Part shown: positions 1-64,000 of the stretch, piece by piece | Numbering within the stretch: position 1 is the stretch's first letter | Layout of the letters: every line of letters begins with the position of its first letter | NCBI RefSeq assembly: GCF_001424665.1 | Contig: NZ_LMQS01000004.1 | Span: 313,680 to 377,679 of the forward strand | Direction: 5' to 3' | DNA: 64,000 nt | Source of the DNA: Methylophilus sp. Leaf416 | GTDB lineage: Bacteria; Pseudomonadota; Gammaproteobacteria; Burkholderiales; Methylophilaceae | Notes under the pieces: model-generated | What the model saw: only the letters and a program-made list of their open reading frames with translations | What the model was told of the DNA's origin: nothing | Databases searched by the model: none | Made by a program: the position numbers and the translations under genes

Positions 1-712
1 GTTCGCCGATATCTGTCATCAGGTAATCCGGCGCCGCGGCATCTGCTGCTTCCTTGGTTAAATATTGCGCACCTGCCACCGGGATAATCTGGTAACGGCC
101 ATAAACACTTTGGCCAGCCGCGTTGGTAAATTTAAAAGCATTCACGCCAAAAAATGGCTGTGTTGCAAAGCTGACCGGCGCTGGCTTGGGTGTGGTCACA
201 AATTTCAAAGCTGCCGGATGTGAGCCTAAAAACTGTTCTACAGGACTTGGTTTAGCGGTGCTATTTTGCGAATCGCGCACGGCATTGAGCAAGCCTAAAA
301 AGTCTTCTGGCGTCGCCGCGGGAAAATTATTCACCGAGATACTGACAATATCTGTGCTCAAGCCATCAGGCAGTTGAAAACGGATAGCGATCCCTTTGGG
401 GAAGGCATTGCCATTGGCATCCGGGATATTAGGTACACCAGTCGCATCAGAGAAACGCACCAGCACCGGGCTGTCGGCTTTCTGTAAATGCGCGGCTTTG
501 CTGATACTGGCGGCCTGTGCAGATGGCTGGAAAGTGCCTTCCAGCATCACGCCTTTGGCATGGTTAGAGCGGAATCCGGCATGTGGTCCACCCGAAAGGG
601 TGGTTAAGGTATCGACCAATTGCTCGGTCACCGGTTTTTCCTCTGCCATGGCTGGCATTGCAGTGATAATTGAAGCTGCTGATAACACGCTGATAAGTAT
701 TTTTATTTTCAT
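1..712 (-). CDS. Secreted catalase-family peroxidase (SrpA-like), 3' end cut by window
   Basis: Heme peroxidase of the catalase fold, probably periplasmic and removing peroxides. The visible 237 residues start with a clear signal peptide ending near residue 23 (MPAMA|EE). A catalase-type distal segment follows around residues 41-60, with GGPHAGFRSNHAKG placing the likely catalytic His at 51, then the RFSDATG and KGIAIRF segments typical of short catalase-related peroxidases. The ATG at 712 is chosen because the signal peptide begins there. The C-terminal part with the proximal heme ligand lies outside the window. It is downstream of, and on the same strand as, an OhrR/MarR-type regulator, with an operator-like palindrome about 65 bases before its start. 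Family assignment is by recognition of motifs. Confidence 0.85.
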   Translation of the reverse strand, partial: MKIKILISVLSAASIITAMPAMAEEKPVTEQLVDTLTTLSGGPHAGFRSNHAKGVMLEGTFQPSAQAASISKAAHLQKADSPVLVRFSDATGVPNIPDANGNAFPKGIAIRFQLPDGLSTDIVSISVNNFPAATPEDFLGLLNAVRDSQNSTAKPSPVEQFLGSHPAALKFVTTPKPAPVSFATQPFFGVNAFKFTNAAGQSVYGRYQIIPVAGAQYLTKEAADAAAPDYLMTDIGE

Positions 713-776
713 GATGATGTCCTTTCAATCTGTAGATAAGTAAAAATTAACACTGTAAAACAAGTAATGCAAAATT

Positions 777-794
777 AAATAGTGCGCTATATTT
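777..794. promoter_or_regulatory. Operator-like imperfect palindrome before the peroxidase gene
   Basis: The core ATAGTGCGCTAT (779-790) is a near-perfect inverted repeat flanked by A/T. It closely matches the palindrome before the adjacent MarR/OhrR-type regulator gene (1307-1320). Shared sites suggest that regulator controls both genes; this is inferred from sequence only. Confidence 0.55.
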
Positions 795-840
795 ATGCCA
801 AAAAAAATGTAAAACAACCCCCACTACGAAAAAATTTCTT

Positions 841-1293
841 CTAGCCCGCGTGCTGTATCAAATGGTTACGTAACACCTTCATTCTGTCGCGCAGCGACAT
901 GAGCTCTTCAACCGGGCAACCCATAGCGCATAGCATCTCATCCATAATGTTGGATGCCTGCTCACGCAAACTGCGTCCGCTATCAGTCAGGCAAATAATC
1001 ACCTGTCGCTCATCTTTACTAGAACGCACTCTTTGTAACAATTCGGCGGATTCCAGCCGCTTTAACAAAGGCGTCAAGGTTGCCGAATCCAGAAACAGCT
1101 GTTCGCCAATGTCGCTCACTGTGCGCTGGTCACTTTCCCACAACACCAGCATTACCAGATATTGCGAATAAGTGAGCCCCAATTTTTTCAGTAAAGGCCG
1201 GTAAGCCTTGTTGATTGCCAGCGATAAGGAATACACAGCAAAGCATAACTGCTCGTTTAAAATGGGTGTTTTGCTTGCTGTTGTGCTACTCAT
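841..1293 (-). CDS. OhrR-type MarR-family peroxide-sensing repressor
   Basis: Winged-helix regulator of about 150 residues. It has the OhrR hallmarks: an N-terminal LCFAVYS segment with one Cys at residue 17 (the peroxide-reactive Cys of OhrR), followed by LGLTYSQYLVMLVLWE, then LFLDSATLTPLLKRLE for the recognition helix and DERQVIICLT for the wing. Known OhrR proteins release DNA when this Cys is oxidised by organic hydroperoxides. The longer reading frame could start at 1329, but that would put the palindrome 1307-1320 inside the gene, so the ATG at 1293 is preferred. There is no ohr gene beside it; the neighbour is a catalase-family peroxidase, which is its probable target. Confidence 0.82.
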   Translation of the reverse strand: MSSTTASKTPILNEQLCFAVYSLSLAINKAYRPLLKKLGLTYSQYLVMLVLWESDQRTVSDIGEQLFLDSATLTPLLKRLESAELLQRVRSSKDERQVIICLTDSGRSLREQASNIMDEMLCAMGCPVEELMSLRDRMKVLRNHLIQHAG

Positions 1294-1306
1294 AAAAAAG
1301 ATTATA

Positions 1307-1320
1307 AATAGCGCGCTATT
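1307..1320. promoter_or_regulatory. Perfect 14-bp palindrome before the OhrR-type gene
   Basis: AATAGCGCGCTATT is a perfect inverted repeat 14 bases upstream of the regulator's ATG (1293) and is bordered by A/T-rich DNA, as expected of a MarR/OhrR autoregulatory operator. A near copy precedes the peroxidase gene at 777-794. Confidence 0.6.
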
Positions 1321-1341
1321 AAATGGCAATAAAAATAAAAA

Positions 1342-1413
1342 TTATTTTCTGAAATAATCCAACAAGGTCTGGATCATAAAATTGCCTTTTTTGTGCATTC
1401 TGATTTTGCTCAT
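1342..1413 (-). CDS. Possible 23-residue peptide upstream of the OhrR-type gene
   Basis: Short frame with a strong, well-placed ribosome-binding site (AAAGGAGATTGA before the ATG at 1413). The peptide is basic and amphipathic; it begins MSKIRMHKKGN and ends LLDYFRK. Its stop lies about 20 bases before the OhrR operator palindrome, so it could be an independent small protein or a leader. It lacks the Glu-x3-Tyr pair of PqqA despite the same length. I recognise no family. Support is limited to the ribosome-binding site and start. Confidence 0.4.
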   Translation of the reverse strand: MSKIRMHKKGNFMIQTLLDYFRK

Positions 1414-1515
1414 TTCAATCTCCTTTATTAAGTATATGAAAAGCATGGTAAAACCAACCAGCCACTAAGGGAAGTTGAATGTTTTTATAGCAATGATTAG
1501 CGAAAGTTATCGCTG

Positions 1516-3948
1516 TCAGGTGGGAGAATTAAATCCGTCCAGCGGATTGATGGCAAATGACAGGTCATCACCAATATCGATATCAATCTCGTTCTGGCTT
1601 TCCCAGCGTTCGAGCCAGATTGAGAAATCTTTTTCCGGCATGGGCTTGCCGATAAAATATCCCTGGCCTTCATTACAGCCGAGTTTGGATAGCTGACCAA
1701 GCACCTCTTCGTTCTCGATGCCCTCTGCGACTACTGTGAGCCCCAGGTTATGTGCCAGGTCGATGGTTGATTTCACAATACTGGCATCACTGGCGTTTTT
1801 ATCCATGAACATGACAAACGAACGGTCAATTTTAAGCTCTTGCACAGGTAATTGCCTCAGGTAGGCTAATGATGAATATCCTGTACCAAAATCATCAATC
1901 GCCAGGTGCAAGCCCATCGATGCCAGTTTCCTTACCACGGTTTCAGCACGCTCCGGGTCCTGCATCAGACTGCCCTCCGTGATCTCCAGTTTAAGGGCTT
2001 TTGCATCCAGCCTATGCGTCTTTAGCAAAGCTTCAATCTGCTGAGGCAGTTCCATATTGTTGAGATCACGGGTAGATAAATTCACTGCCAGAGTCATGTA
2101 CAAACCCTGGCTACGATAATCAGCTAACACTTGGCAGGCACGCTGCAGCATCCAGTTGGTAATCTCACTGATAATGCCAGTCTGTTCAGCAAACGGAATA
2201 AACTGGTCAGGGAAAATCATGCCTTTTTCGGGATGTACCCAGCGGATCAAAGCTTCGCCACCCAGGGTCTTACGCGTTTTGACATCAATTTTCGGCTGGA
2301 TATACAGCAATAACTGATCTTTCTGGATAGCTTCTTTCAAGTCTGAAATCAGGGTCAAGGTTTCCGATTGGTCAATCTCCAGCGCGGTGTTGTATACAAT
2401 CCAGTCTGCCTTCTTGACTTTGGATTCATGCAAGGCCGTTTCCGCATGGTTGAGTAACTCTTCTTCACTGACGCCATGCTCCGGGTAAAGCGCAATCCCC
2501 ATGGCGATACGCACATCGATCGCCTGACCTTGTACATTGACCGGCGTATCGAAAATACGGTTAACTTTTTCGGCATATTTGGTCGCTTTGGCCTGATCGG
2601 TGTGTTGCAGCATCACGGCAAATTCATCTGCATCCAGACGAGCGACGACATCCTCCCCGGAAAGTACATTTTGTTTCAACACCTGACCGACATGGCGCAA
2701 TAAATCATCACCAAAATCCCTGCCCAGGGTTTTATTGATAGGCTTGAAACGGTGGATATTAATCACAATCACACTCAGCGATTGCCGGGTTTCTGCATGC
2801 CGGGTAATTGACTGGCTTAGCCCCTGGGTTAACGCCAGGCGGTTCGAGAGACCGGTCAACTCATCGTTAAACGCCAGTCGCTGGATACGCAGCGTACGCT
2901 GCAACACCGCTTCGCGCATGCTATTGAGTGCTTTGCCCAGGTAACCGACTTCATCAATGCTATTCACATGGATTTCTTTTTCATAGTTACCCATGGCGAT
3001 TTCGTCTGCATTTTTAACCAGCTCGGCAATCGGCTCCGTGGTCTTGCGAGAGACATACCAGATCAGGGCGGCAAAAATCAGTACGCCGACAAAAGTTAGG
3101 ACCACCATGTTTTGAAATAAGGTGTTCAGGTCGCGCGTGAAAGGAGCGACAGAGCCTTGCAGCACCACCAGCAACACCTCATCTTTGGTTTCGTGCAAAG
3201 AACGGATTTTGAGTTGATAGGTTTGGCCTTGTAAATCGACTTTGTGCAGTGATAATCTTTGGCGATAAATATCTGAGACAGTTTTAACCAGCACATTAGA
3301 AAGCCGGTTGGTACCGGTGCCACTCATCAGTTGCCATTCATGTTCACGGGTTTTTTGCAGGAATGACACATCCAGATGCGTCAGTTGCTTGATCTGGTCA
3401 GCCAGCCGGCCATCCACAGCAAAGCCCATCACAATCCAGCCGATCACATCTGGCGCTTTGACCGGCACGGTAATCAGCTGGTAGGGTTTACCTTCAACAA
3501 TATCAAACTGCAGGGTGCCATTCTGGTTATGCAGGATTGCCTGTTTTGCATCTTCACTGGCTTGCAGGTCAAACATGGCTTTTTCGCTATTGGCCGTGCC
3601 AATCACCAGGTCTTCACTATTGCTAATGTAAAAAGCAATCTGCGCATGTATACGCCCCTGATAATTCTCCAGCGCTGACTCTATGGTTTCGGCATCGTTG
3701 CTGGCTACCGCATCGCGGAATGCATAGTCAGCGGCCAGCACTTGGGTGGCTTGTTTCAGGCTTTGGGTATTGTGTTGCAGCAGGTTAACAAACACGCGTT
3801 CGCCGACGTTAATCTGCTCTTCGGCAAGCTCATTTGCGTGCTTAACTAGTGCGTATTTGAGCGGTATCAGACCGGCAAGCTGGATAGCGACAACGACGGA
3901 AAGAAATGTAAACGCTATTCGTGAGCGAATATGTTTGAATTTAATCAT
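1516..3948 (-). CDS. Membrane sensor with HAMP, degenerate GGDEF and intact EAL domain
   Basis: 810-residue c-di-GMP enzyme. A membrane helix near residues 10-30 and another near 281-299 enclose a periplasmic sensory region of about 250 residues; a HAMP segment (about 300-355), GGDEF domain (about 360-520) and EAL domain (about 535-780) follow. The GGDEF signature reads DADEF at 439-443, and the usual metal-binding DLD is INIH (about 396-399), so cyclase activity is doubtful. The EAL side keeps EALIRW (E565), DDFGTGYSSL, KIDRSF and EGIE, so it is probably a phosphodiesterase. It is the last gene of an operon with a cupredoxin and a globin lipoprotein (11-base gap), suggesting its sensor responds to a redox or gas signal handled by those proteins. 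Confidence 0.88.
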   Translation of the reverse strand: MIKFKHIRSRIAFTFLSVVVAIQLAGLIPLKYALVKHANELAEEQINVGERVFVNLLQHNTQSLKQATQVLAADYAFRDAVASNDAETIESALENYQGRIHAQIAFYISNSEDLVIGTANSEKAMFDLQASEDAKQAILHNQNGTLQFDIVEGKPYQLITVPVKAPDVIGWIVMGFAVDGRLADQIKQLTHLDVSFLQKTREHEWQLMSGTGTNRLSNVLVKTVSDIYRQRLSLHKVDLQGQTYQLKIRSLHETKDEVLLVVLQGSVAPFTRDLNTLFQNMVVLTFVGVLIFAALIWYVSRKTTEPIAELVKNADEIAMGNYEKEIHVNSIDEVGYLGKALNSMREAVLQRTLRIQRLAFNDELTGLSNRLALTQGLSQSITRHAETRQSLSVIVINIHRFKPINKTLGRDFGDDLLRHVGQVLKQNVLSGEDVVARLDADEFAVMLQHTDQAKATKYAEKVNRIFDTPVNVQGQAIDVRIAMGIALYPEHGVSEEELLNHAETALHESKVKKADWIVYNTALEIDQSETLTLISDLKEAIQKDQLLLYIQPKIDVKTRKTLGGEALIRWVHPEKGMIFPDQFIPFAEQTGIISEITNWMLQRACQVLADYRSQGLYMTLAVNLSTRDLNNMELPQQIEALLKTHRLDAKALKLEITEGSLMQDPERAETVVRKLASMGLHLAIDDFGTGYSSLAYLRQLPVQELKIDRSFVMFMDKNASDASIVKSTIDLAHNLGLTVVAEGIENEEVLGQLSKLGCNEGQGYFIGKPMPEKDFSIWLERWESQNEIDIDIGDDLSFAINPLDGFNSPT

Positions 3949-3959
3949 TCAGATTTATT

Positions 3960-4541
3960 TTATGGAATGGACACTTTAACTTCTGTAGCACCCTCAATTT
4001 TAACTTTTTGCTCGGCAACCGGTTTATTCACCCCAGGCAATAATACTTGGTAAGAATATTGACCATCGCTTAATTTAATGACGGCCCTGCCCTTGTCATC
4101 TGTTTTCGCAAAGAATGGTGTATCTACAACGTAGATGTACCCTACCATAGAATCATGAATGTTGCATCCTAAGGTCACCAAACCGGCTTGGTTAAATAAC
4201 ACGGGATCAGCCGCTACGCCGGAATATAGTTTTAGCTCAAACTTCTTGGCTGGCGAGAACGAATATACATGGTGCCTGAAGCTGTCTTCGTTAGGAAAAT
4301 TAATGCTGGTGCCAGTTTGCACAATGGTCACTTTTGGGTTAAACATTTTGTTCTTTTGCACAATTTTACCCATGGCATTCGGGTTGCTGGCGGGCGTTTT
4401 ACCATCATAAAAAACCACTACTGCATCCTCTACCGGATTACCCGACGCACTCAAAACAATCACTGTAACATCGGCATGGGCCATGCCAAAAAAAGTCATT
4501 GTGCTGACCACCCACAGCTTACGCATTACTACTGTCAACAT
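3960..4541 (-). CDS. Periplasmic cupredoxin-like protein (often annotated 'methylamine utilization protein')
   Basis: 193-residue exported protein with a signal peptide ending near AHA|D (residue 23), an Ig-like start (residues 24-48) and a plastocyanin-type copper site: His90/His91 in the FRHHVYSF segment, then Cys126, His129 and Met132 in GCNIHDSM. The full His-Cys-His-Met set predicts a blue type-1 copper centre for electron transfer. The ATG at 4541 has AAGGAA in front of it, so it is preferred over the GTG at 4556. It sits between a globin lipoprotein and a c-di-GMP receptor on the same strand. Relatives are named after methylamine utilisation, but no mau genes are here, so the name should not be taken as function. 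Confidence 0.8.
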   Translation of the reverse strand: MLTVVMRKLWVVSTMTFFGMAHADVTVIVLSASGNPVEDAVVVFYDGKTPASNPNAMGKIVQKNKMFNPKVTIVQTGTSINFPNEDSFRHHVYSFSPAKKFELKLYSGVAADPVLFNQAGLVTLGCNIHDSMVGYIYVVDTPFFAKTDDKGRAVIKLSDGQYSYQVLLPGVNKPVAEQKVKIEGATEVKVSIP

Positions 4542-4576
4542 GCGTGTTTCCTTCACTTTTGAATTGAAACTACATC

Positions 4577-4999
4577 TTAATCGGTTACTACATCATATTT
4601 CATCGGTGCCAATATTCTCAGCAACTCATTTTTTTCTCTAGTGCCTACGCCATTCGCATCCATGCGCTCACGCAAAACATCTACCATAATCTCAAATTCG
4701 GCTACCGTGTTGTGCAAATCCGCATGAGACTTCTTCATCGTCTCACCTTCATACACGCAATTGCCACCGGTTTTCACACACAGAAAATTAGTCACACTTT
4801 CTTTCAAGGTTTTCATTTTCACGCCCTCAAATGAGCGACTGGTACGCGGGTCTTTGCTGACGATATCCAGGGTTTGATTAGATAACCTGCTCAACATGGG
4901 CAAGCCGCCTATCCGCTGGAACAAGGTGGCTTCCGGCTTGGGTTGCGCCACACACCCTGCACATATCAATATTGCCATCGCGATCACATAATAACGCAT
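4577..4999 (-). CDS. Group 1 truncated hemoglobin, predicted lipoprotein
   Basis: About 140 residues: an export signal with a lipobox-like ILICAGC (lipidated Cys16), then a compact globin starting LFQRIGG. The segment MKKSHADLHNTVAEF carries the proximal heme His (about His92) of TrHbN-type globins. Two extra Cys (NFLCVKTGGNC) are unusual in this family and could form a disulfide in the periplasm. The ATG at 4999 is chosen over an upstream TTG at 5026 because AGGGA precedes it and the signal peptide starts there. Exported globins are uncommon; adjacency to a copper protein suggests a periplasmic redox or gas-binding pair. Confidence 0.8.
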   Translation of the reverse strand: MRYYVIAMAILICAGCVAQPKPEATLFQRIGGLPMLSRLSNQTLDIVSKDPRTSRSFEGVKMKTLKESVTNFLCVKTGGNCVYEGETMKKSHADLHNTVAEFEIMVDVLRERMDANGVGTREKNELLRILAPMKYDVVTD

Positions 5000-5157
5000 T
5001 GATTTTTTCCCTATTCTTTCGATCAATTACCACATCTTACAGTGGAGCTGTCGAAAGTAATTTGAAAAAAAGCCGATATTCCACAGTTTGTTCTCACAAT
5101 GATATTTATCGCAATGTCGGATAATGCATCAATCATTAAATAAACAAGACATTTATT

Positions 5158-6030
5158 ATGACTAACACTACATCCATTTCATATGTGCTGTCAGCCTTGG
5201 TTGCCCTAGGTGCACTTTCGCCGGCTGTTCATGCAGGTGACCGCTTGCTTGCGACAGGAGGTGTGACGCAGGTGGAAGGTTCTGCCGGTGGCGGTTTAAT
5301 GCCGTGGGCAGTGATTAGCGGTTACGGTACTGACAAGCAAGTCGGTGGCTCGGCATTTTATACTCATGCCGAAACCAAAGCCGATTACAAATTAAATTCA
5401 GCCGGTATTTCACTGGGCTTTGTTAACCGTGTGGAAGTCAGTGCAGCACAAACAAGATTTGGCCTAGGCGATACCGTGCCAGGCAAAGAAATTCGCTTGA
5501 ATACGCTAGGTGTTAAATTGCGCCTCATCGGTGATGCCATTTATGACCAGGATAGCTGGATGCCGCAGATTTCAGTGGGCGCTCAATATAAATATAATGA
5601 AAATTATGACTTAGTCCCTAAATCGTTAGGTGCCAAAGATCGTAGCGGTGTCGATTACTACGTGGCTGCCAGCAAACTATTTCTCGGCGCAGCCAATGGC
5701 TATAACCTGCTTGTGAATGCCAACTTGCATGCAACAAAAGCAAACCAGTTTGGTTTGCTGGGGTTTGGTGGCGACAGACGCGACAGTTATCGTATTTACC
5801 CTGCAGTGTCTGCGGCGGTGATGTTGTCGGATAGTTTTTTGGTAGGTACGGAATTACGCTTCAAACCTGATAATCTTTCGGCTGCTGAAGAGAAAAAAGC
5901 GCAAGATATTTTCCTGACCTGGTTTCCACATAGAAACGTGTCTGTAACTGGCGCTTATATAGACTTAGGCACGATTGCCACCAAAGAGAACCAGACCGGC
6001 TGGTATTTATCTGGCCAGTTTAACTATTAA
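5158..6030 (+). CDS. DUF3034-family outer-membrane beta-barrel protein
   Basis: 290 residues with a signal peptide ending AVHA|GD (residue 26), then alternating amphipathic strands, Gly-rich turns, and a C-terminal aromatic ending (YLSGQFNY) typical of outer-membrane barrels. The opening GDRLLATGGVTQVEGSAGGG is characteristic of the DUF3034 family. Function of the family is not established. It is divergent from the globin/cupredoxin/EAL operon across about 160 bases and probably belongs to the same module. Confidence 0.8.
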   Translation: MTNTTSISYVLSALVALGALSPAVHAGDRLLATGGVTQVEGSAGGGLMPWAVISGYGTDKQVGGSAFYTHAETKADYKLNSAGISLGFVNRVEVSAAQTRFGLGDTVPGKEIRLNTLGVKLRLIGDAIYDQDSWMPQISVGAQYKYNENYDLVPKSLGAKDRSGVDYYVAASKLFLGAANGYNLLVNANLHATKANQFGLLGFGGDRRDSYRIYPAVSAAVMLSDSFLVGTELRFKPDNLSAAEEKKAQDIFLTWFPHRNVSVTGAYIDLGTIATKENQTGWYLSGQFNY

Positions 6031-6045
6031 TAAGGTGTAGTGAAT

Positions 6046-6786
6046 TTAAAGGCTGAGCCCGCAGGAAGTTTGTAGCGTCTTATCCAAGCGCTTAAACTCC
6101 TCACCATTGCCTGTGGCAAACGCGTAAGGGTTGGTCAACAAATAGCGATTGTACTTCACCTGTCTTGCCGAATATTTTTCCGCCAGGCCTCGACTGTAAC
6201 AGTCGCAAGCGGCTTCAGTACTGCTGGCGTGGAATTGTTGCTGGCAGCTTGCTTGAGCAGATTGCAATTCCGCTGGTGACCATTCTGCATGCGTTTCCTG
6301 CACATTGGTCCTTGCTTGTGTAAGCATGGCATACATCAATTCAACACTGGCCCGTAATTTACCTAATGGAGCAGTTTGCAAAACCTCTTTTCGCAAAGGC
6401 TGCAAGTTAGTTGGGTCTACAAAAAAATCTGCTTCGACATCCTCTCGCTCAGGTATCTGGTAACCCTGAGCAGCAAGCATAATCTGTTTAGCTGGTTCCG
6501 CCTGCAGCAAGGCTTGCGCTTCAGCAATATCTTTAGCGGGCAGTGTCAACTGCCAGTGTACCTGACAATCATCACCAGCTTTTGAATGCATATGACGATG
6601 AATCAATTGGTCAGATACAGCATCGCCAAAGGCCGGTGGGATACGCTGTAGCAGATATTGCATTTCCTTGTCTGCCAATGCTTGCAACGATTGTTGATCC
6701 AAACAAGCCTGTAGCGGTAAGCAACTAACTAATAACACACCACCAACGTAGCGGATAAATCCAGAAGTGCTTGAAAATATGTTCAT
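6046..6786 (-). CDS. Exported protein of unknown function, Cys-rich
   Basis: 246 residues with a hydrophobic N-terminus (FIRYVGGVLLVSCLPLQAC) that looks like a signal peptide, possibly with a poor lipobox at LQAC. Several further Cys follow, including CDCYSRGLAEKYSARQ and a C-terminal TSCGLSL, suggesting disulfides in the periplasm. The ATG at 6786 is preferred to the TTG at 6795. It is convergent with the DUF3034 gene and downstream of pqqA with a hairpin between. I do not recognise a family. Confidence 0.6.
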   Translation of the reverse strand: MNIFSSTSGFIRYVGGVLLVSCLPLQACLDQQSLQALADKEMQYLLQRIPPAFGDAVSDQLIHRHMHSKAGDDCQVHWQLTLPAKDIAEAQALLQAEPAKQIMLAAQGYQIPEREDVEADFFVDPTNLQPLRKEVLQTAPLGKLRASVELMYAMLTQARTNVQETHAEWSPAELQSAQASCQQQFHASSTEAACDCYSRGLAEKYSARQVKYNRYLLTNPYAFATGNGEEFKRLDKTLQTSCGLSL

Positions 6787-6881
6787 TGTAGTCAAGGGTA
6801 ATGATTGTTGCGATTTTTGAGCGAGTCCCGGCTAAAAAGTTTAAGGTCTCAAACATAAATAAACGGTACTATACAAATGAC

Positions 6882-6907
6882 AACGGGCGCTGATAGCGCC
6901 CGTTTTT
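6882..6907. terminator. Strong GC hairpin between pqqA and the exported-protein gene
   Basis: A ten-base-pair stem AACGGGCGCT/AGCGCCCGTT with a three-base loop. The T-run (TTTTT) lies on the plus strand; on the minus strand, where the flanking genes are transcribed, the tail is only moderately T-rich. It lies 19 bases after the pqqA stop and may end or stabilise the pqqA transcript. Confidence 0.5.
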
Positions 6908-6922
6908 CGTAGCAAAGAACAA

Positions 6923-6994
6923 TTATTTGTTCATTACGTACATAGTTACTTCAAAGCCGAAACGCATTTCGGTAGCAGCTGGTTTTGTCCACAT
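6923..6994 (-). CDS. pqqA: PqqA, precursor peptide of the PQQ cofactor
   Basis: 23-residue peptide beginning MWTKPAATEMRFGFEVTMY. It has the diagnostic pair Glu15 and Tyr19 (E-V-T-M-Y), which PqqE crosslinks to build pyrroloquinoline quinone, plus the usual WTKP start and a basic C-terminus. The ribosome-binding site AAAGGAAA lies upstream. It is short enough to be missed by ordinary gene finding. None of pqqB, C, D or E is next to it, so this is a stand-alone copy whose processing enzymes must be elsewhere. It fits a methylotroph making PQQ methanol dehydrogenase; the mxa genes about 50 kb away are the functional partner in the window. Confidence 0.93.
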   Translation of the reverse strand: MWTKPAATEMRFGFEVTMYVMNK

Positions 6995-7119
6995 GATTAA
7001 TTTCCTTTAATTAGTTTCGTTTTAGCGTTTGCTATTACGTGTGTCCATATTAAAACTGGCACCTAAGCTTGTCGTGCTTAAACTGCGCAACATGCCATCA
7101 TGATTTTCATGAGACTACG

Positions 7120-9411
7120 CTAAGCACGCTTTCCGGCACGCAAGTTTTTGAGCTTGCTCAATAACTTGCGCATGCCTTTGCGGCCTATGGTGCGTTTCAA
7201 ATGTACTTTAAAATCATAGAGATAGAATGGCAGCAAAGTGCCTATATTCAAGCTGTGTCCGGACATGCCCAGGTAGAGCGCCAAAAATTGTTTGCGGCCA
7301 TCCCAGTGCAGTTTTTGTACCGCACGGGTGAGATCGGCAATTCGTTCACTATACGTCGTCGCAGTTGGGTGAGCATGCAAGCGGGCAGTATCAATCAATG
7401 AAAACGTCAGGCCATCATCTTGTTTGCTGACCAGGATGTTACCGCCGGAAAAATCCCTAAAATAAATACCTGAAGCGTGCATATGCAAGCAGAATCGCGC
7501 AAACGACTGGTACAAGCTAAGCGCCGGCACCTCATTAAACTGTTCTGCGCCTTGACTGAAAGCAATAAACGCCTGGGCGATAGTGAAATCGTGCGTCACG
7601 AACTCACAAATAAAGAAATTCTGCTTGAGTGAAGTGTCATCTGCACGCTCGAAATAAGCCAGTGGCATGGCTGTGCCTACACCGCGACGCAATAATTCCA
7701 TGGCGCCATTCCAGCTACGTTTGGCTTTGCTTGGCTTGAGCCGATCAAGCAAGGTCTTGTGCCAGTGCATGCGGATTGGCTGTTTGACAGTGACTTTTCT
7801 TTCAGCCACTTTGCCTGATCTCTGACTGGTTAATTCCTTATGGCTCAACCTTGGGTCGGCAATCGGCCAGATCGCATTCCTGGCATGGCGTAACGCCTGC
7901 TCTTTGGCGGGCGCTTTCAGCGTGCCTGGATGCCAGGCATACCATAATTGCGCTGCCTGCTCTTTGCTCTCCGCCAGGATCATGCCGCGCCAGTCGCCTT
8001 CCTGCACCGGGAAATATTGCATGCCTTGAATGTGAGCGTGAATAATTGTTTGCGACAGCTTGGGATGAGTTGTATGCAACTCAACCGTTTCAGCTGCATC
8101 CCACATAAGGTATACAGGCATTTCGGTAATCAGCGCAGGTTGTGCAATGGCCTGGCCATTGCGATTGATACACTCAACCTGGCGCAAGCTGGATTCCGCA
8201 TACACCTGATTTAAAACCGCACAGTGGCCATTGACCGTCCATGCGATATGAAACTGTTTTTGATGTTTGCGTAACTGATGAATTTCCAGGCCATTGCCGG
8301 TGGCTAGCGGCCCTACATATTCGGCACCATTCAGCCAGCGCGCCACGGTACGCAGTGCAGAAAAACTCGGATTGCGCTGGTATTCATGCAGGTTGCCATC
8401 GGCTGACTGATAATAGGCTACGCGCTCCAGTGCTGGATACCGCGCATCATCCAGGCCGTCGTTGATCACACCTTCACGGTGGCAAATCATCGCTCCCCAA
8501 TTCGCCTGTTGCAAGGCGCCGGAAGCAGCCAGCAACGTGAAGTAGCGCGTGACGTAATCAGCCTGCTTTTGTCCGCCATCGGGCAAATGCCGCTGGATGC
8601 GGTAAATCGCCCAGAAAGCCACCGGCGAAATCAGTGTTTCTACCCCGTAATCCGCGCCGATTTTTTGTAGCAGGCGGGCTTTTTTAATCAGGTTAAACTT
8701 GAAATAACGCGTCCAGCGGAACTGGAAAATGCGGTGATCAGGCTGCTCGGGCTCAATCACACGTTCAACAAACAGGTTGTTGCTGTGGATATCCGGCAGC
8801 AAATGCTCCGCCTGCAGCTTTTTGAAAGCGCTAATGTTATACAACGGCTCAAAATCCTGGATATTCGGACCGACCACTTTCACACCATATTGGCGGGCCA
8901 GTCGATGCGCAATCTGCCAGGCATGCATAAAGCCAGGCCAGTGATAACCGGACCAGCGCTTGCGGTTAATGGTATTGCCGATTTCCAAACTGGCAATCTG
9001 GCTGGCATATTGCTGCAAGAATTGTTCGACAAACTGCTGCCATCTGGCCTGCACTTGTCCATCCAGCATATGTTTGGCAATGGCGAACGGCTGCACTAAA
9101 TGCACATCCACAATCAGGCTGGCATCCAGCAGTCGCTGCAATAGCCGGATCTGGTGCACATACATATCATCATCGCCAATATCCAACCGTACGCGACCCA
9201 AGCCCAACGCTGCCAGTTGCGCCAGCACATAGTCATCGGTTTCAGGTTGCGTATTCGTCGCCACGCAGATACCGACAAAATGCGCAGGCACCGCATGATT
9301 CTTCTGCGGCAGGTGGCTGTTTTTGAGCCACAACCCGCCTTTAAAAATATAAGACAGCCCATCCAGCAGCACCTGGCTGGTTAGCATTGACGGCAAAGGG
9401 GAACGTTTCAA
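7120..9411 (-). CDS. Glycosidase-like/WaaP-type kinase fusion protein
   Basis: 763 residues in two parts. Residues about 40-360 resemble a TIM-barrel glycoside hydrolase: VGICVATN, then LGRVRLDIGDDD, and SLEIGNTINRKRW at 141-152. The usual acid/base Glu of a GNE motif is Thr147, so hydrolysis is uncertain. Residues about 565-763 are a small lipopolysaccharide-kinase (WaaP/Kdo-kinase) domain with FRDFSGGN (catalytic Asp653, Asn658) and SLID (Asp674). The start is a TTG at 9411 preceded by AAGAGG, nine bases after the stop of the LtaS-like gene, so the two are one operon. Together they suggest decoration of a cell-surface glycan with phosphate groups; the substrate is unknown. Confidence 0.7.
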   Translation of the reverse strand: MKRSPLPSMLTSQVLLDGLSYIFKGGLWLKNSHLPQKNHAVPAHFVGICVATNTQPETDDYVLAQLAALGLGRVRLDIGDDDMYVHQIRLLQRLLDASLIVDVHLVQPFAIAKHMLDGQVQARWQQFVEQFLQQYASQIASLEIGNTINRKRWSGYHWPGFMHAWQIAHRLARQYGVKVVGPNIQDFEPLYNISAFKKLQAEHLLPDIHSNNLFVERVIEPEQPDHRIFQFRWTRYFKFNLIKKARLLQKIGADYGVETLISPVAFWAIYRIQRHLPDGGQKQADYVTRYFTLLAASGALQQANWGAMICHREGVINDGLDDARYPALERVAYYQSADGNLHEYQRNPSFSALRTVARWLNGAEYVGPLATGNGLEIHQLRKHQKQFHIAWTVNGHCAVLNQVYAESSLRQVECINRNGQAIAQPALITEMPVYLMWDAAETVELHTTHPKLSQTIIHAHIQGMQYFPVQEGDWRGMILAESKEQAAQLWYAWHPGTLKAPAKEQALRHARNAIWPIADPRLSHKELTSQRSGKVAERKVTVKQPIRMHWHKTLLDRLKPSKAKRSWNGAMELLRRGVGTAMPLAYFERADDTSLKQNFFICEFVTHDFTIAQAFIAFSQGAEQFNEVPALSLYQSFARFCLHMHASGIYFRDFSGGNILVSKQDDGLTFSLIDTARLHAHPTATTYSERIADLTRAVQKLHWDGRKQFLALYLGMSGHSLNIGTLLPFYLYDFKVHLKRTIGRKGMRKLLSKLKNLRAGKRA

Positions 9412-9420
9412 ACCAACCTC

Positions 9421-11409
9421 TTACTCTGGCAAGCGATAACGCTGCTCTTTATACAACAAGGCCGGCAACAAGGCATTGGCCAGAGCCCGCTCGGATAAAG
9501 CCGGCGCATCGGCGGGTACAGCGGTGTTCTGCAGCTTTTTGCTGTTAGGCTCGTAATGCCCGTAAGCCGGCGCCTTGTCCTCACGTAACACCACCACTTC
9601 ATTCTGCGCTATGCTGGCTCCCGTTTGCTGCATCCAGCCATAGTTATAGTTGTATTGCATCATGGCGCGGCCGCGGTAATCGGCATTGATATTGGATAAA
9701 TCATGACCGGTCATCGGGTGCTGCGCGGCGATGCCCATTAATGACAACACAGTCACCGGCAAATCGATCTGGCTGGCGATGGCTTCCACCGTTTTGGGCT
9801 GTACCGCACCGCCTAAAATCAACGCCGGGATATGAAAATGCTCGATCGGCACCAGCGAATCACCGCGCACGCGGATATCGTGATCAGCCACAATCAGGAA
9901 CACCGTATCATTCCAGTATGGGCTGGCCTTGGCTTTCTTGAAAAATTCGCCTATCGCATAATCTGCGTATTTCACCGCATTATTATCAGTCGCTTTCGGT
10001 TGCTCAAAAAGCTCGATACGGCCATCGGGGAATTCAAACGGCGCATGGTTGGATGAGCTGAATGCCAAGGTGAAAAATGGTTTTCCGCTGGCATGGTGCG
10101 CAAGCAATTGCTCATGGGTTTTATTGAGTAAATCTTCATCGGAAGCACCCCAGCTGGCCACAAATGCCGGATTCTTGAAATCCGGCTGGTCGGTAATCTG
10201 CTGGAAACCGTTGCCCATGAAGAAGCTGCGCATATTGTCAAAGTGCGACTCGCCGCCGTAAATAAACTCGGTGTGGTAGCCCTGTTTGCCTAATAAGGAA
10301 GCCAGTGTAAAGAAGTTGCCCTGGCTTAAGCCCAGTTTGACTGTACTGTCTGCCGGTGTAGGCTGAAAGCCGGTGACCACCGCTTCAATGCCACGTACAG
10401 AACGCGTACCCGTGGCATACAAATGCGTAAACCAGATACCTTCGGATTTAAGTTGTTCCAGGTTAGGCGTGACTTGTTTTCCGCCCAGCGATTCAACAAA
10501 ACCTGCGCCCAGGCTTTCTTGCAACAGAATTACCAGGTTTAATGGCTTATCGCGTTTAACTGAGGGCACCAGCGTGGTTAAAGTGGGGATATCGCCTTCT
10601 TTTGCACCGGTGATCGCAAATATTTTTTCACGCGGCAATTTGCCATACATTTCGCTCGATTTAGCTTCATGCTGCAGGCTGTAAGCAGCGTAAAAAACCG
10701 AATAGGTAGAATTCAAAATCAGGCTGTTGACCATGCTGTCCTGCGTAATCGCAAACAGGGCGGGGTTAGCCGGTCTATGGGTCAAGGTCGAGCGTACTGC
10801 GAAAGCGGTCAGCACTAATATGAAAGGGAATATCAGCCATACCTGGACATTTGACCAGGTGGATTCAGCTTCACGCCAGGGTTTGAATAACTTGGCAACC
10901 AGCACTAACGCGATCAACGTCATCATCAGGCCAAAAAATAATTCAACCTTGAAGCCTTGCCACAACATGCCAAATACTTCATGCGGATACTTGAGGTATT
11001 CCACAAAAATCCGGTTTGGGCGGATATCGTATTCGAGAATAAATCCTGGCGTGGCGGCTTCCAGAAACACCAGCAATACCAGTGAAAGCAGCACCCACCA
11101 GAAGGTAAACGTACGCCAGACATGGAACAATTTGCGGGTGGCGAGGATGGGCGAAAGCAATACCGGAATAATGGCAAGCAAGCCAAGCTGAATCAAATCA
11201 ACGCGCACACCTTGTAGCAATATCTGGCAAAGCTCGCCAGTCGCCAGCACACGCTCCCATTTCCAGCCTACCAGCCCTAAGCGGGTCAGGGAAAGAAAAA
11301 CCAGGCCGGCCACAAACATTACAATTAGCGGCGCGTATGGCCCAAACCAATGACCAAACGCCCATAATTTTGATTGTGAACGGCGCTTACCGAAATAACT
11401 TGTTCGCAT
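9421..11409 (-). CDS. LtaS/MdoB-like membrane phosphoglycerol transferase (sulfatase fold)
   Basis: 662 residues: about five N-terminal membrane helices (to residue 210), then a periplasmic alkaline-phosphatase/sulfatase domain. Metal ligand Glu298 sits in VILLQESLG, the nucleophile Thr335 in YATGTRSVRG, and later metal ligands in VADHD. These are the signatures of lipoteichoic-acid synthase and of MdoB, which move phosphoglycerol or phosphoethanolamine from phospholipids onto surface glycans. The transfer releases diacylglycerol. It leads a two-gene operon with the kinase fusion. The donor and acceptor cannot be told from sequence. Confidence 0.85.
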   Translation of the reverse strand: MRTSYFGKRRSQSKLWAFGHWFGPYAPLIVMFVAGLVFLSLTRLGLVGWKWERVLATGELCQILLQGVRVDLIQLGLLAIIPVLLSPILATRKLFHVWRTFTFWWVLLSLVLLVFLEAATPGFILEYDIRPNRIFVEYLKYPHEVFGMLWQGFKVELFFGLMMTLIALVLVAKLFKPWREAESTWSNVQVWLIFPFILVLTAFAVRSTLTHRPANPALFAITQDSMVNSLILNSTYSVFYAAYSLQHEAKSSEMYGKLPREKIFAITGAKEGDIPTLTTLVPSVKRDKPLNLVILLQESLGAGFVESLGGKQVTPNLEQLKSEGIWFTHLYATGTRSVRGIEAVVTGFQPTPADSTVKLGLSQGNFFTLASLLGKQGYHTEFIYGGESHFDNMRSFFMGNGFQQITDQPDFKNPAFVASWGASDEDLLNKTHEQLLAHHASGKPFFTLAFSSSNHAPFEFPDGRIELFEQPKATDNNAVKYADYAIGEFFKKAKASPYWNDTVFLIVADHDIRVRGDSLVPIEHFHIPALILGGAVQPKTVEAIASQIDLPVTVLSLMGIAAQHPMTGHDLSNINADYRGRAMMQYNYNYGWMQQTGASIAQNEVVVLREDKAPAYGHYEPNSKKLQNTAVPADAPALSERALANALLPALLYKEQRYRLPE

Positions 11410-11511
11410 GTTGTGCTTAATCAGAATTGATTTAAGCGTGTAATTATAACGGGTTATTGCGCAATGTTATTGCAAAGTGCCAGATACCTTGCCAGCCTCC
11501 TGGCTGTCAAG

Positions 11512-11895
11512 CTAAACGCTATCTTGCAGTGACTTGTTTTTCCTCAGGTCAAGATAGACAGCCGATAGCAACACCACCGGAATCACAAAGCCTACCAACA
11601 GAGGGATTAAATCCACCAGCATATCCACAATACCGGTCTGGCTGGTAAATGCACTCCATAATTTAGCTAGTAGTGGAATCACGGTAAATAACAAAGTCGG
11701 CACCAAAAACCAGATAGTGCTGGTGGCACCACGCTTGGCTAGTCTTGCGGAGACATAAGAAACGACCGCAACGACCAATGCTGCACCCGCACCCCACACC
11801 GCACCGGCGACTACGGTAATCCAGGTACCAACCTGGTATAACAACAAGCAAATCAGGGCAGTTAAGACAAGTTTTCGATTAATTGACACTGACAT
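11512..11895 (-). CDS. Small inner-membrane protein, four predicted helices
   Basis: 127 residues, mostly hydrophobic, with segments near 9-31, 33-50, 60-78 and 93-113 and a charged C-terminus (DLRKNKSLQDSV). Start ATG at 11895 follows AAAGG. It lies upstream of the LtaS-like gene on the same strand, separated by about 100 bases. No family recognised. Confidence 0.6.
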   Translation of the reverse strand: MSVSINRKLVLTALICLLLYQVGTWITVVAGAVWGAGAALVVAVVSYVSARLAKRGATSTIWFLVPTLLFTVIPLLAKLWSAFTSQTGIVDMLVDLIPLLVGFVIPVVLLSAVYLDLRKNKSLQDSV

Positions 11896-12040
11896 AAGAG
11901 GCCTTTTTATTATGTAAAAAATTATAGGACGACATTTAACAGATAATTAACGAAGCAATAAGTTGCGTCCAAACAGTTTTTTTAGCTATTTATAGCCTGA
12001 AATATTCAGGATTTGGGGCGGGAAACGAATGTATGGTCTC

Positions 12041-12547
12041 TTAATTAATCTTGGACCACACTGCCAATGCCTGCAGATCTTCATAAATCGGAATTTCAGG
12101 GTTCACATCCAGTATTCCTCTGTCGATGAGTGACACAGCACGCTGGCAGTTTTCCCGTTTGCCGCTTTTACCTACCCAGGCAGCAATGGTCGCCTCGCCT
12201 TCTTTACGCACAATGGACGAGTATTCTTTAAGCACCGCGTCCCTTGCGACAACGCCGCCTGAAGCATCCGCAGCTTCCATTTTTTTCGCAACGTATTTTG
12301 TCGAGGCGTCGTAATATTTGGCATTGCGCTCCTGCCAGATATTCACGTACTCTCTTGGGGTTTCAAGCCGGCCCAACATAGACAGGCATTCAACCCCTAT
12401 CCTGCCAACAACAAAATTGGCCGCACCCATAAATGCCGATGCCACATTTCGTGATTCTGTCTCTAGAGGATCTGTTTCCTGTGCATTGGCATCGCATATC
12501 AAAAGATTGGTTAACAGCGCAACCAAAATCAGAGAATTCTTTTTCAT
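12041..12547 (-). CDS. Exported protein of unknown function
   Basis: 168 residues from the ATG at 12547 (another ATG at 12556 would add three). The signal peptide ends near CDANA|QE. The mature part is helical and contains two Cys (VECLSML and RENCQRAV) that may pair. It is flanked by about 70 bases on the right and 145 on the left, so it is probably its own transcription unit. I recognise no family. Confidence 0.55.
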   Translation of the reverse strand: MKKNSLILVALLTNLLICDANAQETDPLETESRNVASAFMGAANFVVGRIGVECLSMLGRLETPREYVNIWQERNAKYYDASTKYVAKKMEAADASGGVVARDAVLKEYSSIVRKEGEATIAAWVGKSGKRENCQRAVSLIDRGILDVNPEIPIYEDLQALAVWSKIN

Positions 12548-12618
12548 AAATAGCATCTGCTTTCATCAGTTTTTAACCTGCCAGCAAAACGTAAGTGATC
12601 TAGAATGTTGATCATACC

Positions 12619-14238
12619 TTAGCTTTTTGTCCGGTTTATGAACAGCTTGTGCAAGCTTCGTTTTAGCAATAAAAACAAAAACCACAGCAGCCCAATCACA
12701 CTAAGCAAAAACAATATAGCCGGTAGCGGAATCAGGGCCGGGGCTTGCGGTTTCAGCGCCAGGCCATTTTTTAATTTATCCGGCAACGGATTAGGCGTGA
12801 CCGGGATGATTTTCCACTGGCTTCTATCGGCAGGTGCCTGTTTCAAATATTGCTCGAAGCTATATACCGGCGCCAGGCCTGTAACCCGGCTGGAAGGAAT
12901 CTGCGGGATGCGTACAAAATAAATCGCTTCGATCTGGCTTGCGATTGCTTGCATTTCAGGTGAAGCCAGGGTTTGTGTGCTGCCGGTATGGGAAATATTG
13001 AGCAGGTCGTTGCCTATGGCATCAAACGCCACCGCAGGGAACAAGCGGGTCATTTCCGTATTCAGGTAATCGTAGATGGCACGGCCTTTGGTCAGGCTGC
13101 GTTCAGTCGCAGCCATGTACCAATAAGCAGCACTGGCTTTAAGTAAGCTTTCGCCACCGATTTCCGGTACTTTCCAGCCCAGGTTGTGCAACACATCAAC
13201 ACTGATACCTGCGCAGTTATTCAAGGCATGGTCATACACAAAATCATTGCGGTAAAAATGCTGGTAGGTGCGGTTGCTTGCCGCTTGAATAGTGGCCGGC
13301 ACAGTTGGCTGCGAGAACACGGCCACCAGCATGTATGACGGGCGGTAAAACGCCTGCCCGCTGTTGAGGTCCGCCATGTATTTATCAAACGGGGTCACCC
13401 CGGCAATAATGCCTTTTTCACTATTGGTGGCCAGGTTGTAATAGTTGTTCACCAGCCAGTGATGGTAACTGCCATCGGCAGAAATGATGCCGGTTGTAAG
13501 CGCGAAGTGACCGCCGTGCGCTTCATCGTCGTCGCCTTGCGCACCATTTAATAACACGCCTAATACCGCTTTACCTGTGAATGACTGCGCAACGCCTGGC
13601 GCTTTTTGCCACAATAACCGGCTTTCATGCGGGCTATGCGCGCCACCCTGCTCATATTGCACCAGCTGTTTGAGGGATTCACCTCGTTGCAAGGGCTGAG
13701 CCTGGGCTTGCAGGTTAAGACGAAAATCTTCCGGCCAGAGAGTGCGCGCCACGATAGCCTGCCCAACTTGCTCGCCACGAATGCTCAGGGCTCGTTGCGC
13801 GTAAAAGGCCTGTGTGTCCTGATTCCAGTAAGACAGATTGGTCGGGATTTTTGGCACGATTCCAAACGGCATTTCTTTGCCATCACCTAACTGCAAACGC
13901 TTTCCATCGCCTGATAAACGCGTATGTGTCCAATGGTGGGTCGAGCCGGTCCACACGACATCTGGCAATGCATGCAAATCCAGAGAAGCTACATCATCAG
14001 CACCGCGTTTATCCAGTGAAAAGCTGGTCAATGATTGACCGGCTGCCGGCACTGCCACAATTACATTTTTGAAATACCATTGTGCCTGCGGCAAACTCTG
14101 GCAATGCGCGCACGGCATACTCAGGGTTATAAACTGCTCGCTGTCATACTGCCCTAAGGGATGTTTCAAAGCCTCACCTGCCTGCGCCGCCACTAACACC
14201 TGGGAGCAACCCAGTACCCACCAACCCCATTTCCCCAT
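12619..14238 (-). CDS. Membrane-anchored periplasmic protein with permuted papain-like His...Cys signature
   Basis: 539 residues: signal peptide (residues 1-20, ending AAQA|GE), a long periplasmic region, and a C-terminal membrane helix (about 500-525) with a basic tail. The region 240-345 has AHGGHFALTTG (His244) followed by YDHALNNCAGISVDVL (Cys342). The order His before Cys resembles circularly permuted NlpC/P60 or LRAT-like enzymes and the NxC motif of DUF4105 proteins, some of which transfer acyl chains. This is a motif-level guess. The gene is the last of a run with lplT, an amidohydrolase and aas (11-base gap to lplT), so action on lysophospholipids or lipoproteins is a reasonable idea. 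Start ATG 14238 follows AAGGG. Confidence 0.55.
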   Translation of the reverse strand: MGKWGWWVLGCSQVLVAAQAGEALKHPLGQYDSEQFITLSMPCAHCQSLPQAQWYFKNVIVAVPAAGQSLTSFSLDKRGADDVASLDLHALPDVVWTGSTHHWTHTRLSGDGKRLQLGDGKEMPFGIVPKIPTNLSYWNQDTQAFYAQRALSIRGEQVGQAIVARTLWPEDFRLNLQAQAQPLQRGESLKQLVQYEQGGAHSPHESRLLWQKAPGVAQSFTGKAVLGVLLNGAQGDDDEAHGGHFALTTGIISADGSYHHWLVNNYYNLATNSEKGIIAGVTPFDKYMADLNSGQAFYRPSYMLVAVFSQPTVPATIQAASNRTYQHFYRNDFVYDHALNNCAGISVDVLHNLGWKVPEIGGESLLKASAAYWYMAATERSLTKGRAIYDYLNTEMTRLFPAVAFDAIGNDLLNISHTGSTQTLASPEMQAIASQIEAIYFVRIPQIPSSRVTGLAPVYSFEQYLKQAPADRSQWKIIPVTPNPLPDKLKNGLALKPQAPALIPLPAILFLLSVIGLLWFLFLLLKRSLHKLFINRTKS

Positions 14239-14249
14239 GCGAGTTGCCC

Positions 14250-15578
14250 TTACTCTGACGCAAACCAGCGTTTAATATACGCCACGCTACTGAACCAGTA
14301 TTCCGGCTGGCGCAGGCATAAATAACCCGCTACCAGCAGATTCAAACCGGCAGTCACTGAAAACAATTGTGGAATACTTAAGCCCTGGCCAAATAACAAT
14401 AGCGAAAAACCAGCTGAAAGCACCATAAACAAGGCATTCATAATATTGTTGGCGGCAATCACCCGCGATTGATAGCGCGCCTCAACCCGTGATTGCAGCA
14501 GGACGTAAAGAGGCACAATATAAAGACCACCACTCACGCCGAGCAAAGCCACATCTAGCAGCATGCGCCAGTAGTCCAGCTGGCTGATGGCTTGCAGCGA
14601 CCAGCCTGGATTAGCCAAAAACTGTTGCTGGATGCTGCCTGCAGTAGAGGCGAAATCCCAGGCGAACAGCGACATGCCAGCGGCACCTAACATCACCAGT
14701 CCAAGCTCCTGCTTGCCTTTGGAGAGTTTTTCGCACCAGATCGACCCTATGCCCACGCCTACCGAAAAGATGGATAACAAGGCAATAAAATCGCGTTCGC
14801 TGCCATGCAAACCATCTTTTGCCAGGTTGGGAAACTGGGCCAGTAAAGTTGCGCCAAAAAACCAGAACCAGGAGATGGCGACGATACCCACCCACAAGAT
14901 TTGTTGCGCCCAGAAGAGTCGCACGTTATTGATTGTTTCGCTGATGGGATTCCAGTTGATTTTCATCTCGGGCACTGGCGCTGGTGACAGCGGAATACTG
15001 CGGCTGATGTGGTAGCCGGAGATAGCGATCAGCAAAATACTCATGCTGGTGAAGAACTCATGTTGCGACAGGCTGCCTAGCCAGGCACCTAATACTTGCC
15101 CTAACAGAATCGCGACGAAGCTGCCCATTTCCACCAGGCCATTACCTGCGGTCAATTCATGCGCTTTCAGGTGTTGAGGCAAGTATGAATATTTCACCGG
15201 GCCAAACATGGTGGAATGCACACCCATCAGAAACAAGGCCAGCGCCAGCATGGCCAGGCTATGGATCATAAAGCCGATGCTGGCGAACAGCATGATGGCA
15301 ATCTCAAGCAGTTTGACCAGGCGGATAATCTGCGACTTCTCATATTTATCCGCCAGTTGACCGGCAGAGGCCGAAAACAGGAAAAACGGCAGGATAAACA
15401 GGCCGGGCAGCAAAGTAACCAGGGTACTGCCATCCAGCGTGGTCAGGCTGGCGGTGTTGAATGCTACCTGCGTAATCAATGCGGTTTTGAATACATTATC
15501 GTTAAATGCGCCTAATCCCTGGGTCCAGAAAAATGGGCGGAAACGGTTTTGCGTAAGTAAGCTGAATTGGTTATTCAT
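14250..15578 (-). CDS. lplT: LplT-like lysophospholipid transporter (MFS)
   Basis: 442 residues and about 12 membrane helices. It opens with FRPFFWTQGLGAFNDNVFKTAL, the N-terminal signature of the LplT/Aas transporter family, and has GQLADKYEKSQ in the first cytosolic loop. E. coli LplT flips lysophospholipids to the inner leaflet for Aas to reacylate. The start is set at ATG 15578 because the longer frame (to 15674) would overlap the upstream amidohydrolase gene. Its clustering with aas supports the call; in some bacteria the two are fused. Confidence 0.85.
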   Translation of the reverse strand: MNNQFSLLTQNRFRPFFWTQGLGAFNDNVFKTALITQVAFNTASLTTLDGSTLVTLLPGLFILPFFLFSASAGQLADKYEKSQIIRLVKLLEIAIMLFASIGFMIHSLAMLALALFLMGVHSTMFGPVKYSYLPQHLKAHELTAGNGLVEMGSFVAILLGQVLGAWLGSLSQHEFFTSMSILLIAISGYHISRSIPLSPAPVPEMKINWNPISETINNVRLFWAQQILWVGIVAISWFWFFGATLLAQFPNLAKDGLHGSERDFIALLSIFSVGVGIGSIWCEKLSKGKQELGLVMLGAAGMSLFAWDFASTAGSIQQQFLANPGWSLQAISQLDYWRMLLDVALLGVSGGLYIVPLYVLLQSRVEARYQSRVIAANNIMNALFMVLSAGFSLLLFGQGLSIPQLFSVTAGLNLLVAGYLCLRQPEYWFSSVAYIKRWFASE

Positions 15579-15588
15579 GATGGATTCT

Positions 15589-16806
15589 TCAAAGTCGCTC
15601 AAATAATGACCTGGTTTCGAAAACGTGAGGTGAAAACGCTTGCCCCTCAATAGTAAGCAAACGCTTGAGGGCAAAGTCGTACAGAAGAGGATTTGTTTGT
15701 TTCAAACCCAATAAAAAGGGTTTGTGTTCATCGGCCAGCCAGCCGTCCGCAATCAAGGTATTGATATTGGTCAGTGGCATAATGCCGGGCAACGGGTAAT
15801 CCGAGCCATTCACCAGTCTAGGGTGCCAATCCTGGCGGGCAATCAGCGTGGGCAACACCCAGGCATGATTAATCAGGGTAGTCGCAGAAATATCGCCAAA
15901 CACGAGTGATTGATAATCTGGCGTATCCATCATGCGGGTGAATAAATCGAAGCTTTTCACGACGCGGTCGCCATGATCAAGGTCTTCATCGCTCCCATCG
16001 CTGGCGCAATGCGCAAGTACCACTTTTACACCCTGGTCCAGCGCCTGCCGCATGCGTAGCGGGTTACCATAGGTTTGGTCACCACCGGCAACCGCGCTTT
16101 CCTTGCCGGTATGACTGATGATAGGCAAGTTCAGGCTAGCCAGCTTTTTATAAAAAGCCGCACACTTTTTTGAGGCAGGGTCTATGCCCATGCCTGAAGG
16201 CAGCCATTTGATGGCACGGGCGCCATTCTCATAGACTTTATCCAGTTCATCCAGCGCATCGGGGCGGTAGGGATGAATACTCGCTACCCACTCAAACCGG
16301 TCCGGCAACTGGCTGGCAATGTTTGCTGCATAGGTATTGGAAACATGGAAAATGGAAGAAGCTTCCAGAATCTGCCCCGCGTGGTCGCGGTACCAGTCAA
16401 AGGCATACAGCATGAGTTTGACGCCCACGGGCATCGCAGTCACCAATTGCGTCATTTTCTCGACTGTGGATTCATCGATACGCGCCGGGTCAGCACAGGT
16501 GCCATTCATATAAAACGCTTTTTGCAGCTTTAACGATGGATGCATCCAGCTATCCATATCCGGATTAAACCAGGTTTCATTGCTGGCATCGCCCACGCCT
16601 ACCAGGTGCACATGCATGTCCCACACCTGGTCTGGCCTGATGCCCTGCCAGATTTTTTGATAGGTCGGGTGTTGCAGCATACTGTCTGGCATGCCTGCCA
16701 GACAAGGGTTACTTAATCCGGCATCAGGCCAATAGCGCCAGGCGGCGTGACCGATGCCAGCGAAGGCCAGGCCTCCCGCTGCCAGCAAGAACTGTCGCCG
16801 GTTCAT
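15589..16806 (-). CDS. Tat-exported amidohydrolase-family protein
   Basis: 405 residues. The N-terminus MNRRQFLLAAGGLAFAG is a twin-arginine signal, so the folded metalloenzyme is exported. Metal-binding motifs of the amidohydrolase-2 family are visible: MHVHLVG (about residue 65), ISHTGKE, LAHCAS and NGSDYP. Substrate is unknown. Its ATG overlaps the aas stop (ATGA), showing tight coupling to phospholipid repair. This gene is not part of the E. coli aas-lplT pair and is worth testing as a periplasmic phosphodiester or amide hydrolase. Confidence 0.75.
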   Translation of the reverse strand: MNRRQFLLAAGGLAFAGIGHAAWRYWPDAGLSNPCLAGMPDSMLQHPTYQKIWQGIRPDQVWDMHVHLVGVGDASNETWFNPDMDSWMHPSLKLQKAFYMNGTCADPARIDESTVEKMTQLVTAMPVGVKLMLYAFDWYRDHAGQILEASSIFHVSNTYAANIASQLPDRFEWVASIHPYRPDALDELDKVYENGARAIKWLPSGMGIDPASKKCAAFYKKLASLNLPIISHTGKESAVAGGDQTYGNPLRMRQALDQGVKVVLAHCASDGSDEDLDHGDRVVKSFDLFTRMMDTPDYQSLVFGDISATTLINHAWVLPTLIARQDWHPRLVNGSDYPLPGIMPLTNINTLIADGWLADEHKPFLLGLKQTNPLLYDFALKRLLTIEGQAFSPHVFETRSLFERL

Positions 16807-18935
16807 TGCTGCTCTTCAGCCATTTGTTTCAAGGTCACATAATCCGTCTTGCCGGTGCCCAGCAGCGGAATCGCATCTACCTTGATAATTTTCCTGGCAA
16901 TGGCGATTTCCGGTGCACCCAGATTTTTGGCGACCACTTGTAAGTCTTCCCGTTTGAGTGCCGCATCGGTGGTGAACAGCACGATATTCTCACCCCGGTT
17001 GGCGTTGGATTGCGTTGTCGCCGCATGTTGCTGCTCCGGCGCTGCCGTATTGGCGATTTTCTCGACCATTTCCAGGGAGACCATCTCACCCGCTATTTTG
17101 GCAAAGCGTTTGACGCGACCTTTGATATGGATAAATCCTTCCTGGTCGACTTCTACCACGTCACCGGTGTCATACCAGCCATTGGCCGGTGGAATAAGTT
17201 TGCCAGGCTCGTCATACAGGTAGTAGCCCTGCATGATATTTTCGCCTTTGACATGCAACTGGCCGCCATTTTCAATGCCCGGCACAGGCTCAAGCCTGTA
17301 TTCCATACCAGGGCAAAACTGGCCTACCGTACCGTATTTGTTCGCCATCGGCGTGTTGGCTGATACCACCGGCGCGCATTCGGTCGTGCCATACCCTTCT
17401 AAAACACGGATGCCAAATTTCTCGCTATACACCTTGCGCACTTCTTCATTCAGTTTTTCAGCACCCGCCACCACAATCCTTAATTTATAAAAATCATATG
17501 GGTGAGCGAAGCGTGCATAGTTGGCGAGGAAGGTATTGGTGGAGAAAAACACCGTGCAGTTTTTCTCATAAATCACTTCCGGAATCACCTTGTATTGCAG
17601 CGGTGACGGAAACAGCATGATGCGGATACCGTTGAGCAAGGGCAGCAAGGTGCCGGTAAAGCCAAACGCGTGAAACATCGGCAGTGACATCATGAATTTG
17701 TCGCTGGCGTTAAAATCCAGCATGGCCATGATCTGGTGAATATTGGCCAGGATACTTTTGTGGCTGTGCACCACACCCTTGGGTTTGCCTTCAGAACCCG
17801 AGGTAAACAGGATAACGGCCGTATCTCCCGTTTGTGCAGGCACCATCACAGCACGTGGAAAATGCAGCGCATAGCCCATTAACCAGGCTTTGTCCCATAA
17901 GCTAAACTGCGCGCGCAAATCTTCAAGGTAGACAATCTTGATGTCTTTTAACTGCGCGACCACCTCTTGCAGTTTGGCGGTTTCCAGAAACTTGCGCGAG
18001 GTCATCACGGTACGGACTTTGGCAGCAATACAGGCATTTTGCAGGCCGGCAGTACCAGCCGTGTAATTGAGCATGGCAGGGATACGCTTGAACGCAGTCA
18101 TGCCCAAAATTAGCGCAGCGGTATTCGTCACATTCGGCATCAGCACGCCAACGGCTTCATTCGGCTGGCTTACTTTGCAGGCCAACCGGCCCAAGGCCAG
18201 GCTTTTCTTAAGGAGATCCTGGTAAGTTTCTTCCACCAGATTCAAGTCTTCGATCACCTTCATACCGCTGCCGGATTTGGCGATAGTTTCCAGTAAAGTC
18301 TCAAATAAAGTGGTGCTTTGCTTGGTCTGGTACAGCAGGTTCTGCATGATCTTGCGCATGACTACGCCGGCAATGCGGCGGCGTTGCTTGCTGGTAAGCG
18401 GTGCCTCACCCCCGGAATCAGTATTTATTTCAGTGGTTGGCAATACCGTCAGCGTTACTTTAGGAAATAATTTACGCGGATGTGCGGCAGACAACCGACC
18501 AAAATAAGATTGCGCAGCGCCTTCCACCCGCACCGGCAATACTTTGACGGCGGTTTTTGCGGCCACAAAACCGGGGCCATCATAGACTTTCATCAGGGCA
18601 CCGGTTGAGGTAATACGCCCTTCCGGAAAGATCACGACGTTTTCACCTGCATTTAAACGCTGGATTACTTTTTTCATGGCTAACGGGCTGGTCGGGTTGA
18701 CTGCCACATGGGGCGTCAGACTCAAGATCCCTCTGAAAAACGGATTCTTTAACACGTCACTGTGTACAACAAACGTCGCGCGCTTGGGTAAAAACAGGCC
18801 AATCAGCATGCCATCCAGTAAAGATTCATGATTGGCGATAATCAGTAAGCGGTCTTCCGCCGGAATATTTTCAAGGCCTAATACACGTACTCTAAATACC
18901 AAACGGCATAACACTCTCAAAATGCTGGCAAGCAT
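16803..18935 (-). CDS. aas: Aas, bifunctional lysophospholipid acyltransferase/acyl-ACP synthetase
   Basis: 710 residues, close to E. coli Aas (about 719). The N-terminal PlsC-type acyltransferase has NHESLLDG (HX4D) and FPEGRITSTG; the C-terminal AMP-forming synthetase begins near residue 215 and has ILFTSGSEGKPKGVVHSH (P-loop) and YDTGDV. The enzyme activates a fatty acid onto ACP and moves it to 2-acyl lysophospholipids at the inner membrane. Start ATG 18935 follows AAGGGG. It leads the aas-amidohydrolase-lplT-papain-like run and is preceded by an ArsR-type gene only ten bases away, so the regulator probably controls the whole run. Confidence 0.9.
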   Translation of the reverse strand: MLASILRVLCRLVFRVRVLGLENIPAEDRLLIIANHESLLDGMLIGLFLPKRATFVVHSDVLKNPFFRGILSLTPHVAVNPTSPLAMKKVIQRLNAGENVVIFPEGRITSTGALMKVYDGPGFVAAKTAVKVLPVRVEGAAQSYFGRLSAAHPRKLFPKVTLTVLPTTEINTDSGGEAPLTSKQRRRIAGVVMRKIMQNLLYQTKQSTTLFETLLETIAKSGSGMKVIEDLNLVEETYQDLLKKSLALGRLACKVSQPNEAVGVLMPNVTNTAALILGMTAFKRIPAMLNYTAGTAGLQNACIAAKVRTVMTSRKFLETAKLQEVVAQLKDIKIVYLEDLRAQFSLWDKAWLMGYALHFPRAVMVPAQTGDTAVILFTSGSEGKPKGVVHSHKSILANIHQIMAMLDFNASDKFMMSLPMFHAFGFTGTLLPLLNGIRIMLFPSPLQYKVIPEVIYEKNCTVFFSTNTFLANYARFAHPYDFYKLRIVVAGAEKLNEEVRKVYSEKFGIRVLEGYGTTECAPVVSANTPMANKYGTVGQFCPGMEYRLEPVPGIENGGQLHVKGENIMQGYYLYDEPGKLIPPANGWYDTGDVVEVDQEGFIHIKGRVKRFAKIAGEMVSLEMVEKIANTAAPEQQHAATTQSNANRGENIVLFTTDAALKREDLQVVAKNLGAPEIAIARKIIKVDAIPLLGTGKTDYVTLKQMAEEQQ

Positions 18936-18945
18936 CCAATTCCCC

Positions 18946-19251
18946 TTATATCTCTTCTTTTAGATAAGTCATCACGTTTTGCAGCGCCTGCTGCATCCAG
19001 TCTTTTTTGACCCAGAAATACACTTCGCGGCCAATTTTCTCGCTTTGCAAGGCGCCGCCGCGTTCAAGCACCTTCAGGTGATGTGTGACGGCGGTGCGAC
19101 TGAGTTTTGAATTCTCGGCAATTTGTAAAATGGTCAGGCGCTCGTTCTTGTCAAACGATAGCAAAATTCGTTGCCGGTGTGCATCACCTAATGCAACAAA
19201 CAGGTCCGAAATATCCGACCAGGCTTCCGGGATATGTGTGATTAACTTCAT
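18946..19251 (-). CDS. ArsR-family winged-helix regulator
   Basis: 101 residues from the ATG at 19251 (an upstream ATG at 19290 would add 13). It has the ArsR fold: LFVALGDAHRQRILLSF, then LTILQIAENSKLSRTAVTHH as the helix-turn-helix and LKVLERGGALQSEKIGREVYF as the wing. No metal-binding Cys cluster is present, so it does not look like a metal sensor. It is ten bases upstream of aas, so it probably regulates the phospholipid-repair operon. An inverted repeat overlaps its start codon. Confidence 0.82.
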   Translation of the reverse strand: MKLITHIPEAWSDISDLFVALGDAHRQRILLSFDKNERLTILQIAENSKLSRTAVTHHLKVLERGGALQSEKIGREVYFWVKKDWMQQALQNVMTYLKEEI

Positions 19252-19268
19252 AACTAAATAATTAGTTA
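19251..19268. promoter_or_regulatory. Inverted repeat overlapping the ArsR-type gene's start
   Basis: TAACTA and TAGTTA are perfect inverted copies separated by six A/T bases, the first touching the ATG at 19251. The location fits an autoregulatory operator, and if the start is 19290 instead the repeat lies inside codons. Sequence evidence only. Confidence 0.4.
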
Positions 19269-19316
19269 TATAGTTATTTATGTCAAGCATTTTTTAATGC
19301 TTTCGAAATAAATTTA

Positions 19317-20078
19317 CTATTGAGAATGAAAATGCTTGGTCAGTAATTGCAGCATGGCTTCATCGCCGGGTTGCCCGGCACTGATCACTTTTAGGCCATG
19401 TGACTGCGCTTGTTCAGCAATGCGGTCATGATTCACAAACAGCGGCACAGCCTTAAGCCAGTCTGATTCGCCAGCCACATCAAGCAAAAAACGTAACGCT
19501 TCCGAGCTGGTAATAATAATGGCCTGTAACTGGTTGCCGGCATAAGCCTGCGCCAATACATCCGCATTTTTCTGCGGGTTGACACGCCTGTAACATTCTC
19601 CGAACACCACATCGGCACCGCGTTGTTTCAAGGTATCGGCCAATACTTCACGCCCACCGACACCACGGACTATCAACACACGCTGACCCTGCATCTGTTG
19701 CAATTCCGGCAATGCCAGCAGCGATTCGCTATCGAAACGGTCAGACGGCTTTAATACTTCAGCCACCCCAAAAGACCCTAAAGCGCTAGCTGTGGTTGGC
19801 CCAATCGCAGCGAACTTCAATCTGGCAGGCAGTGAAGCTTGTTGCAACAACGGCATGCCATATTGCACAGCATTGCTACTGATAAAAATGGCCCAGTCAA
19901 ACTGGTCCAGCGGTGTGATGGCAGCATGGAATGCTGAGAGATCAGGCAGGCTGGCGATATCCAGCAACGGGAATGAGATCACCGAACCACCTGCCTGTGC
20001 AATCGCCGCATTCAGTTTGGTCGCCTGTTCCGGCGGGCGGGTGACTGCAATATGCACACCTGCCAGCGGCTGCGTCAT
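19317..20078 (-). CDS. hemD: Uroporphyrinogen-III synthase (HemD)
   Basis: 253 residues, the usual HemD length. It closes hydroxymethylbilane into uroporphyrinogen III in heme and siroheme synthesis. The N-terminal [10 protein letters not shown] motif and the central [15 protein letters not shown] and YRRVNP segments are typical of HemD. Its ATG overlaps the hemC stop by ATGA, the classic hemC-hemD arrangement. Confidence 0.92.
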
Positions 20079-21019
20079 TTTACGCCGTCCAGCGCTGCCA
20101 GGATCTTATCCGCCCCACGGGCGACCAGCTGTTGCGCCAATTGCTGGCCTAGCTTCTCTGCCAACACGGCATCACCAGTAACGGATTCTTTGAGCATCTG
20201 CTGACCATCAACGCTGGCGACAAACCCTTGCATAGAAATCGTATCGCCCTGTTTAGTCGCATAAGCCCCCAGCGGTACTGTACAGCTGCCGGCCAACGCA
20301 CGACTAAATCCACGCTCGGCCTCTACGCATAGTTGGGTATCAACATGGTTGAGCGGCGCCAGAATCTCGATCAAATCGGTGCGGCTGGCGTTGATTTCAA
20401 TGCCTAAAGCGCCCTGGCCTACCGCCGGGATACTGTGTGCCGGATCAATAAAGCCTTTAATACGCTCACCCAGGCCCAGGCGGATCAAACCGGCAGCTGC
20501 CAGAATAATGGCGGCATACTGGTTTTCATCCAGCTTACGCAAACGCGTTTGTACATTGCCGCGCAAGGATTCTATTTTCAGGCGAGGGAAACGCGCCTGA
20601 ATCTGGCTTTGTCGGCGCAAGCTGGAAGTGCCGACGATGCTGCCATCCGGCAACTCTTCCAGGCTGGCATAGGTATTGGAGACAAATGCATCTCGCGGAT
20701 CTTCACGCTCACCGGTAGCTGCTAATGCAAAACCTTCCGGTAAATGCATGGGTACGTCTTTCATGCTGTGCACGGCGAGATCAGCACTACCATCCGCCAG
20801 TGCATTTTCCAGCTCTTTTACAAACAAGCCTTTGCCGCCTATGCGAGATAAAGGTGAATCCAGAATCTGGTCGCCGGTCGTGGTCATGCCTAAAATGCTG
20901 ACGTCACACTGCGGGTAAAGCGCTTGTAAGCGGGCCTGGATATGTCTGGCTTGCCACATCGCCAATGCACTTTCACGCGAGGCAATCACCAGGGATTTTG
21001 GAGGGTTAACGGTAGTCAT
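20075..21019 (-). CDS. hemC: Porphobilinogen deaminase (HemC)
   Basis: 314 residues. It joins four porphobilinogens into hydroxymethylbilane. Visible are [16 protein letters not shown] at the N-terminus, [18 protein letters not shown] (cofactor-binding Arg), and [11 protein letters not shown] with the Cys that carries the dipyrromethane cofactor. Start ATG 21019. It is followed by hemD in an overlapping pair. Confidence 0.95.
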
Positions 21020-21276
21020 TCCGCCATTTTAACATAGGGGATTGGCCGTCTGCGCAGCTTCAATACCAGCTGCTTTTTCAAGAACCTTTTACGCCACAGC
21101 CCGGTCGGATTGAGTTATGCTAACGAAGCTTTACAGCAGAAACTTTGCTAAGGAAACACGAAATTAAGTTGTTACGCAGGCAAATTGCTGCGTTGCGCGG
21201 TACTCATCCTGACTCCCGCTCACTTATTTTGTCTTTCCTAAAATTAAAGTATTAACGATAAAAACGGAGGGCTGCC

Positions 21277-21954
21277 ATGCAGTATCAAATCGATATTTTT
21301 CTTTCTTCACTCAATCAATTCTGGATTGAGCTAGTCAACTTTGTCCCCAAATTGCTCGCAGTCATTGTCATCCTGTTTTTCGGCTGGCTGGTCGCTAAAC
21401 TGGTGCGTATAGGCGTGAAACGTCTGCTGGAAATTACCCAGTTTGACGCCTTTGCCAAACGTTCCGGCCTCGAATCATTTATGCGTAGCGCCAATTTGAA
21501 TGTCACGCTCAGTGGCATCATCAGCCAGGTAGTTTACTGGTTGGTCATTTTGCTGTTTGTGATTACCTGCGCCAATTCACTTGGCATGACAGAAGTGGCG
21601 ATGTTATTGCGTGAACTGGCCAGCTACCTGCCACACATTATTGTCGCTATCCTGGTCGTGATCTTCGGTACCTTGTTTGCTCGTTTTATCAACCGCCTGG
21701 TGTTTGCTTGGTTGCACAGCATTAAATTCGAGCAAGCGCTGATCATCAGTACGTCAGCTGAATATTGCATTCAGATTCTGGCGATTTTCATTGGTCTGGA
21801 ACAATTAGGGATAGGCATGCAATTGATTCACGCCCTGTTTGTGATCGTATTTGGTGCCGTGTTCCTGGCACTGGCGATTGCGTTTGGGCTGGGCGGTAAA
21901 GACTGGGCTGCAAAAGTGATTGAACAAGCAGAACAGAAGAAAAACCTTAAATAG
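21277..21954 (+). CDS. Small MscS-like transmembrane-helix protein
   Basis: 225 residues with about five hydrophobic helices and two repeats of the conserved TM-helix unit found in mechanosensitive-channel relatives (LLAVIVILFFGWLVAKLVR and LPHIIVAILVVIFGTLFARF). The soluble beta domain of MscS is absent, so channel function is uncertain. An ATG with GGAGGGC upstream decides the start. It is followed by a hairpin at 21981-22005. Confidence 0.75.
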   Translation: MQYQIDIFLSSLNQFWIELVNFVPKLLAVIVILFFGWLVAKLVRIGVKRLLEITQFDAFAKRSGLESFMRSANLNVTLSGIISQVVYWLVILLFVITCANSLGMTEVAMLLRELASYLPHIIVAILVVIFGTLFARFINRLVFAWLHSIKFEQALIISTSAEYCIQILAIFIGLEQLGIGMQLIHALFVIVFGAVFLALAIAFGLGGKDWAAKVIEQAEQKKNLK

Positions 21955-21980
21955 ATATGGTTTAAATTTTAGCTAGCGAT

Positions 21981-22005
21981 TCAGGGCCGTTCTATACGGC
22001 CCTGA
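21981..22005. terminator. Hairpin between the convergent MscS-like and algR genes
   Basis: Ten-base stem TCAGGGCCGT/ACGGCCCTGA with a five-base loop. It overlaps the last codons of the algR-type gene (minus strand). There is no clear T-run on either side, so it is a weak or factor-assisted terminator. Confidence 0.4.
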
Positions 22006-22747
22006 TCATATGCTGGTGTCTACGGCTGACCACAAGTGTTTCTGGAATACCTTTAATCAGCACCACCCAACTCAATTCGCCAGGCTCTTCGGTTTCTGCA
22101 TTTTGCTGTATACGTTGTTTTTCATACCCGGTTATCGCGTGCTTTGCTACCAGCGCATTCCTGTGTACACGCACAAATCGGTCAGCGTAATTCTGCTCCA
22201 GCTGGTTTAGCGACATTTCCAGCAAGTAGCTTTTTGACTGTGTCCGTACCGTGACATATTTCAACTCAGCACGGAAATACAATACTTCATCCACCGCAAT
22301 CAGCAACACCCTGCCACGCTCATGTATGCTCAAATGCTGCCGCGTCTCCTGCAATGATTGCAGGCCTTGCGACTGCTTTAAATTCAATGGGCGCGCTTTG
22401 GTTAAAGCTGCGGATAAACGCTCGGCCCGTATGGGTTTTAACAGGTAATCAATGGCATTCAGGTCAAACGCCTGCAAGGCATAATGATCGTAAGCAGTGG
22501 TAAAAATCAGGTTGGGCGGTCTTGGTAATTGACGGATATGTTGCGCCAGCTCAATGCCATCCATCACCGGCATACGGATATCCACCAAAGCGATATCCAC
22601 CTGCTGGTTTTGTAATACTGCCATCGCTTCTAAACCATTCGCAGCTTCGCCAACTACCGTATAACCACCAATATCGCCGACCAGGTCGCGCAAGCGCTGT
22701 CTTGCCAGCGGCTCGTCGTCGACAATCAGCAATTGCTGCCTAGCCAT
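21992..22747 (-). CDS. AlgR/LytTR-family response regulator
   Basis: 251 residues from the ATG at 22747. The receiver domain reads LLIVDDEPLARQRL with the phospho-acceptor Asp in ALVDIRMPVMDG. A LytTR DNA-binding domain follows from about residue 145 with YVTVRTQSKSYLLEMSLNQL and FVRVHRNALV. The longer frame (to 22891) would run into the kinase gene. Its start overlaps the 3' end of the histidine-kinase gene, so the two form an algZ-algR pair. Confidence 0.88.
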   Translation of the reverse strand: MARQQLLIVDDEPLARQRLRDLVGDIGGYTVVGEAANGLEAMAVLQNQQVDIALVDIRMPVMDGIELAQHIRQLPRPPNLIFTTAYDHYALQAFDLNAIDYLLKPIRAERLSAALTKARPLNLKQSQGLQSLQETRQHLSIHERGRVLLIAVDEVLYFRAELKYVTVRTQSKSYLLEMSLNQLEQNYADRFVRVHRNALVAKHAITGYEKQRIQQNAETEEPGELSWVVLIKGIPETLVVSRRHQHMIRAV

Positions 22748-23777
22748 GCGAAACCTCGGATAAAGGCCGGGTCGGGATGCTGATCTCAACCACATATTGC
22801 CCGTGCTCTTCATATTGCCTGAGCTGGGCTTCCAGGTCGTAATGCAACCGCAAACGTTCACGGATATTTTTGAGCGCCATTTTGTTGCCACCGGTTTTTT
22901 CCGGGCGCGGCGACAGCGGGTTACTGATACGCAACAGCAGGCTTTGGGCGCTGGTAGTGATATTGATCACGATAGTGCCGCCCTGAGACAGCGTTTCTAT
23001 CCCGTGGTATACCGCATTTTCCAGTAGCGGTTGCAGAATCAATGGCGGGATCATCAGTGTGGAAGGTATTTCCGCAATATGCCATTCAACCTGCAAACGT
23101 TCATCCAGGCGCAGCTTTTCAATACTCAGATACTGCTGGCAAAGTGTGATTTCCTGCGACAACGGCACCAGTGCGCGATTATCCGCCATGAGCACGCGGA
23201 ACAGCTCCGCCATATCTTCCAGTGCAGTCTCGGCACGTTGCGGCTGGCTGCGTATCAGCGACAATACTGCATTCAGGCTATTGAATAAAAAGTGCGGGCG
23301 GATGCGTGCCTGCAATGCCTGCAAGCGGGCTTCGGCAATGGCCGGGGAATAGGCGCGCTGCAATAAATCCAGGTAATACAGGCTTAAGGCGATATCCCCC
23401 AGACAAAGCAGCAGGATTTGTGTGTATTGTGTCGTCGCTAGCGGCGAAATCCACACATGATATGCATAGGCTGACAAAGAAGTGAGCACTAACGTTAATG
23501 TTGTTATAGCAGCCAAGCCGGCAATATAAGGTAACCTTAGGATGATCGGATAAAGCAGGGTCAAGCCGCCCATGGTCAATAGCAGCGGCGGTAACCATTG
23601 CCCCGCCAATTGCACCAGGTCACTGGCCCAGAGCCCAACGCTCCATCCCGGCTGGCCATCATAGACCGTTAATAATCCCAGCAAACCGGCATGCATTAAC
23701 AGCACGCGTAAATGTATGCCCAGATTACGGAAATTCGGGATGCGGTTAGTTTTACGCACTAAGGGATGTCCGTTCAT
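22740..23777 (-). CDS. AlgZ/LytS-type sensor histidine kinase
   Basis: 345 residues from the ATG at 23777. It begins with an NFRNLGIHLRVLL segment typical of AlgZ-type kinases, has about four membrane helices, then a His_kinase domain with RPHFLFNSLNAVLSLI (phospho-acceptor His) and IPPLILQPLLENAVYHG for ATP binding. Without a recognised ligand-binding domain its signal is unknown. An alternative start at 23855 would add 26 residues. It is divergent from argH across about 260 bases. Confidence 0.85.
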   Translation of the reverse strand: MNGHPLVRKTNRIPNFRNLGIHLRVLLMHAGLLGLLTVYDGQPGWSVGLWASDLVQLAGQWLPPLLLTMGGLTLLYPIILRLPYIAGLAAITTLTLVLTSLSAYAYHVWISPLATTQYTQILLLCLGDIALSLYYLDLLQRAYSPAIAEARLQALQARIRPHFLFNSLNAVLSLIRSQPQRAETALEDMAELFRVLMADNRALVPLSQEITLCQQYLSIEKLRLDERLQVEWHIAEIPSTLMIPPLILQPLLENAVYHGIETLSQGGTIVINITTSAQSLLLRISNPLSPRPEKTGGNKMALKNIRERLRLHYDLEAQLRQYEEHGQYVVEISIPTRPLSEVSHG

Positions 23778-24038
23778 GAAACTCGGAGCGAGCAAAAGCG
23801 CTAACGAGTTGTCCGTAAAGCTTACTGCCAGCTGCGCCAGTTTTTCCAAACACAACCTCGCAACCGTGCTGCATGACGCATACTACGGTTAATGCGTTCC
23901 GTGCGCCTCGCACTTTATCTCGCTCAATCACTTAATCGCGCGTTTCATTTATAATGTCGTGCCAGCATCATAAGTATTAAGCGCCAGTGGCGCAAGCATG
24001 CGCTAGACGCCCAATTTCTGGCAGAAAGAATTTTTGCT

Positions 24039-25457
24039 TTGACAACTTCGCAATCCACACCACAATCTTCGCTGCATCAAAAAGACCAGGCCTGGTCCGG
24101 TCGTTTCAATGAGCCGGTGGCTGAGCTGGTCAAACGTTACACCGCTTCGGTTCACTTCGACAAACGCCTGGCTGCATTTGATATCCAGGGTTCGATCGCG
24201 CATGCGACCATGCTAGGTGCGCAAAACATTATTTCTACACAGGATGTTGAAGATATCAAACGCGGCCTCGGCGAAATCCTGGCCGAGATTGAAGCCGGCC
24301 AATTTGAATGGCTGCTGGATCTTGAAGATGTGCACCTGAACATCGAAAGACGCCTGACCGAGAAAATCGGCGATGCCGGCAAACGCCTGCACACCGGCCG
24401 CTCACGTAATGACCAGGTCGCCACCGATGTACGCTTATGGTTGCGTAGCGTGGTTGATGACACCATTGCCGGTATCCGTGCCCTGCAAACCTCTCTGCTG
24501 GATCTGGCAGAACAAAATGCCGCCACCATTATGCCAGGCTTCACTCATCTGCAAGTGGCGCAACCGGTGACTTTCGGCCATCACCTGATGGCCTATTTTG
24601 AAATGCTGAACCGCGATGCCGAACGCTTTGCCGATGCACGCAAGCGTATCAACCGCCTGCCGCTAGGTGCTGCTGCCTTGGCCGGTACCAGCTACCCGAT
24701 CAACCGTGAACTGGTCGCCGAATTACTAGGCTTTGATAGCGTCTGCCAGAACTCGCTGGACGCGGTATCCGACCGTGATTTCGCGATTGAATTTAATGCC
24801 GCCGCCTCGCTGCTGATGATGCACCTGTCACGCTTTTCCGAAGAACTGATTTTATGGATGAGCCCAAGATTCGGTTTTATCGATATTGCCGACCGCTTCT
24901 GTACCGGCTCTTCCATCATGCCGCAAAAGAAAAACCCGGATGTGCCGGAACTGGTACGCGGTAAAACCGGCCGTGTCTACGGCCACCTGATCGGCTTGCT
25001 GACCCTGATGAAAGGCCAGCCTCTGGCCTATAACAAAGACAACCAGGAAGATAAAGAGCCACTGTTTGACGTGGCCGACACCCTGCTGGTGACATTGCAG
25101 ATTTACGCCGACATGCTGCGCGGCATCACCGTCAAAGCCGACAATATGCGCCAGGCCGCACTGGAAGGCTTTGCCACCGCCACAGACCTGGCTGACTACC
25201 TGGTGAAAAAAGGCATGCCTTTCCGTGATGCGCACGAAGTGGTCGCCCACGCCGTCAAAGCGGGCGTGGAATCCGGCCGTGACCTGGCAGAATTCAGCCT
25301 GGCAGAGTTACAGGCATTCAGCGCAACAATTGGTGATGATGTATTTGAAGTCCTGACGCTCGAAGGCTCAGTCGCCAGCCGTAACCACACCGGCGGCACC
25401 GCCCCCGAACAAGTCCGCCGCGCCATCGCGCAAGCCAGGGAACAGTTAGGGCGCTGA
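24039..25457 (+). CDS. argH: Argininosuccinate lyase (ArgH)
   Basis: 472 residues. It splits argininosuccinate into arginine and fumarate. The [12 protein letters not shown] signature of the fumarase/aspartase superfamily and [13 protein letters not shown] are present. No ATG lies in frame before the catalytic core, so a TTG at 24039 with an upstream AGAAAGA is the likely start. The stop overlaps the next ATG (TGATG). Confidence 0.95.
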
Positions 25458-26173
25458 TGACACGCCTGCCTCATCTCCAGTGGAATCGCAGATCACATTG
25501 GCTGATGATGGCGGGAGTAATCCTTTGCTTCGCTTTGATGACAGGTCTGCGTCATCAACCAGCGCAAGCCGCGTTCGGCATTGCCAATCCCAAGCACGAA
25601 CAATCCATGTTATGGCCGCTGTTACCGGGCGAGAGCATCAACAGCCTGGCCGCCAAACTGTATCCGCAAAGCCCAGTGTTGCAGCAGCGCTTTGTGCAGC
25701 AATCACTCACCTTTAGCCGTGGCCGTGGCATTCTGCTGACTGCCGATCAGCGCGTGGACTCTGCGCAATTGATTGCAGTGCCGAATGCACAGGCTTTGCA
25801 TACGGTGACGCATCGCATTAAGAAAGCGGATGAGGCAGACCCGCAAGTGTTTGCTACGCCGACAGGGTTGGTGATGAGTTTGCAGATGCGGCAGTGGGAG
25901 CAATCGGGAAGTATCTTTCCTAGCTTGAGTTTGCCGTCTATTCAGGTACCAGCATGGATGAAACTGAATAATGTAAAATCTTCGGCATCGGGATTAACAG
26001 CCCAGGTGCGGTATAACTTTCAGTCGAATATTAAGGCGCTGGGGCATATGTCGGTGAAGAGTTTATCCAAACAACCGCATTTGGTGATGATTATTAGTAG
26101 TGGGTTATTGTTGCTTGTGTTGATAGTGGTTTGGGGATTACAGAGGAAACGTGATTCTTCGCTCATAGATTAG
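25457..26173 (+). CDS. Membrane-anchored periplasmic protein of unknown function
   Basis: 238 residues: an N-terminal membrane segment (about 15-30) ending PAQAAFG, a periplasmic region with LLPGESINSLAAKLYPQSPVLQQRF reminiscent of a LysM-type entry, and a C-terminal helix (VMIISSGLLLLVLIVVWGL, about residue 210-228). It overlaps argH by one base and is likely cotranscribed. The start at 25457 is the only long option. Resemblance to FimV-type LysM proteins is a guess. Confidence 0.55.
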   Translation: MTRLPHLQWNRRSHWLMMAGVILCFALMTGLRHQPAQAAFGIANPKHEQSMLWPLLPGESINSLAAKLYPQSPVLQQRFVQQSLTFSRGRGILLTADQRVDSAQLIAVPNAQALHTVTHRIKKADEADPQVFATPTGLVMSLQMRQWEQSGSIFPSLSLPSIQVPAWMKLNNVKSSASGLTAQVRYNFQSNIKALGHMSVKSLSKQPHLVMIISSGLLLLVLIVVWGLQRKRDSSLID

Positions 26174-26224
26174 CTTGATGGATTCTTTCTCGCCTGCCGG
26201 CAATCTTTTGCCTGAAGCAATATT

Positions 26225-26454
26225 CCTTTTCGCCTCTAGGCGACCCTCTTTCTTATGCTTGTCCATAAGAAAGAAGGCAAAGAACACGACACCCTAGCTT
26301 CCGCTTGTTTCCTGTGTTGCTCATCAGCATGGGCGGCCAACGAAACTCGCCCTGACAAGCCACACCCAACGTGGCTTGTTGCGGAACTCAAACAGACGCT
26401 GGCCGACACCTCCCACGCTGACTGCGCTACTCGGCGCGTCAGATAGGGGCCCGT
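26225..26454. repeat. Left arm of a long inverted repeat
   Basis: About 230 bases that recur in inverted orientation at 26634-26858. Best-matched blocks are 26419-26452 (34 bases, exact inverse of 26635-26668) and 26290-26322 (33 bases, one mismatch against 26761-26793). No convincing gene lies inside; short frames here are the usual translations of such repeats. The outer end carries an agaaagaaggcaaagaa-type segment often seen in dispersed proteobacterial repeats. Confidence 0.85.
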
Positions 26455-26633
26455 GAAAAACACTACGCATTCAGTTAGGCTGAGACTCGTCGCATTCATC
26501 CCCGCTCAGTCATTCAAATAAAAACAACAAAACATATGGAATTGGTTTGTTGGTTTTAGCATTTGAAATTAAAACAGTTACTTAGCGCTCTCTGTCCTTT
26601 GCATTAACCACTGTTTCAACGTGATGGTTTCAA

Positions 26634-26858
26634 TGGGCCCCTATCTGACGCGCCGAGTAGCGCAGTCAAAACAAGATGAAGGGAGCGTTTGTTTGAGTCC
26701 CGCAGCAGCTCACGTATTTTGTGAGCTGCCAGGTCGAGTTTCGCGACCGCTTGTTTTGACGAGCAACACAGGAATCAAGCGGAAGCTAGGGTGCATTTCT
26801 TTTGGTTAGCTTTTCTTTGGGCAAGCAAAGAAAAGTAACTCGCCAAGAGGCGAAAGAG
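26634..26858. repeat. Right arm of the long inverted repeat
   Basis: The inverted partner of 26225-26454. It carries the exact 34-base block (26635-26668) and, at its outer end, GCAAGCAAAGAAAAGTAAC. The 180 bases between the arms (26455-26633) show no gene. The two arms could form a very long stem-loop in RNA or DNA. Confidence 0.85.
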
Positions 26859-26937
26859 AATGCTGAATATCCTGAAGAATTACTTATTTAAGATATACAG
26901 CAAGCGCAGGATCCGCTCTTCGATTACAACCAAGCAA

Positions 26938-26986
26938 AGCATTCCCCTTGCCTGGATTCCGGCCTTCGCCGGAATGACGGAATGCT
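26938..26986. repeat. Nested palindromic repeat unit
   Basis: An outer pair AGCATTCC (26938-26945) and GGAATGCT (26979-26986) encloses an inner hairpin ATTCCGGC-cttc-GCCGGAAT (26956-26975). The inner sequence is of the 'ggattccggccttcgccggaatgac' kind that occurs as a dispersed repeat in many proteobacteria. The rest of 26859-27079 shows no gene. Confidence 0.75.
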
Positions 26987-27079
26987 GCAGGGCTCACCGA
27001 TTCTGCCTAAAGCAACCATGCTGTAAGCACACAGCAGGCCCTGCAACATTGTGCCGCGCCAACTGCATTCGAAACTTAC

Positions 27080-28291
27080 CTATTCTGGCAAAAACATTTC
27101 CAACAACGTATTCAAAAACCGCTGCCCCAGCAACGTAGGTTTAATCACTCCCCCAACCTGCTCCAGCAACCCCTTCTGCTGCGCCAGCTGTAACTGCGCC
27201 TGAATCACCCTTAACGGCAATCCCGTCCGTTGCTGGAACAAGCCCGCTTCCACCCCATCCACCAGCCTTAACGCATTCATCATAAATTCAAACGCCAGAT
27301 CCTCACGCCCAATCTGCCATTCACTATCCACCACCTGCCCTGTCGTCACAGATTCCACATATCTCTTCGGATGTTTATGCCGGCTCTGGCGAATGATCTT
27401 GTCATGAAAACTCAGCTTGGAATGCGCCCCTGCCCCGATGCCCAGGTAATCGCCAAAGGTCCAGTAATTGAGGTTGTGCTGACATTGCTGACCGGGCTGG
27501 GCAAAGCCTGATGTTTCGTAATGCTGGTAGCCATTAGCGGCAAGTATCTTCTCAATCTCTTCCTGCATGGTGGCGCTGGTATCGTCATCCGGCAGGCTCG
27601 GTGGCGTGCGGTGAAAAGGTGTGTTGGGTTCCAGCGTCAGGTGGTAGAACGACAGATGCGCGGGCTTGATATGGCAGGCAGTTTCAGCATCTAGCAATGC
27701 ATCTTCCAGGCTCTGCTCTGGCAATGCATACATCACATCCAGGTTGACCTTTTCGAAGGTATTTAACGCCAGCTCAGCTGCTGCCAGCGCCTGCTCCCTG
27801 TCATGGATACGGCCCAGCGCTTTGAGATATTGCGGCTGGAAACTCTGGATACCCAGCGAAACCCGGTTTACCCCAGCATCACGATACCCTTTGAAATTGG
27901 CGATATCCACTGTGCCGGGGTTGGCTTCCAGCGTGACTTCGGCGCCATACTCCAGCGGCGTCAGCATGCGCACATGACTCAGGATTTTATCGATCGACTC
28001 GGCAGAGAAAATGCTGGGCGTGCCACCACCAAAAAACACGCTGCGGATTTTGCGGCCCCACACCAGTGGCGTGGCTTGTTCGAGGTCGGCAATCAGTGCA
28101 TCGACATAGGCGGCTTCAGGGATTTCCTGGCGTGCTTCGTGGGAGTTGAAGTCGCAGTATGGGCATTTACGTACACACCAGGGAATATGAATATACAGCG
28201 AAAGCGGCGGCGGGTTGGTGAGGCCGCTCAGCGTGACGTCGCCTTGCAAGGGCGCGTCACTCAAACTGTTGGCAGGGTAAATCGGGATCAT
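27080..28291 (-). CDS. hemW: HemW-like radical SAM protein
   Basis: 403 residues. The motif SLYIHIPWCVRKCPYCDFNSH gives the three-Cys iron-sulfur site; the position after CPYC is Asp-Phe rather than Gly-Cys, which marks the HemW (heme-chaperone) branch rather than the coproporphyrinogen dehydrogenase HemN. FFGGGTPSIFS and EANPGTVD are also typical. HemW loads heme onto respiratory proteins. Start ATG 28291. Confidence 0.88.
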   Translation of the reverse strand: MIPIYPANSLSDAPLQGDVTLSGLTNPPPLSLYIHIPWCVRKCPYCDFNSHEARQEIPEAAYVDALIADLEQATPLVWGRKIRSVFFGGGTPSIFSAESIDKILSHVRMLTPLEYGAEVTLEANPGTVDIANFKGYRDAGVNRVSLGIQSFQPQYLKALGRIHDREQALAAAELALNTFEKVNLDVMYALPEQSLEDALLDAETACHIKPAHLSFYHLTLEPNTPFHRTPPSLPDDDTSATMQEEIEKILAANGYQHYETSGFAQPGQQCQHNLNYWTFGDYLGIGAGAHSKLSFHDKIIRQSRHKHPKRYVESVTTGQVVDSEWQIGREDLAFEFMMNALRLVDGVEAGLFQQRTGLPLRVIQAQLQLAQQKGLLEQVGGVIKPTLLGQRFLNTLLEMFLPE

Positions 28292-28329
28292 GTGCGTATT
28301 TTACCGCGTAACCGTGAGACAACCGGCGT

Positions 28330-30846
28330 TTATATGCTTTGCAATAATGCCCTTGGCGGCTGGTTAAACTGGTTACGCGCCACCAGCCAGGCCGAGAACG
28401 GCACCAGCACAATCGCGGCCAGCAATGCCTGGACACTTAACCAGGCGTTGAACTGGTATTCCATATCCAGCACCAGCGTCGCCAGGTAATAGGCAGCAAT
28501 ATTGGTAAAAATATTGGCGACGACACTGGCCAATATGCCTATGCATAAAAATTCCACAAGCATGGCCAGTACCACCTGTTTTCTTGAAGCACCCAGCACC
28601 CGCATCAATGTGCTTTCGCGCACCCTCTCCTCGCGGGTTGCCATCAGGGCGGCATACAACACTGCCAGGCCTGCCAGCAGGCTAAAGCCGAATACGAATT
28701 CAATCGCATAACTCATTTTGCTGATCAGGCTTTGAATCTGCTCCATCACTGCGGCGACATTGATAATGGTCAGATTGGGGAATTTCCTGACCAACTGGTT
28801 CAGCGCTTCTTCCTTGCCTTCAGGCAGGTGGAAGCTGGTGAGGTAATTGGCAGCATAATCATTAAGCACTTTCGGTGGTGTCACCGCAAAAAAGTTAACG
28901 TGCATGCTGTTCCACTCCACCTTGCGCAAGCTGGAAATGGTCAGTTCTAGCTGTGTACCCGCCACATCATAAGTCAACTTATCGCCCAGCTTTAAATTGA
29001 GCGTCTCGGCAAGCCCCTGTTCTAGAGACAGCAGCGGTTTGCCAGCATCTTCGGCCTGCCACCATTGCCCGGCCACCAGCTCGTTATCGGCCTGCATCTG
29101 CGCTGCCCAAGATAAATTGAATTCGCGCTCGGCCAGGCGTTTGGCGCGGTCATCTTTGTAATTCTCGATATTGAGCGGTTTGCCATTCACCGCTTGTAAG
29201 CGTGCGCGCACCATGGGGAAAATGTCAGCATGCTGGATGGCATTCGCAGTGAGCACCTGATTGATACCCGGAATCTGGTCTGCCTGGATATTGATCACAA
29301 AGCGGTTAGGCGCATCTGCCGGTAACGAGCTTTGCCAGTTTTTCAGCAGGTCACTACGCACGAATGCCAGCAATAATATCGCCATCAGGCCCATGCTTAA
29401 GCCAACTACCTGGGCGATGGTCAGGATGGGGCGGCGCCTTAAGCCCATCAAACCCAGCTTGATCACGCCGAAATTCTGCACACTGAATGACTGTACCAGT
29501 CGCAACCCGGCCAATGCCAGCAAACCTGCTACCACGACCAATGCCAATAACGCAGCGAATACAATCCCGGCCAGTTTGATATCCCCTGCATGCCAGAACA
29601 CCAGCCCTGCCAGCACCAGGAATGCAGGGATAAATACAATGACATTCATACGCACATTGCCTTCCAGGTCCTGGCGCAAAATGCGTAATGCCGGTACTGC
29701 GCGCAGGCGCATCAGTTGCGGCCACACCACAGTCAGCAAGGTGGCAAATCCGGTAGCCAAACCTAGAAAAACTGGCATCCAGCCGGGTGCGGGTAACGTC
29801 TCTACAAACAGGCGGCCCGCCAGGATGGCTAAGCCGTATTGCGCGGCAAACCCCAGCAAACACCCGACCAAACTGCCGACCAACGCCAGCAGCAAGGTTT
29901 GGTAAAGCAGAATCTGCGTAATCAGTTTTTTTGTCGCGCCGAAGCAACGCATCAGCGCATACGCATCCAGGCTTTTCTGTACATAGGGGATACTCGCCAG
30001 CAACATCGCCACCATCGCCAGAATCACGCCGACCATGGAGGCAATACCGAGGAACTGTTGGGCCTTGTTAAGCGCATTGCGCATTTCCGGGCGGGCACTG
30101 CGAATATCATCTACGCGCTCACCTCGGGCTAACTGCGGTTTCAGCCATTCGGCGTAGTCTTCCATCGCCTGGTTCACCACTGCGCCATCCATATTGGCTG
30201 CAACCAGCAACTGGTATTTCACGCGGCTGCCAAATTGCACCAGATTAGTGGCAGGCACATCGGCGCTGTTCATAAATAACCGCGGCGCAATACTGAACAT
30301 ATCACCGCCACGCGATGGCTCCTGCAATACAAATGCCGCGAGTGTAAACTGGCTTTCACCAACGCTGACCTCTTCGCCTATCTTCAATGCGAGTTTTTGC
30401 GCCAGTCGTGGCTCCATCCACACCGTGCCGGGCACAGGAATATCTGTCGAAGATGGTTCCGCTTTTCCCGAGGTCGTTGACTGCTTGCTGATGGTTAAAT
30501 GACCACGTAACGGAAAACCAGCTTCCACCGCCTTAATCTCGGCCAGCTCACTACGCTCACCTTTCAGCACCATGCTGGAAAATTCCAGTGCCTGCGTGGT
30601 CTGGTACTGGCGGCGTTGCGCTTCCACCAGGTAAGCTGGCGGAATAGCATGGTCAGAATTCACCACCAGATCAGCCCCCAGCAGCACATTGCCCTGGGTT
30701 TGCATGCTGGACTTGATACGGTCAGTAAAAAAACTGACTGAGGTGGTCGCCGTGACTGCCAATATCAGCGCAAACAGCAATACACGGATTTCGCCGGAAG
30801 ACCACAGGCTGCGAAACTGGCGCCAGGCAATCGAGAACGCCAGCAT
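28330..30846 (-). CDS. ybbP: YbbP-type ABC permease (FtsX-like)
   Basis: 838 residues with about ten membrane helices: one at the N-terminus, two groups of FtsX-like helices with large periplasmic loops between. It starts with a TAATG overlap with the ATP-binding gene. In E. coli the ybbAP pair lies divergent from tesA, as here. Substrate is not established. Confidence 0.85.
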   Translation of the reverse strand: MLAFSIAWRQFRSLWSSGEIRVLLFALILAVTATTSVSFFTDRIKSSMQTQGNVLLGADLVVNSDHAIPPAYLVEAQRRQYQTTQALEFSSMVLKGERSELAEIKAVEAGFPLRGHLTISKQSTTSGKAEPSSTDIPVPGTVWMEPRLAQKLALKIGEEVSVGESQFTLAAFVLQEPSRGGDMFSIAPRLFMNSADVPATNLVQFGSRVKYQLLVAANMDGAVVNQAMEDYAEWLKPQLARGERVDDIRSARPEMRNALNKAQQFLGIASMVGVILAMVAMLLASIPYVQKSLDAYALMRCFGATKKLITQILLYQTLLLALVGSLVGCLLGFAAQYGLAILAGRLFVETLPAPGWMPVFLGLATGFATLLTVVWPQLMRLRAVPALRILRQDLEGNVRMNVIVFIPAFLVLAGLVFWHAGDIKLAGIVFAALLALVVVAGLLALAGLRLVQSFSVQNFGVIKLGLMGLRRRPILTIAQVVGLSMGLMAILLLAFVRSDLLKNWQSSLPADAPNRFVINIQADQIPGINQVLTANAIQHADIFPMVRARLQAVNGKPLNIENYKDDRAKRLAEREFNLSWAAQMQADNELVAGQWWQAEDAGKPLLSLEQGLAETLNLKLGDKLTYDVAGTQLELTISSLRKVEWNSMHVNFFAVTPPKVLNDYAANYLTSFHLPEGKEEALNQLVRKFPNLTIINVAAVMEQIQSLISKMSYAIEFVFGFSLLAGLAVLYAALMATREERVRESTLMRVLGASRKQVVLAMLVEFLCIGILASVVANIFTNIAAYYLATLVLDMEYQFNAWLSVQALLAAIVLVPFSAWLVARNQFNQPPRALLQSI

Positions 30847-31553
30847 TAATGTACTCCCGCATGCGTGTCGGCAATAGTGATCTCACTGAGCACGCCATTC
30901 TGCAAATTCAGCACCCGCTGACAACGCCTTGCCAGGTTCATATCATGCGTCACCAGCACCAGCGTCGTACCGCTCTTCGCGTTTAGATCGAACAGCAATT
31001 TGATAATTGCTTCCCCGGTCGCGACATCCAGATTACCGGTCGGCTCATCCGCAAATAAAATAGAAGGCTTGGCCGCAAATGCCCGGGCAATCGCCACCCG
31101 CTGCTGTTCGCCACCTGATAACTGTTTTGGGTAATGTGTGCCACGCGCTGCCAAGCCTACGCTTTCCAGTGCCGCTATCGCAATCGCCTGCGCATCACGG
31201 CGACCTGCTAACTGCAAAGGCAACATCACATTTTCCAGCGCGGTCAGTGAGCCCAGCAACTGGAATGATTGAAACACAAAGCCCATATGCTCGGCACGTA
31301 CAGCCGCACGGCCATCTTCATCCATCCGCCCAATATCTTTCCCAGCAATCAGGACTTTTCCGCTACTAGGCGTATCCAACCCCGCCAGCAGGCCCAGCAA
31401 AGTAGATTTACCGGAACCGGAACTCCCAATGATTGCCAGCCTCTCACCCTTGGGTACGGCAAGATTCAAATTGGTCAAAATGGGGATTGTTGTATCATTG
31501 CTCACAACAGATTTACTTAAAGACAGCGCTTCAACAGCATAAGGGCTTTGCAT
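30846..31553 (-). CDS. ybbA: YbbA-type ABC ATP-binding protein
   Basis: 235 residues. Walker A IIGSSGSGKSTLLG, signature LSGGEQQRVAIARAF, Walker B SILFADEPTGNLD, and a final His in VTHD are all intact. It pairs with the permease by a one-base overlap. The ATG at 31553 is only two bases from the tesA start on the other strand, so both promoters must lie inside the neighbouring coding sequence. Confidence 0.92.
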   Translation of the reverse strand: MQSPYAVEALSLSKSVVSNDTTIPILTNLNLAVPKGERLAIIGSSGSGKSTLLGLLAGLDTPSSGKVLIAGKDIGRMDEDGRAAVRAEHMGFVFQSFQLLGSLTALENVMLPLQLAGRRDAQAIAIAALESVGLAARGTHYPKQLSGGEQQRVAIARAFAAKPSILFADEPTGNLDVATGEAIIKLLFDLNAKSGTTLVLVTHDMNLARRCQRVLNLQNGVLSEITIADTHAGVH

Positions 31554-31555
31554 TA

Positions 31556-32206
31556 ATGATGTTCCGATTTCTAAAGATATTAGTCGTGTTACCTGGTTTA
31601 CTATTTACTCATTTAGCTATGGCAGATGCCACATCCAAACCAACGATACTGGTATTTGGCGATAGCTTATCTGCCGCCTACAGAATCCCACAGGCACAAG
31701 GCTGGGTCAGTCTGCTGGGACAACGAGTGAAAGACAACCAATTGCCCTATGAAGTTGCCAACGCCAGTGTCAGTGGTGAAACAACGGCGGGTGGACTCAG
31801 CAGATTACCTGCTGCACTCAAGCAGTTTAAACCCAGTATCGTCGTGATAGAACTAGGCGCCAATGACGGCCTGCGTGCCTTACCGCTGGATGCAATGAAA
31901 AACAATCTGGAAAAAATGATTCAGGCCAGCCAGCAAGCCAATGCGCAAGTGGTGTTATTAGGCATGTTTATTCCACCGAATTATGGCCCGAAATACACCA
32001 ATGGTTTTAAGGCGGTTTACCTGGATTTATCAGAAAAATATAAAACGCCATTTATCCCGTTTTTCCTGGATGGAATTAGTGGGCACAGTGATCTGGTGCT
32101 GGAGGATGGGCTGCATCCTAATGTGAATGCTCAGCGTAAGATATTGGAAAATGTTTGGCCGACTTTGAAACCATTAACAATAAGCAATATTAAGCCCCCA
32201 AGATAA
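31556..32206 (+). CDS. tesA: TesA-like SGNH esterase/lysophospholipase
   Basis: 216 residues from ATG 31556 (a second ATG at 31559). The signal peptide ends HLAMA|DA, so it is periplasmic. GDSLSAAYR supplies the nucleophile Ser, GANDG the block III residues, and DGLHPN the Asp-His pair. E. coli TesA acts on acyl-CoA, esters and lysophospholipids, which links it functionally to the aas/lplT region. The start has AAGGG in front. The longer frame (to 31433) runs antisense into ybbA and is not used. Confidence 0.9.
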   Translation: MMFRFLKILVVLPGLLFTHLAMADATSKPTILVFGDSLSAAYRIPQAQGWVSLLGQRVKDNQLPYEVANASVSGETTAGGLSRLPAALKQFKPSIVVIELGANDGLRALPLDAMKNNLEKMIQASQQANAQVVLLGMFIPPNYGPKYTNGFKAVYLDLSEKYKTPFIPFFLDGISGHSDLVLEDGLHPNVNAQRKILENVWPTLKPLTISNIKPPR

Positions 32207-32267
32207 TTAATAGATATTTTCTTTCAGGCTTTAATATTGGAGAGACATGACTTAAAACATCAATGGT

Positions 32268-33299
32268 TTACGTTTCACTAGTTAGTTGAACGTCAGATGA
32301 CGAATCTAACCCCTCCTCTAGGCGGACTCGCCTAAATTCTTTTAGAACTTGTTTACCGAGCTTTGTAAGCGTCCAATAACGGTTTTTATCATTTACTGAG
32401 TGTTTTTTTCTTGAAGGTTCTACTAAATCTAAGGCTGCCATGTCTGCAATCATGTCTGAGACAATATTTGAACCAATAGGAAAATTTTTATAGTAATTAG
32501 TATCAGAAACGGCTAATGCTATATTTTGTGCTACACCTAAGTCAGTATTTTCAGTAATAAGATTTGCTGCTGAATAATGAAAAATATCAGCTAAGGTGTT
32601 TGTGTAGCGAGTTGCATCATCCCACGAACTTGTTTTACGTACTTTGAATTTGCGTGAGTTATTGGAAAGAATTCTAATAGTTGATCTAACTTCATCCAGT
32701 TGTTCTTCACGCTGTTTCCGCAGATTTTGTGTTTCTTCTCTCAAGGCTGCATTTTCACTGCTTAGTCTGCTGAGTTCTTTTATTACTTCTGGTCCAGTAG
32801 CTTCATTCGCTCTTACCCAACCAGTTCTAGGATTTGCAGTTATCGATTTCATAAGTGAAATCGAAACTTTTCCATGTAATTCTTCTTTATTTTTCCAAAA
32901 GTGAATTAGCCTACCTTTTACTTTCTGTTTAAAAGAGGTTAGTTTCTTTTGCCCTGCGGAATCTTCCTCATGCCGACTTTTTGGCCACGGGGCATCGTCA
33001 TCAATTACAAAACCTAATACAGGTACCCCTTTTAATACTGCATAATCAAATTCTTTTTCAGTGTAACTTATTCCTTCAGTGGTAACTGAACCATACCGAT
33101 GAGCCACTATGAGTACGTAATAATCGATTTCGTCAATCTGACGCGCAATTAACTTCCATTGTTCATCATCTGCCGCGCTGAACATTTCCATCCCAACTGG
33201 TATATGCCCCATTTCGAGTACCGCTTTAATGACTTGCTCTCTTTCATCAATAAGATCGCTATATGTTGAGCTTACGAAAATTTGATATTTTTTTGTCAT
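32268..33299 (-). CDS. DUF4062-domain protein with coiled coil and C-terminal winged helix
   Basis: 343 residues. Residues 1-90 match DUF4062: KKYQIFVSSTYSDLIDERE, then MFSAADDEQWKLI and YVLIVAHRYGS with SYTEKEFDYA. The domain occurs at the N-terminus of many signalling and defence-like proteins. A coiled coil follows (about 175-210, LSSENAALREETQNLRKQREEQL), and a winged-helix-like C-terminus (DMIADMAALDLVEPSR...YWTLTKLGKQVL). No NTPase or TIR catalytic set is visible. The gene is markedly A/T-rich compared with neighbours and stands alone between tesA and recQ, with about 110 bases of A/T-rich DNA behind its start; these point to recent acquisition. Confidence 0.75.
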   Translation of the reverse strand: MTKKYQIFVSSTYSDLIDEREQVIKAVLEMGHIPVGMEMFSAADDEQWKLIARQIDEIDYYVLIVAHRYGSVTTEGISYTEKEFDYAVLKGVPVLGFVIDDDAPWPKSRHEEDSAGQKKLTSFKQKVKGRLIHFWKNKEELHGKVSISLMKSITANPRTGWVRANEATGPEVIKELSRLSSENAALREETQNLRKQREEQLDEVRSTIRILSNNSRKFKVRKTSSWDDATRYTNTLADIFHYSAANLITENTDLGVAQNIALAVSDTNYYKNFPIGSNIVSDMIADMAALDLVEPSRKKHSVNDKNRYWTLTKLGKQVLKEFRRVRLEEGLDSSSDVQLTSET

Positions 33300-33410
33300 T
33301 TTTCTCTCTTATTAATAATCAATATTGAGTTTTTAACATTTAGCAAAATCCGTGTATCAGTTTACATATATTAAAGTGAGTCGATAATAATATAAGCTGC
33401 ATTACTAAAA

Positions 33411-35234
33411 CTAAACTTCTTGTAATATAAACAAAAATGCATCTCCATACTTCTTCAGTTTCGCCTGCCCTATCCCACTAATCTGCCCCATATCATCCAA
33501 GGTCTGCGGTTTGCGGTTATGGATTTCCAGCAGCGTACTATCGTGAAAAATCACATACGGCGGCACGCCTTGCTCTCTTGCCAGTTCCAACCGTTTGGCT
33601 TTAAGTGCTTGCCACAGTGAGTCATCATTGGCACCTTCAAATGCTTCTTTAGCGCGGGCACTGCGTTCGGCTTTGCCCATGCGTTTTTCGGGTTCGGTGT
33701 CGCGGCGTAGCCAGACTTCTTGCTCGCCTTTTAATACTGGCCTTGCAGCTTCAGTCAGTTTTAAGCCGCCGTAGGCTGCCATATCTGCCTCCAGTAATCC
33801 CGCGGCAATCAGCTGGCGATAGACACCGCTCCACTGGTTTTGATTGAGGGTTTTACCTATGCCGAAGGTGCTGACTTTATCGTGATTAAAGCGCTCAACT
33901 TGCGCAGTGACTTTGCCGGTAAGTACGTCGATTAAATGGCCGACGCCAAATCTTTGGCCAGTGCGGAATACGCAGGAAAGTGCCATTTGCGCGACTTGGG
34001 TGGCTTGCCAGGTTTCTATCGGGTGCAGGCAGTTGTCGCATTGTTCGCAGGCGCCGGGGTGACTTTCGCCGAAGTAGCGCAAAATGCTTTGGTGGCGACA
34101 GGCGGTAGATTCGCAGTAGCCTAGCAAGGCGTCCAGCTTTAACCTTTCCAGCCGTTTGCGTTCTTCGGAGGCTTCGCCGCTATCCAGCATTTGCCGCATG
34201 GAGACGACATCACCCATGCCGTAAACCATCCACGCGTTTGCTTGCAGGCCATCGCGCCCGGCGCGGCCGGTTTCCTGGTAGTAGCCTTCCATGCTTTTTG
34301 GCAGGTCCAGATGCGCGACAAAGCGGACGTTGGGTTTATCGATGCCCATGCCGAACGCGATGGTCGCCACCATGATGATGCCTTCTTCACGCAGGAAGCG
34401 GCGCTGATGGTGTTCGCGTAATTGCGCGGGCAAACCGGCATGATAAGGCAGTGCCGACCAGCCTTTTTCAACCAGCCAGGCGGCGGTTTCTTCCACTTTT
34501 TTGCGCGATAAACAATAAATGATGCCAGCGTCGTTGGCGTGTTCACGTTCCAGAAATGCCTGCAACTGCTGGCGCGCATTGTTTTTAATGCCGACGTGGT
34601 AGCGGATATTCGGGCGGTCAAAACTGGAAACGAACTGGCGGGCGTTTTCGAGGTTGAGCTGGCTGATGATCTCGGCACGGGTCGGTGCATCAGCCGTGGC
34701 GGTCAGCGCGATACGCGGCACATCGGGGAAGCGATTGTGCAGCACGGTGAGCTGGCGATATTCTGGCCGGAAATCATGGCCCCATTGCGAGACACAATGC
34801 GCTTCATCAATCGCAAACAATGCGAGGCCTGTGTGCTGCTGCACTTCATCAAGCAGGCTTAAAAAGCTGCCGACCATCAGGCGCTCGGGTGCCACGTACA
34901 ATAATTTGATTTCACCGCTCACGACTTCACGGGTGATGCGGGTATTATCTTCAGCGCTTAAACTGGAATTCAGGAAGGCAGCGTTGACGCCTAACTGTTG
35001 CAAGGCCTCAACCTGATCTTGCATCAGGGCGATCAATGGTGAGACTACGAGAGCAAGGCCATCTCGGGCCAAGGCAGGTATTTGGTAACACAGCGATTTA
35101 CCACCGCCGGTAGGCATGAGCACCAGCGCATCCTGCCCGGCAATCACATGTTCAACGATGGCTTGTTGCTGATGGCGAAACTGGTTGTAACCGAAAACGT
35201 CGTGGAGGATTTGTTGCGGTGAGGAGCTTGCCAT
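33411..35234 (-). CDS. recQ: RecQ DNA helicase
   Basis: 607 residues, full length. Walker [34 protein letters not shown], helicase motifs to [10 protein letters not shown], a zinc site (CR...CEQCDNC), a winged-helix RQC region, and a C-terminal HRDC domain ending near residue 600. It unwinds DNA in recombination and repair. It follows a small ORF on the same strand by ten bases. Confidence 0.95.
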
Positions 35235-35244
35235 GTTGGCAAGC

Positions 35245-35460
35245 CTATATCTTGTTGTAAGGATTAACTAAAGTATCGACGAGCGCATGCAAAGCCTGGC
35301 GCATCTGTTCTTCGCTGACTTCCATCAGCAAGCCATCTTCCAGCGCATCCTGGGCGATCTGTTTGAGTTCATCAAAGTTTTCAGACATGACTTTGACTTT
35401 TTCAGTACAGGAAACCACCGAGCCGTCGTCACGCACCCATTTGGGCCACTCATTTGTCAT
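35245..35460 (-). CDS. Small acidic protein of unknown function
   Basis: 71 residues beginning [24 protein letters not shown] with a helical acidic middle ([16 protein letters not shown]). Its position between rdgB (42-base gap) and recQ (10-base gap) in the same operon supports it as a real gene. I do not recognise a family. Confidence 0.65.
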
Positions 35461-35501
35461 ATGCTGTTTCTTTCACCTACGTGTGCTTTCAGTTACTTTT
35501 T

Positions 35502-36122
35502 TTACTGACTTTTCTCTAAAGCTTGCAGCAATTTTACCAAGGCCTGGCCTCTGTGGCTCATTTTGCTTTTTACTTCCAGCGGTAATTCAGCCACGGTCTT
35601 GCGTGTTTCCAAATCCATAAACAAGGGGTCATAGCCAAACCCTTCTGACCCGCGAAACTCGCGCAAGATTTCACCCATCCAAACGCCATCGGCAATAATC
35701 GGTTGCGGATCGTTGGGCGACCGCACCAACACCAGCACACTATAAAAATAGGCACGGCGGTCACTTTCGCGCGACATCACTGTGAGCAGTTTATCGTTGT
35801 TGCGTTCATCCTGCGTCAACAGGCTACCTGATGGTTGTGGGCCTGCATAACGTGCGGAGATCACACCTGGTGCGCCATGCAGGGCATTCACGCATAAACC
35901 GGAATCATCAGCCAGTGCCGGTAAACCGGTATGCTGGCTGGCATGCCGTGCTTTGGCCAGGGCATTTTCAACAAAGGTTTCATACGGCTCCGGGCACTCC
36001 GGTACATTGAATTCAGATTGCGACACAATCTCAATATTCAAGGGGGACAGAACATGCGCGATTTCGCGGATTTTGTTTTTGTTGCCGGAGGCGATGACCA
36101 GTTTGTTGAACGCTAGTGCCAT
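35502..36122 (-). CDS. rdgB: RdgB/HAM1 non-canonical purine NTP pyrophosphatase
   Basis: 206 residues. SGNKNKIREI at the N-terminus, DDSGLCVNAL and GFGYDPLFM are the family signatures. It removes ITP, dITP and XTP. Its ATG lies one base after the rph stop, a very common rph-rdgB pair. Confidence 0.95.
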   Translation of the reverse strand: MALAFNKLVIASGNKNKIREIAHVLSPLNIEIVSQSEFNVPECPEPYETFVENALAKARHASQHTGLPALADDSGLCVNALHGAPGVISARYAGPQPSGSLLTQDERNNDKLLTVMSRESDRRAYFYSVLVLVRSPNDPQPIIADGVWMGEILREFRGSEGFGYDPLFMDLETRKTVAELPLEVKSKMSHRGQALVKLLQALEKSQ

Positions 36123-36123
36123 G

Positions 36124-36843
36124 TTATTTCGCTAATGCCTGTTGTTGCAGTTTAGATAATTCGGCAATGCCTTTGGCTGCCAGATCCAGCATTTCGTTCA
36201 TCGCGTCGCGGCTGAAAGGTTCGCCTTCGGCGGTGCCCTGAATTTCGACAAAACCGCCGCTGCCGGTCATGACTACATTCATGTCGGTATCACAGTCGGA
36301 GTCTTCAATATAATCCAGATCCAGCACCGGAATACCCTGGTAAACACCGACCGAAATCGCACCGACTGAATCTTTAATCGGGCTTTCAGTGAGCAAACCT
36401 TTTGCCAGCAAAGTGCTGACGGCATCGACCATCGCCACATAAGCGCCGGTGATGCTGGCTGTGCGCGTCCCGCCATCGGCCTGGATCACGTCACAGTCAA
36501 AATGGATGGTGCGCTCGCCCAGCTTTTGCATATCGATCACCGCGCGCAGACTGCGGCCGATCAGGCGCTGGATTTCCTGGGTGCGACCGGTTTGCTTGCC
36601 ACGGGCAGCTTCGCGATCCATACGTGAACCGGTAGAACGTGGCAGCATGCCGTATTCGGCAGTCACCCAGCCTTGGTTTTTGCCTTTGAGGAAGCCGGGC
36701 ACTTTTTCTTCGATACTGGCGGTGCAAATCACATGGGTATCGCCAAATTTGACCAAGACTGAGCCTTCGGCGTGTTTGGTGTAGCTGCGGATGATTTCTA
36801 TGCTGCGCAACTGGTCGTTGGCACGTTGGCTGGGTCTGGTCAT
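36124..36843 (-). CDS. rph: RNase PH
   Basis: 239 residues from the ATG at 36843, which begins the usual MTRPSQR start; the longer frame to 36867 adds 8 residues. It has [17 protein letters not shown] and [14 protein letters not shown]. It trims tRNA 3' ends with phosphate. It is followed immediately by rdgB. Confidence 0.95.
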
Positions 36844-36863
36844 TTCAAATTTTCCTGTCTGTT

Positions 36864-37793
36864 TCAAGTTTCTTGTTTTTTGAGATGCTGGCCGGTTCTG
36901 CCCAGCGCATCCTGTATATCGGCAATGGCCTTTTCAATTTCGTCATCGGTCAGATCAAGCGCATGCGGGTGCGGCATGGTCCCGGCATGGTTGAGCATGG
37001 TGGTCGTCCCGTCACCTGGTAAATCCAGGGTAGACACTGCCAGTGGGGCGGTATTTCTTTCACCCCACTGCAAGGCGATGGCACTCATGTTATCACCGAC
37101 GGTAATGCTGGCGGTATCGGCATCATCCAGCAGGCGCGTGACGCCATCCTGCATATTGGCGGCCAGCATATGCTGCGCCATGGTGATGGCAGGCACCGTA
37201 TTCCATACACCATCCGAGCATAGCAAAATGACATCGCCCTCGCTGAGCGGCATAGGGTCAGCCAGGTCAACTTGCGGCGGTTTGTCGCCACCCAGGCAAT
37301 TATAGATTTTGTTGCGATGCGGGTGTCGCTCAATCTGCTCGGCGGTGATCCTGCCTTCACGCAATAGCGATTGCACTACGGAGTGATCCTGGGTCTGGAA
37401 CTCTTCCAGGCCGTTGCGGTATAAATAGAGACGGGAATCGCCGACATGCGCACAAAACAGTTTGTTGTGCTGGATCAAGGCGACAACGATTGTCGTGCGC
37501 GGCGATTCGGATAACTTCTTGCGCACACGCACATTCTCAATCACGTCGTGCACCTGGCCGATCTGTTCACGAAGAAACTGCGCCGGCTGCGCGATGAGCG
37601 GGTCAGATTCGCGCTGGAAGGCTTCCACCATGGTTTTGACTGCAATTTCGGCCGCGACATCGCCATGCTGGTGACCACCCATTCCATCGGCCAACACCAT
37701 CAAAATGGAATGCCTGTGATAGGAGTATGCCAGCCGATCCTGGTTATACGGACGCGGCCCCTGGCGGCTGCCTTGCGCAATTGAAAACTTCAT
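36864..37793 (-). CDS. PP2C-type Ser/Thr phosphatase
   Basis: 309 residues from the ATG at 37793 (the longer frame to 37886 overlaps the kinase gene). Metal-binding motifs [28 protein letters not shown] and VGDNMSAI are intact. It sits 25 bases downstream of a Ser/Thr kinase gene, so the two are a likely kinase/phosphatase switch. The C-terminal 60 residues are extra and acidic/hydrophobic with no clear domain. Confidence 0.9.
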
Positions 37794-37818
37794 GGCATCA
37801 AGCGTTTCGTCAAATGTT

Positions 37819-38754
37819 TCATAGTGGTTTGGTGAGCACTTTAATAATTTTATCGACCAGGGAGCCACGGGCGTCATCTGCCACATGCACCTCTATCATT
37901 TTTTTCTGCAATGAAAACACACTTTGCGGCCGTTGCAGGTAATCAATATGCATACAGTCATCAATAATCGATAACAGTTTTTCTGAATAAATTTGCTTGC
38001 CTAGCTGTATCGCCGGCACCAGTGTATCTTCATTGAGGCGGATATTGGCGGCCAGCGGCGATGAACGTTGCAGGCAGGCATACATGCTGGCACCTATGCT
38101 GTAAATATCGCTCCACGGGCCCAAATGCTTGCGGTCTATGTATTGTTCCGGCGGTGCAAAACCCGGCGTGTAAGTCGGCGCCAGTGTCACCTCGGACAAG
38201 GCCTGGCGTGCCGAACCGAAGTCCAGCAACACCGGCGAGCCATCCAGTCGTATATAAATATTGGCCGGTTTGATATCCAGGTGCAGCAGTTTACGGCTAT
38301 GCACCTCACGCAAACCATTTAGCAATTCAACAAACATGCGGATCATGAAGTTTTCCGGCACCGGCTGCGTTAACGCCATGATGTAATCCTGCAGCGATTT
38401 GCCGCGCTCGTATTTCATCACCATATACACAGTGTTATTGGCGCGGAAGAAGTTTTTCACGCGCACAATATTCTTGTGCTCGATATTGGCCAGCGCCAGC
38501 CCTTCTTCAAAAAAGCACTTCATGCCATGTTTATACGCGGCTTCATTTTTACCGTTAGAACGGATATGCGTCTGGCCATCGCGCTTGGCCAGTGTCACCG
38601 GCATATACTCTTTGATGGCGACAGTATTTTTCTGTTTATCCTGTGCCAGATAGACGAAGCTGAACCCGCCCAGACTCAGCACCCGTGTAATGGTGTAGTC
38701 ATGCAACACGGTGCCTACTGGCAGTGCAATATCGATTTTATTGGCGAGCTTCAC
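37819..38754 (-). CDS. Ser/Thr protein kinase (Hanks type)
   Basis: 311 residues. Kinase subdomains seen: LSLGGFSFVYLA (P-loop), AIKEYMP (Lys), LLHLDIKPANIYI (catalytic Asp; Arg of HRD is Leu), LLDFGSARQ, and APPEQY. It has no membrane helix and no PASTA domain. It starts at a GTG (38754) since no upstream ATG exists. The partner phosphatase is next downstream. Its target is unknown; proximity to rph and rdgB is probably historical. Confidence 0.88.
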   Translation of the reverse strand: MKLANKIDIALPVGTVLHDYTITRVLSLGGFSFVYLAQDKQKNTVAIKEYMPVTLAKRDGQTHIRSNGKNEAAYKHGMKCFFEEGLALANIEHKNIVRVKNFFRANNTVYMVMKYERGKSLQDYIMALTQPVPENFMIRMFVELLNGLREVHSRKLLHLDIKPANIYIRLDGSPVLLDFGSARQALSEVTLAPTYTPGFAPPEQYIDRKHLGPWSDIYSIGASMYACLQRSSPLAANIRLNEDTLVPAIQLGKQIYSEKLLSIIDDCMHIDYLQRPQSVFSLQKKMIEVHVADDARGSLVDKIIKVLTKPL

Positions 38755-38886
38755 TTAATGGTTAACGTACTTATCATGGCTTTTATTGAGGAAAACACGA
38801 AATAAACTGTGTTAACTTGTTATAACGCTATTTTCGCATATCGATACCGCATTTGATACAATCCCCCGCTTAGCTCGGAGCGAATA

Positions 38887-39780
38887 ATGACTTCCAAAAA
38901 GAATACCAATCATCAACCCATTTTAAGTATGACTGGCTTTGCCAACAGCGAAACCCGCTTTCCGGCAGGCCTGTTACTGATCGAATTGCGCGCAGTGAAT
39001 CATCGTTACCTGGAGTTGAATGTCAAAATTGAAGACAGCTTGCGCCAGTTTGAACCGTTGGTGCGCGAACAGCTGCAGACCAGGCTTGGCCGTGGCAAAG
39101 TGGAATGCCGGTTGAGCCTGAAAAGCGATAGCGCAAGTACCAGTAAACTGGCGCTGAACCCAACCATGGTCGCGCAGATTGCACAGACTTTGAAAGACCT
39201 GAACCAGCACTTCCCACAAGCACAGCCGGTAAATCTGGTGGATATTTTCAAGTTACCGGGCGTATTGCAAACTGAGGCGGTAGATACTGAAGCCATGGCA
39301 GAAAGTCTGCAACAGGGACTGAGCCAGACGATAGACGAACTGATTGCCGCGCGCCAGCGTGAAGGCGAAAAACTCAAACAGGTATTGCTGGACAGGCTGC
39401 AAGGCGTGCGTGAGCAAATCAGCATTGTGAAGCCGTTATTACCGCAAGCGATTCAGCAATATCAGGAAAAACTCACCGCCAAATTGCGCGAAGCGATGCA
39501 AGCCGATGATGACCGCGTGCGCCAGGAAATCGTGTTGTATGCGCAGCGCACCGATGTGGATGAGGAGCTGGCGAGACTGAATTCGCACATTACCGAGATG
39601 GACCGTATTCTTAGCGTTGGTGGCGCCGTCGGTAAAAAGCTGGATTTCCTGATGCAGGAAATGAACCGTGAAGCGAATACACTGGGCTCAAAATCAGTAG
39701 CGATTGAAACCACCCAGGTGTCCATGCAGTTAAAAGTGCTGATCGAGCAAATGCGCGAACAAATCCAGAATATTGAATAA
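38887..39780 (+). CDS. yicC: YicC-family RNase
   Basis: 297 residues. MTGFAN, LRAVNHRYLELN at the N-terminus, and the C-terminal RTDVDEELARLNSHI with KKLDFLMQEMNREANTLGSK are diagnostic of YicC. In E. coli it cleaves or modulates small RNAs. Start ATG 38887 follows GGAG. Its usual neighbour gmk is 5 kb away here, because the Anbu genes intervene. Confidence 0.92.
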   Translation: MTSKKNTNHQPILSMTGFANSETRFPAGLLLIELRAVNHRYLELNVKIEDSLRQFEPLVREQLQTRLGRGKVECRLSLKSDSASTSKLALNPTMVAQIAQTLKDLNQHFPQAQPVNLVDIFKLPGVLQTEAVDTEAMAESLQQGLSQTIDELIAARQREGEKLKQVLLDRLQGVREQISIVKPLLPQAIQQYQEKLTAKLREAMQADDDRVRQEIVLYAQRTDVDEELARLNSHITEMDRILSVGGAVGKKLDFLMQEMNREANTLGSKSVAIETTQVSMQLKVLIEQMREQIQNIE

Positions 39781-39801
39781 ATGCAACAATTTGCATAATA
39801 A

Positions 39802-39831
39802 TTAAGCCACTTCGCCTGCAAAGTGGCTTAA
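39802..39831. terminator. Hairpin after yicC
   Basis: Eleven-base stem TTAAGCCACTT/AAGTGGCTTAA with an eight-base loop, 21 bases after the yicC stop. There is no T-run behind it, so it may be a stabilising or weak terminator hairpin. Confidence 0.45.
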
Positions 39832-39888
39832 CCCTACTGGCATGATGGTATAGTCAGATCACTCCAAGAAAACATAGGGTCTAGAACC

Positions 39889-40410
39889 ATGCCTCTTCTC
39901 CGCTATGCTTTACCTTTCTGTGTCTATGTCTTGACCAGCGTATTTCCCCAACTTTCCGTTGCTGAAATTACCACCCTGACTATCCCGGACCAGGGCTGGG
40001 CGATTAGCTTCGACGCACCTCCGCTCCGGCCGGTCAGGGAAGCGGATTCAAACGATCACTATATGTATTATGGCAACGCCAATTTCTTCTCGGTAGTAAT
40101 CAATGTGGATACGCCAGCGTGCGATGGCGGTGACTCACATGAAAATGTACTGAACTGCTTTTGGACTAAGGCCAGTAAAGAACCGTTGATCAACCAGGCC
40201 AGCGTGCAAAAAAGCTGCAACAGCAATTACTGCAAACTCAGCTATGAGCTGGAAAACAGTTTTCAGGATAAAAATATCAAACAACGGCATGTCTATTTTC
40301 TATTTGCCTATCGCAACAAGTGGAACAATGTGCATATTTCTTATGTCAATCCCACCGAAGTGGATTTAAAGGTTCTGGAAAAATTTGAGCAATCGTTCAG
40401 CTACAAATAA
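39889..40410 (+). CDS. Secreted small protein of unknown function
   Basis: 173 residues with a signal peptide (MPLLRYALPFCVYVLTSVFP, cleaved near SVA|EI). The mature part has several Cys (PACDGG, NCFWT, SCNSNYCKL) that may pair. It lies between yicC and the Anbu operon. I recognise no family. Confidence 0.6.
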   Translation: MPLLRYALPFCVYVLTSVFPQLSVAEITTLTIPDQGWAISFDAPPLRPVREADSNDHYMYYGNANFFSVVINVDTPACDGGDSHENVLNCFWTKASKEPLINQASVQKSCNSNYCKLSYELENSFQDKNIKQRHVYFLFAYRNKWNNVHISYVNPTEVDLKVLEKFEQSFSYK

Positions 40411-40473
40411 GCACTTTCAAGACCTTTACGGATCCAACTTCTAAAATATCGCACCAATAACCGCATCCTCACA

Positions 40474-40490
40474 CGCACCTTAATGGTGCA
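40474..40490. promoter_or_regulatory. Near-consensus NtrC-binding site
   Basis: CGCACC-ttaat-GGTGCA is a perfect-spaced dyad matching the NtrC consensus TGCACC-N5-GGTGCA at all but one position. It is centred about 97 bases before the predicted sigma-54 start, the usual distance for an NtrC enhancer. Confidence 0.75.
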
Positions 40491-40551
40491 TTAAGTATGT
40501 TCTCGAAATCATGTTTTTACTTAACTCAATGATTTAAAACTATTTTTCTGG

Positions 40552-40568
40552 CTGGCACACACCTTGCT
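40552..40568 (+). promoter_or_regulatory. Sigma-54 promoter of the Anbu operon
   Basis: CTGGCACACACCTTGCT has the GG at -24 and GC at -12 with exactly ten bases between, matching TGGCACN5TTGCW fully. Transcription would begin near 40579, about 25 bases before the ATP-grasp ATG (40604, with AAGG at 40591). Confidence 0.85.
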
Positions 40569-40603
40569 GATATCAGATACAAATAATGTAAAGGTCATGG
40601 ACC

Positions 40604-42097
40604 ATGACGCAAACGGCCAAACAGTTTTTTGATGAAATGCAGGGGTATGGTGGCAATGTACGTGGCATCTACCAGGCTTACGACCGCTGGTTGAGTGCTG
40701 TACCTACACAGCAATTGGCGGCTAAACGGGCTGAAGCCGAAGTATTGTTCCGCCGTGTCGGCATTACTTTTAATGTCTACGGTGAAGAAGACGGAGCCGA
40801 GCGCCTGATTCCGTTTGACGTGATCCCGCGCATGATTTCTGCCAGTGAATGGGCGCATCTCTCCAAAGGTGCGGTGCAACGTGTCCGCGCCCTGAATATG
40901 TTCCTGCATGATATTTACCATGACCAGGAAATTATCAAGGCCGGCATTGTGCCGCACAGCATTTTGACCAACTCGCAATACCGCCCGGAAATGGTCGGTG
41001 TGAATGTGCCAAACCAGATTTATGCACATGTAGCCGGGATTGACCTGGTACGCACCAGCGAATCGCAGTTCTATGTACTGGAAGATAACCTGCGTACGCC
41101 GTCTGGCGTATCGTACATGCTGGAAGACCGCAAAATGATGATGCGGTTGTTCCCTGATTTATTCAAAAAATACCCGATTGCCCCTGTCGAACACTACCCG
41201 CATGTGCTGCTAAACAATTTGCGCTCTGTCGCGCAGACCGGGGTCACTGACCCGACCGTGGTATTACTTTCTCCTGGCGCCTACAACAGCGCCTACTTTG
41301 AACATGCCTTCCTCGCCCAGCAAATGGGTATTGAACTGGTGGAAGGCCAGGATTTGTTTGTCCGCAATAACGCCGTCTATATGCGCACCACGCAAGGCCC
41401 GCAACGGGTGGACGTGATTTACCGCCGCATCGACGACGACTACCTTGACCCTCTGGTATTCAAGCCCGACTCCATGCTGGGCGTGCCGGGTCTGCTCTCC
41501 GTCTACCGCAATGGTGGCGTCACATTGGCTAACGCCGTAGGTACCGGCGTGGCCGATGACAAGGCAACATATATTTATGTGCCGGAGATGATTAAATTTT
41601 ACCTGGGTGAGTCTCCCATCCTGCAGAACGTACCTACGTATCAACTCAGCAAGGAAGATGATCTGGCCTATGTGCTGGATCATCTGCCCGAGCTGGTCGT
41701 CAAGGAAGTGCAAGGCTCAGGCGGCTACGGCATGCTGGTCGGCCCGACTGCCAGTAAAAGCGAAATTGAAGAATTCAGGCTACGCATTGTTTCCAAGCCA
41801 TCAAACTACATTGCACAACCTACATTAGCTTTATCAACCTGCCCTACACTGGTTGACCAAGGAATTGCGCCACGCCATGTGGATCTGCGCCCATTTGTGC
41901 TGTCAGGCAAAACTGTCAGCGTGGTGCCCGGCGGATTGTCGCGCGTGGCCCTCAAGCAAGGCTCGTTAGTGGTCAATTCGTCACAAGGTGGCGGCACCAA
42001 GGATACCTGGGTGCTGGAGCGCGATGATGTGTATGCCGACCAAATGCAGTCGCAAATGGCTGCTCAACAGTTATCTCAAGAGGCCGTGATATGTTAA
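40604..42097 (+). CDS. Circularly permuted ATP-grasp protein of the Anbu system
   Basis: 497 residues (DUF404/DUF407 type). VFRRVGITFNVYGEED, LRTPSGVSYMLEDRKMMM, and VKEVQGSGGYGMLVGP, with RHVDLRPFVLSG near the end, are typical of permuted ATP-grasp enzymes in this cluster, predicted to make peptide bonds. First gene of the Anbu operon and overlaps the next gene by seven bases. Confidence 0.92.
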   Translation: MTQTAKQFFDEMQGYGGNVRGIYQAYDRWLSAVPTQQLAAKRAEAEVLFRRVGITFNVYGEEDGAERLIPFDVIPRMISASEWAHLSKGAVQRVRALNMFLHDIYHDQEIIKAGIVPHSILTNSQYRPEMVGVNVPNQIYAHVAGIDLVRTSESQFYVLEDNLRTPSGVSYMLEDRKMMMRLFPDLFKKYPIAPVEHYPHVLLNNLRSVAQTGVTDPTVVLLSPGAYNSAYFEHAFLAQQMGIELVEGQDLFVRNNAVYMRTTQGPQRVDVIYRRIDDDYLDPLVFKPDSMLGVPGLLSVYRNGGVTLANAVGTGVADDKATYIYVPEMIKFYLGESPILQNVPTYQLSKEDDLAYVLDHLPELVVKEVQGSGGYGMLVGPTASKSEIEEFRLRIVSKPSNYIAQPTLALSTCPTLVDQGIAPRHVDLRPFVLSGKTVSVVPGGLSRVALKQGSLVVNSSQGGGTKDTWVLERDDVYADQMQSQMAAQQLSQEAVIC

Positions 42098-43035
42098 GCC
42101 GCACCGCAGATCATTTATATTGGATGGCGCGTTATATCGAGCGGGCCGAAAACGTGGCGCGCGTGCTGGATGTGACTTACGGTATGTCGCTGCTACCTTC
42201 CGATGCCAGCAACGATGAAGAATTATGGGACAGCGTGCTGGAAATCGCCGGCGTCAGGGATATTTACGAGGCGAGTTATAAAGATATCAGCGCTGCACAA
42301 GTGATTCAACACCTGGTGATGGATAGCCAAAATCCTTCCAGCATTTACAGCTCGTTGCGCAGTGCCCGCGAAAATGCGCGCGCCGTGCGGGTAGCGATGA
42401 CAGTAGAAACCTGGGAAAACATGAACACGCTGTGGCTGGAGTTTGACCAGTTTATCAAACAGGACCTGACGCAATCCGGGTTGAGCGAGTTTTGCGAATG
42501 GGTAAAGAGCCGCTCCCACCTGTTCCGCGGCGTGTGTTTCGGCACCATGTTGCGCGACGAGGCGTTCAGCTTTGTCCGGCTGGGCACTTTTATGGAGCGT
42601 GCCGACAACACTGCCCGCCTGCTGGATGTGAAATACGAGTTTTTAATCCCCATGCAGGAAGCCAATGAGGGCGCGGTGGATTATTACGAATGGAGCGCTG
42701 TGTTGCGCTCAGTCGCTGCTTTCCAGGCTTACCAGAAGGTTTACCGCGATGCGATTGAGCCAACCAAAGTCTCTGAATTATTAATACTGCGCGAGGATAT
42801 GCCGCGCTCATTACATGCCTGCTACGCCGAGATTATGCCGATTTTGCGGCAGGTTGCCGGCAGCCGGCAAACCGAGGCTGAGCGCCTGGCCGGGCAAATG
42901 CATGCCAAACTGCATTACGGTCGCATGCTGGATATCGTCAAAGATGGTGTACATCACTTTCTGGATGAATTTATCCTGGCTAACCGCAAACTGGGTGAAG
43001 AGATTCAGCGCAACTTCTTAAGTGCAACTGCATGA
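42091..43035 (+). CDS. Alpha-E domain protein (DUF403)
   Basis: 314 residues, almost wholly helical and beginning MLSRTADHLYWMARYIERAEN, the hallmark of alpha-E proteins. These always travel with permuted ATP-grasp enzymes and probably form the peptide-synthesis partner. It overlaps the ATP-grasp gene and is 104 bases ahead of the transglutaminase gene. Confidence 0.92.
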   Translation: MLSRTADHLYWMARYIERAENVARVLDVTYGMSLLPSDASNDEELWDSVLEIAGVRDIYEASYKDISAAQVIQHLVMDSQNPSSIYSSLRSARENARAVRVAMTVETWENMNTLWLEFDQFIKQDLTQSGLSEFCEWVKSRSHLFRGVCFGTMLRDEAFSFVRLGTFMERADNTARLLDVKYEFLIPMQEANEGAVDYYEWSAVLRSVAAFQAYQKVYRDAIEPTKVSELLILREDMPRSLHACYAEIMPILRQVAGSRQTEAERLAGQMHAKLHYGRMLDIVKDGVHHFLDEFILANRKLGEEIQRNFLSATA

Positions 43036-43139
43036 TCAACACTATGATGGCTTTAAGCCGGATTGTTCAGCTTGATAGCGAAATAGGTATATCGTTATTG
43101 TGCAGACACGATTGCGGCGCTTTTTAAGCCAAGGCTAGT

Positions 43140-43976
43140 ATGCTGCTGAATATTGAGCATCACACCCAGTATATCTATAGCGAAGCGGTGCAATACACCA
43201 TTCAGCAACTGCGCCTGACGCCACGCGATGGCCTGGGTCAGCACGTCAAACATTGGGACATTAAAGTCAACGGTCAGTGCCACGCGTTTGAAGATACTTA
43301 TGGCAATCTTACGCATACCCTGGTGATCGACCAGCCGCATACAGAATTAATGATCTCGGTGGCAGGCGAAGTGGAAACCGGCGTTTTAGGTTTGGCCACC
43401 CACCAGCCGTTGCCGGTGGAACTGTATCTGCGGGAGTCACCCCTGACCCAGGCAGATGCTGCGATGACGGACTTTGCGAAACAGTATGCACAAGCACCTG
43501 TGACTGAGTTGATGTATGCATTGCGTGACAAAATGCATTACATAAAAGGGGTCACCCAGGTAAATACACCAGCAGCCGAAGCTTTCCGGCTGGGTAAAGG
43601 CGTCTGCCAGGACCACGCACATGCCTTTCTCGGTTGTTGCCGCAGCCTGGGCATGCCGGCACGCTATGTCAGCGGCTACCTGTTTACCGAAGATGGCAGC
43701 CTGATGCAAACTCATGCCTGGGTCGAGGTCTGGCAGAATGAACAATGGCTGGGGCTGGATGTTTCAAATGGCTTATTAACCAATGAAACTCACGTACGGC
43801 TGGCTGTCGGCCTGGATTACCGTAGTGCGAGCCCGGTGACTGGTACCCGCATCGGCGGCGGCAAGGAAGGCATGTCGAGCATGGTCAGCGTTAATCAGCT
43901 GGCAACGGTCACGCATGAACAGCGTAAACGCCAGACTGACCAGTTGTATCAACAGGCTCTCTCCGCGCAACAATAG
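43140..43976 (+). CDS. Transglutaminase-like protein of the Anbu system
   Basis: 278 residues. The Cys-His-Asp catalytic set is visible: GKGVCQDHAHAFLGCCR (Cys), THAWVEVW (His), then an Asp in LGLDVSN. The N-terminal part (about 1-110) is a bacterial transglutaminase-like domain. It probably processes or ligates peptides made by the ATP-grasp/alpha-E pair. Confidence 0.92.
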   Translation: MLLNIEHHTQYIYSEAVQYTIQQLRLTPRDGLGQHVKHWDIKVNGQCHAFEDTYGNLTHTLVIDQPHTELMISVAGEVETGVLGLATHQPLPVELYLRESPLTQADAAMTDFAKQYAQAPVTELMYALRDKMHYIKGVTQVNTPAAEAFRLGKGVCQDHAHAFLGCCRSLGMPARYVSGYLFTEDGSLMQTHAWVEVWQNEQWLGLDVSNGLLTNETHVRLAVGLDYRSASPVTGTRIGGGKEGMSSMVSVNQLATVTHEQRKRQTDQLYQQALSAQQ

Positions 43977-44081
43977 ACCCCATCCCGCCCATATTGATGG
44001 CCAACTCGCAACAGTGGAGTCGTGCAGACCGCCCGTGCTATCATGTCACTTTAGCGACTCCGCTTTTTCTTCCATACCGTT

Positions 44082-44822
44082 ATGACATATTGTGTAGGTA
44101 TCCTGCTGGAACAAGGGCTGGTGCTCGCGTCTGACACACGCACCAATGCGGGTGTTGACCAGGTAGCCATAGCCCCCAAAACGCATGTTTTCGAGCAAAC
44201 GGGTGAGCGTGTGATTGTGCTACTCACGGCGGGCAATCTGGCGATTACCCAATCTGTTGTGAATTTATTGCGTGAACAGCTTAAGGAACCCGAGCCGGAA
44301 ACCGCAAATTTATACAGCGTGCATTCCATGTTTGAAGCCGCCAGTGTGGTGGGCGCAGCCATGCGCAGCATTTATCATCGCGATGGCGAAACGCTGAAGG
44401 AACATGGTATCGATTTCACTGCCAGCATTCTGGTGGCCGGGCAAATCAAGGGTGAAAAACCACGCCTGTTCAATGTCTATGCGGCGGGCAATTTTATCGA
44501 GGCCACCTCGGATACGCCCTATTTGCAGATTGGCGAAACCAAATATGGCAAGCCGATTATTGACCGCGTCATCAACCACAAAACCGATATGATGGAAGCG
44601 GTGAAATGTGTGCTGATTTCATTTGATTCCACTATCCGCAGCAATATCTCTGTTGCCATGCCTATTGATTTGATGATTTACCGTACTGACACGCTGACCG
44701 CGGATTGCCGTCAACGCCTGACCGAACGTGACCCGTATTACGCCAGCGTACACAAAGGCTGGGGCGAAGGCTTGAGAGCAGTATTCTCTTCCCTGCCTAA
44801 TCCAGAATGGGGCTCACAATGA
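44082..44822 (+). CDS. Anbu (bacterial proteasome homolog) protease subunit
   Basis: 246 residues. It begins MTYCVGI, so removal of Met exposes a Thr nucleophile, then VLASDTRTNAGVD, the Ntn-hydrolase core of Anbu/HslV-type proteins. It needs no ATPase partner and forms rings in studied relatives. Its stop overlaps the gmk ATG (ATGA), so guanylate kinase is translationally coupled to it. Confidence 0.9.
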   Translation: MTYCVGILLEQGLVLASDTRTNAGVDQVAIAPKTHVFEQTGERVIVLLTAGNLAITQSVVNLLREQLKEPEPETANLYSVHSMFEAASVVGAAMRSIYHRDGETLKEHGIDFTASILVAGQIKGEKPRLFNVYAAGNFIEATSDTPYLQIGETKYGKPIIDRVINHKTDMMEAVKCVLISFDSTIRSNISVAMPIDLMIYRTDTLTADCRQRLTERDPYYASVHKGWGEGLRAVFSSLPNPEWGSQ

Positions 44823-45430
44823 GTCATGGCCATCTATTTGTCATTTCTGCAGCATCAGGTGCCGGTAAAACCAGCCTGGTGCGTGCCATGCTGGCGCAAG
44901 ATCCCTTACTGAAACTCTCAGTCTCGCACACCACGCGCGAACCGCGTCCGGGGGAAGAAGACGGTATCCACTACCATTTTGTCCCTGAATCGGCATTTAT
45001 GGAGATTCTGGATAAGGGTGGCTTTCTTGAAAGTGCGCATGTACACAGCGCGCGCTATGGCACTGCGCAAACCGAAGTTGAAAGTGCCTTGGCCGAGGGG
45101 CGTGACGTTATTCTGGAAATTGACTGGCAAGGGGCACAACAGATCCGCAACCTGTTTCCGCAAGTGACTTCGATTTTTATCTTGCCACCTTCGATTGAAG
45201 CACTGTCACATCGCCTGAATGCACGCGGCCAGGATAGCGAGGCCGTGATTGCCAAGCGTTTGGCGGCTGCGCGTGAGGAGATGCGTCACGTGCATGAGTT
45301 TGATTATGTTACAATAAATGACAATTTTGACGTGGCTCTACAGGATTTAATGGCTATCGTGCGTGCCAAGCGCTTGCAGCTTGACCGCCAGGTTGCCTGC
45401 CACGCGTCACTGATTCAATTACTCACCTGA
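44819..45430 (+). CDS. gmk: Guanylate kinase
   Basis: 203 residues from the ATG at 44819; the longer frame to 44807 is inside the Anbu gene. P-loop ISAASGAGKTSLVR, SVSHTTREPRPGEEDG and SAHVHSARYGT are intact. It phosphorylates GMP. It starts within the Anbu stop codon, so it may be read from the sigma-54 promoter as well as from its own. Confidence 0.95.
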   Translation: MSHGHLFVISAASGAGKTSLVRAMLAQDPLLKLSVSHTTREPRPGEEDGIHYHFVPESAFMEILDKGGFLESAHVHSARYGTAQTEVESALAEGRDVILEIDWQGAQQIRNLFPQVTSIFILPPSIEALSHRLNARGQDSEAVIAKRLAAAREEMRHVHEFDYVTINDNFDVALQDLMAIVRAKRLQLDRQVACHASLIQLLT

Positions 45431-45483
45431 TACCAGCGCAATCCGCCGCTGATCTGTGATTCAATACAATATAAAGGTTTTAT

Positions 45484-45699
45484 ATGGCTCGTATTACCGT
45501 CGATGATTGCTTGGACAATATCCCTAATCGTTTTCAATTAACCCTGGTAGCCGCTTACCGCGCCCGACAGATCGCTAACGGTTCCGACCCGCTGGTTGCC
45601 GGTTACGCGCAAAAAGACAAGCCAACCGTGATTGCCCTGCGTGAAATTGCCGCAGGCAAAATCGGCGTTGAACTTCTGGAAAAAAAAGGGCAGGCTTAA
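45484..45699 (+). CDS. rpoZ: RNA polymerase omega subunit
   Basis: 71 residues, [19 protein letters not shown] start and [12 protein letters not shown], typical of omega. It lies between gmk and spoT. Confidence 0.95.
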
Positions 45700-45705
45700 G
45701 CAGTC

Positions 45706-47922
45706 ATGCCGCATACCCAAGGTGAACATTCCTATCGCAAGTCTAAATCACCTTTAGAAGCGGCAGACTTACTCCCGGCTGACCGTGAGGATTCCCCCCT
45801 CACGCAGCTGATCCGGAAATACCTTAACGAAGAAGAAGTACAGCTGGTCTGGCAGGCCTATCGCTATGCCGAACAAGCGCATGCCGGTCAAACCCGTAAA
45901 ACCGGCGAACCTTACATCACCCACCCTATTTCTGTCGCCTGCATCCTGGCGAAGCTGCACCTCGATTTGCCCACCCTGCTGGCTGCTCTTCTGCACGACG
46001 TGGTGGAAGATACCGAGGTAAATAGTGCGGAAATCGCAGAAAAATTTGGCAAGCAAGTCGCCGACCTCGTCGATGGCCTGACCAAGCTGGATAAAGTCGA
46101 ACTGCAAACCGCGACTCAGGCCCAGGCAGAGAATTTCCGCAAAATGTTGCTGGCCATGAGCCAGGATGTGCGCGTCATCCTGGTTAAACTGGCAGACCGC
46201 CTGCATAACATGCAAACCATGGACGCCATGCGTCCGGAAAAGCAAAAACGCATTGCGCGCGAGACACTGGATATTTATGCGCCGATTGCCAATCGACTGG
46301 GCCTGAACCCCATCTTTCATGAACTGGAAGATCTTAGCCTCAAGTATTTATATCCCAACCGCTACCGCGTGATTGATAAGGCCATCCGCACCGCGCGCGG
46401 CAACCGCAAGGAAGTGATTGGCAAGATTCTGGAATCCATTCAGAATCAGCTTAAACAATATCAACTTGAATTTAATGTAGAAGGTCGCGAGAAGCACCTT
46501 TACAGCATTTACAAGAAGATGAGTGAAAAATCGATGAAATTGTCGCAAATTGGTGACATTTACGGTTTTCGCGTGGTTGTAAAAGACACTGCCGCCTGCT
46601 ATCTGGCATTGGGCGCATTACATGCTTTGTACAAGCCCATTCCAGGCCGTTTTAAAGACTATATTGCCATTCCCAAAGCCAATGGCTACCAATCTTTGCA
46701 TACCACGCTGTTTGGCCCGTTCGGCACGCCGATAGAAGTACAGATCCGCAGCCAGGAAATGCACAATATCGCCGATGCGGGCGTGGCCGCGCACTGGTTG
46801 TACAAAACGACCGATGCACACCTGACCAAGCTGCAGCAGCAAACCCACCAGTGGCTGCAACGGCTGGTGGAAATCCAGACCGAAAGTGACGACAGCCATG
46901 AGTTCCTGGAGAACTTCAAGGTGGATCTTTTCCCGGATGAAGTGTATATATTCACGCCTAAAGGCAACATTATGGCCTTGCCACGCGGTTCTACCGCGGT
47001 GGATTTTGCTTACGCCGTGCACTCTGATGTCGGCAATAGTTGCGTGGCGGTTAAAATCAATAACGAGCTGGCGCCATTACGGACTGAAATGCGCAATGGT
47101 GACCATGTGGAAATCATCACCGCGCCACTGGCTAAACCCAACCCGGCCTGGCTGAATTATGTGGTCACCGGCAAAGCACGTTCGCATATCCGCCATTACC
47201 TGAAAACGGTGAAAGTCGAAGAATCTGCCCAGCTTGGTGAGCGTATGCTGAATGTCGCTTTGCGCGCCATGCATATCCAGCCGGGTGATATTTCGGACAA
47301 GCAATGGCAAAAAGTCATGAATGACTACGGCGCCAAAACCAGGCAAATGATTCTGACCGATATCGGGCTGGGCAAACGTAACAGCCTGATGGTTGCGCAC
47401 CAGTTGCTGGCGCATCCGGCGGACACTGAAGATAAAACAAGCAAGACGCTGGATACCATTACCATCCGTGGTTCAGAAGGCATGGCAGTGCAATTTGCCC
47501 CCTGCTGCCGGCCGATTCCGGGCGACCCTATCCTGGGCTTTATCAATAAAGACAAAGGGCTGGTCATTCATACCCATGATTGCCAGGCAATCCGCAAATT
47601 CAAGCTGGATCCGGAAAAATGGCTGGATGTGGAATGGGATGCCGACCCGAAAAAACTGTTCAGCGTCAACCTGCGTATTTCTGTGGTCGACGAACGCGGT
47701 ATGCTGGCCAAAATTGCAGCCACCATTGCCAATGCCGATGCCAACATTGATAACGTCAGTGTCGAATCCAGCGATGGCAGCCAGTATTCCAATGTGAACT
47801 TTACCTTACAGGTGCACAACCGCGTACATCTGGCGACCCTGATCCGCAACCTTCGCAAGATCCAGCAAGTGGTGCGCATTAACCGGGTCAAGGGCAACCA
47901 GCTAGAACAACGTATCCAGTAA
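45706..47922 (+). CDS. spoT: Bifunctional (p)ppGpp synthetase/hydrolase (SpoT type)
   Basis: 738 residues. The HD hydrolase (HPISVACILAKLHLD...LLHDVVEDT), synthetase (GFRVVVKDTAACYLALGALH), TGS (VYIFTPKGNIMALPRG) and ACT domain at the end are all seen. The intact HDVVEDT favours SpoT over the RelA branch. It follows rpoZ by six bases. Confidence 0.93.
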   Translation: MPHTQGEHSYRKSKSPLEAADLLPADREDSPLTQLIRKYLNEEEVQLVWQAYRYAEQAHAGQTRKTGEPYITHPISVACILAKLHLDLPTLLAALLHDVVEDTEVNSAEIAEKFGKQVADLVDGLTKLDKVELQTATQAQAENFRKMLLAMSQDVRVILVKLADRLHNMQTMDAMRPEKQKRIARETLDIYAPIANRLGLNPIFHELEDLSLKYLYPNRYRVIDKAIRTARGNRKEVIGKILESIQNQLKQYQLEFNVEGREKHLYSIYKKMSEKSMKLSQIGDIYGFRVVVKDTAACYLALGALHALYKPIPGRFKDYIAIPKANGYQSLHTTLFGPFGTPIEVQIRSQEMHNIADAGVAAHWLYKTTDAHLTKLQQQTHQWLQRLVEIQTESDDSHEFLENFKVDLFPDEVYIFTPKGNIMALPRGSTAVDFAYAVHSDVGNSCVAVKINNELAPLRTEMRNGDHVEIITAPLAKPNPAWLNYVVTGKARSHIRHYLKTVKVEESAQLGERMLNVALRAMHIQPGDISDKQWQKVMNDYGAKTRQMILTDIGLGKRNSLMVAHQLLAHPADTEDKTSKTLDTITIRGSEGMAVQFAPCCRPIPGDPILGFINKDKGLVIHTHDCQAIRKFKLDPEKWLDVEWDADPKKLFSVNLRISVVDERGMLAKIAATIANADANIDNVSVESSDGSQYSNVNFTLQVHNRVHLATLIRNLRKIQQVVRINRVKGNQLEQRIQ

Positions 47923-47933
47923 ACGGCGGGTGA

Positions 47934-49994
47934 ATGGCCAGCATGCCTTCCTTGAGCGATATCCGAGGTTTCACCCCTGCCGTACGCAGCCAGCTGGAAA
48001 AACTGGCTATACACACGCCGCAGGCCTTGCTGCTGCATTTACCGCTACGCTATCTGGATGAAACCCATGTCACCGCCATCCGCGATTTGCGGCAGGGAGA
48101 ACAGGCGCAGATTGAAGGCATGGTGGTGCATAACGAAGTCAGTTACAAGCCACGCAAAATGCTCAATGTGCGGGTGCAGGATGATACCGGCATCATCAAT
48201 TTACGCTTTATCCACTTTTATCCCAGCCAGATTGCCGCTATGCAGACCGGTACCCGCATCCGCGCTTTTGGCGAAGTGCGCCCCGGCTTTTTCGGCTATG
48301 AGATGGTGCACCCGCAGCAACGCAAGGTCAAAGAAGATACCCCGGTCAGCACTGCCCTGACACCGGTCTACCCGACCACCGCGGGTCTTAGCCAGAACAC
48401 CATCCGCAAAGCGGTGAACCTGGTGTTAAAAGCGGAGTATTTGCAGGAAACATTACCTGCCTGGGTATACACACCGTTGCAGTTACCAGACTTTGCCAGC
48501 AGCCTGCAACTACTGCACCAGCCCAGCCCGGAAATCGCCTTACCTACCCTGGAAAACCATAGTCATCCCGCCTGGCAACGGCTGGCCTATGACGAGTTAC
48601 TGGCGCAGCAATTATCCATGCGCCAGCACTATGCCCGCCGTAAACAGGCACTCGCGCCGGCAACGCCGCGCTCCCAAACATTGAATGCACGTTTACTGGC
48701 TAGCCTCCCATTTGAACTCACCACGGCACAACAAAAAGTCATCACCGAAATCAGCAATGACCTGAGCCAGCCACACCCTATGCAACGGCTGTTGCTTGGC
48801 GATGTCGGCAGCGGGAAAACCATCGTTGCATGCCTGGCAGCATTACAGATGATAGAACATGGCTGGCAGGTAGCCATGATGGCACCGACTGAAATCCTCG
48901 CTGAACAGCATTACAAAAAACTGAGTAGCTGGTTAACGCCTTTAGGTATAGAGATTGCCTGGCTGACGGGCAGCCAGAATAAAAAAACGCGTGAGCAATC
49001 ACTGGCGCGCATTGCCAATGGTGACGCTATTTTAGCGGTAGGCACGCATGCTCTATTTCAGGAAGAAGTGCAGTTTAAACAATTAGGGTTAGCGATTGTA
49101 GATGAGCAACATCGCTTCGGCGTGCACCAGCGCTTAGCATTGCGCAAAAAAGGCCAGCGTAGCGATCTGGAACCGCACCAGTTGATGATGTCCGCCACAC
49201 CTATTCCACGTACGCTTTCCATGAGTTATTACGCCGACCTTGATGTATCGGTGATTGATGAGCTGCCGCCCGGCCGTACCCCCGTGGCAACCAAACTGGT
49301 GGCGGATGACCGCCGCGACGAGATATTACAGCGTGTACGCGAGGCTTGCGCCCAGGGCCATCAGGCTTACTGGGTGTGCCCGTTGATTGAAGAGTCGGAA
49401 ACCCTGCAATTGCAAACCGCCAATGATACCTATGCGTATATGCAGCAGGCATTTCCTGAGCTGCAGGTGGGCTTGGTGCATGGGCGCATGAAGTCAGCCG
49501 AAAAGCAGGCAGTGATGCAGGCTTTTTCTGCCAACCAGATCCATCTGCTGGTGGCCACCACGGTGATTGAAGTGGGTGTGGATGTGCCAAACGCCAGCCT
49601 GATGGTGATAGAGCATGCCGAGCGCATGGGTTTAAGCCAATTGCACCAGTTACGTGGCCGTGTGGGTCGCGGCGCGGCCAAAAGTACCTGCATTTTGCTA
49701 TATAACAAACAGCAATGTTCACAGATAGGCCGCGCCAGGCTGAAGGTGATTTACGAAAGCAATGATGGCTTCCATATTGCGCAAGCCGATCTGCATATCC
49801 GTGGTCCGGGCGAATTGCTGGGCATCCGTCAAAGCGGTGTGCCCATGCTGAAAATTGCCGACCTGGAACGGGATGTAGAATTACTGCAAGCAGCCAAGCA
49901 AATGGCGGATCAGCTGTTACAACGCGAACCGCAGGCGGTGGCAGCACATCTGCAACGCTGGTTGAGTCATGGCGACGAACTGGTAAAAGTGTAA
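47934..49994 (+). CDS. recG: RecG ATP-dependent DNA helicase
   Basis: 686 residues. GDVGSGKTIVACLAAL, DEQHRFGVHQR, and RGRVGRGAAKSTC are visible. The N-terminal wedge domain (about 1-160) is present. It reverses stalled forks. Start ATG 47934 follows GGCGGG. Confidence 0.95.
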   Translation: MASMPSLSDIRGFTPAVRSQLEKLAIHTPQALLLHLPLRYLDETHVTAIRDLRQGEQAQIEGMVVHNEVSYKPRKMLNVRVQDDTGIINLRFIHFYPSQIAAMQTGTRIRAFGEVRPGFFGYEMVHPQQRKVKEDTPVSTALTPVYPTTAGLSQNTIRKAVNLVLKAEYLQETLPAWVYTPLQLPDFASSLQLLHQPSPEIALPTLENHSHPAWQRLAYDELLAQQLSMRQHYARRKQALAPATPRSQTLNARLLASLPFELTTAQQKVITEISNDLSQPHPMQRLLLGDVGSGKTIVACLAALQMIEHGWQVAMMAPTEILAEQHYKKLSSWLTPLGIEIAWLTGSQNKKTREQSLARIANGDAILAVGTHALFQEEVQFKQLGLAIVDEQHRFGVHQRLALRKKGQRSDLEPHQLMMSATPIPRTLSMSYYADLDVSVIDELPPGRTPVATKLVADDRRDEILQRVREACAQGHQAYWVCPLIEESETLQLQTANDTYAYMQQAFPELQVGLVHGRMKSAEKQAVMQAFSANQIHLLVATTVIEVGVDVPNASLMVIEHAERMGLSQLHQLRGRVGRGAAKSTCILLYNKQQCSQIGRARLKVIYESNDGFHIAQADLHIRGPGELLGIRQSGVPMLKIADLERDVELLQAAKQMADQLLQREPQAVAAHLQRWLSHGDELVKV

Positions 49995-50026
49995 GTCAGT
50001 AACCAACGGTTTAGCTACGTGCGGGC

Positions 50027-52039
50027 TTAGAATTCAGCTGTGGGTGAGGCTTTTTGTCGCTTCTTGGTTTTTGCTTTATCTTCCGGTGCCAGCCGGGATT
50101 GCTGGCTGCGGGAATGGACCAGTCCTGTATGCAAGCTTGATTCAAACTCTCCCAGCGGCAATGGCCGGCTATACAAATAGCCCTGGAACAGCCTACAACC
50201 CATGGTTTGTAACAAGGCTTGTTGCTGCTGCATTTCAACGCCTTCAGCGATGACAGTCTGACCCAGGTTTTTCGCCATATTGATAATGGTTTCTACAATG
50301 AAACTGTCATAAGCATTATGCTGGATATCCTTGATAAAACTCTTATCGATTTTCAGCTCATCCAGTGGCAAACGTTTCAGCACGGATAATGAAGATTGAC
50401 CGGTGCCAAAATCATCCAGCGAAAATGTCATGCCCAGCGCTTTCAATGCCTGGATTTTAATGATGATTTCTTCCACATTCCTGACCATCAGGCTCTCGGT
50501 CAGCTCCAGCTTCAACAAGCGCGGATCACAACCACTGCCTAACACCGTATCACTCACTATTTCCACAAAATCCGGCTGGTTGAATTGCACCGCGCTGACA
50601 TTGACTGAAAGTGTCAGTGTGCGTGTCAGGGGCGCCTCGGCCCATTGCTTGAGTTGCCGGCATGCCTGCTGGATCACCCAATGCCCTATAGGTACAATCT
50701 CGCCGGTTTCTTCCGCAATCGGGATAAACTGATCGGGTGGAATCATACCCAGGGTAGGATGCTGCCAGCGCAATAATACTTCCGCGCCTATAGGTCTATG
50801 CGTTTCATCGACCTGTACCTGGAAATAGAGTAATAACTGGTTACCCTGCAGGGCAAACGCCAGGTCATTCTCCAGTGTGGCACGCATTTCAATCGCCGGG
50901 TGCAGCAGCTCGTCGTACATCTGGATACTGTTCAGGTTATCGGATTTTTTCGCCTGGTACATGGCTATATCCGCACGCCTCAACACCTCTTCTTCACTGT
51001 AATCATCACTGTGAAACAGGCAAATGCCTATGCTAGGCGTTGTACGGTATTTGCTTTGCTGCAACTGGAAAGGCTGAGAAAACACCGCCATCATTTTTTC
51101 AGCGGTCACCTGCGCAGCCCTGATCGCTTCAGCCTTGTCGCACCCCAGTTCATCCAGCACGGCGATAAATTCGTCGCCACCCATGCGCGCGATGGTGTCT
51201 TTTTTGCGCAAGCACTGCTGCAACCTGGCAGCCACTTGCTGCAACAACTCATCGCCGGCCTGGTGGCCCATGCTGTCATTCAGGCCTTTAAAATTATTCA
51301 AATCCAGCGATAACACTGCCCCGTGACATTGCCCGCGTGCGCACCGCACAAAGGCCTGCTGCAAGCGGTCTGACAGCAAGCGCCGGTTTGGTAACTCGGT
51401 CAGGAAATCATAATAGGCCAACTGATGCACTTTTTTGTTATCGAGATTGGATGCAATGCGCAACGAGATATTTTCACGCAGGCTTTTGGCCAGCGCATTC
51501 CCGGCCACGCTGACATAAATCACATACACAATAAACAGCACTGCCAGCGCAATAGACACAGAAGTGCCATGGGTGAGAAAACGCGGAATCATAAATACCA
51601 CGATGCCGCCGGTGAACAGGTTGGATGTGAAGCTATCTACCGAATAAATAATGATACCGGCACCAGACACTCCGACCAGTGCAAAAATCAGGAATGCCTG
51701 GTTGGCAGGTGCCGCTTCAGGGAACAGTAATATGCCGGCCAGGCCCCAGGCTAACCCGCAAAAGCCGGTATTGAAACGAAACCATTGTAACCAGTGCATG
51801 CTATGCAATGTACGCCGCTGATCCTTGTAATACTTGAAGGTAAGGTAACCACGGCTGCCATAGGCACTCAGGAAAATGACAGACCAGATGATGAGAATGC
51901 TGGAATTGATCAGGTGAAGTTGCGTGAGTAACAGCGCGGCCATGACCACGATGGCTGCCATCAGTGACCTACGATTATTCGCATACAGCATTTCCACAAT
52001 TTCTGCGTTTAATGCTGCTGATTCCGCCGCTTTATCCAA
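50027..52039 (-). CDS. Membrane GGDEF/EAL protein with intact GGDEF and EVL motif
   Basis: 670 residues. About five N-terminal helices, a GGDEF domain with RMGGDEF (287-291), and an RKKD I-site five residues earlier (278-281), then an EAL domain whose signature is EVL (420-422). The other EAL residues (NVSA, LTES, DDFGTG, KIDKS, AEGVE) are kept. So cyclase activity is likely and phosphodiesterase activity possible. The start is TTG 52039 with AGGGGG upstream; ATG 51991 is an alternative. It is convergent with recG. Confidence 0.85.
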   Translation of the reverse strand: MDKAAESAALNAEIVEMLYANNRRSLMAAIVVMAALLLTQLHLINSSILIIWSVIFLSAYGSRGYLTFKYYKDQRRTLHSMHWLQWFRFNTGFCGLAWGLAGILLFPEAAPANQAFLIFALVGVSGAGIIIYSVDSFTSNLFTGGIVVFMIPRFLTHGTSVSIALAVLFIVYVIYVSVAGNALAKSLRENISLRIASNLDNKKVHQLAYYDFLTELPNRRLLSDRLQQAFVRCARGQCHGAVLSLDLNNFKGLNDSMGHQAGDELLQQVAARLQQCLRKKDTIARMGGDEFIAVLDELGCDKAEAIRAAQVTAEKMMAVFSQPFQLQQSKYRTTPSIGICLFHSDDYSEEEVLRRADIAMYQAKKSDNLNSIQMYDELLHPAIEMRATLENDLAFALQGNQLLLYFQVQVDETHRPIGAEVLLRWQHPTLGMIPPDQFIPIAEETGEIVPIGHWVIQQACRQLKQWAEAPLTRTLTLSVNVSAVQFNQPDFVEIVSDTVLGSGCDPRLLKLELTESLMVRNVEEIIIKIQALKALGMTFSLDDFGTGQSSLSVLKRLPLDELKIDKSFIKDIQHNAYDSFIVETIINMAKNLGQTVIAEGVEMQQQQALLQTMGCRLFQGYLYSRPLPLGEFESSLHTGLVHSRSQQSRLAPEDKAKTKKRQKASPTAEF

Positions 52040-52226
52040 CTTGCGACCCCCTGAGTGTAGTTATGTTTTATTCAACGGTCATTCGGCTCTACACTTTAAT
52101 TGATGCAAGGTATTGATTACCTAGCCTTCATGCTGAGATCATGCGCCTAAAGCGATACAAAAACACTATTACAAAGCGAGGTTTTGCGAAAGATTAATTA
52201 AAATTGGTTTAAATAAGACACGCTAG

Positions 52227-52480
52227 GGCCTATTGACGCTATTCAATTGTCGATGTTGGCGTGTGAAGTGCAGTTTGATTATTTCCAACAAGCGCCGAAT
52301 AACGATGAGTGCTCATGCCAGATGCAACCCTGAGGGCTGGAGTCATTTATTCGTTTCGCCATGTTGTCAATCGCTTGTGTAGCCAGCTATACCTTGTTGC
52401 TCTTTCCGCATTGCTCTTTCCGCCTAGCGCAACGAATAAATGCTTTCCAGCAGCGGCAACTGAAAGAGTGTTAACAGGCC
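52227..52480. mobile_element. MITE-like 254-bp element with CTAG target duplication
   Basis: The ends GGCCTATTGACGCT and (inverted) GGCCTGTTAACACT are terminal inverted repeats with three mismatches in the outer 14 bases. CTAG flanks both ends (52223-52226 and 52481-52484), which fits a YTAR-type 4-bp target site as used by IS5-group elements. The interior has no convincing gene and holds a second inverted pair (CATTTATTCG/CGAATAAATG). The remaining bases of the 445-base gap (52040-52222) show nothing else. Confidence 0.75.
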
Positions 52481-52484
52481 CTAG

Positions 52485-53057
52485 TTAACGATGCAGCCAA
52501 TTTCTCATTAATTTTGCATAGCGGGGCATGACGACATACACCATCAGCATGACAACGACCCCTGTGATCACCAACGTATGCAACAGGTAAATTTGCGGGA
52601 AACCCACTTTATCCATCAGCGGTATCATCCCCAGGGAGACCAAACTTACCAGCGGAAAAATGGCCGACCAGGTCATTAAAAATTGCTTCCAGCGCACTGG
52701 CACCGAAGCTTTGGCCGCTTCAGGCACAAACAGGAAATCCAGGCCACTTTTAATCTGGTAGCTATCTTTGGCATTCAGTATGTGTTCAATTTTGGCAATC
52801 AGTTGCTGACGGCTGGGTGATGCCATCCATTGTTTAAGATGTTGTTCGCTGTCGTAACGGATAATCACAGAATAAGTATCCGAGTAACCAGCAATCGGAC
52901 GTATCAGATGCCAGTCCAGCGCACCCTCTGACGCACGGCAGGCAGGGCCGATCTCTTCCAGCCATTGTTCATAAGCTGCCTGCTGCGCTTCACTGACGCG
53001 ATGGGTAATGATGGCGCTGGCACCATGTTGCATGGTGATTGAATCTTGCTGGCGCAT
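52485..53057 (-). CDS. Antibiotic-biosynthesis-monooxygenase-like protein with two helices
   Basis: 190 residues: an N-terminal ABM ferredoxin-like fold (about 10-110, with SAIITHRVSEAQQAAYEQW and SDTYSVIIRYDSEQHLKQW) and two C-terminal membrane helices (about 125-180). Function unknown. Start ATG 53057 follows AAAGGA. Its stop abuts the MITE target site (CTAG then TTA). Confidence 0.75.
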   Translation of the reverse strand: MRQQDSITMQHGASAIITHRVSEAQQAAYEQWLEEIGPACRASEGALDWHLIRPIAGYSDTYSVIIRYDSEQHLKQWMASPSRQQLIAKIEHILNAKDSYQIKSGLDFLFVPEAAKASVPVRWKQFLMTWSAIFPLVSLVSLGMIPLMDKVGFPQIYLLHTLVITGVVVMLMVYVVMPRYAKLMRNWLHR

Positions 53058-53107
53058 ATCTGTGGTCCTTTCTTATTATTTGTCAAAATGCGCTTTGCGC
53101 GCAAACA

Positions 53108-54004
53108 TCAGAGTGTCTCTTTAAACTGTGTTTTTAATTCTGCTACCGCCACCTCTATAAAGGCGCGTAGTTTGGGCGGCATAAAACGTTGTTGCGGGTA
53201 AACCAGATGCACCGCGTCCGCACGCCCCAACCAGGCAGGTAGTACACGCACCAATTGCTGGCTACGCTGCGCAGGCTGGCAGATGAAGGTAGGCAACAAG
53301 GCGACGCCCTGCCCATTTTCGGCCATGGCCTTGATCACGCCAATACTGTTCACCAGCGTGCGCCCGCTCATGGGCACACTTATTTCACTCTGTTCATTGC
53401 TGAGCAACCATTGCTCGCGGCCCATCGGTGTAAATTGCAAGCAAGTGTGCGCATGCAAATGGGGCGGCGCTTCCAAGGCCGGTGCCTGCTGTAAATATAG
53501 CGGACTGGCAAATAATGCCCACTGGATAGACCCTAATGATTTAGCAATCAGGCTGGAATCACGTAACTCGCCGGTGCGGATCGCAACATCCACGCCTTCT
53601 GCAATCAGGTCAACATAACGGTCGGTTAATAACATCTCCAGCACCAGGTCGGGGTACTCAGTTTGCACCCGCTTCACCAGCCCAGCCAGCAAGGCGTCAC
53701 CCAGATCGGCAGGTGCAGTGACTTTCAACATGCCTTGTGGCTGTAACCGCGCGGCATCCAGTGCCGCTTCGGCTTCCATCAAATATCCCAGCCCTATGGA
53801 TGCCTGCTCATAATATAGCGTCCCGGCCTCGGTCAGGTGCAATCGCCTGGTAGTGCGTTGCAGCAAGGTCACGCCCAGCCTTTTTTCGAGTCGTGCCACC
53901 CGGGTACTGATCGTAGAAGTCGGTAAGCCTAATTGCCGCGCTGCCGCACTAAAACTCCCGGCCTGCACTACTTTCACGAATACCGCTGCTTCGTTAAAGT
54001 CCAT
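53108..54004 (-). CDS. LysR-family regulator
   Basis: 298 residues. The N-terminal helix-turn-helix FSAAARQLGLPTSTISTRVARLEKR and a LysR effector domain are clear. It is divergent from a pirin gene and a YcaC-type hydrolase and probably controls both. A near-palindrome TTCAATTAAATGAA sits at 54010-54023 beside its start. Confidence 0.9.
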   Translation of the reverse strand: MDFNEAAVFVKVVQAGSFSAAARQLGLPTSTISTRVARLEKRLGVTLLQRTTRRLHLTEAGTLYYEQASIGLGYLMEAEAALDAARLQPQGMLKVTAPADLGDALLAGLVKRVQTEYPDLVLEMLLTDRYVDLIAEGVDVAIRTGELRDSSLIAKSLGSIQWALFASPLYLQQAPALEAPPHLHAHTCLQFTPMGREQWLLSNEQSEISVPMSGRTLVNSIGVIKAMAENGQGVALLPTFICQPAQRSQQLVRVLPAWLGRADAVHLVYPQQRFMPPKLRAFIEVAVAELKTQFKETL

Positions 54005-54117
54005 GATTGTTCAATTAAATGAAAAGTAATTTCACATTTAACCATCTAGTGCCTTAAAAGTCATGTGTTTATAGTGAGAACCATCGCAACACGACATGAA
54101 TTCACAAGGAGCACATC

Positions 54118-54978
54118 ATGAAAAAACTGGCTTTTATCAAACGTAGTAATGGCAACCACTGGGTAGGCGATGGCTTTCCGGTGCAGAGCATTTTTTCCTA
54201 CCGTGATATCGCGGAAGAAATGTCTCCATTCCTGCTGATGGATTACGCAGGTCCTGCCCGCTTCGAGCCGACTGAACAACGTCGTGGTGTAGGGCAACAC
54301 CCGCACCGTGGATTTGAAACAGTAACCATCGTTTACGACGGCCAGGTTTCACACCATGACTCGACCAATGCCGGTGGCACCATCGGTCCTGGTGAAGTGC
54401 AATGGATGACGGCTGGTAAAGGCATCATTCACGAGGAATATCACGGCGATGACTACGCGAAAAATGGTGGCCCATTTGAAATGATTCAGTTATAGGTGAA
54501 TTTGCCTGCCAAAGACAAACTGACGCAGCCAGGCTACCAGGGTATTACCAAAGCGGATATCCCGGAAGTGGCATTACCTGCTGAAGCAGGCAAAGTACGG
54601 GTGATTGCCGGTGAATATGCCGGACAAACCGGCCCGGCCAAAACCTTCAGTGCCATGAATGTATGGGATGTACGTTTGAATGCAGGTACCCGCACGGTAT
54701 TCAATTTGCCGGAAGGGCATACCACTGCCATTTTCGTACTCAAAGGCGCAGTGAAAACCGGCAGTGTGCATACCATCCGCCCTTCTGAACTGGCCGTCAT
54801 GCAGCGCGAAGGTACCGAGCTGGTATTGCAGGCACAGCAGGACACCGTGTTATTGCTGCTGAATGGCGAACCATTGAACGAGCCGGTGGTAGGTCATGGC
54901 CCGTTTGTCATGAACACCTGGGAAGAAATAGACCAGGCCATTAATGATTACAACCTGGGCCGCTTTGCGACTGCTTAA
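54118..54978 (+). pseudogene. Pirin gene interrupted by an in-frame amber codon
   Basis: An ATG with AAGGAG upstream opens a cupin-type pirin (FSYRDIAEEMSPFLLMDYAG, QHPHRGFETVT, WMTAGKGIIHEEYH). The frame meets TAG at 54493-54495 (codon 126) after FEMIQL, and the same frame continues at once with VNLPAKDK to a full C-terminal half (to 54978). Intact pirins have FEMxQLWVNLPAK, so the amber replaces Trp. A second GTG follows the TAG, but it has no ribosome-binding site. So it is probably a recent nonsense mutation, or a sequencing error. Metal residues of the N-terminal half are kept. Confidence 0.88.
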
Positions 54979-55037
54979 ACAAGCTTTTTTAAACCTGAAG
55001 TTCACACACTAAAACTATATTTTTGAGAGGATTTATC

Positions 55038-55667
55038 ATGAGCAACAACAAACCTTACGTACGTCTTGACCGTGACAATGCAGTAGTACTGCTGGTTGAC
55101 CACCAGGCCGGCTTGTTATCGCTGGTACGCGATATTGAGCCGGACCGTTTCAAGAACAATGTGCTGGCGCTGGCGGATGCGGCCAAGTTTTTCAACTTGC
55201 CTACCATCCTCACCACCAGCTTTGAAACCGGCCCGAATGGCCCGCTGATGCCGGAATTGAAAGCCTTGTTTCCGGATGCGCCCTACATCGCCCGTCCCGG
55301 CCAGATCAATGCCTGGGATAACGAAGACTTTGTCAAAGCCATCAAGGCCACCGGCAAGAAGCAGCTGATTATCGCCGGGGTGGTGACTGAAGTATGCGTG
55401 GCTTTCCCGGCACTGTCTGCCATTGAAGAAGGATTCGAAGTATTTGTGGTGGGTGACGCTTCCGGCACCTTTAACGAACTGACTCGCGATGCAGCCTGGC
55501 GCCGCATGGAAGCCGCCGGCGCGCAAATGATGACCTGGTTTGGGGTGGCCTGCGAACTGCATCGCGACTGGCGCCGTGATATTGAAGGGCTGGGGACTTT
55601 GTGCGCCAACCATATCCCGGATTACCGCAACCTGATGACTGCCTACAATACCTTGCAAGCTAAATAA
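55038..55667 (+). CDS. YcaC-like isochorismatase-family hydrolase
   Basis: 209 residues from ATG 55038 (preceded by GAGAGG; the TTG at 55023 is not used). LLVDHQAGLLSL (Asp), the Lys near residue 100, and VVTEVCVAFPAL (nucleophile Cys) form the catalytic set. Length matches E. coli YcaC (208). It follows the pirin gene on the same strand by 59 bases and is followed by a terminator. Confidence 0.9.
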   Translation: MSNNKPYVRLDRDNAVVLLVDHQAGLLSLVRDIEPDRFKNNVLALADAAKFFNLPTILTTSFETGPNGPLMPELKALFPDAPYIARPGQINAWDNEDFVKAIKATGKKQLIIAGVVTEVCVAFPALSAIEEGFEVFVVGDASGTFNELTRDAAWRRMEAAGAQMMTWFGVACELHRDWRRDIEGLGTLCANHIPDYRNLMTAYNTLQAK

Positions 55668-55683
55668 TCTTGCCTGAAAAATC

Positions 55684-55707
55684 AAAAGACCCTCCACAGG
55701 GTCTTTT
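55684..55707 (+). terminator. Intrinsic terminator after the YcaC-like gene
   Basis: Stem AAAAGACCCT/AGGGTCTTTT with a CCAC loop, followed by further T residues. It ends the pirin/YcaC transcript. Confidence 0.85.
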
Positions 55708-55873
55708 TGTTTATGCGACATCATTTAACAGCATAGTGATGCGAGCACATCACATAAAGATAATCCTACAAAACAATGAGAAAAACCCTTATTAAAAATT
55801 TACATTCTCAAGCGTAAGCTGCAATTGTCGCGTTTGAAATGAATTTCGCATTCATGTTCACAACAAGACAAAC

Positions 55874-55896
55874 ACGGCAGCCATAGCGGCTGCCGT
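55874..55896. promoter_or_regulatory. Hairpin in the leader of the small basic gene
   Basis: Nine-base stem ACGGCAGCC/GGCTGCCGT with a five-base loop, about 37 bases before the ATG at 55933. It has only a short T-tail; it may be an attenuator or a leftover terminator. Confidence 0.4.
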
Positions 55897-55932
55897 TTGC
55901 ACTCTCCATTAACACTTGGAAGGAGTATTCAA

Positions 55933-56088
55933 ATGCCCAGAGGATCCAGCCAAAAGCGTGAACGCGAATACGACAAACTAAAAACCGAGTTTAAAAAAGA
56001 GCATCGCTACCCTGGTCGCGAAGAAGAAGTGGCTGCCAGGATTGTGAACAAGCAAAGAAAACATGCAGGTGAAACTAAATCGTCATAA
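55933..56088 (+). CDS. Small basic conserved stress-type protein (51 residues)
   Basis: Begins MPRGSSQKREREYDKLK and is highly charged; the RGSSxKRExxY start and AARIVNKQR middle occur in small proteins often labelled 'plasmid stabilization', which is not a proven role. AGGAG eight bases upstream fixes the ATG at 55933. It lies ahead of a catalase-fold gene. Confidence 0.8.
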   Translation: MPRGSSQKREREYDKLKTEFKKEHRYPGREEEVAARIVNKQRKHAGETKSS

Positions 56089-56224
56089 GCCTTACTAAAC
56101 AAAATACATTTTAATCAATATAAGGTGGATTATCGCCGGATAAAAGCCTGGGTTTCACAGGTAGCAATCATAAAACGTATCAGTAGCGCAGTTGACCTAA
56201 AAGTTTTTGAATAACGTACATAAA

Positions 56225-56252
56225 CAAGTTTGTTTTTACAAACACAAACTTG
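56225..56252. promoter_or_regulatory. Inverted repeat before the y4iL-like gene
   Basis: CAAGTTTG and CAAACTTG (56225-56232 and 56245-56252), with one further base pair, separated by about ten bases and about 22 bases before the ATG. Could be an operator; no known protein is implied. Confidence 0.4.
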
Positions 56253-56274
56253 AGTTTGAGAAGGCGGGGTTTGT

Positions 56275-57381
56275 ATGCAAAAAACTGCGGATATTGGAAT
56301 ATCACCCCTCAACTATCACCCGGCCTATGAAGTGCTGGATGAAAGCGAAACAAAACGAAGAGGGAACCTGCAATATACATTACGGAAAATTTCGGAGACG
56401 AATGACCGTCATTCTGTCTATTCCACGCGCAGTGTGCATACCAGTAGCCATGGCCTGATTTATGGCGAAATGGAAATCTACGACAACCTGCCTGAGCAAC
56501 TGGCACAAGGCATGTTTGCCCAGCCGAAAAAACTGCCATTAGTCATGCGCTTTTCCACGGTACCTGGCGATATACTGAATGACAAACTGTGCACGCCCCG
56601 TAGCCTCGCTATCAAGATTCTCGGGGTAGAAGGTGAACGCCTCAGCGGTAGCGAAGACGCCACTACGCAGAATTTCCTGTTTGTGAATGGCTCCAGCTTT
56701 TTGTCATCCAGCGTGCAGCATTTTCTATCTAACCTGAAAATATTAGCCACTACGGATAACAGCCCGGAATTTAAGGATTTCCTTGCGCAAATTTTGCAAT
56801 CCACCTCCAAATTGATTGACTCCTTGAGTGGCGGCCGACAACGTTTGCTGAATTGCGAGGGTCAACCGGAAACCAATATCCTGGGCGAAACCTATTTCAG
56901 CCAGGATCCCATCCTGTATGGCAACTATATGGCCAAAGTGGCACTGGTGCCGGTTGCGCCTGCCCTGCTCGCACTTACCAACAAGCCGGTGGATATCAGT
57001 TTTGCCTCTGACAGCCTGAAAAAATCGGTCGTCGATTTCTTTATCACCAACACTGCAGTATGGGAGTTGCGGGTGCAGCTTTGCACCGATATCAACAAAA
57101 TGCCAATTGAAGACGCTACTGTGATCTGGTCAGAAGAGGTCTCTCCTTACCTGCCGATTGCCAGGATTACCGCCAAACCGCAAATAGCCTGGAGCCCTTA
57201 CCGCTCCAAAGTAGTGGATAGCGGTATGATGTTCTCTCCATGGCATGGCATCAAATCCCACCGGCCACTGGGTTCGGTGACGCGTTTAAGGAAAATGACT
57301 TACGAAATGTCCAAAAGCGCCAGCAGTATCCCGGGCGCGAAAACGATATCCGAACCTACGAATCTTGATGATTTGTGCTGA
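56275..57381 (+). CDS. Catalase-fold protein (y4iL-like)
   Basis: 368 residues. HSVYSTRSVHTSSHGLIYGE carries the likely catalytic His; LVMRFSTVPGDI and FSPWHGIKSHRPLGSVTR are typical of catalase relatives of the y4iL type, which lack the catalase C-terminal extension. Peroxide activity is not proven. Start ATG 56275 follows AAGGCGGGG. It is convergent with mxaL, with a shared terminator. Confidence 0.8.
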   Translation: MQKTADIGISPLNYHPAYEVLDESETKRRGNLQYTLRKISETNDRHSVYSTRSVHTSSHGLIYGEMEIYDNLPEQLAQGMFAQPKKLPLVMRFSTVPGDILNDKLCTPRSLAIKILGVEGERLSGSEDATTQNFLFVNGSSFLSSSVQHFLSNLKILATTDNSPEFKDFLAQILQSTSKLIDSLSGGRQRLLNCEGQPETNILGETYFSQDPILYGNYMAKVALVPVAPALLALTNKPVDISFASDSLKKSVVDFFITNTAVWELRVQLCTDINKMPIEDATVIWSEEVSPYLPIARITAKPQIAWSPYRSKVVDSGMMFSPWHGIKSHRPLGSVTRLRKMTYEMSKSASSIPGAKTISEPTNLDDLC

Positions 57382-57405
57382 TACTGAATAAAAACTTCGG
57401 CATTA

Positions 57406-57433
57406 AAAACGGCGACCAATGGGTCGCCGTTTT
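57406..57433. terminator. Bidirectional terminator between the y4iL-like gene and mxaL
   Basis: Twelve-base stem AAAACGGCGACC/GGTCGCCGTTTT with a four-base loop, with A-run before and T-run after, so it can act in both directions. Confidence 0.88.
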
Positions 57434-57445
57434 ATTTAGCTGTTG

Positions 57446-58411
57446 TTACACCGCAGGCTGTCCACGCAAGCGATATGCCAGTAAATCGGGCAAATAGGTC
57501 GCGATGACCATCAGCGCTGCCAAGATCAGGAACAACCATTTCACGGAATAGCTGGTCACGAACTTGGCTGCCGGTGTTTGCGATTGCACAAACTCATAAA
57601 ACGCCGGTTGGTCTACACCTGCCACATACTGGCCTTTGATATCAGTCGCCAGTTCTTTCAAATGCTCCACATCCTGGCTGGATAAATAGCGGTCAAACTC
57701 GGCATAGGCCACCGGTGGGTCGGGGTCATCTTTACTGGCGTCATTGTAATTGACACCACCACCCGCGCTTTCAGCAGCGGCATCTGTCCCCCAGTAACCG
57801 ATAAACTTGTTATTGGCATTAAAGCGCTTGATCGGTGAAGGCTCGGTGCTGCCGACGCCGACAAAAATCACATTCTTGCCTATGCGAACATCACTGATAT
57901 CCAGCTTGTTGATGCCATTGGCTTTCGGTGCTTCATCACCATCGGTAAAAAACAGCATCTGCGCCGGAATATTCAGGTAATCGAACGTCGCCTCCGCCGC
58001 TTTCACGCCAAACGTCATACGGCTGTTGCCGCTCCACGCCATGCGCCATTCCAGGTGATTAATGCTATCGGTAATGATATCGAAGTTAGCGCATACTTCC
58101 AGTGGCATAAATAACAGGGCTACATTTTCGGCAGCAAATACACCGACGCTGACATAGGTGCCGCAAGGTGAGGTTTTCACCACCTGCTTCATCAGATGCT
58201 GGGTATAGGCTAAGCGTGTCGCCGGCTTATCGCCGATCTTCATATCCTCCGCATTCATACTCTGCGAGATATCGGCCAGCAGCAGATAGTTATGCACTTC
58301 CTGCTTGAGCTGGATTTCCGGCTTCACCAACGCTAATACCAGGAAAGCCGCTGCAGCCAGCAAAAAGACCGTTTCGTAGTTTTGTTTCAGGCGGTTATAC
58401 AGTCGCTTCAT
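57446..58411 (-). CDS. mxaL: MxaL, von Willebrand A-type methanol-oxidation accessory protein
   Basis: 321 residues: an N-terminal helix (about 15-29), a VWA domain with the metal site DISQS in LLADISQSMNAED, and a C-terminal helix (about 290-312). It overlaps mxaK (ATGA). Needed for methanol dehydrogenase assembly (calcium insertion) in model methylotrophs. Last gene here; no mxaD follows. Confidence 0.85.
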   Translation of the reverse strand: MKRLYNRLKQNYETVFLLAAAAFLVLALVKPEIQLKQEVHNYLLLADISQSMNAEDMKIGDKPATRLAYTQHLMKQVVKTSPCGTYVSVGVFAAENVALLFMPLEVCANFDIITDSINHLEWRMAWSGNSRMTFGVKAAEATFDYLNIPAQMLFFTDGDEAPKANGINKLDISDVRIGKNVIFVGVGSTEPSPIKRFNANNKFIGYWGTDAAAESAGGGVNYNDASKDDPDPPVAYAEFDRYLSSQDVEHLKELATDIKGQYVAGVDQPAFYEFVQSQTPAAKFVTSYSVKWLFLILAALMVIATYLPDLLAYRLRGQPAV

Positions 58412-58986
58412 GGCAAACCCTGTGGCAAGTTGCTGATTTCCAGGCCGGAAGGATCCTGCGGCACGGTTTTAATATGCCTGGGAATCACGCCGTGCAATAA
58501 GCTCAGATTGAATTTGGCTGCCTGGTTGGCCGGATTTAACCTGAGCGCCTGCTCGTAAGAAGCGCGCGCCTGCAGGTAATCAAACTTTGCCTGTTCCTGG
58601 ATAGATCCATCGGCTTCTACCAGACGTTGCAAGCCTGAGCGGAACAGGTGGTTAGCGATATTGAATTGAATCTGCGATTTCAGGTTCTGGTCAGGTTCAA
58701 AGCCATGCTCATCCTGTTTTTTTGGCGCTTCCAGCAATTGGCCAAAATTCTGGCTGGCATGCTTGAAGTTGCCGGTTTTCCCTTGCTGGTAAGCATCGGC
58801 AAATTTCCGGTGAAATGCAAACTGGTCACCATCCAGCACCTCGCCGCTTTGCAAAGTGCTATTGGCCCTGGCAATCTGACTGACCTTGAAGCCTTCGTAC
58901 ACACTGCCGACCAGACCAACGAAAAAGAGCAATCCCAGCACCTGGTTTTTACGCGTTAAACGTGTGTGCGTTATATGGTTTTTCAT
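58408..58986 (-). CDS. mxaK: MxaK, membrane protein with TPR-like region
   Basis: 192 residues: an N-terminal helix (VLGLLFFVGLVGSVYEG), then a TPR-like helical region (YEQALRLNPANQAAKFNLSLLHG) near the C-terminus. Overlaps mxaC by four bases. Position between two VWA proteins fits the mxaACKL order. Confidence 0.8.
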   Translation of the reverse strand: MKNHITHTRLTRKNQVLGLLFFVGLVGSVYEGFKVSQIARANSTLQSGEVLDGDQFAFHRKFADAYQQGKTGNFKHASQNFGQLLEAPKKQDEHGFEPDQNLKSQIQFNIANHLFRSGLQRLVEADGSIQEQAKFDYLQARASYEQALRLNPANQAAKFNLSLLHGVIPRHIKTVPQDPSGLEISNLPQGLP

Positions 58987-59948
58987 TCATATACCCTCAA
59001 ATTTTTAATGCCCAGGATCAACAACACCAGCACCAGTGCACTGATCACAAATATGTTCGAATAATCAAATCCGGCGATGGTTTCGGTATATTTAATGACT
59101 TTTTTCTCACGTGTATCAATGTCATTAATCGCCGACTGCAAGGTTTCCGGATTGTCCGCTTCGTAGGCTTTGTATTTCAGCCCCAGTGACTGGAAGTACT
59201 TATGCAGAACAATAGAGTTAGGCGTGCGCCCTTCGTCATATTGCTCTTTGGAGAAAATACTCGCCTCGCCCGGCTCGCGTAACATGATCCAGTAGATACT
59301 CAGCTTGCGGCTCTTCAGGCGCTCGCTGAGCAGAAATTTCACGCGTGGACTGAGCTTACCGGCACCATCTGACAGCAAAATCACGGCACGGGAACCTGAG
59401 TTCTGGATGTTATCGAACAGGCCCACCGCTTCGGTCAACCCGGCGCCGATATTGGTCTGGTTTAACGACGGGCTGGTTGCCGCCACAATCGCGGCATGGA
59501 TCGCATCGCGGTTGGTGGTGATTTTGATGCCGTATAACGCCGAGTTAGTGAAGCCGACCACACCCATCATGTCGTTTGGCCGCGAATCAATAAATTGCGT
59601 GATGATGCGGCGCGCGGTGGCGGATTTGATCTCCGCCACATGGCCGGACGAATCACCGGCAAACGGGTGATCCATACTGACGCTACGATCTATCACCATC
59701 ACCGTTTGCGCACCCTTGCCTACCCGCTGCACCTGTTCATCAGAACCTCTGGGCGCAGCCAGTGCAATCACAATACACAGCAACAGCAAAGACATCACCA
59801 CCTTGACCGCCAGATTCAGCCGGTCAGAAAACAGGTCTTCAGGCATAAGATCCAGCCAGCTGTAATGCTGGCCTTGGTGGCCTTTTAGCCAGAACGGCAG
59901 CAGCGCAATTGGCAGCAGCGCAAATGCCCACGGATGCAAAATAATCAT
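58983..59948 (-). CDS. mxaC: MxaC, VWA-domain membrane protein
   Basis: 321 residues from ATG 59948, which overlaps the mxaA stop (ATGA); a TTG at 59966 would add six. N-terminal helices MIILHPWAFALLPIALLPFWLKG and VVMSLLLLCIVIALA, a VWA domain with DRSVSMDHP (DxSxS), and a C-terminal helix (ISALVLVLLILG). Confidence 0.85.
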   Translation of the reverse strand: MIILHPWAFALLPIALLPFWLKGHQGQHYSWLDLMPEDLFSDRLNLAVKVVMSLLLLCIVIALAAPRGSDEQVQRVGKGAQTVMVIDRSVSMDHPFAGDSSGHVAEIKSATARRIITQFIDSRPNDMMGVVGFTNSALYGIKITTNRDAIHAAIVAATSPSLNQTNIGAGLTEAVGLFDNIQNSGSRAVILLSDGAGKLSPRVKFLLSERLKSRKLSIYWIMLREPGEASIFSKEQYDEGRTPNSIVLHKYFQSLGLKYKAYEADNPETLQSAINDIDTREKKVIKYTETIAGFDYSNIFVISALVLVLLILGIKNLRVYE

Positions 59949-60937
59949 GCTACGCCCCGCTCGCAATCACGCAGCTGCTTGCTGAGCTGCACCAGCTGCG
60001 CAATCACCTGGCGGCTGTCACGCGGTTTGACGTCATACAAGGATTGATTAGACGCTTCAAAAAATTGTGTGATTTCGCTTCGCAAGCCTTTAAAGCCCGG
60101 GCGTAAATTCACGAATTCTTCGATATCCCGCGCAAAGATATTGGCACCATAATGCTGGTTAAATGCCTGGTGCAAATACACCAACGCTTTTTTCTCTTCC
60201 ACCGCCGTTTTTGGTCTGGAAGATTTCGCCAGGCGTTTGAGTTGGCGATGTGCGCGGGCAAACGCGCCGCCCATAAACGGTAACCAGTGACCATCGGCAT
60301 TGATATAAAGCAGCGCTGCCAAACTGGCAACCAGCAAGGTTAAGAACAGGCCCAACCGTTGCTGATCTGCACGGCTATCAATCAACGGTGTTTTAAATTC
60401 AGGCAGGAGATTTTTCCTGGCCGTGGCGGTGCCGCCAGTCACCAATGGTGAGAACCAGAATCCCCAGGCAGGTACTTCTACTGTGCTGGCCGCCGCGCCG
60501 GTGAATGTGAGTTTCTGCGCAGGCAAGTGCATTACGCTGGGGTATGCACTGACAGCAAATACCTGGTAGCTGAGTTGCAAGGTGTATTGAGTGTGGCCGG
60601 ATTGAGGCTGGCTTTGTAACGCCACCCCGACCAACTCAATGCCGTCATGCTTGCTGCCCTTTTTGGGCAAGGCATTTTCGGCCAGTGTCATCGCTGTTGG
60701 CGCCTCCACTACCACCGTCCTGCGCAGTACATCACCAATATGCACACCATTGGTCGATGGCGGATTTTTGACTGTTACCGTCAGTTGCGATACCGGCTTT
60801 TCTGCCTTCACCGTCTCTTCAGCCAGCACGATATGGGCTGTGAATAACAGGCTGGCAACTAGCAACAGACATTGCAGCGGCTTGTGCTTAAGCTTAGTCG
60901 TGACCTTGGTTATGTTTGAAATCTGATTTAGCATCAT
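59945..60937 (-). CDS. mxaA: MxaA, exported methanol-oxidation accessory protein
   Basis: 330 residues: a signal-like N-terminus ending AHIVLAEE, a periplasmic region, a membrane helix (LGLFLTLLVASLAALLYI, about 203-220), and a cytosolic part. Model methylotrophs need MxaA for active enzyme. It is 40 bases after mxaS. Confidence 0.82.
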   Translation of the reverse strand: MMLNQISNITKVTTKLKHKPLQCLLLVASLLFTAHIVLAEETVKAEKPVSQLTVTVKNPPSTNGVHIGDVLRRTVVVEAPTAMTLAENALPKKGSKHDGIELVGVALQSQPQSGHTQYTLQLSYQVFAVSAYPSVMHLPAQKLTFTGAAASTVEVPAWGFWFSPLVTGGTATARKNLLPEFKTPLIDSRADQQRLGLFLTLLVASLAALLYINADGHWLPFMGGAFARAHRQLKRLAKSSRPKTAVEEKKALVYLHQAFNQHYGANIFARDIEEFVNLRPGFKGLRSEITQFFEASNQSLYDVKPRDSRQVIAQLVQLSKQLRDCERGVA

Positions 60938-60977
60938 TGTCTAATTCGCTTATTTAATCGTGTCAAAGTGGCTTGCT

Positions 60978-61883
60978 TTACAGGGCCTGCTCAAAATAAT
61001 GCGTCATCAGTTCCGGCCGGTAATCGCCGTGCATGAACAACGCCGGGCTGTCAAAGCGCAAAAACAAGGCTTCCAGCGCCAGCCTGCGCGCATTGAACGC
61101 ATCCACGAATTTGGCCTTTACCTCGCTACGGAAAAACAGTGTGCGGTTGCGCCCGGTTTCCAGGTCTATCATGGTGCCAAAGCCAAACTTGGGCAGCTTT
61201 TTGTATTCCTCATCGTTCCACAACACAACCGGGATCACCTTGTGCGCCGACATCGCTGACAAGGTTTTTTCAATCACACTGAGCGGCATATGGAAGTCTG
61301 ATATCCAGAACACCAGCGCCCGCGTCTGGCCTAAAAAGTTAGGCATATCCGCCACACCTTCCACCCCTATGCGCAGATGCTGGTAGTCATGCAACATGGC
61401 GATAGTGGCTTTGCTCTGGTGCAGGTTGCGGCTTAACGGCAAGGTGTAGTCTTCAAGCACCTGCTGGTTATAACCGATAAACCCGAACAAATCGCCGGCG
61501 TGATAAGCCGAATTCGCCACTGCCGTCGCGACTTCCATCGCGGTATCCAGCTTGCGCTTGTGCCCGCGAAACTGCATGGAACTGGATAAATCGCACACCG
61601 CATAAATCGGCGTGGTGCTGTCCTGGTTAAATTGCCGCACCTTCACCTGCTCAAACGGGTCGCGTATGGTCTGGCGCAAGTCCATACGCCGCGCATCCGG
61701 GTAATCCACCAAATTCACCGTACCGCGGTAATCTGAACCGATGCCGCGCTGCGTGCCTGGATGATCCCCCAGCTGTATGCTGTCCGACTTCCAGCCGATC
61801 ACATACTCAAACGGCTGTGCATAGCCAGCTTCATCGACCAGCGCCGGCGCTTTCTTATCAGCTTTTTTGAATGAACGTAGCAT
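60978..61883 (-). CDS. mxaS: MxaS, DUF58-type protein
   Basis: 301 residues with a DUF58/VWA-like core (YAVCDLSSSMQFRGHKR, metal-site-like DLSSS). No membrane helix is seen. It follows mxaR by 24 bases, and MoxR/DUF58 pairs are common partners. Confidence 0.85.
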   Translation of the reverse strand: MLRSFKKADKKAPALVDEAGYAQPFEYVIGWKSDSIQLGDHPGTQRGIGSDYRGTVNLVDYPDARRMDLRQTIRDPFEQVKVRQFNQDSTTPIYAVCDLSSSMQFRGHKRKLDTAMEVATAVANSAYHAGDLFGFIGYNQQVLEDYTLPLSRNLHQSKATIAMLHDYQHLRIGVEGVADMPNFLGQTRALVFWISDFHMPLSVIEKTLSAMSAHKVIPVVLWNDEEYKKLPKFGFGTMIDLETGRNRTLFFRSEVKAKFVDAFNARRLALEALFLRFDSPALFMHGDYRPELMTHYFEQAL

Positions 61884-61907
61884 GTGGGTTTTTCTTTCAA
61901 TGCCTGC

Positions 61908-62957
61908 TTAGGCCGCTTTGCTGAAGGTCAGGCTAGGTACCGCAATCGTGCGGATGATGTTATTGGTCAACTCACGCGCCAGTGCCGTCCTGCGGTTTTC
62001 ATACGCGGCATTGAACACCAGCCGGTGCGAGATCACTTCGTGGAACACGGCATGAATATCTTCCGGATACAAACTGTCACGGCCATTCAGCCAGGCATTC
62101 ACACGCGCCGCTTTCATCAGCATACCCATGCCGCGCGGGCTGGCCCCGGCCTGGATCAACCGCGAGATATCGACACTATCCATGGTCACGCCAAATTTTT
62201 CCGGGTTCACCGTCGCATCCCACAAATCCATGGTGTACTCCTCCAGCACATCGCTGGATTGAATGTGGTCTTGCAAGCGGTCTGAAAACGCATTCAGCTG
62301 GTCGAATTTGAGGATATCGCTTTCCACCTGTTGCGTCAGTTTTTCGGCATGCTGGAACTTGGTATTGAATACCAGTGATTTTTTCAGCTCGCGGTCAGCG
62401 GGAATCTCAATCGGGATTTCCATCATGAAACGGTCACGCGCCGCAGAAGGGATTTCAAACGTCTCGTTCTTCTCCACCTGGTTACGGTCGGCAAACACAA
62501 TCATGTGCGGCATGCGGTATTCTTTTTTGAACGCGCTGATATGACGCTCGGCCATCACCCGCAGCATCAGGGCATGCACCTGTGGCCGTGCACGGTTGAT
62601 CTCGTTAAAGAAAAACACAGACAAGTTTTCACCCGCGCGCAACAACGGGCCTTCATCAATCTGCGGACGTCCGTCCGGGCCGAGGAAGGTGTGGTAAATC
62701 AGGTCATTCGGCATCAGGTCCACCGTGCCTTCGATCCGCTCGTAAGCGCCACCGATACCGCGCGCAATGGATTGCAGCAAGGTGGTTTTACCCACGCCGA
62801 CGCCGCCATCCAGCAACACATGACCACGGGCAAAAATCGCAATGTTCATCAAACGAATGGCTTTGCTCTGACCGACAATCACCTGGTTGACCTGCTTTTC
62901 CAGGTTGAGTGCATGGTTACGCCAATCTGCCAATTGAATATCCAGAGGAGCTGACAT
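61908..62957 (-). CDS. mxaR: MxaR, MoxR-family AAA+ ATPase
   Basis: 349 residues. Walker A LLDGGVGVGKTTLLQ, FFNEINRARPQVHALML (Walker B), and the sensor region MEIPIEIPADRE identify MoxR. It leads the mxaRSACKL operon and probably helps metal insertion into methanol dehydrogenase. It is divergent from a MocR-type gene. Confidence 0.9.
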   Translation of the reverse strand: MSAPLDIQLADWRNHALNLEKQVNQVIVGQSKAIRLMNIAIFARGHVLLDGGVGVGKTTLLQSIARGIGGAYERIEGTVDLMPNDLIYHTFLGPDGRPQIDEGPLLRAGENLSVFFFNEINRARPQVHALMLRVMAERHISAFKKEYRMPHMIVFADRNQVEKNETFEIPSAARDRFMMEIPIEIPADRELKKSLVFNTKFQHAEKLTQQVESDILKFDQLNAFSDRLQDHIQSSDVLEEYTMDLWDATVNPEKFGVTMDSVDISRLIQAGASPRGMGMLMKAARVNAWLNGRDSLYPEDIHAVFHEVISHRLVFNAAYENRRTALARELTNNIIRTIAVPSLTFSKAA

Positions 62958-63004
62958 GAATGTTTCCTTTAATAGAATGTTTCAAAAATGTAACAGAATG
63001 TAAC

Positions 63005-63080
63005 TAGTCCACAATCCTCCAGTTTTGAGAACATTGCTGGTCCAGTTAAATATGCGATATAGTGAAGGTTACATAGTCCA
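63005..63080. promoter_or_regulatory. Three phased TRGTCCA direct repeats
   Basis: TAGTCCA at 63005-63011, TGGTCCA at 63038-63044 and TAGTCCA at 63074-63080, in the same orientation 33 and 36 bases apart. Direct repeats of this kind are how MocR-type regulators often bind. They lie between mxaR and the MocR gene and could control both. Confidence 0.65.
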
Positions 63081-63150
63081 GATTTTTAGCAATAGCTAGG
63101 GATTTTTTCCCGCTGTTTGAAATGTTCAGGGGTCGAGGGAGGCGTGAAAA

Positions 63151-64000
63151 ATGCTACGTTCGTGGAGTCTTAAATTAACCATTACCGACACTTCCGGCTT
63201 GCCGGTCTATCTGCAGATTGCGCAGCAGATCATGGAAGAAATCCAGCGTGGCCGCCTGGCGCCCTCCACCGCCATGCCAGGCACGCGCGAACTGGCAGAG
63301 AAACTGCAGGTCAACCGCAAAACGGTGATCCTGGCCTATGATGAACTGATCGCCCAGGGCTGGCTGGTGTCCGAGCAACGCCGGGGCTCATTCGTTTCCG
63401 CCAACCTGCCCAACTTCAACGCACAACCGCAAACCGCCAAAACCAGCAAACAGCCCGCCAATGTGGTCGAAGGGCCAACGCATCCGCTGTTGAACTACCA
63501 GTCTCCGGAAGCCGGCGTGATTGATTTTAATGATGGCATCCCTGACTCGCGGCTGATCCCGTTCAATATCCTGTCCCGCGCCTTCCGCCATGCCTTGATC
63601 GGCTCCAGCAAAAATCTGGGTTACGGCGACCCGCGCGGCACGCTGGCATTGCGGCAATCGATTGCCACCATGCTGAATATGGAAAGAGGCCTGAGCGTAG
63701 CTATCGACCAGATCTGTATCGCGCGCGGCAGCCAGATGGGTATCTTCCTGGCGGCGCGTGTGTTAACCAGGCCGAATGATTATGTAGTGGTAGAACAGTT
63801 GAGCTACCCGGCGGCGAAAGAAGCCTTCAGGTCCTGCGGTGCCAATATCCTTACCGTAGGGCAAGACAAGCATGGCATTGATGTCGTCGCGCTGGAAAAA
63901 CTGTGCAAGCAGCACACTATCCGCGCCATTTATGTTACGCCGCACCATCAGTTTCCCACTACCGTGATCATGACGGCGGAACGCCGCCTGAAGTTGCTGA
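63151..64000 (+). CDS. MocR-type (GntR/aminotransferase) regulator, 3' end cut by window
   Basis: 283 residues visible. The N-terminal GntR helix-turn-helix (YLQIAQQIMEEIQRGRLAPSTAMPGTRELAEKL, then RKTVILAYDELIAQGWL and RRGSFV) is linked to a fold-type I aminotransferase-like domain (INFND then GYGDPRGTLALRQSI, IARGSQMGIFLAARVL, YVTPHHQFP). The PLP Lys lies beyond the edge. GGGAGG upstream fixes the ATG 63151. It may use PLP and an amine as signals, and its neighbour suggests control of the mxa operon. Confidence 0.88.
   Translation, partial: MLRSWSLKLTITDTSGLPVYLQIAQQIMEEIQRGRLAPSTAMPGTRELAEKLQVNRKTVILAYDELIAQGWLVSEQRRGSFVSANLPNFNAQPQTAKTSKQPANVVEGPTHPLLNYQSPEAGVIDFNDGIPDSRLIPFNILSRAFRHALIGSSKNLGYGDPRGTLALRQSIATMLNMERGLSVAIDQICIARGSQMGIFLAARVLTRPNDYVVVEQLSYPAAKEAFRSCGANILTVGQDKHGIDVVALEKLCKQHTIRAIYVTPHHQFPTTVIMTAERRLKLL

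Follow-up and report, generated by a model that had tools for sequence, protein, structure and literature searches.

Gene Content of the Locus

The window, by which we mean the whole 64,000-nt stretch of DNA from Methylophilus sp. Leaf416 that was analyzed, contains four genes on one strand, with short gaps, in the conserved order of the Anbu operon. The first encodes a circularly permuted ATP-grasp ligase of 497 aa (40604..42097, +; PF14403, 552.7 bits), and its close relative of solved structure, 3n6x (E 1.1e-261), is a putative glutathionylspermidine synthase. The second gene overlaps the stop of the first and encodes an Alpha-E protein of 314 aa (42091..43035, +; PF04168, 327.7 bits). The predicted structure of this protein is confident and all-helical with no clear fold match, and a comparison with PDB sequences returned no match at E 0.1. 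The third product, from tgl, is a transglutaminase-like cysteine hydrolase (43140..43976, +; PF01841 and PF08379; 3isr, E 1.9e-10) that contains the candidate triad Cys156/His192/Asp207, an assignment that we infer. The fourth, Anbu, is a proteasome-like Ntn-hydrolase (44082..44822, +) that matches PDB entries 5loy (E 4.9e-92) and 5nyw (E 2.5e-82). Residues Thr1, Asp17, and Lys32 are present, and the Anbu active-site residues are named as Thr1, Asp17, and Lys32/33 in PMC6376114. Gaps of about 105 nt occur in the set, with an extended −10 element before anbu and a terminator-like stem. In line with earlier authors, the ligase and the two hydrolases would make, trim, or recycle an amide-linked product; that this product is a nitrogen-storage peptide, as a preliminary description of the locus proposed, is one possibility and a guess.

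The set runs directly into a second group of genes. The start codon of gmk, which encodes guanylate kinase (44819..45430, +; TIGR03263, 235.8 bits), overlaps the stop of anbu as ATGA. It is followed by rpoZ, for the omega subunit of RNA polymerase (45484..45699, +; TIGR00690, over the cut-off), and by a gene for a bifunctional RelA/SpoT-family ppGpp enzyme (spoT; 45706..47922, +; TIGR00691, 807.8 bits, over the cut-off) with HD_4 and RelA_SpoT domains.

A Sigma-54 Element and an NtrC Dyad Precede the ATP-Grasp Gene

Pattern matching and conservation identify a −24/−12 element before the ATP-grasp gene, TGGCACACACCTTGCT (40553..40568, +), with GG and GC at the fixed spacing; we refer to this promoter as P1. 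Further upstream, pattern matching and the promoter alignment identify the dyad CGCACCTTAATGGTGCA (CGCACC-TTAAT-GGTGCA, 40474..40490), the center of which lies, by coordinate arithmetic, about 97 nt upstream of the start predicted near 40579. Both the full sigma-54 match and the NtrC dyad are thus found where the preliminary description had placed them. Between them is an IHF-like site, TAACTCAATGATT (40522..40534).

Alignment of 18 Methylophilus promoters shows that the GCAC-N7-GTGC core of the dyad is unchanged in all of them, and that its inner pair covaries, changing from C-G to T-A in L074 and L075. The NtrC consensus is TGCACCA-N3-TGGTGCA, to which the dyad of L011 is a perfect match. 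The IHF-like site is found with no more than one mismatch to YAANNNNTTGATW in 16 of these 18 promoters, which come from close relatives, compared with a mean of 3.6 and a maximum of 9 of 18 after shuffling, and it lies constantly 30–31 nt upstream of the −24 element. A second NtrC-like site, 24 bp upstream of the dyad, agrees with the consensus at at least 9 of 14 positions in 13/18 promoters; in the window it is degraded to 6 of 14 positions (40450..40466) and retains the half-site GCACCA.

Taken singly, either motif is near chance level. Across the 2.94 Mb genome, the exact sigma-54 pattern occurs 7 times against 6 for its backward control, and the perfect dyad occurs at 2 places against 6 for its control. 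Within the window, the one-mismatch counts fall below the shuffle means for both the sigma-54 pattern (4 vs 6.07) and the dyad (1 vs 3.34). The combination is not chance. When dyad and sigma-54 element were scored jointly at spacings of 40–180 nt, with matrices written from consensus sequences, the pair reached 36.0. The same 460 bp were then subjected to 20,000 first-order shuffles, none of which attained this score (99% point 17.8, maximum 27.9). No second pair scoring 22 or more was found within the window, and the combined pattern occurs at 2 places in the genome vs 0 for the control, the other place being L098.

Conservation of the Pair among Relatives

A pair scoring above 17.8 is present upstream of 35 of 39 ATP-grasp orthologues (at least 60% identity, with alignments below 300 residues omitted), a set of relatives that are not independent and of which about half come from one genus. 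The start-to-start spacing is near-fixed, at 77–79 nt in 28 of these 35 promoters. The four orthologues that lack the pair differ among themselves: L027 has just 84 nt of upstream sequence, L052 has a sigma-54 element without a dyad, and L044 and L045 have neither. No pair above 17.8 was found before nine distant homologues or paralogues (0/9).

Beyond the genus, a set of named loci, which partly overlaps the other genome set (for example, L210 = G020, L211 = G001, and L213 = G016) and from which L209 was left out, gave a pair in 44 of 76 cases, compared with 1.3% of 760 shuffles; the 76 are 80 loci minus 4 with less than 150 nt of upstream sequence. Most of the misses are Oxalobacteraceae-type, with TGGCAC-N5-TTGAT at about −40 and no recognizable dyad. 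In a class-wide draw, a close ATP-grasp was present in 83/276 genomes. Among 80 class-wide upstream regions (taken from the 89 listed matches besides the window's own, with 9 left out), the pair passes over the 1% null in 16, and a sigma-54 element scoring at least 13 is found in 29, compared with 2% of shuffles. By these counts, control by NtrC and sigma-54 is the usual state in this family and order, and outside them it is patchy.

The Region Upstream of anbu and the gmk-rpoZ-spoT Unit

An extended −10 element before anbu, TGCTATCAT (44036..44044, +), stands out by its conservation and marks a putative second promoter, P2. The form TGNTATNAT is found upstream of anbu in 28 of 29 gmk-linked loci vs 4 of 72 others, and in 22 of 2020 shuffles. 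With identical upstream sequences dropped, the figures are 24/25 and 3/69, a count that takes L075 as not gmk-linked, though gmk lies at the edge of L075; the sequence of L219 ends short of the expected place of gmk. Because no TTGACA-type −35 was found at P2, the promoter is defined by the extended −10 element alone. Around it lies a terminator-like stem, GTGGAGTCG / CGACTCCGC, with a T-run (44014..44068, +), which was noted by eye, in the window only, while minimum free energy folds of 13 tgl-anbu gaps were compared. A consensus terminator scan with a loop limit of 8, run from tgl to gmk, returned no terminator and did not pick up this stem.

The place of the set in the chromosome is also conserved. 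The ATP-grasp set and anbu lie between yicC and gmk in 16/16 Methylophilus loci that span the region, and the same order is found in Methylotenera-type relatives. In five genomes (G015, G019, G022, G046, and G050) yicC and gmk are immediate neighbors, which points to insertion of the Anbu set between them. In three of these Methylophilus loci (L072, L073, and L075; G016, G001, and G011), genes on the opposite strand lie between tgl and anbu. In six genomes (G023, G025, G028, G029, G031, and G038), anbu has been relocated: it is found at a distance of over 9 kb, on the opposite strand, or on a different contig. No NtrC/sigma-54 pair was found at these relocated anbu genes (0/6), whereas the ATP-grasp genes of the same genomes have it in every case (6/6). 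G017 gave no ATP-grasp or anbu match. Inspected by eye, its yicC-gmk interval retains the extended −10, damaged first codons of anbu, and, ahead of gmk, a short 3′ remnant.

Probable Nitrogen Control of the Ligase Unit

The genome encodes RpoN and an NtrC that scores 720 bits with the ntrC model (cut-off 558.6). In the same genome, the glnK-amtB operon has a full sigma-54 element of the sequence class of P1, and its best dyad-like match lies about 265 nt further up from that element. Published data on relatives, as given in the tables and passages of the reports that concern the homologous genes, point the same way. In an ntrC mutant of Burkholderia cenocepacia, the homologous cluster I35_5080-I35_5083 is listed at −8.2, −9.4, −9.4, and −6.0, a drop of 6.0- to 9.4-fold, and the cluster is counted among the common sigma-54/NtrC targets (PMC5491218). 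In Pseudomonas putida, nitrogen limitation raises PP_2685-PP_2688, which is attributed to NtrB/NtrC (PMC7801951, PMC3325844, PMC8050072). Table 2 of PMC7801951 lists PP_2686-2688 as still induced 14.2-, 16.0-, and 19.6-fold in an rpoN mutant, in which urtA is also still induced, 11.1-fold; this induction does not fit strict sigma-54 dependence.

Conservation, the genomic NtrC and RpoN, and the published data together strongly support the view that NtrC and sigma-54 control the genes for the ATP-grasp ligase, alpha-E, and the transglutaminase-like enzyme, and to this extent the nitrogen control claimed in the preliminary description stands. Its extension to the whole Anbu system went too far: anbu comes last in the set, has its own conserved extended −10 when linked to gmk, has no NtrC/sigma-54 pair when relocated, and is separated by opposite-strand genes in three relatives.

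A Proposed Two-Promoter Model

We consider it very probable that two promoters share the work: P1, activated by NtrC with the help of IHF, would serve the ligase unit, and P2, a housekeeping promoter, would serve anbu-gmk-rpoZ-spoT, to which P1 may add. When nitrogen is short, phosphorylated NtrC would bind the dyad at about −97, DNA bending by IHF at the IHF-like site, where we infer that it binds, would help it, and NtrC would open the RNA polymerase-sigma-54 complex at TGGCAC-N5-TTGCT. With P1 on, the ATP-grasp ligase, the alpha-E protein, and the transglutaminase-like enzyme would be made. Transcription of anbu-gmk-rpoZ-spoT from the extended −10 at 44036 would be constant, and transcripts from P1 may contribute to it. 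The start sites of P1 and P2 are predicted ones. Our best reading of the sequence comparisons is that anbu, the fourth gene of the set, belongs mainly to the second unit in this lineage.

A more far-reaching reading is that read-through from P1 via anbu into gmk-rpoZ-spoT couples nitrogen starvation to the stringent response, and this we regard as doubtful. The yicC - ATP-grasp set - anbu - gmk order, the ATGA overlap of anbu and gmk, and the empty terminator scan from tgl to gmk are what such a path would look like, and NtrC activates relA in E. coli (PMC4066584). Against it, the terminator-like stem and T-run in the window lie on the path, opposite-strand genes interrupt the path in 3/16 Methylophilus loci, and the gene order may merely mirror the place where the set was inserted. 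A bolder version, in which the set was inserted in a yicC-gmk-rpoZ-spoT operon in Methylophilus, starvation raises gmk, omega, and the ppGpp enzyme by read-through, and Anbu is a constitutive housekeeping hydrolase, seems to us unlikely. We found no published account of the anbu set/gmk-rpoZ-spoT arrangement, which is weak evidence of absence. If the coupling is true, the nitrogen and stringent responses would have been wired together a second time, independently. The gmk-rpoZ-spoT link makes the nitrogen-to-ppGpp route directly testable in a harmless methylotroph.

A single nitrogen-controlled operon that runs from the ATP-grasp gene through anbu, in which the extended −10 before anbu is minor or irrelevant, is unlikely. 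The single strand and short gaps in the window agree with one operon, as does the position of anbu behind the other three genes in many relatives, and the tables of two P. putida studies place anbu itself among the genes induced by nitrogen limitation (11.1 and 4.44; PMC3325844, PMC8050072). The wild-type data listed in a third set conflict with these, with a change of 1.12-fold for anbu while its three partner genes rose 11- to 15-fold (PMC7801951). The tie of the extended −10 to the gmk-linked loci, its retention in G017 despite the loss of anbu, the intervening opposite-strand genes, and the missing pair at all six relocated anbu genes likewise speak for P2 and against a single operon. That an enhancer-binding protein other than NtrC acts at the dyad is very improbable: sigma-54 activators are numerous in the genome (the ntrC model has 23 matches, 1 of them over the cut-off), but the dyad agrees with the NtrC consensus, and expression of the homologous cluster in B. 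cenocepacia drops in the ntrC mutant.

The comparative evidence assigns nitrogen control to the ATP-grasp/alpha-E/transglutaminase unit rather than to Anbu itself. The question of substrate and role is narrowed accordingly: the ligase product is to be sought in ammonium-starved cells, and Anbu should not be assumed to be the dedicated peptidase of that product.

Comparison with Known Systems

The main claim is already published for P. putida and B. cenocepacia, and the present case is a well-supported extension. PP_2685-PP_2688 of P. putida comprises the same four gene families as the set described here and is likewise induced by nitrogen limitation, through NtrB/NtrC by the attribution cited above; the passages of those reports on the cluster describe no gmk link, unlike the situation here, and one of the data sets shows almost no change for anbu and continued induction of the set in the rpoN mutant (PMC7801951). 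The B. cenocepacia cluster, a sigma-54 and NtrC target, likewise has DUF404/407, DUF403, and transglutaminase genes; it differs in that a further, large transglutaminase protein is listed with it, whereas the passages on the cluster name no proteasome-like gene (PMC5491218). The Anbu structure papers (PMC5666114, PMC6376114) mention nitrogen starvation and, in their descriptions of the operon, give ATP-grasp, alpha-E, transglutaminase, and Anbu in the same order. They treat anbu as an operon member, whereas here it also stands in the gmk-rpoZ-spoT unit with a putative promoter. E. coli relA (PMC4066584) likewise joins NtrC/sigma-54 to a ppGpp gene, but the account given there is of a dedicated relA promoter, and here any such link would amount to no more than read-through from the operon before it. 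The nitrogen regulation is thus genuine but for the most part already described, and the proposed two-promoter arrangement is a new variation on it.

Results and Discussion

P1, the NtrC promoter that precedes the ATP-grasp gene, shares its arrangement of an NtrC dyad and a sigma-54 element at similar spacing with only one other site in the genome, L098 (G000:C3:264820-264926), whose surrounding region includes a 438-aa ORF. Between yicC and this promoter, the forward strand encodes a small protein of 173 aa (39889-40410), which gave no match in Pfam or NCBIfam and whose N-terminus, judged by eye, resembles a signal peptide. Among the Methylophilus loci compared, it is present only in the window and in L066; on visual inspection, a counterpart also occurs in G017, a relative in which neither ATP-grasp nor anbu was matched. 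On the reverse strand, overlapping genes for a PP2C-type phosphatase and an adjoining Ser/Thr-type protein kinase (36864-38754) adjoin genes at 35502-36867.

The ATP-grasp, alpha-E, and anbu genes are all retained in L071, a locus of the Methylophilus relative G010, and no transglutaminase match was found there between ATP-grasp/alpha-E and anbu. The AlphaFold2 model of the window's Alpha-E protein (42091-43035) has a mean pLDDT of 88.2 and returned no Foldseek match at an E value of 0.001; as modeled, the fold is without a clear solved relative.

Outside the window, at ∼208-215 kb on contig C4 of the same genome (loci L058/L207), where an NtrC/sigma-54 pair was sought and not found, lies a second system. 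It comprises a 1095-aa transglutaminase with a DUF2126 amidoligase, an 846-aa protein in which ATP-grasp and Alpha-E are fused, and a transglutaminase-like protein of 297 aa.
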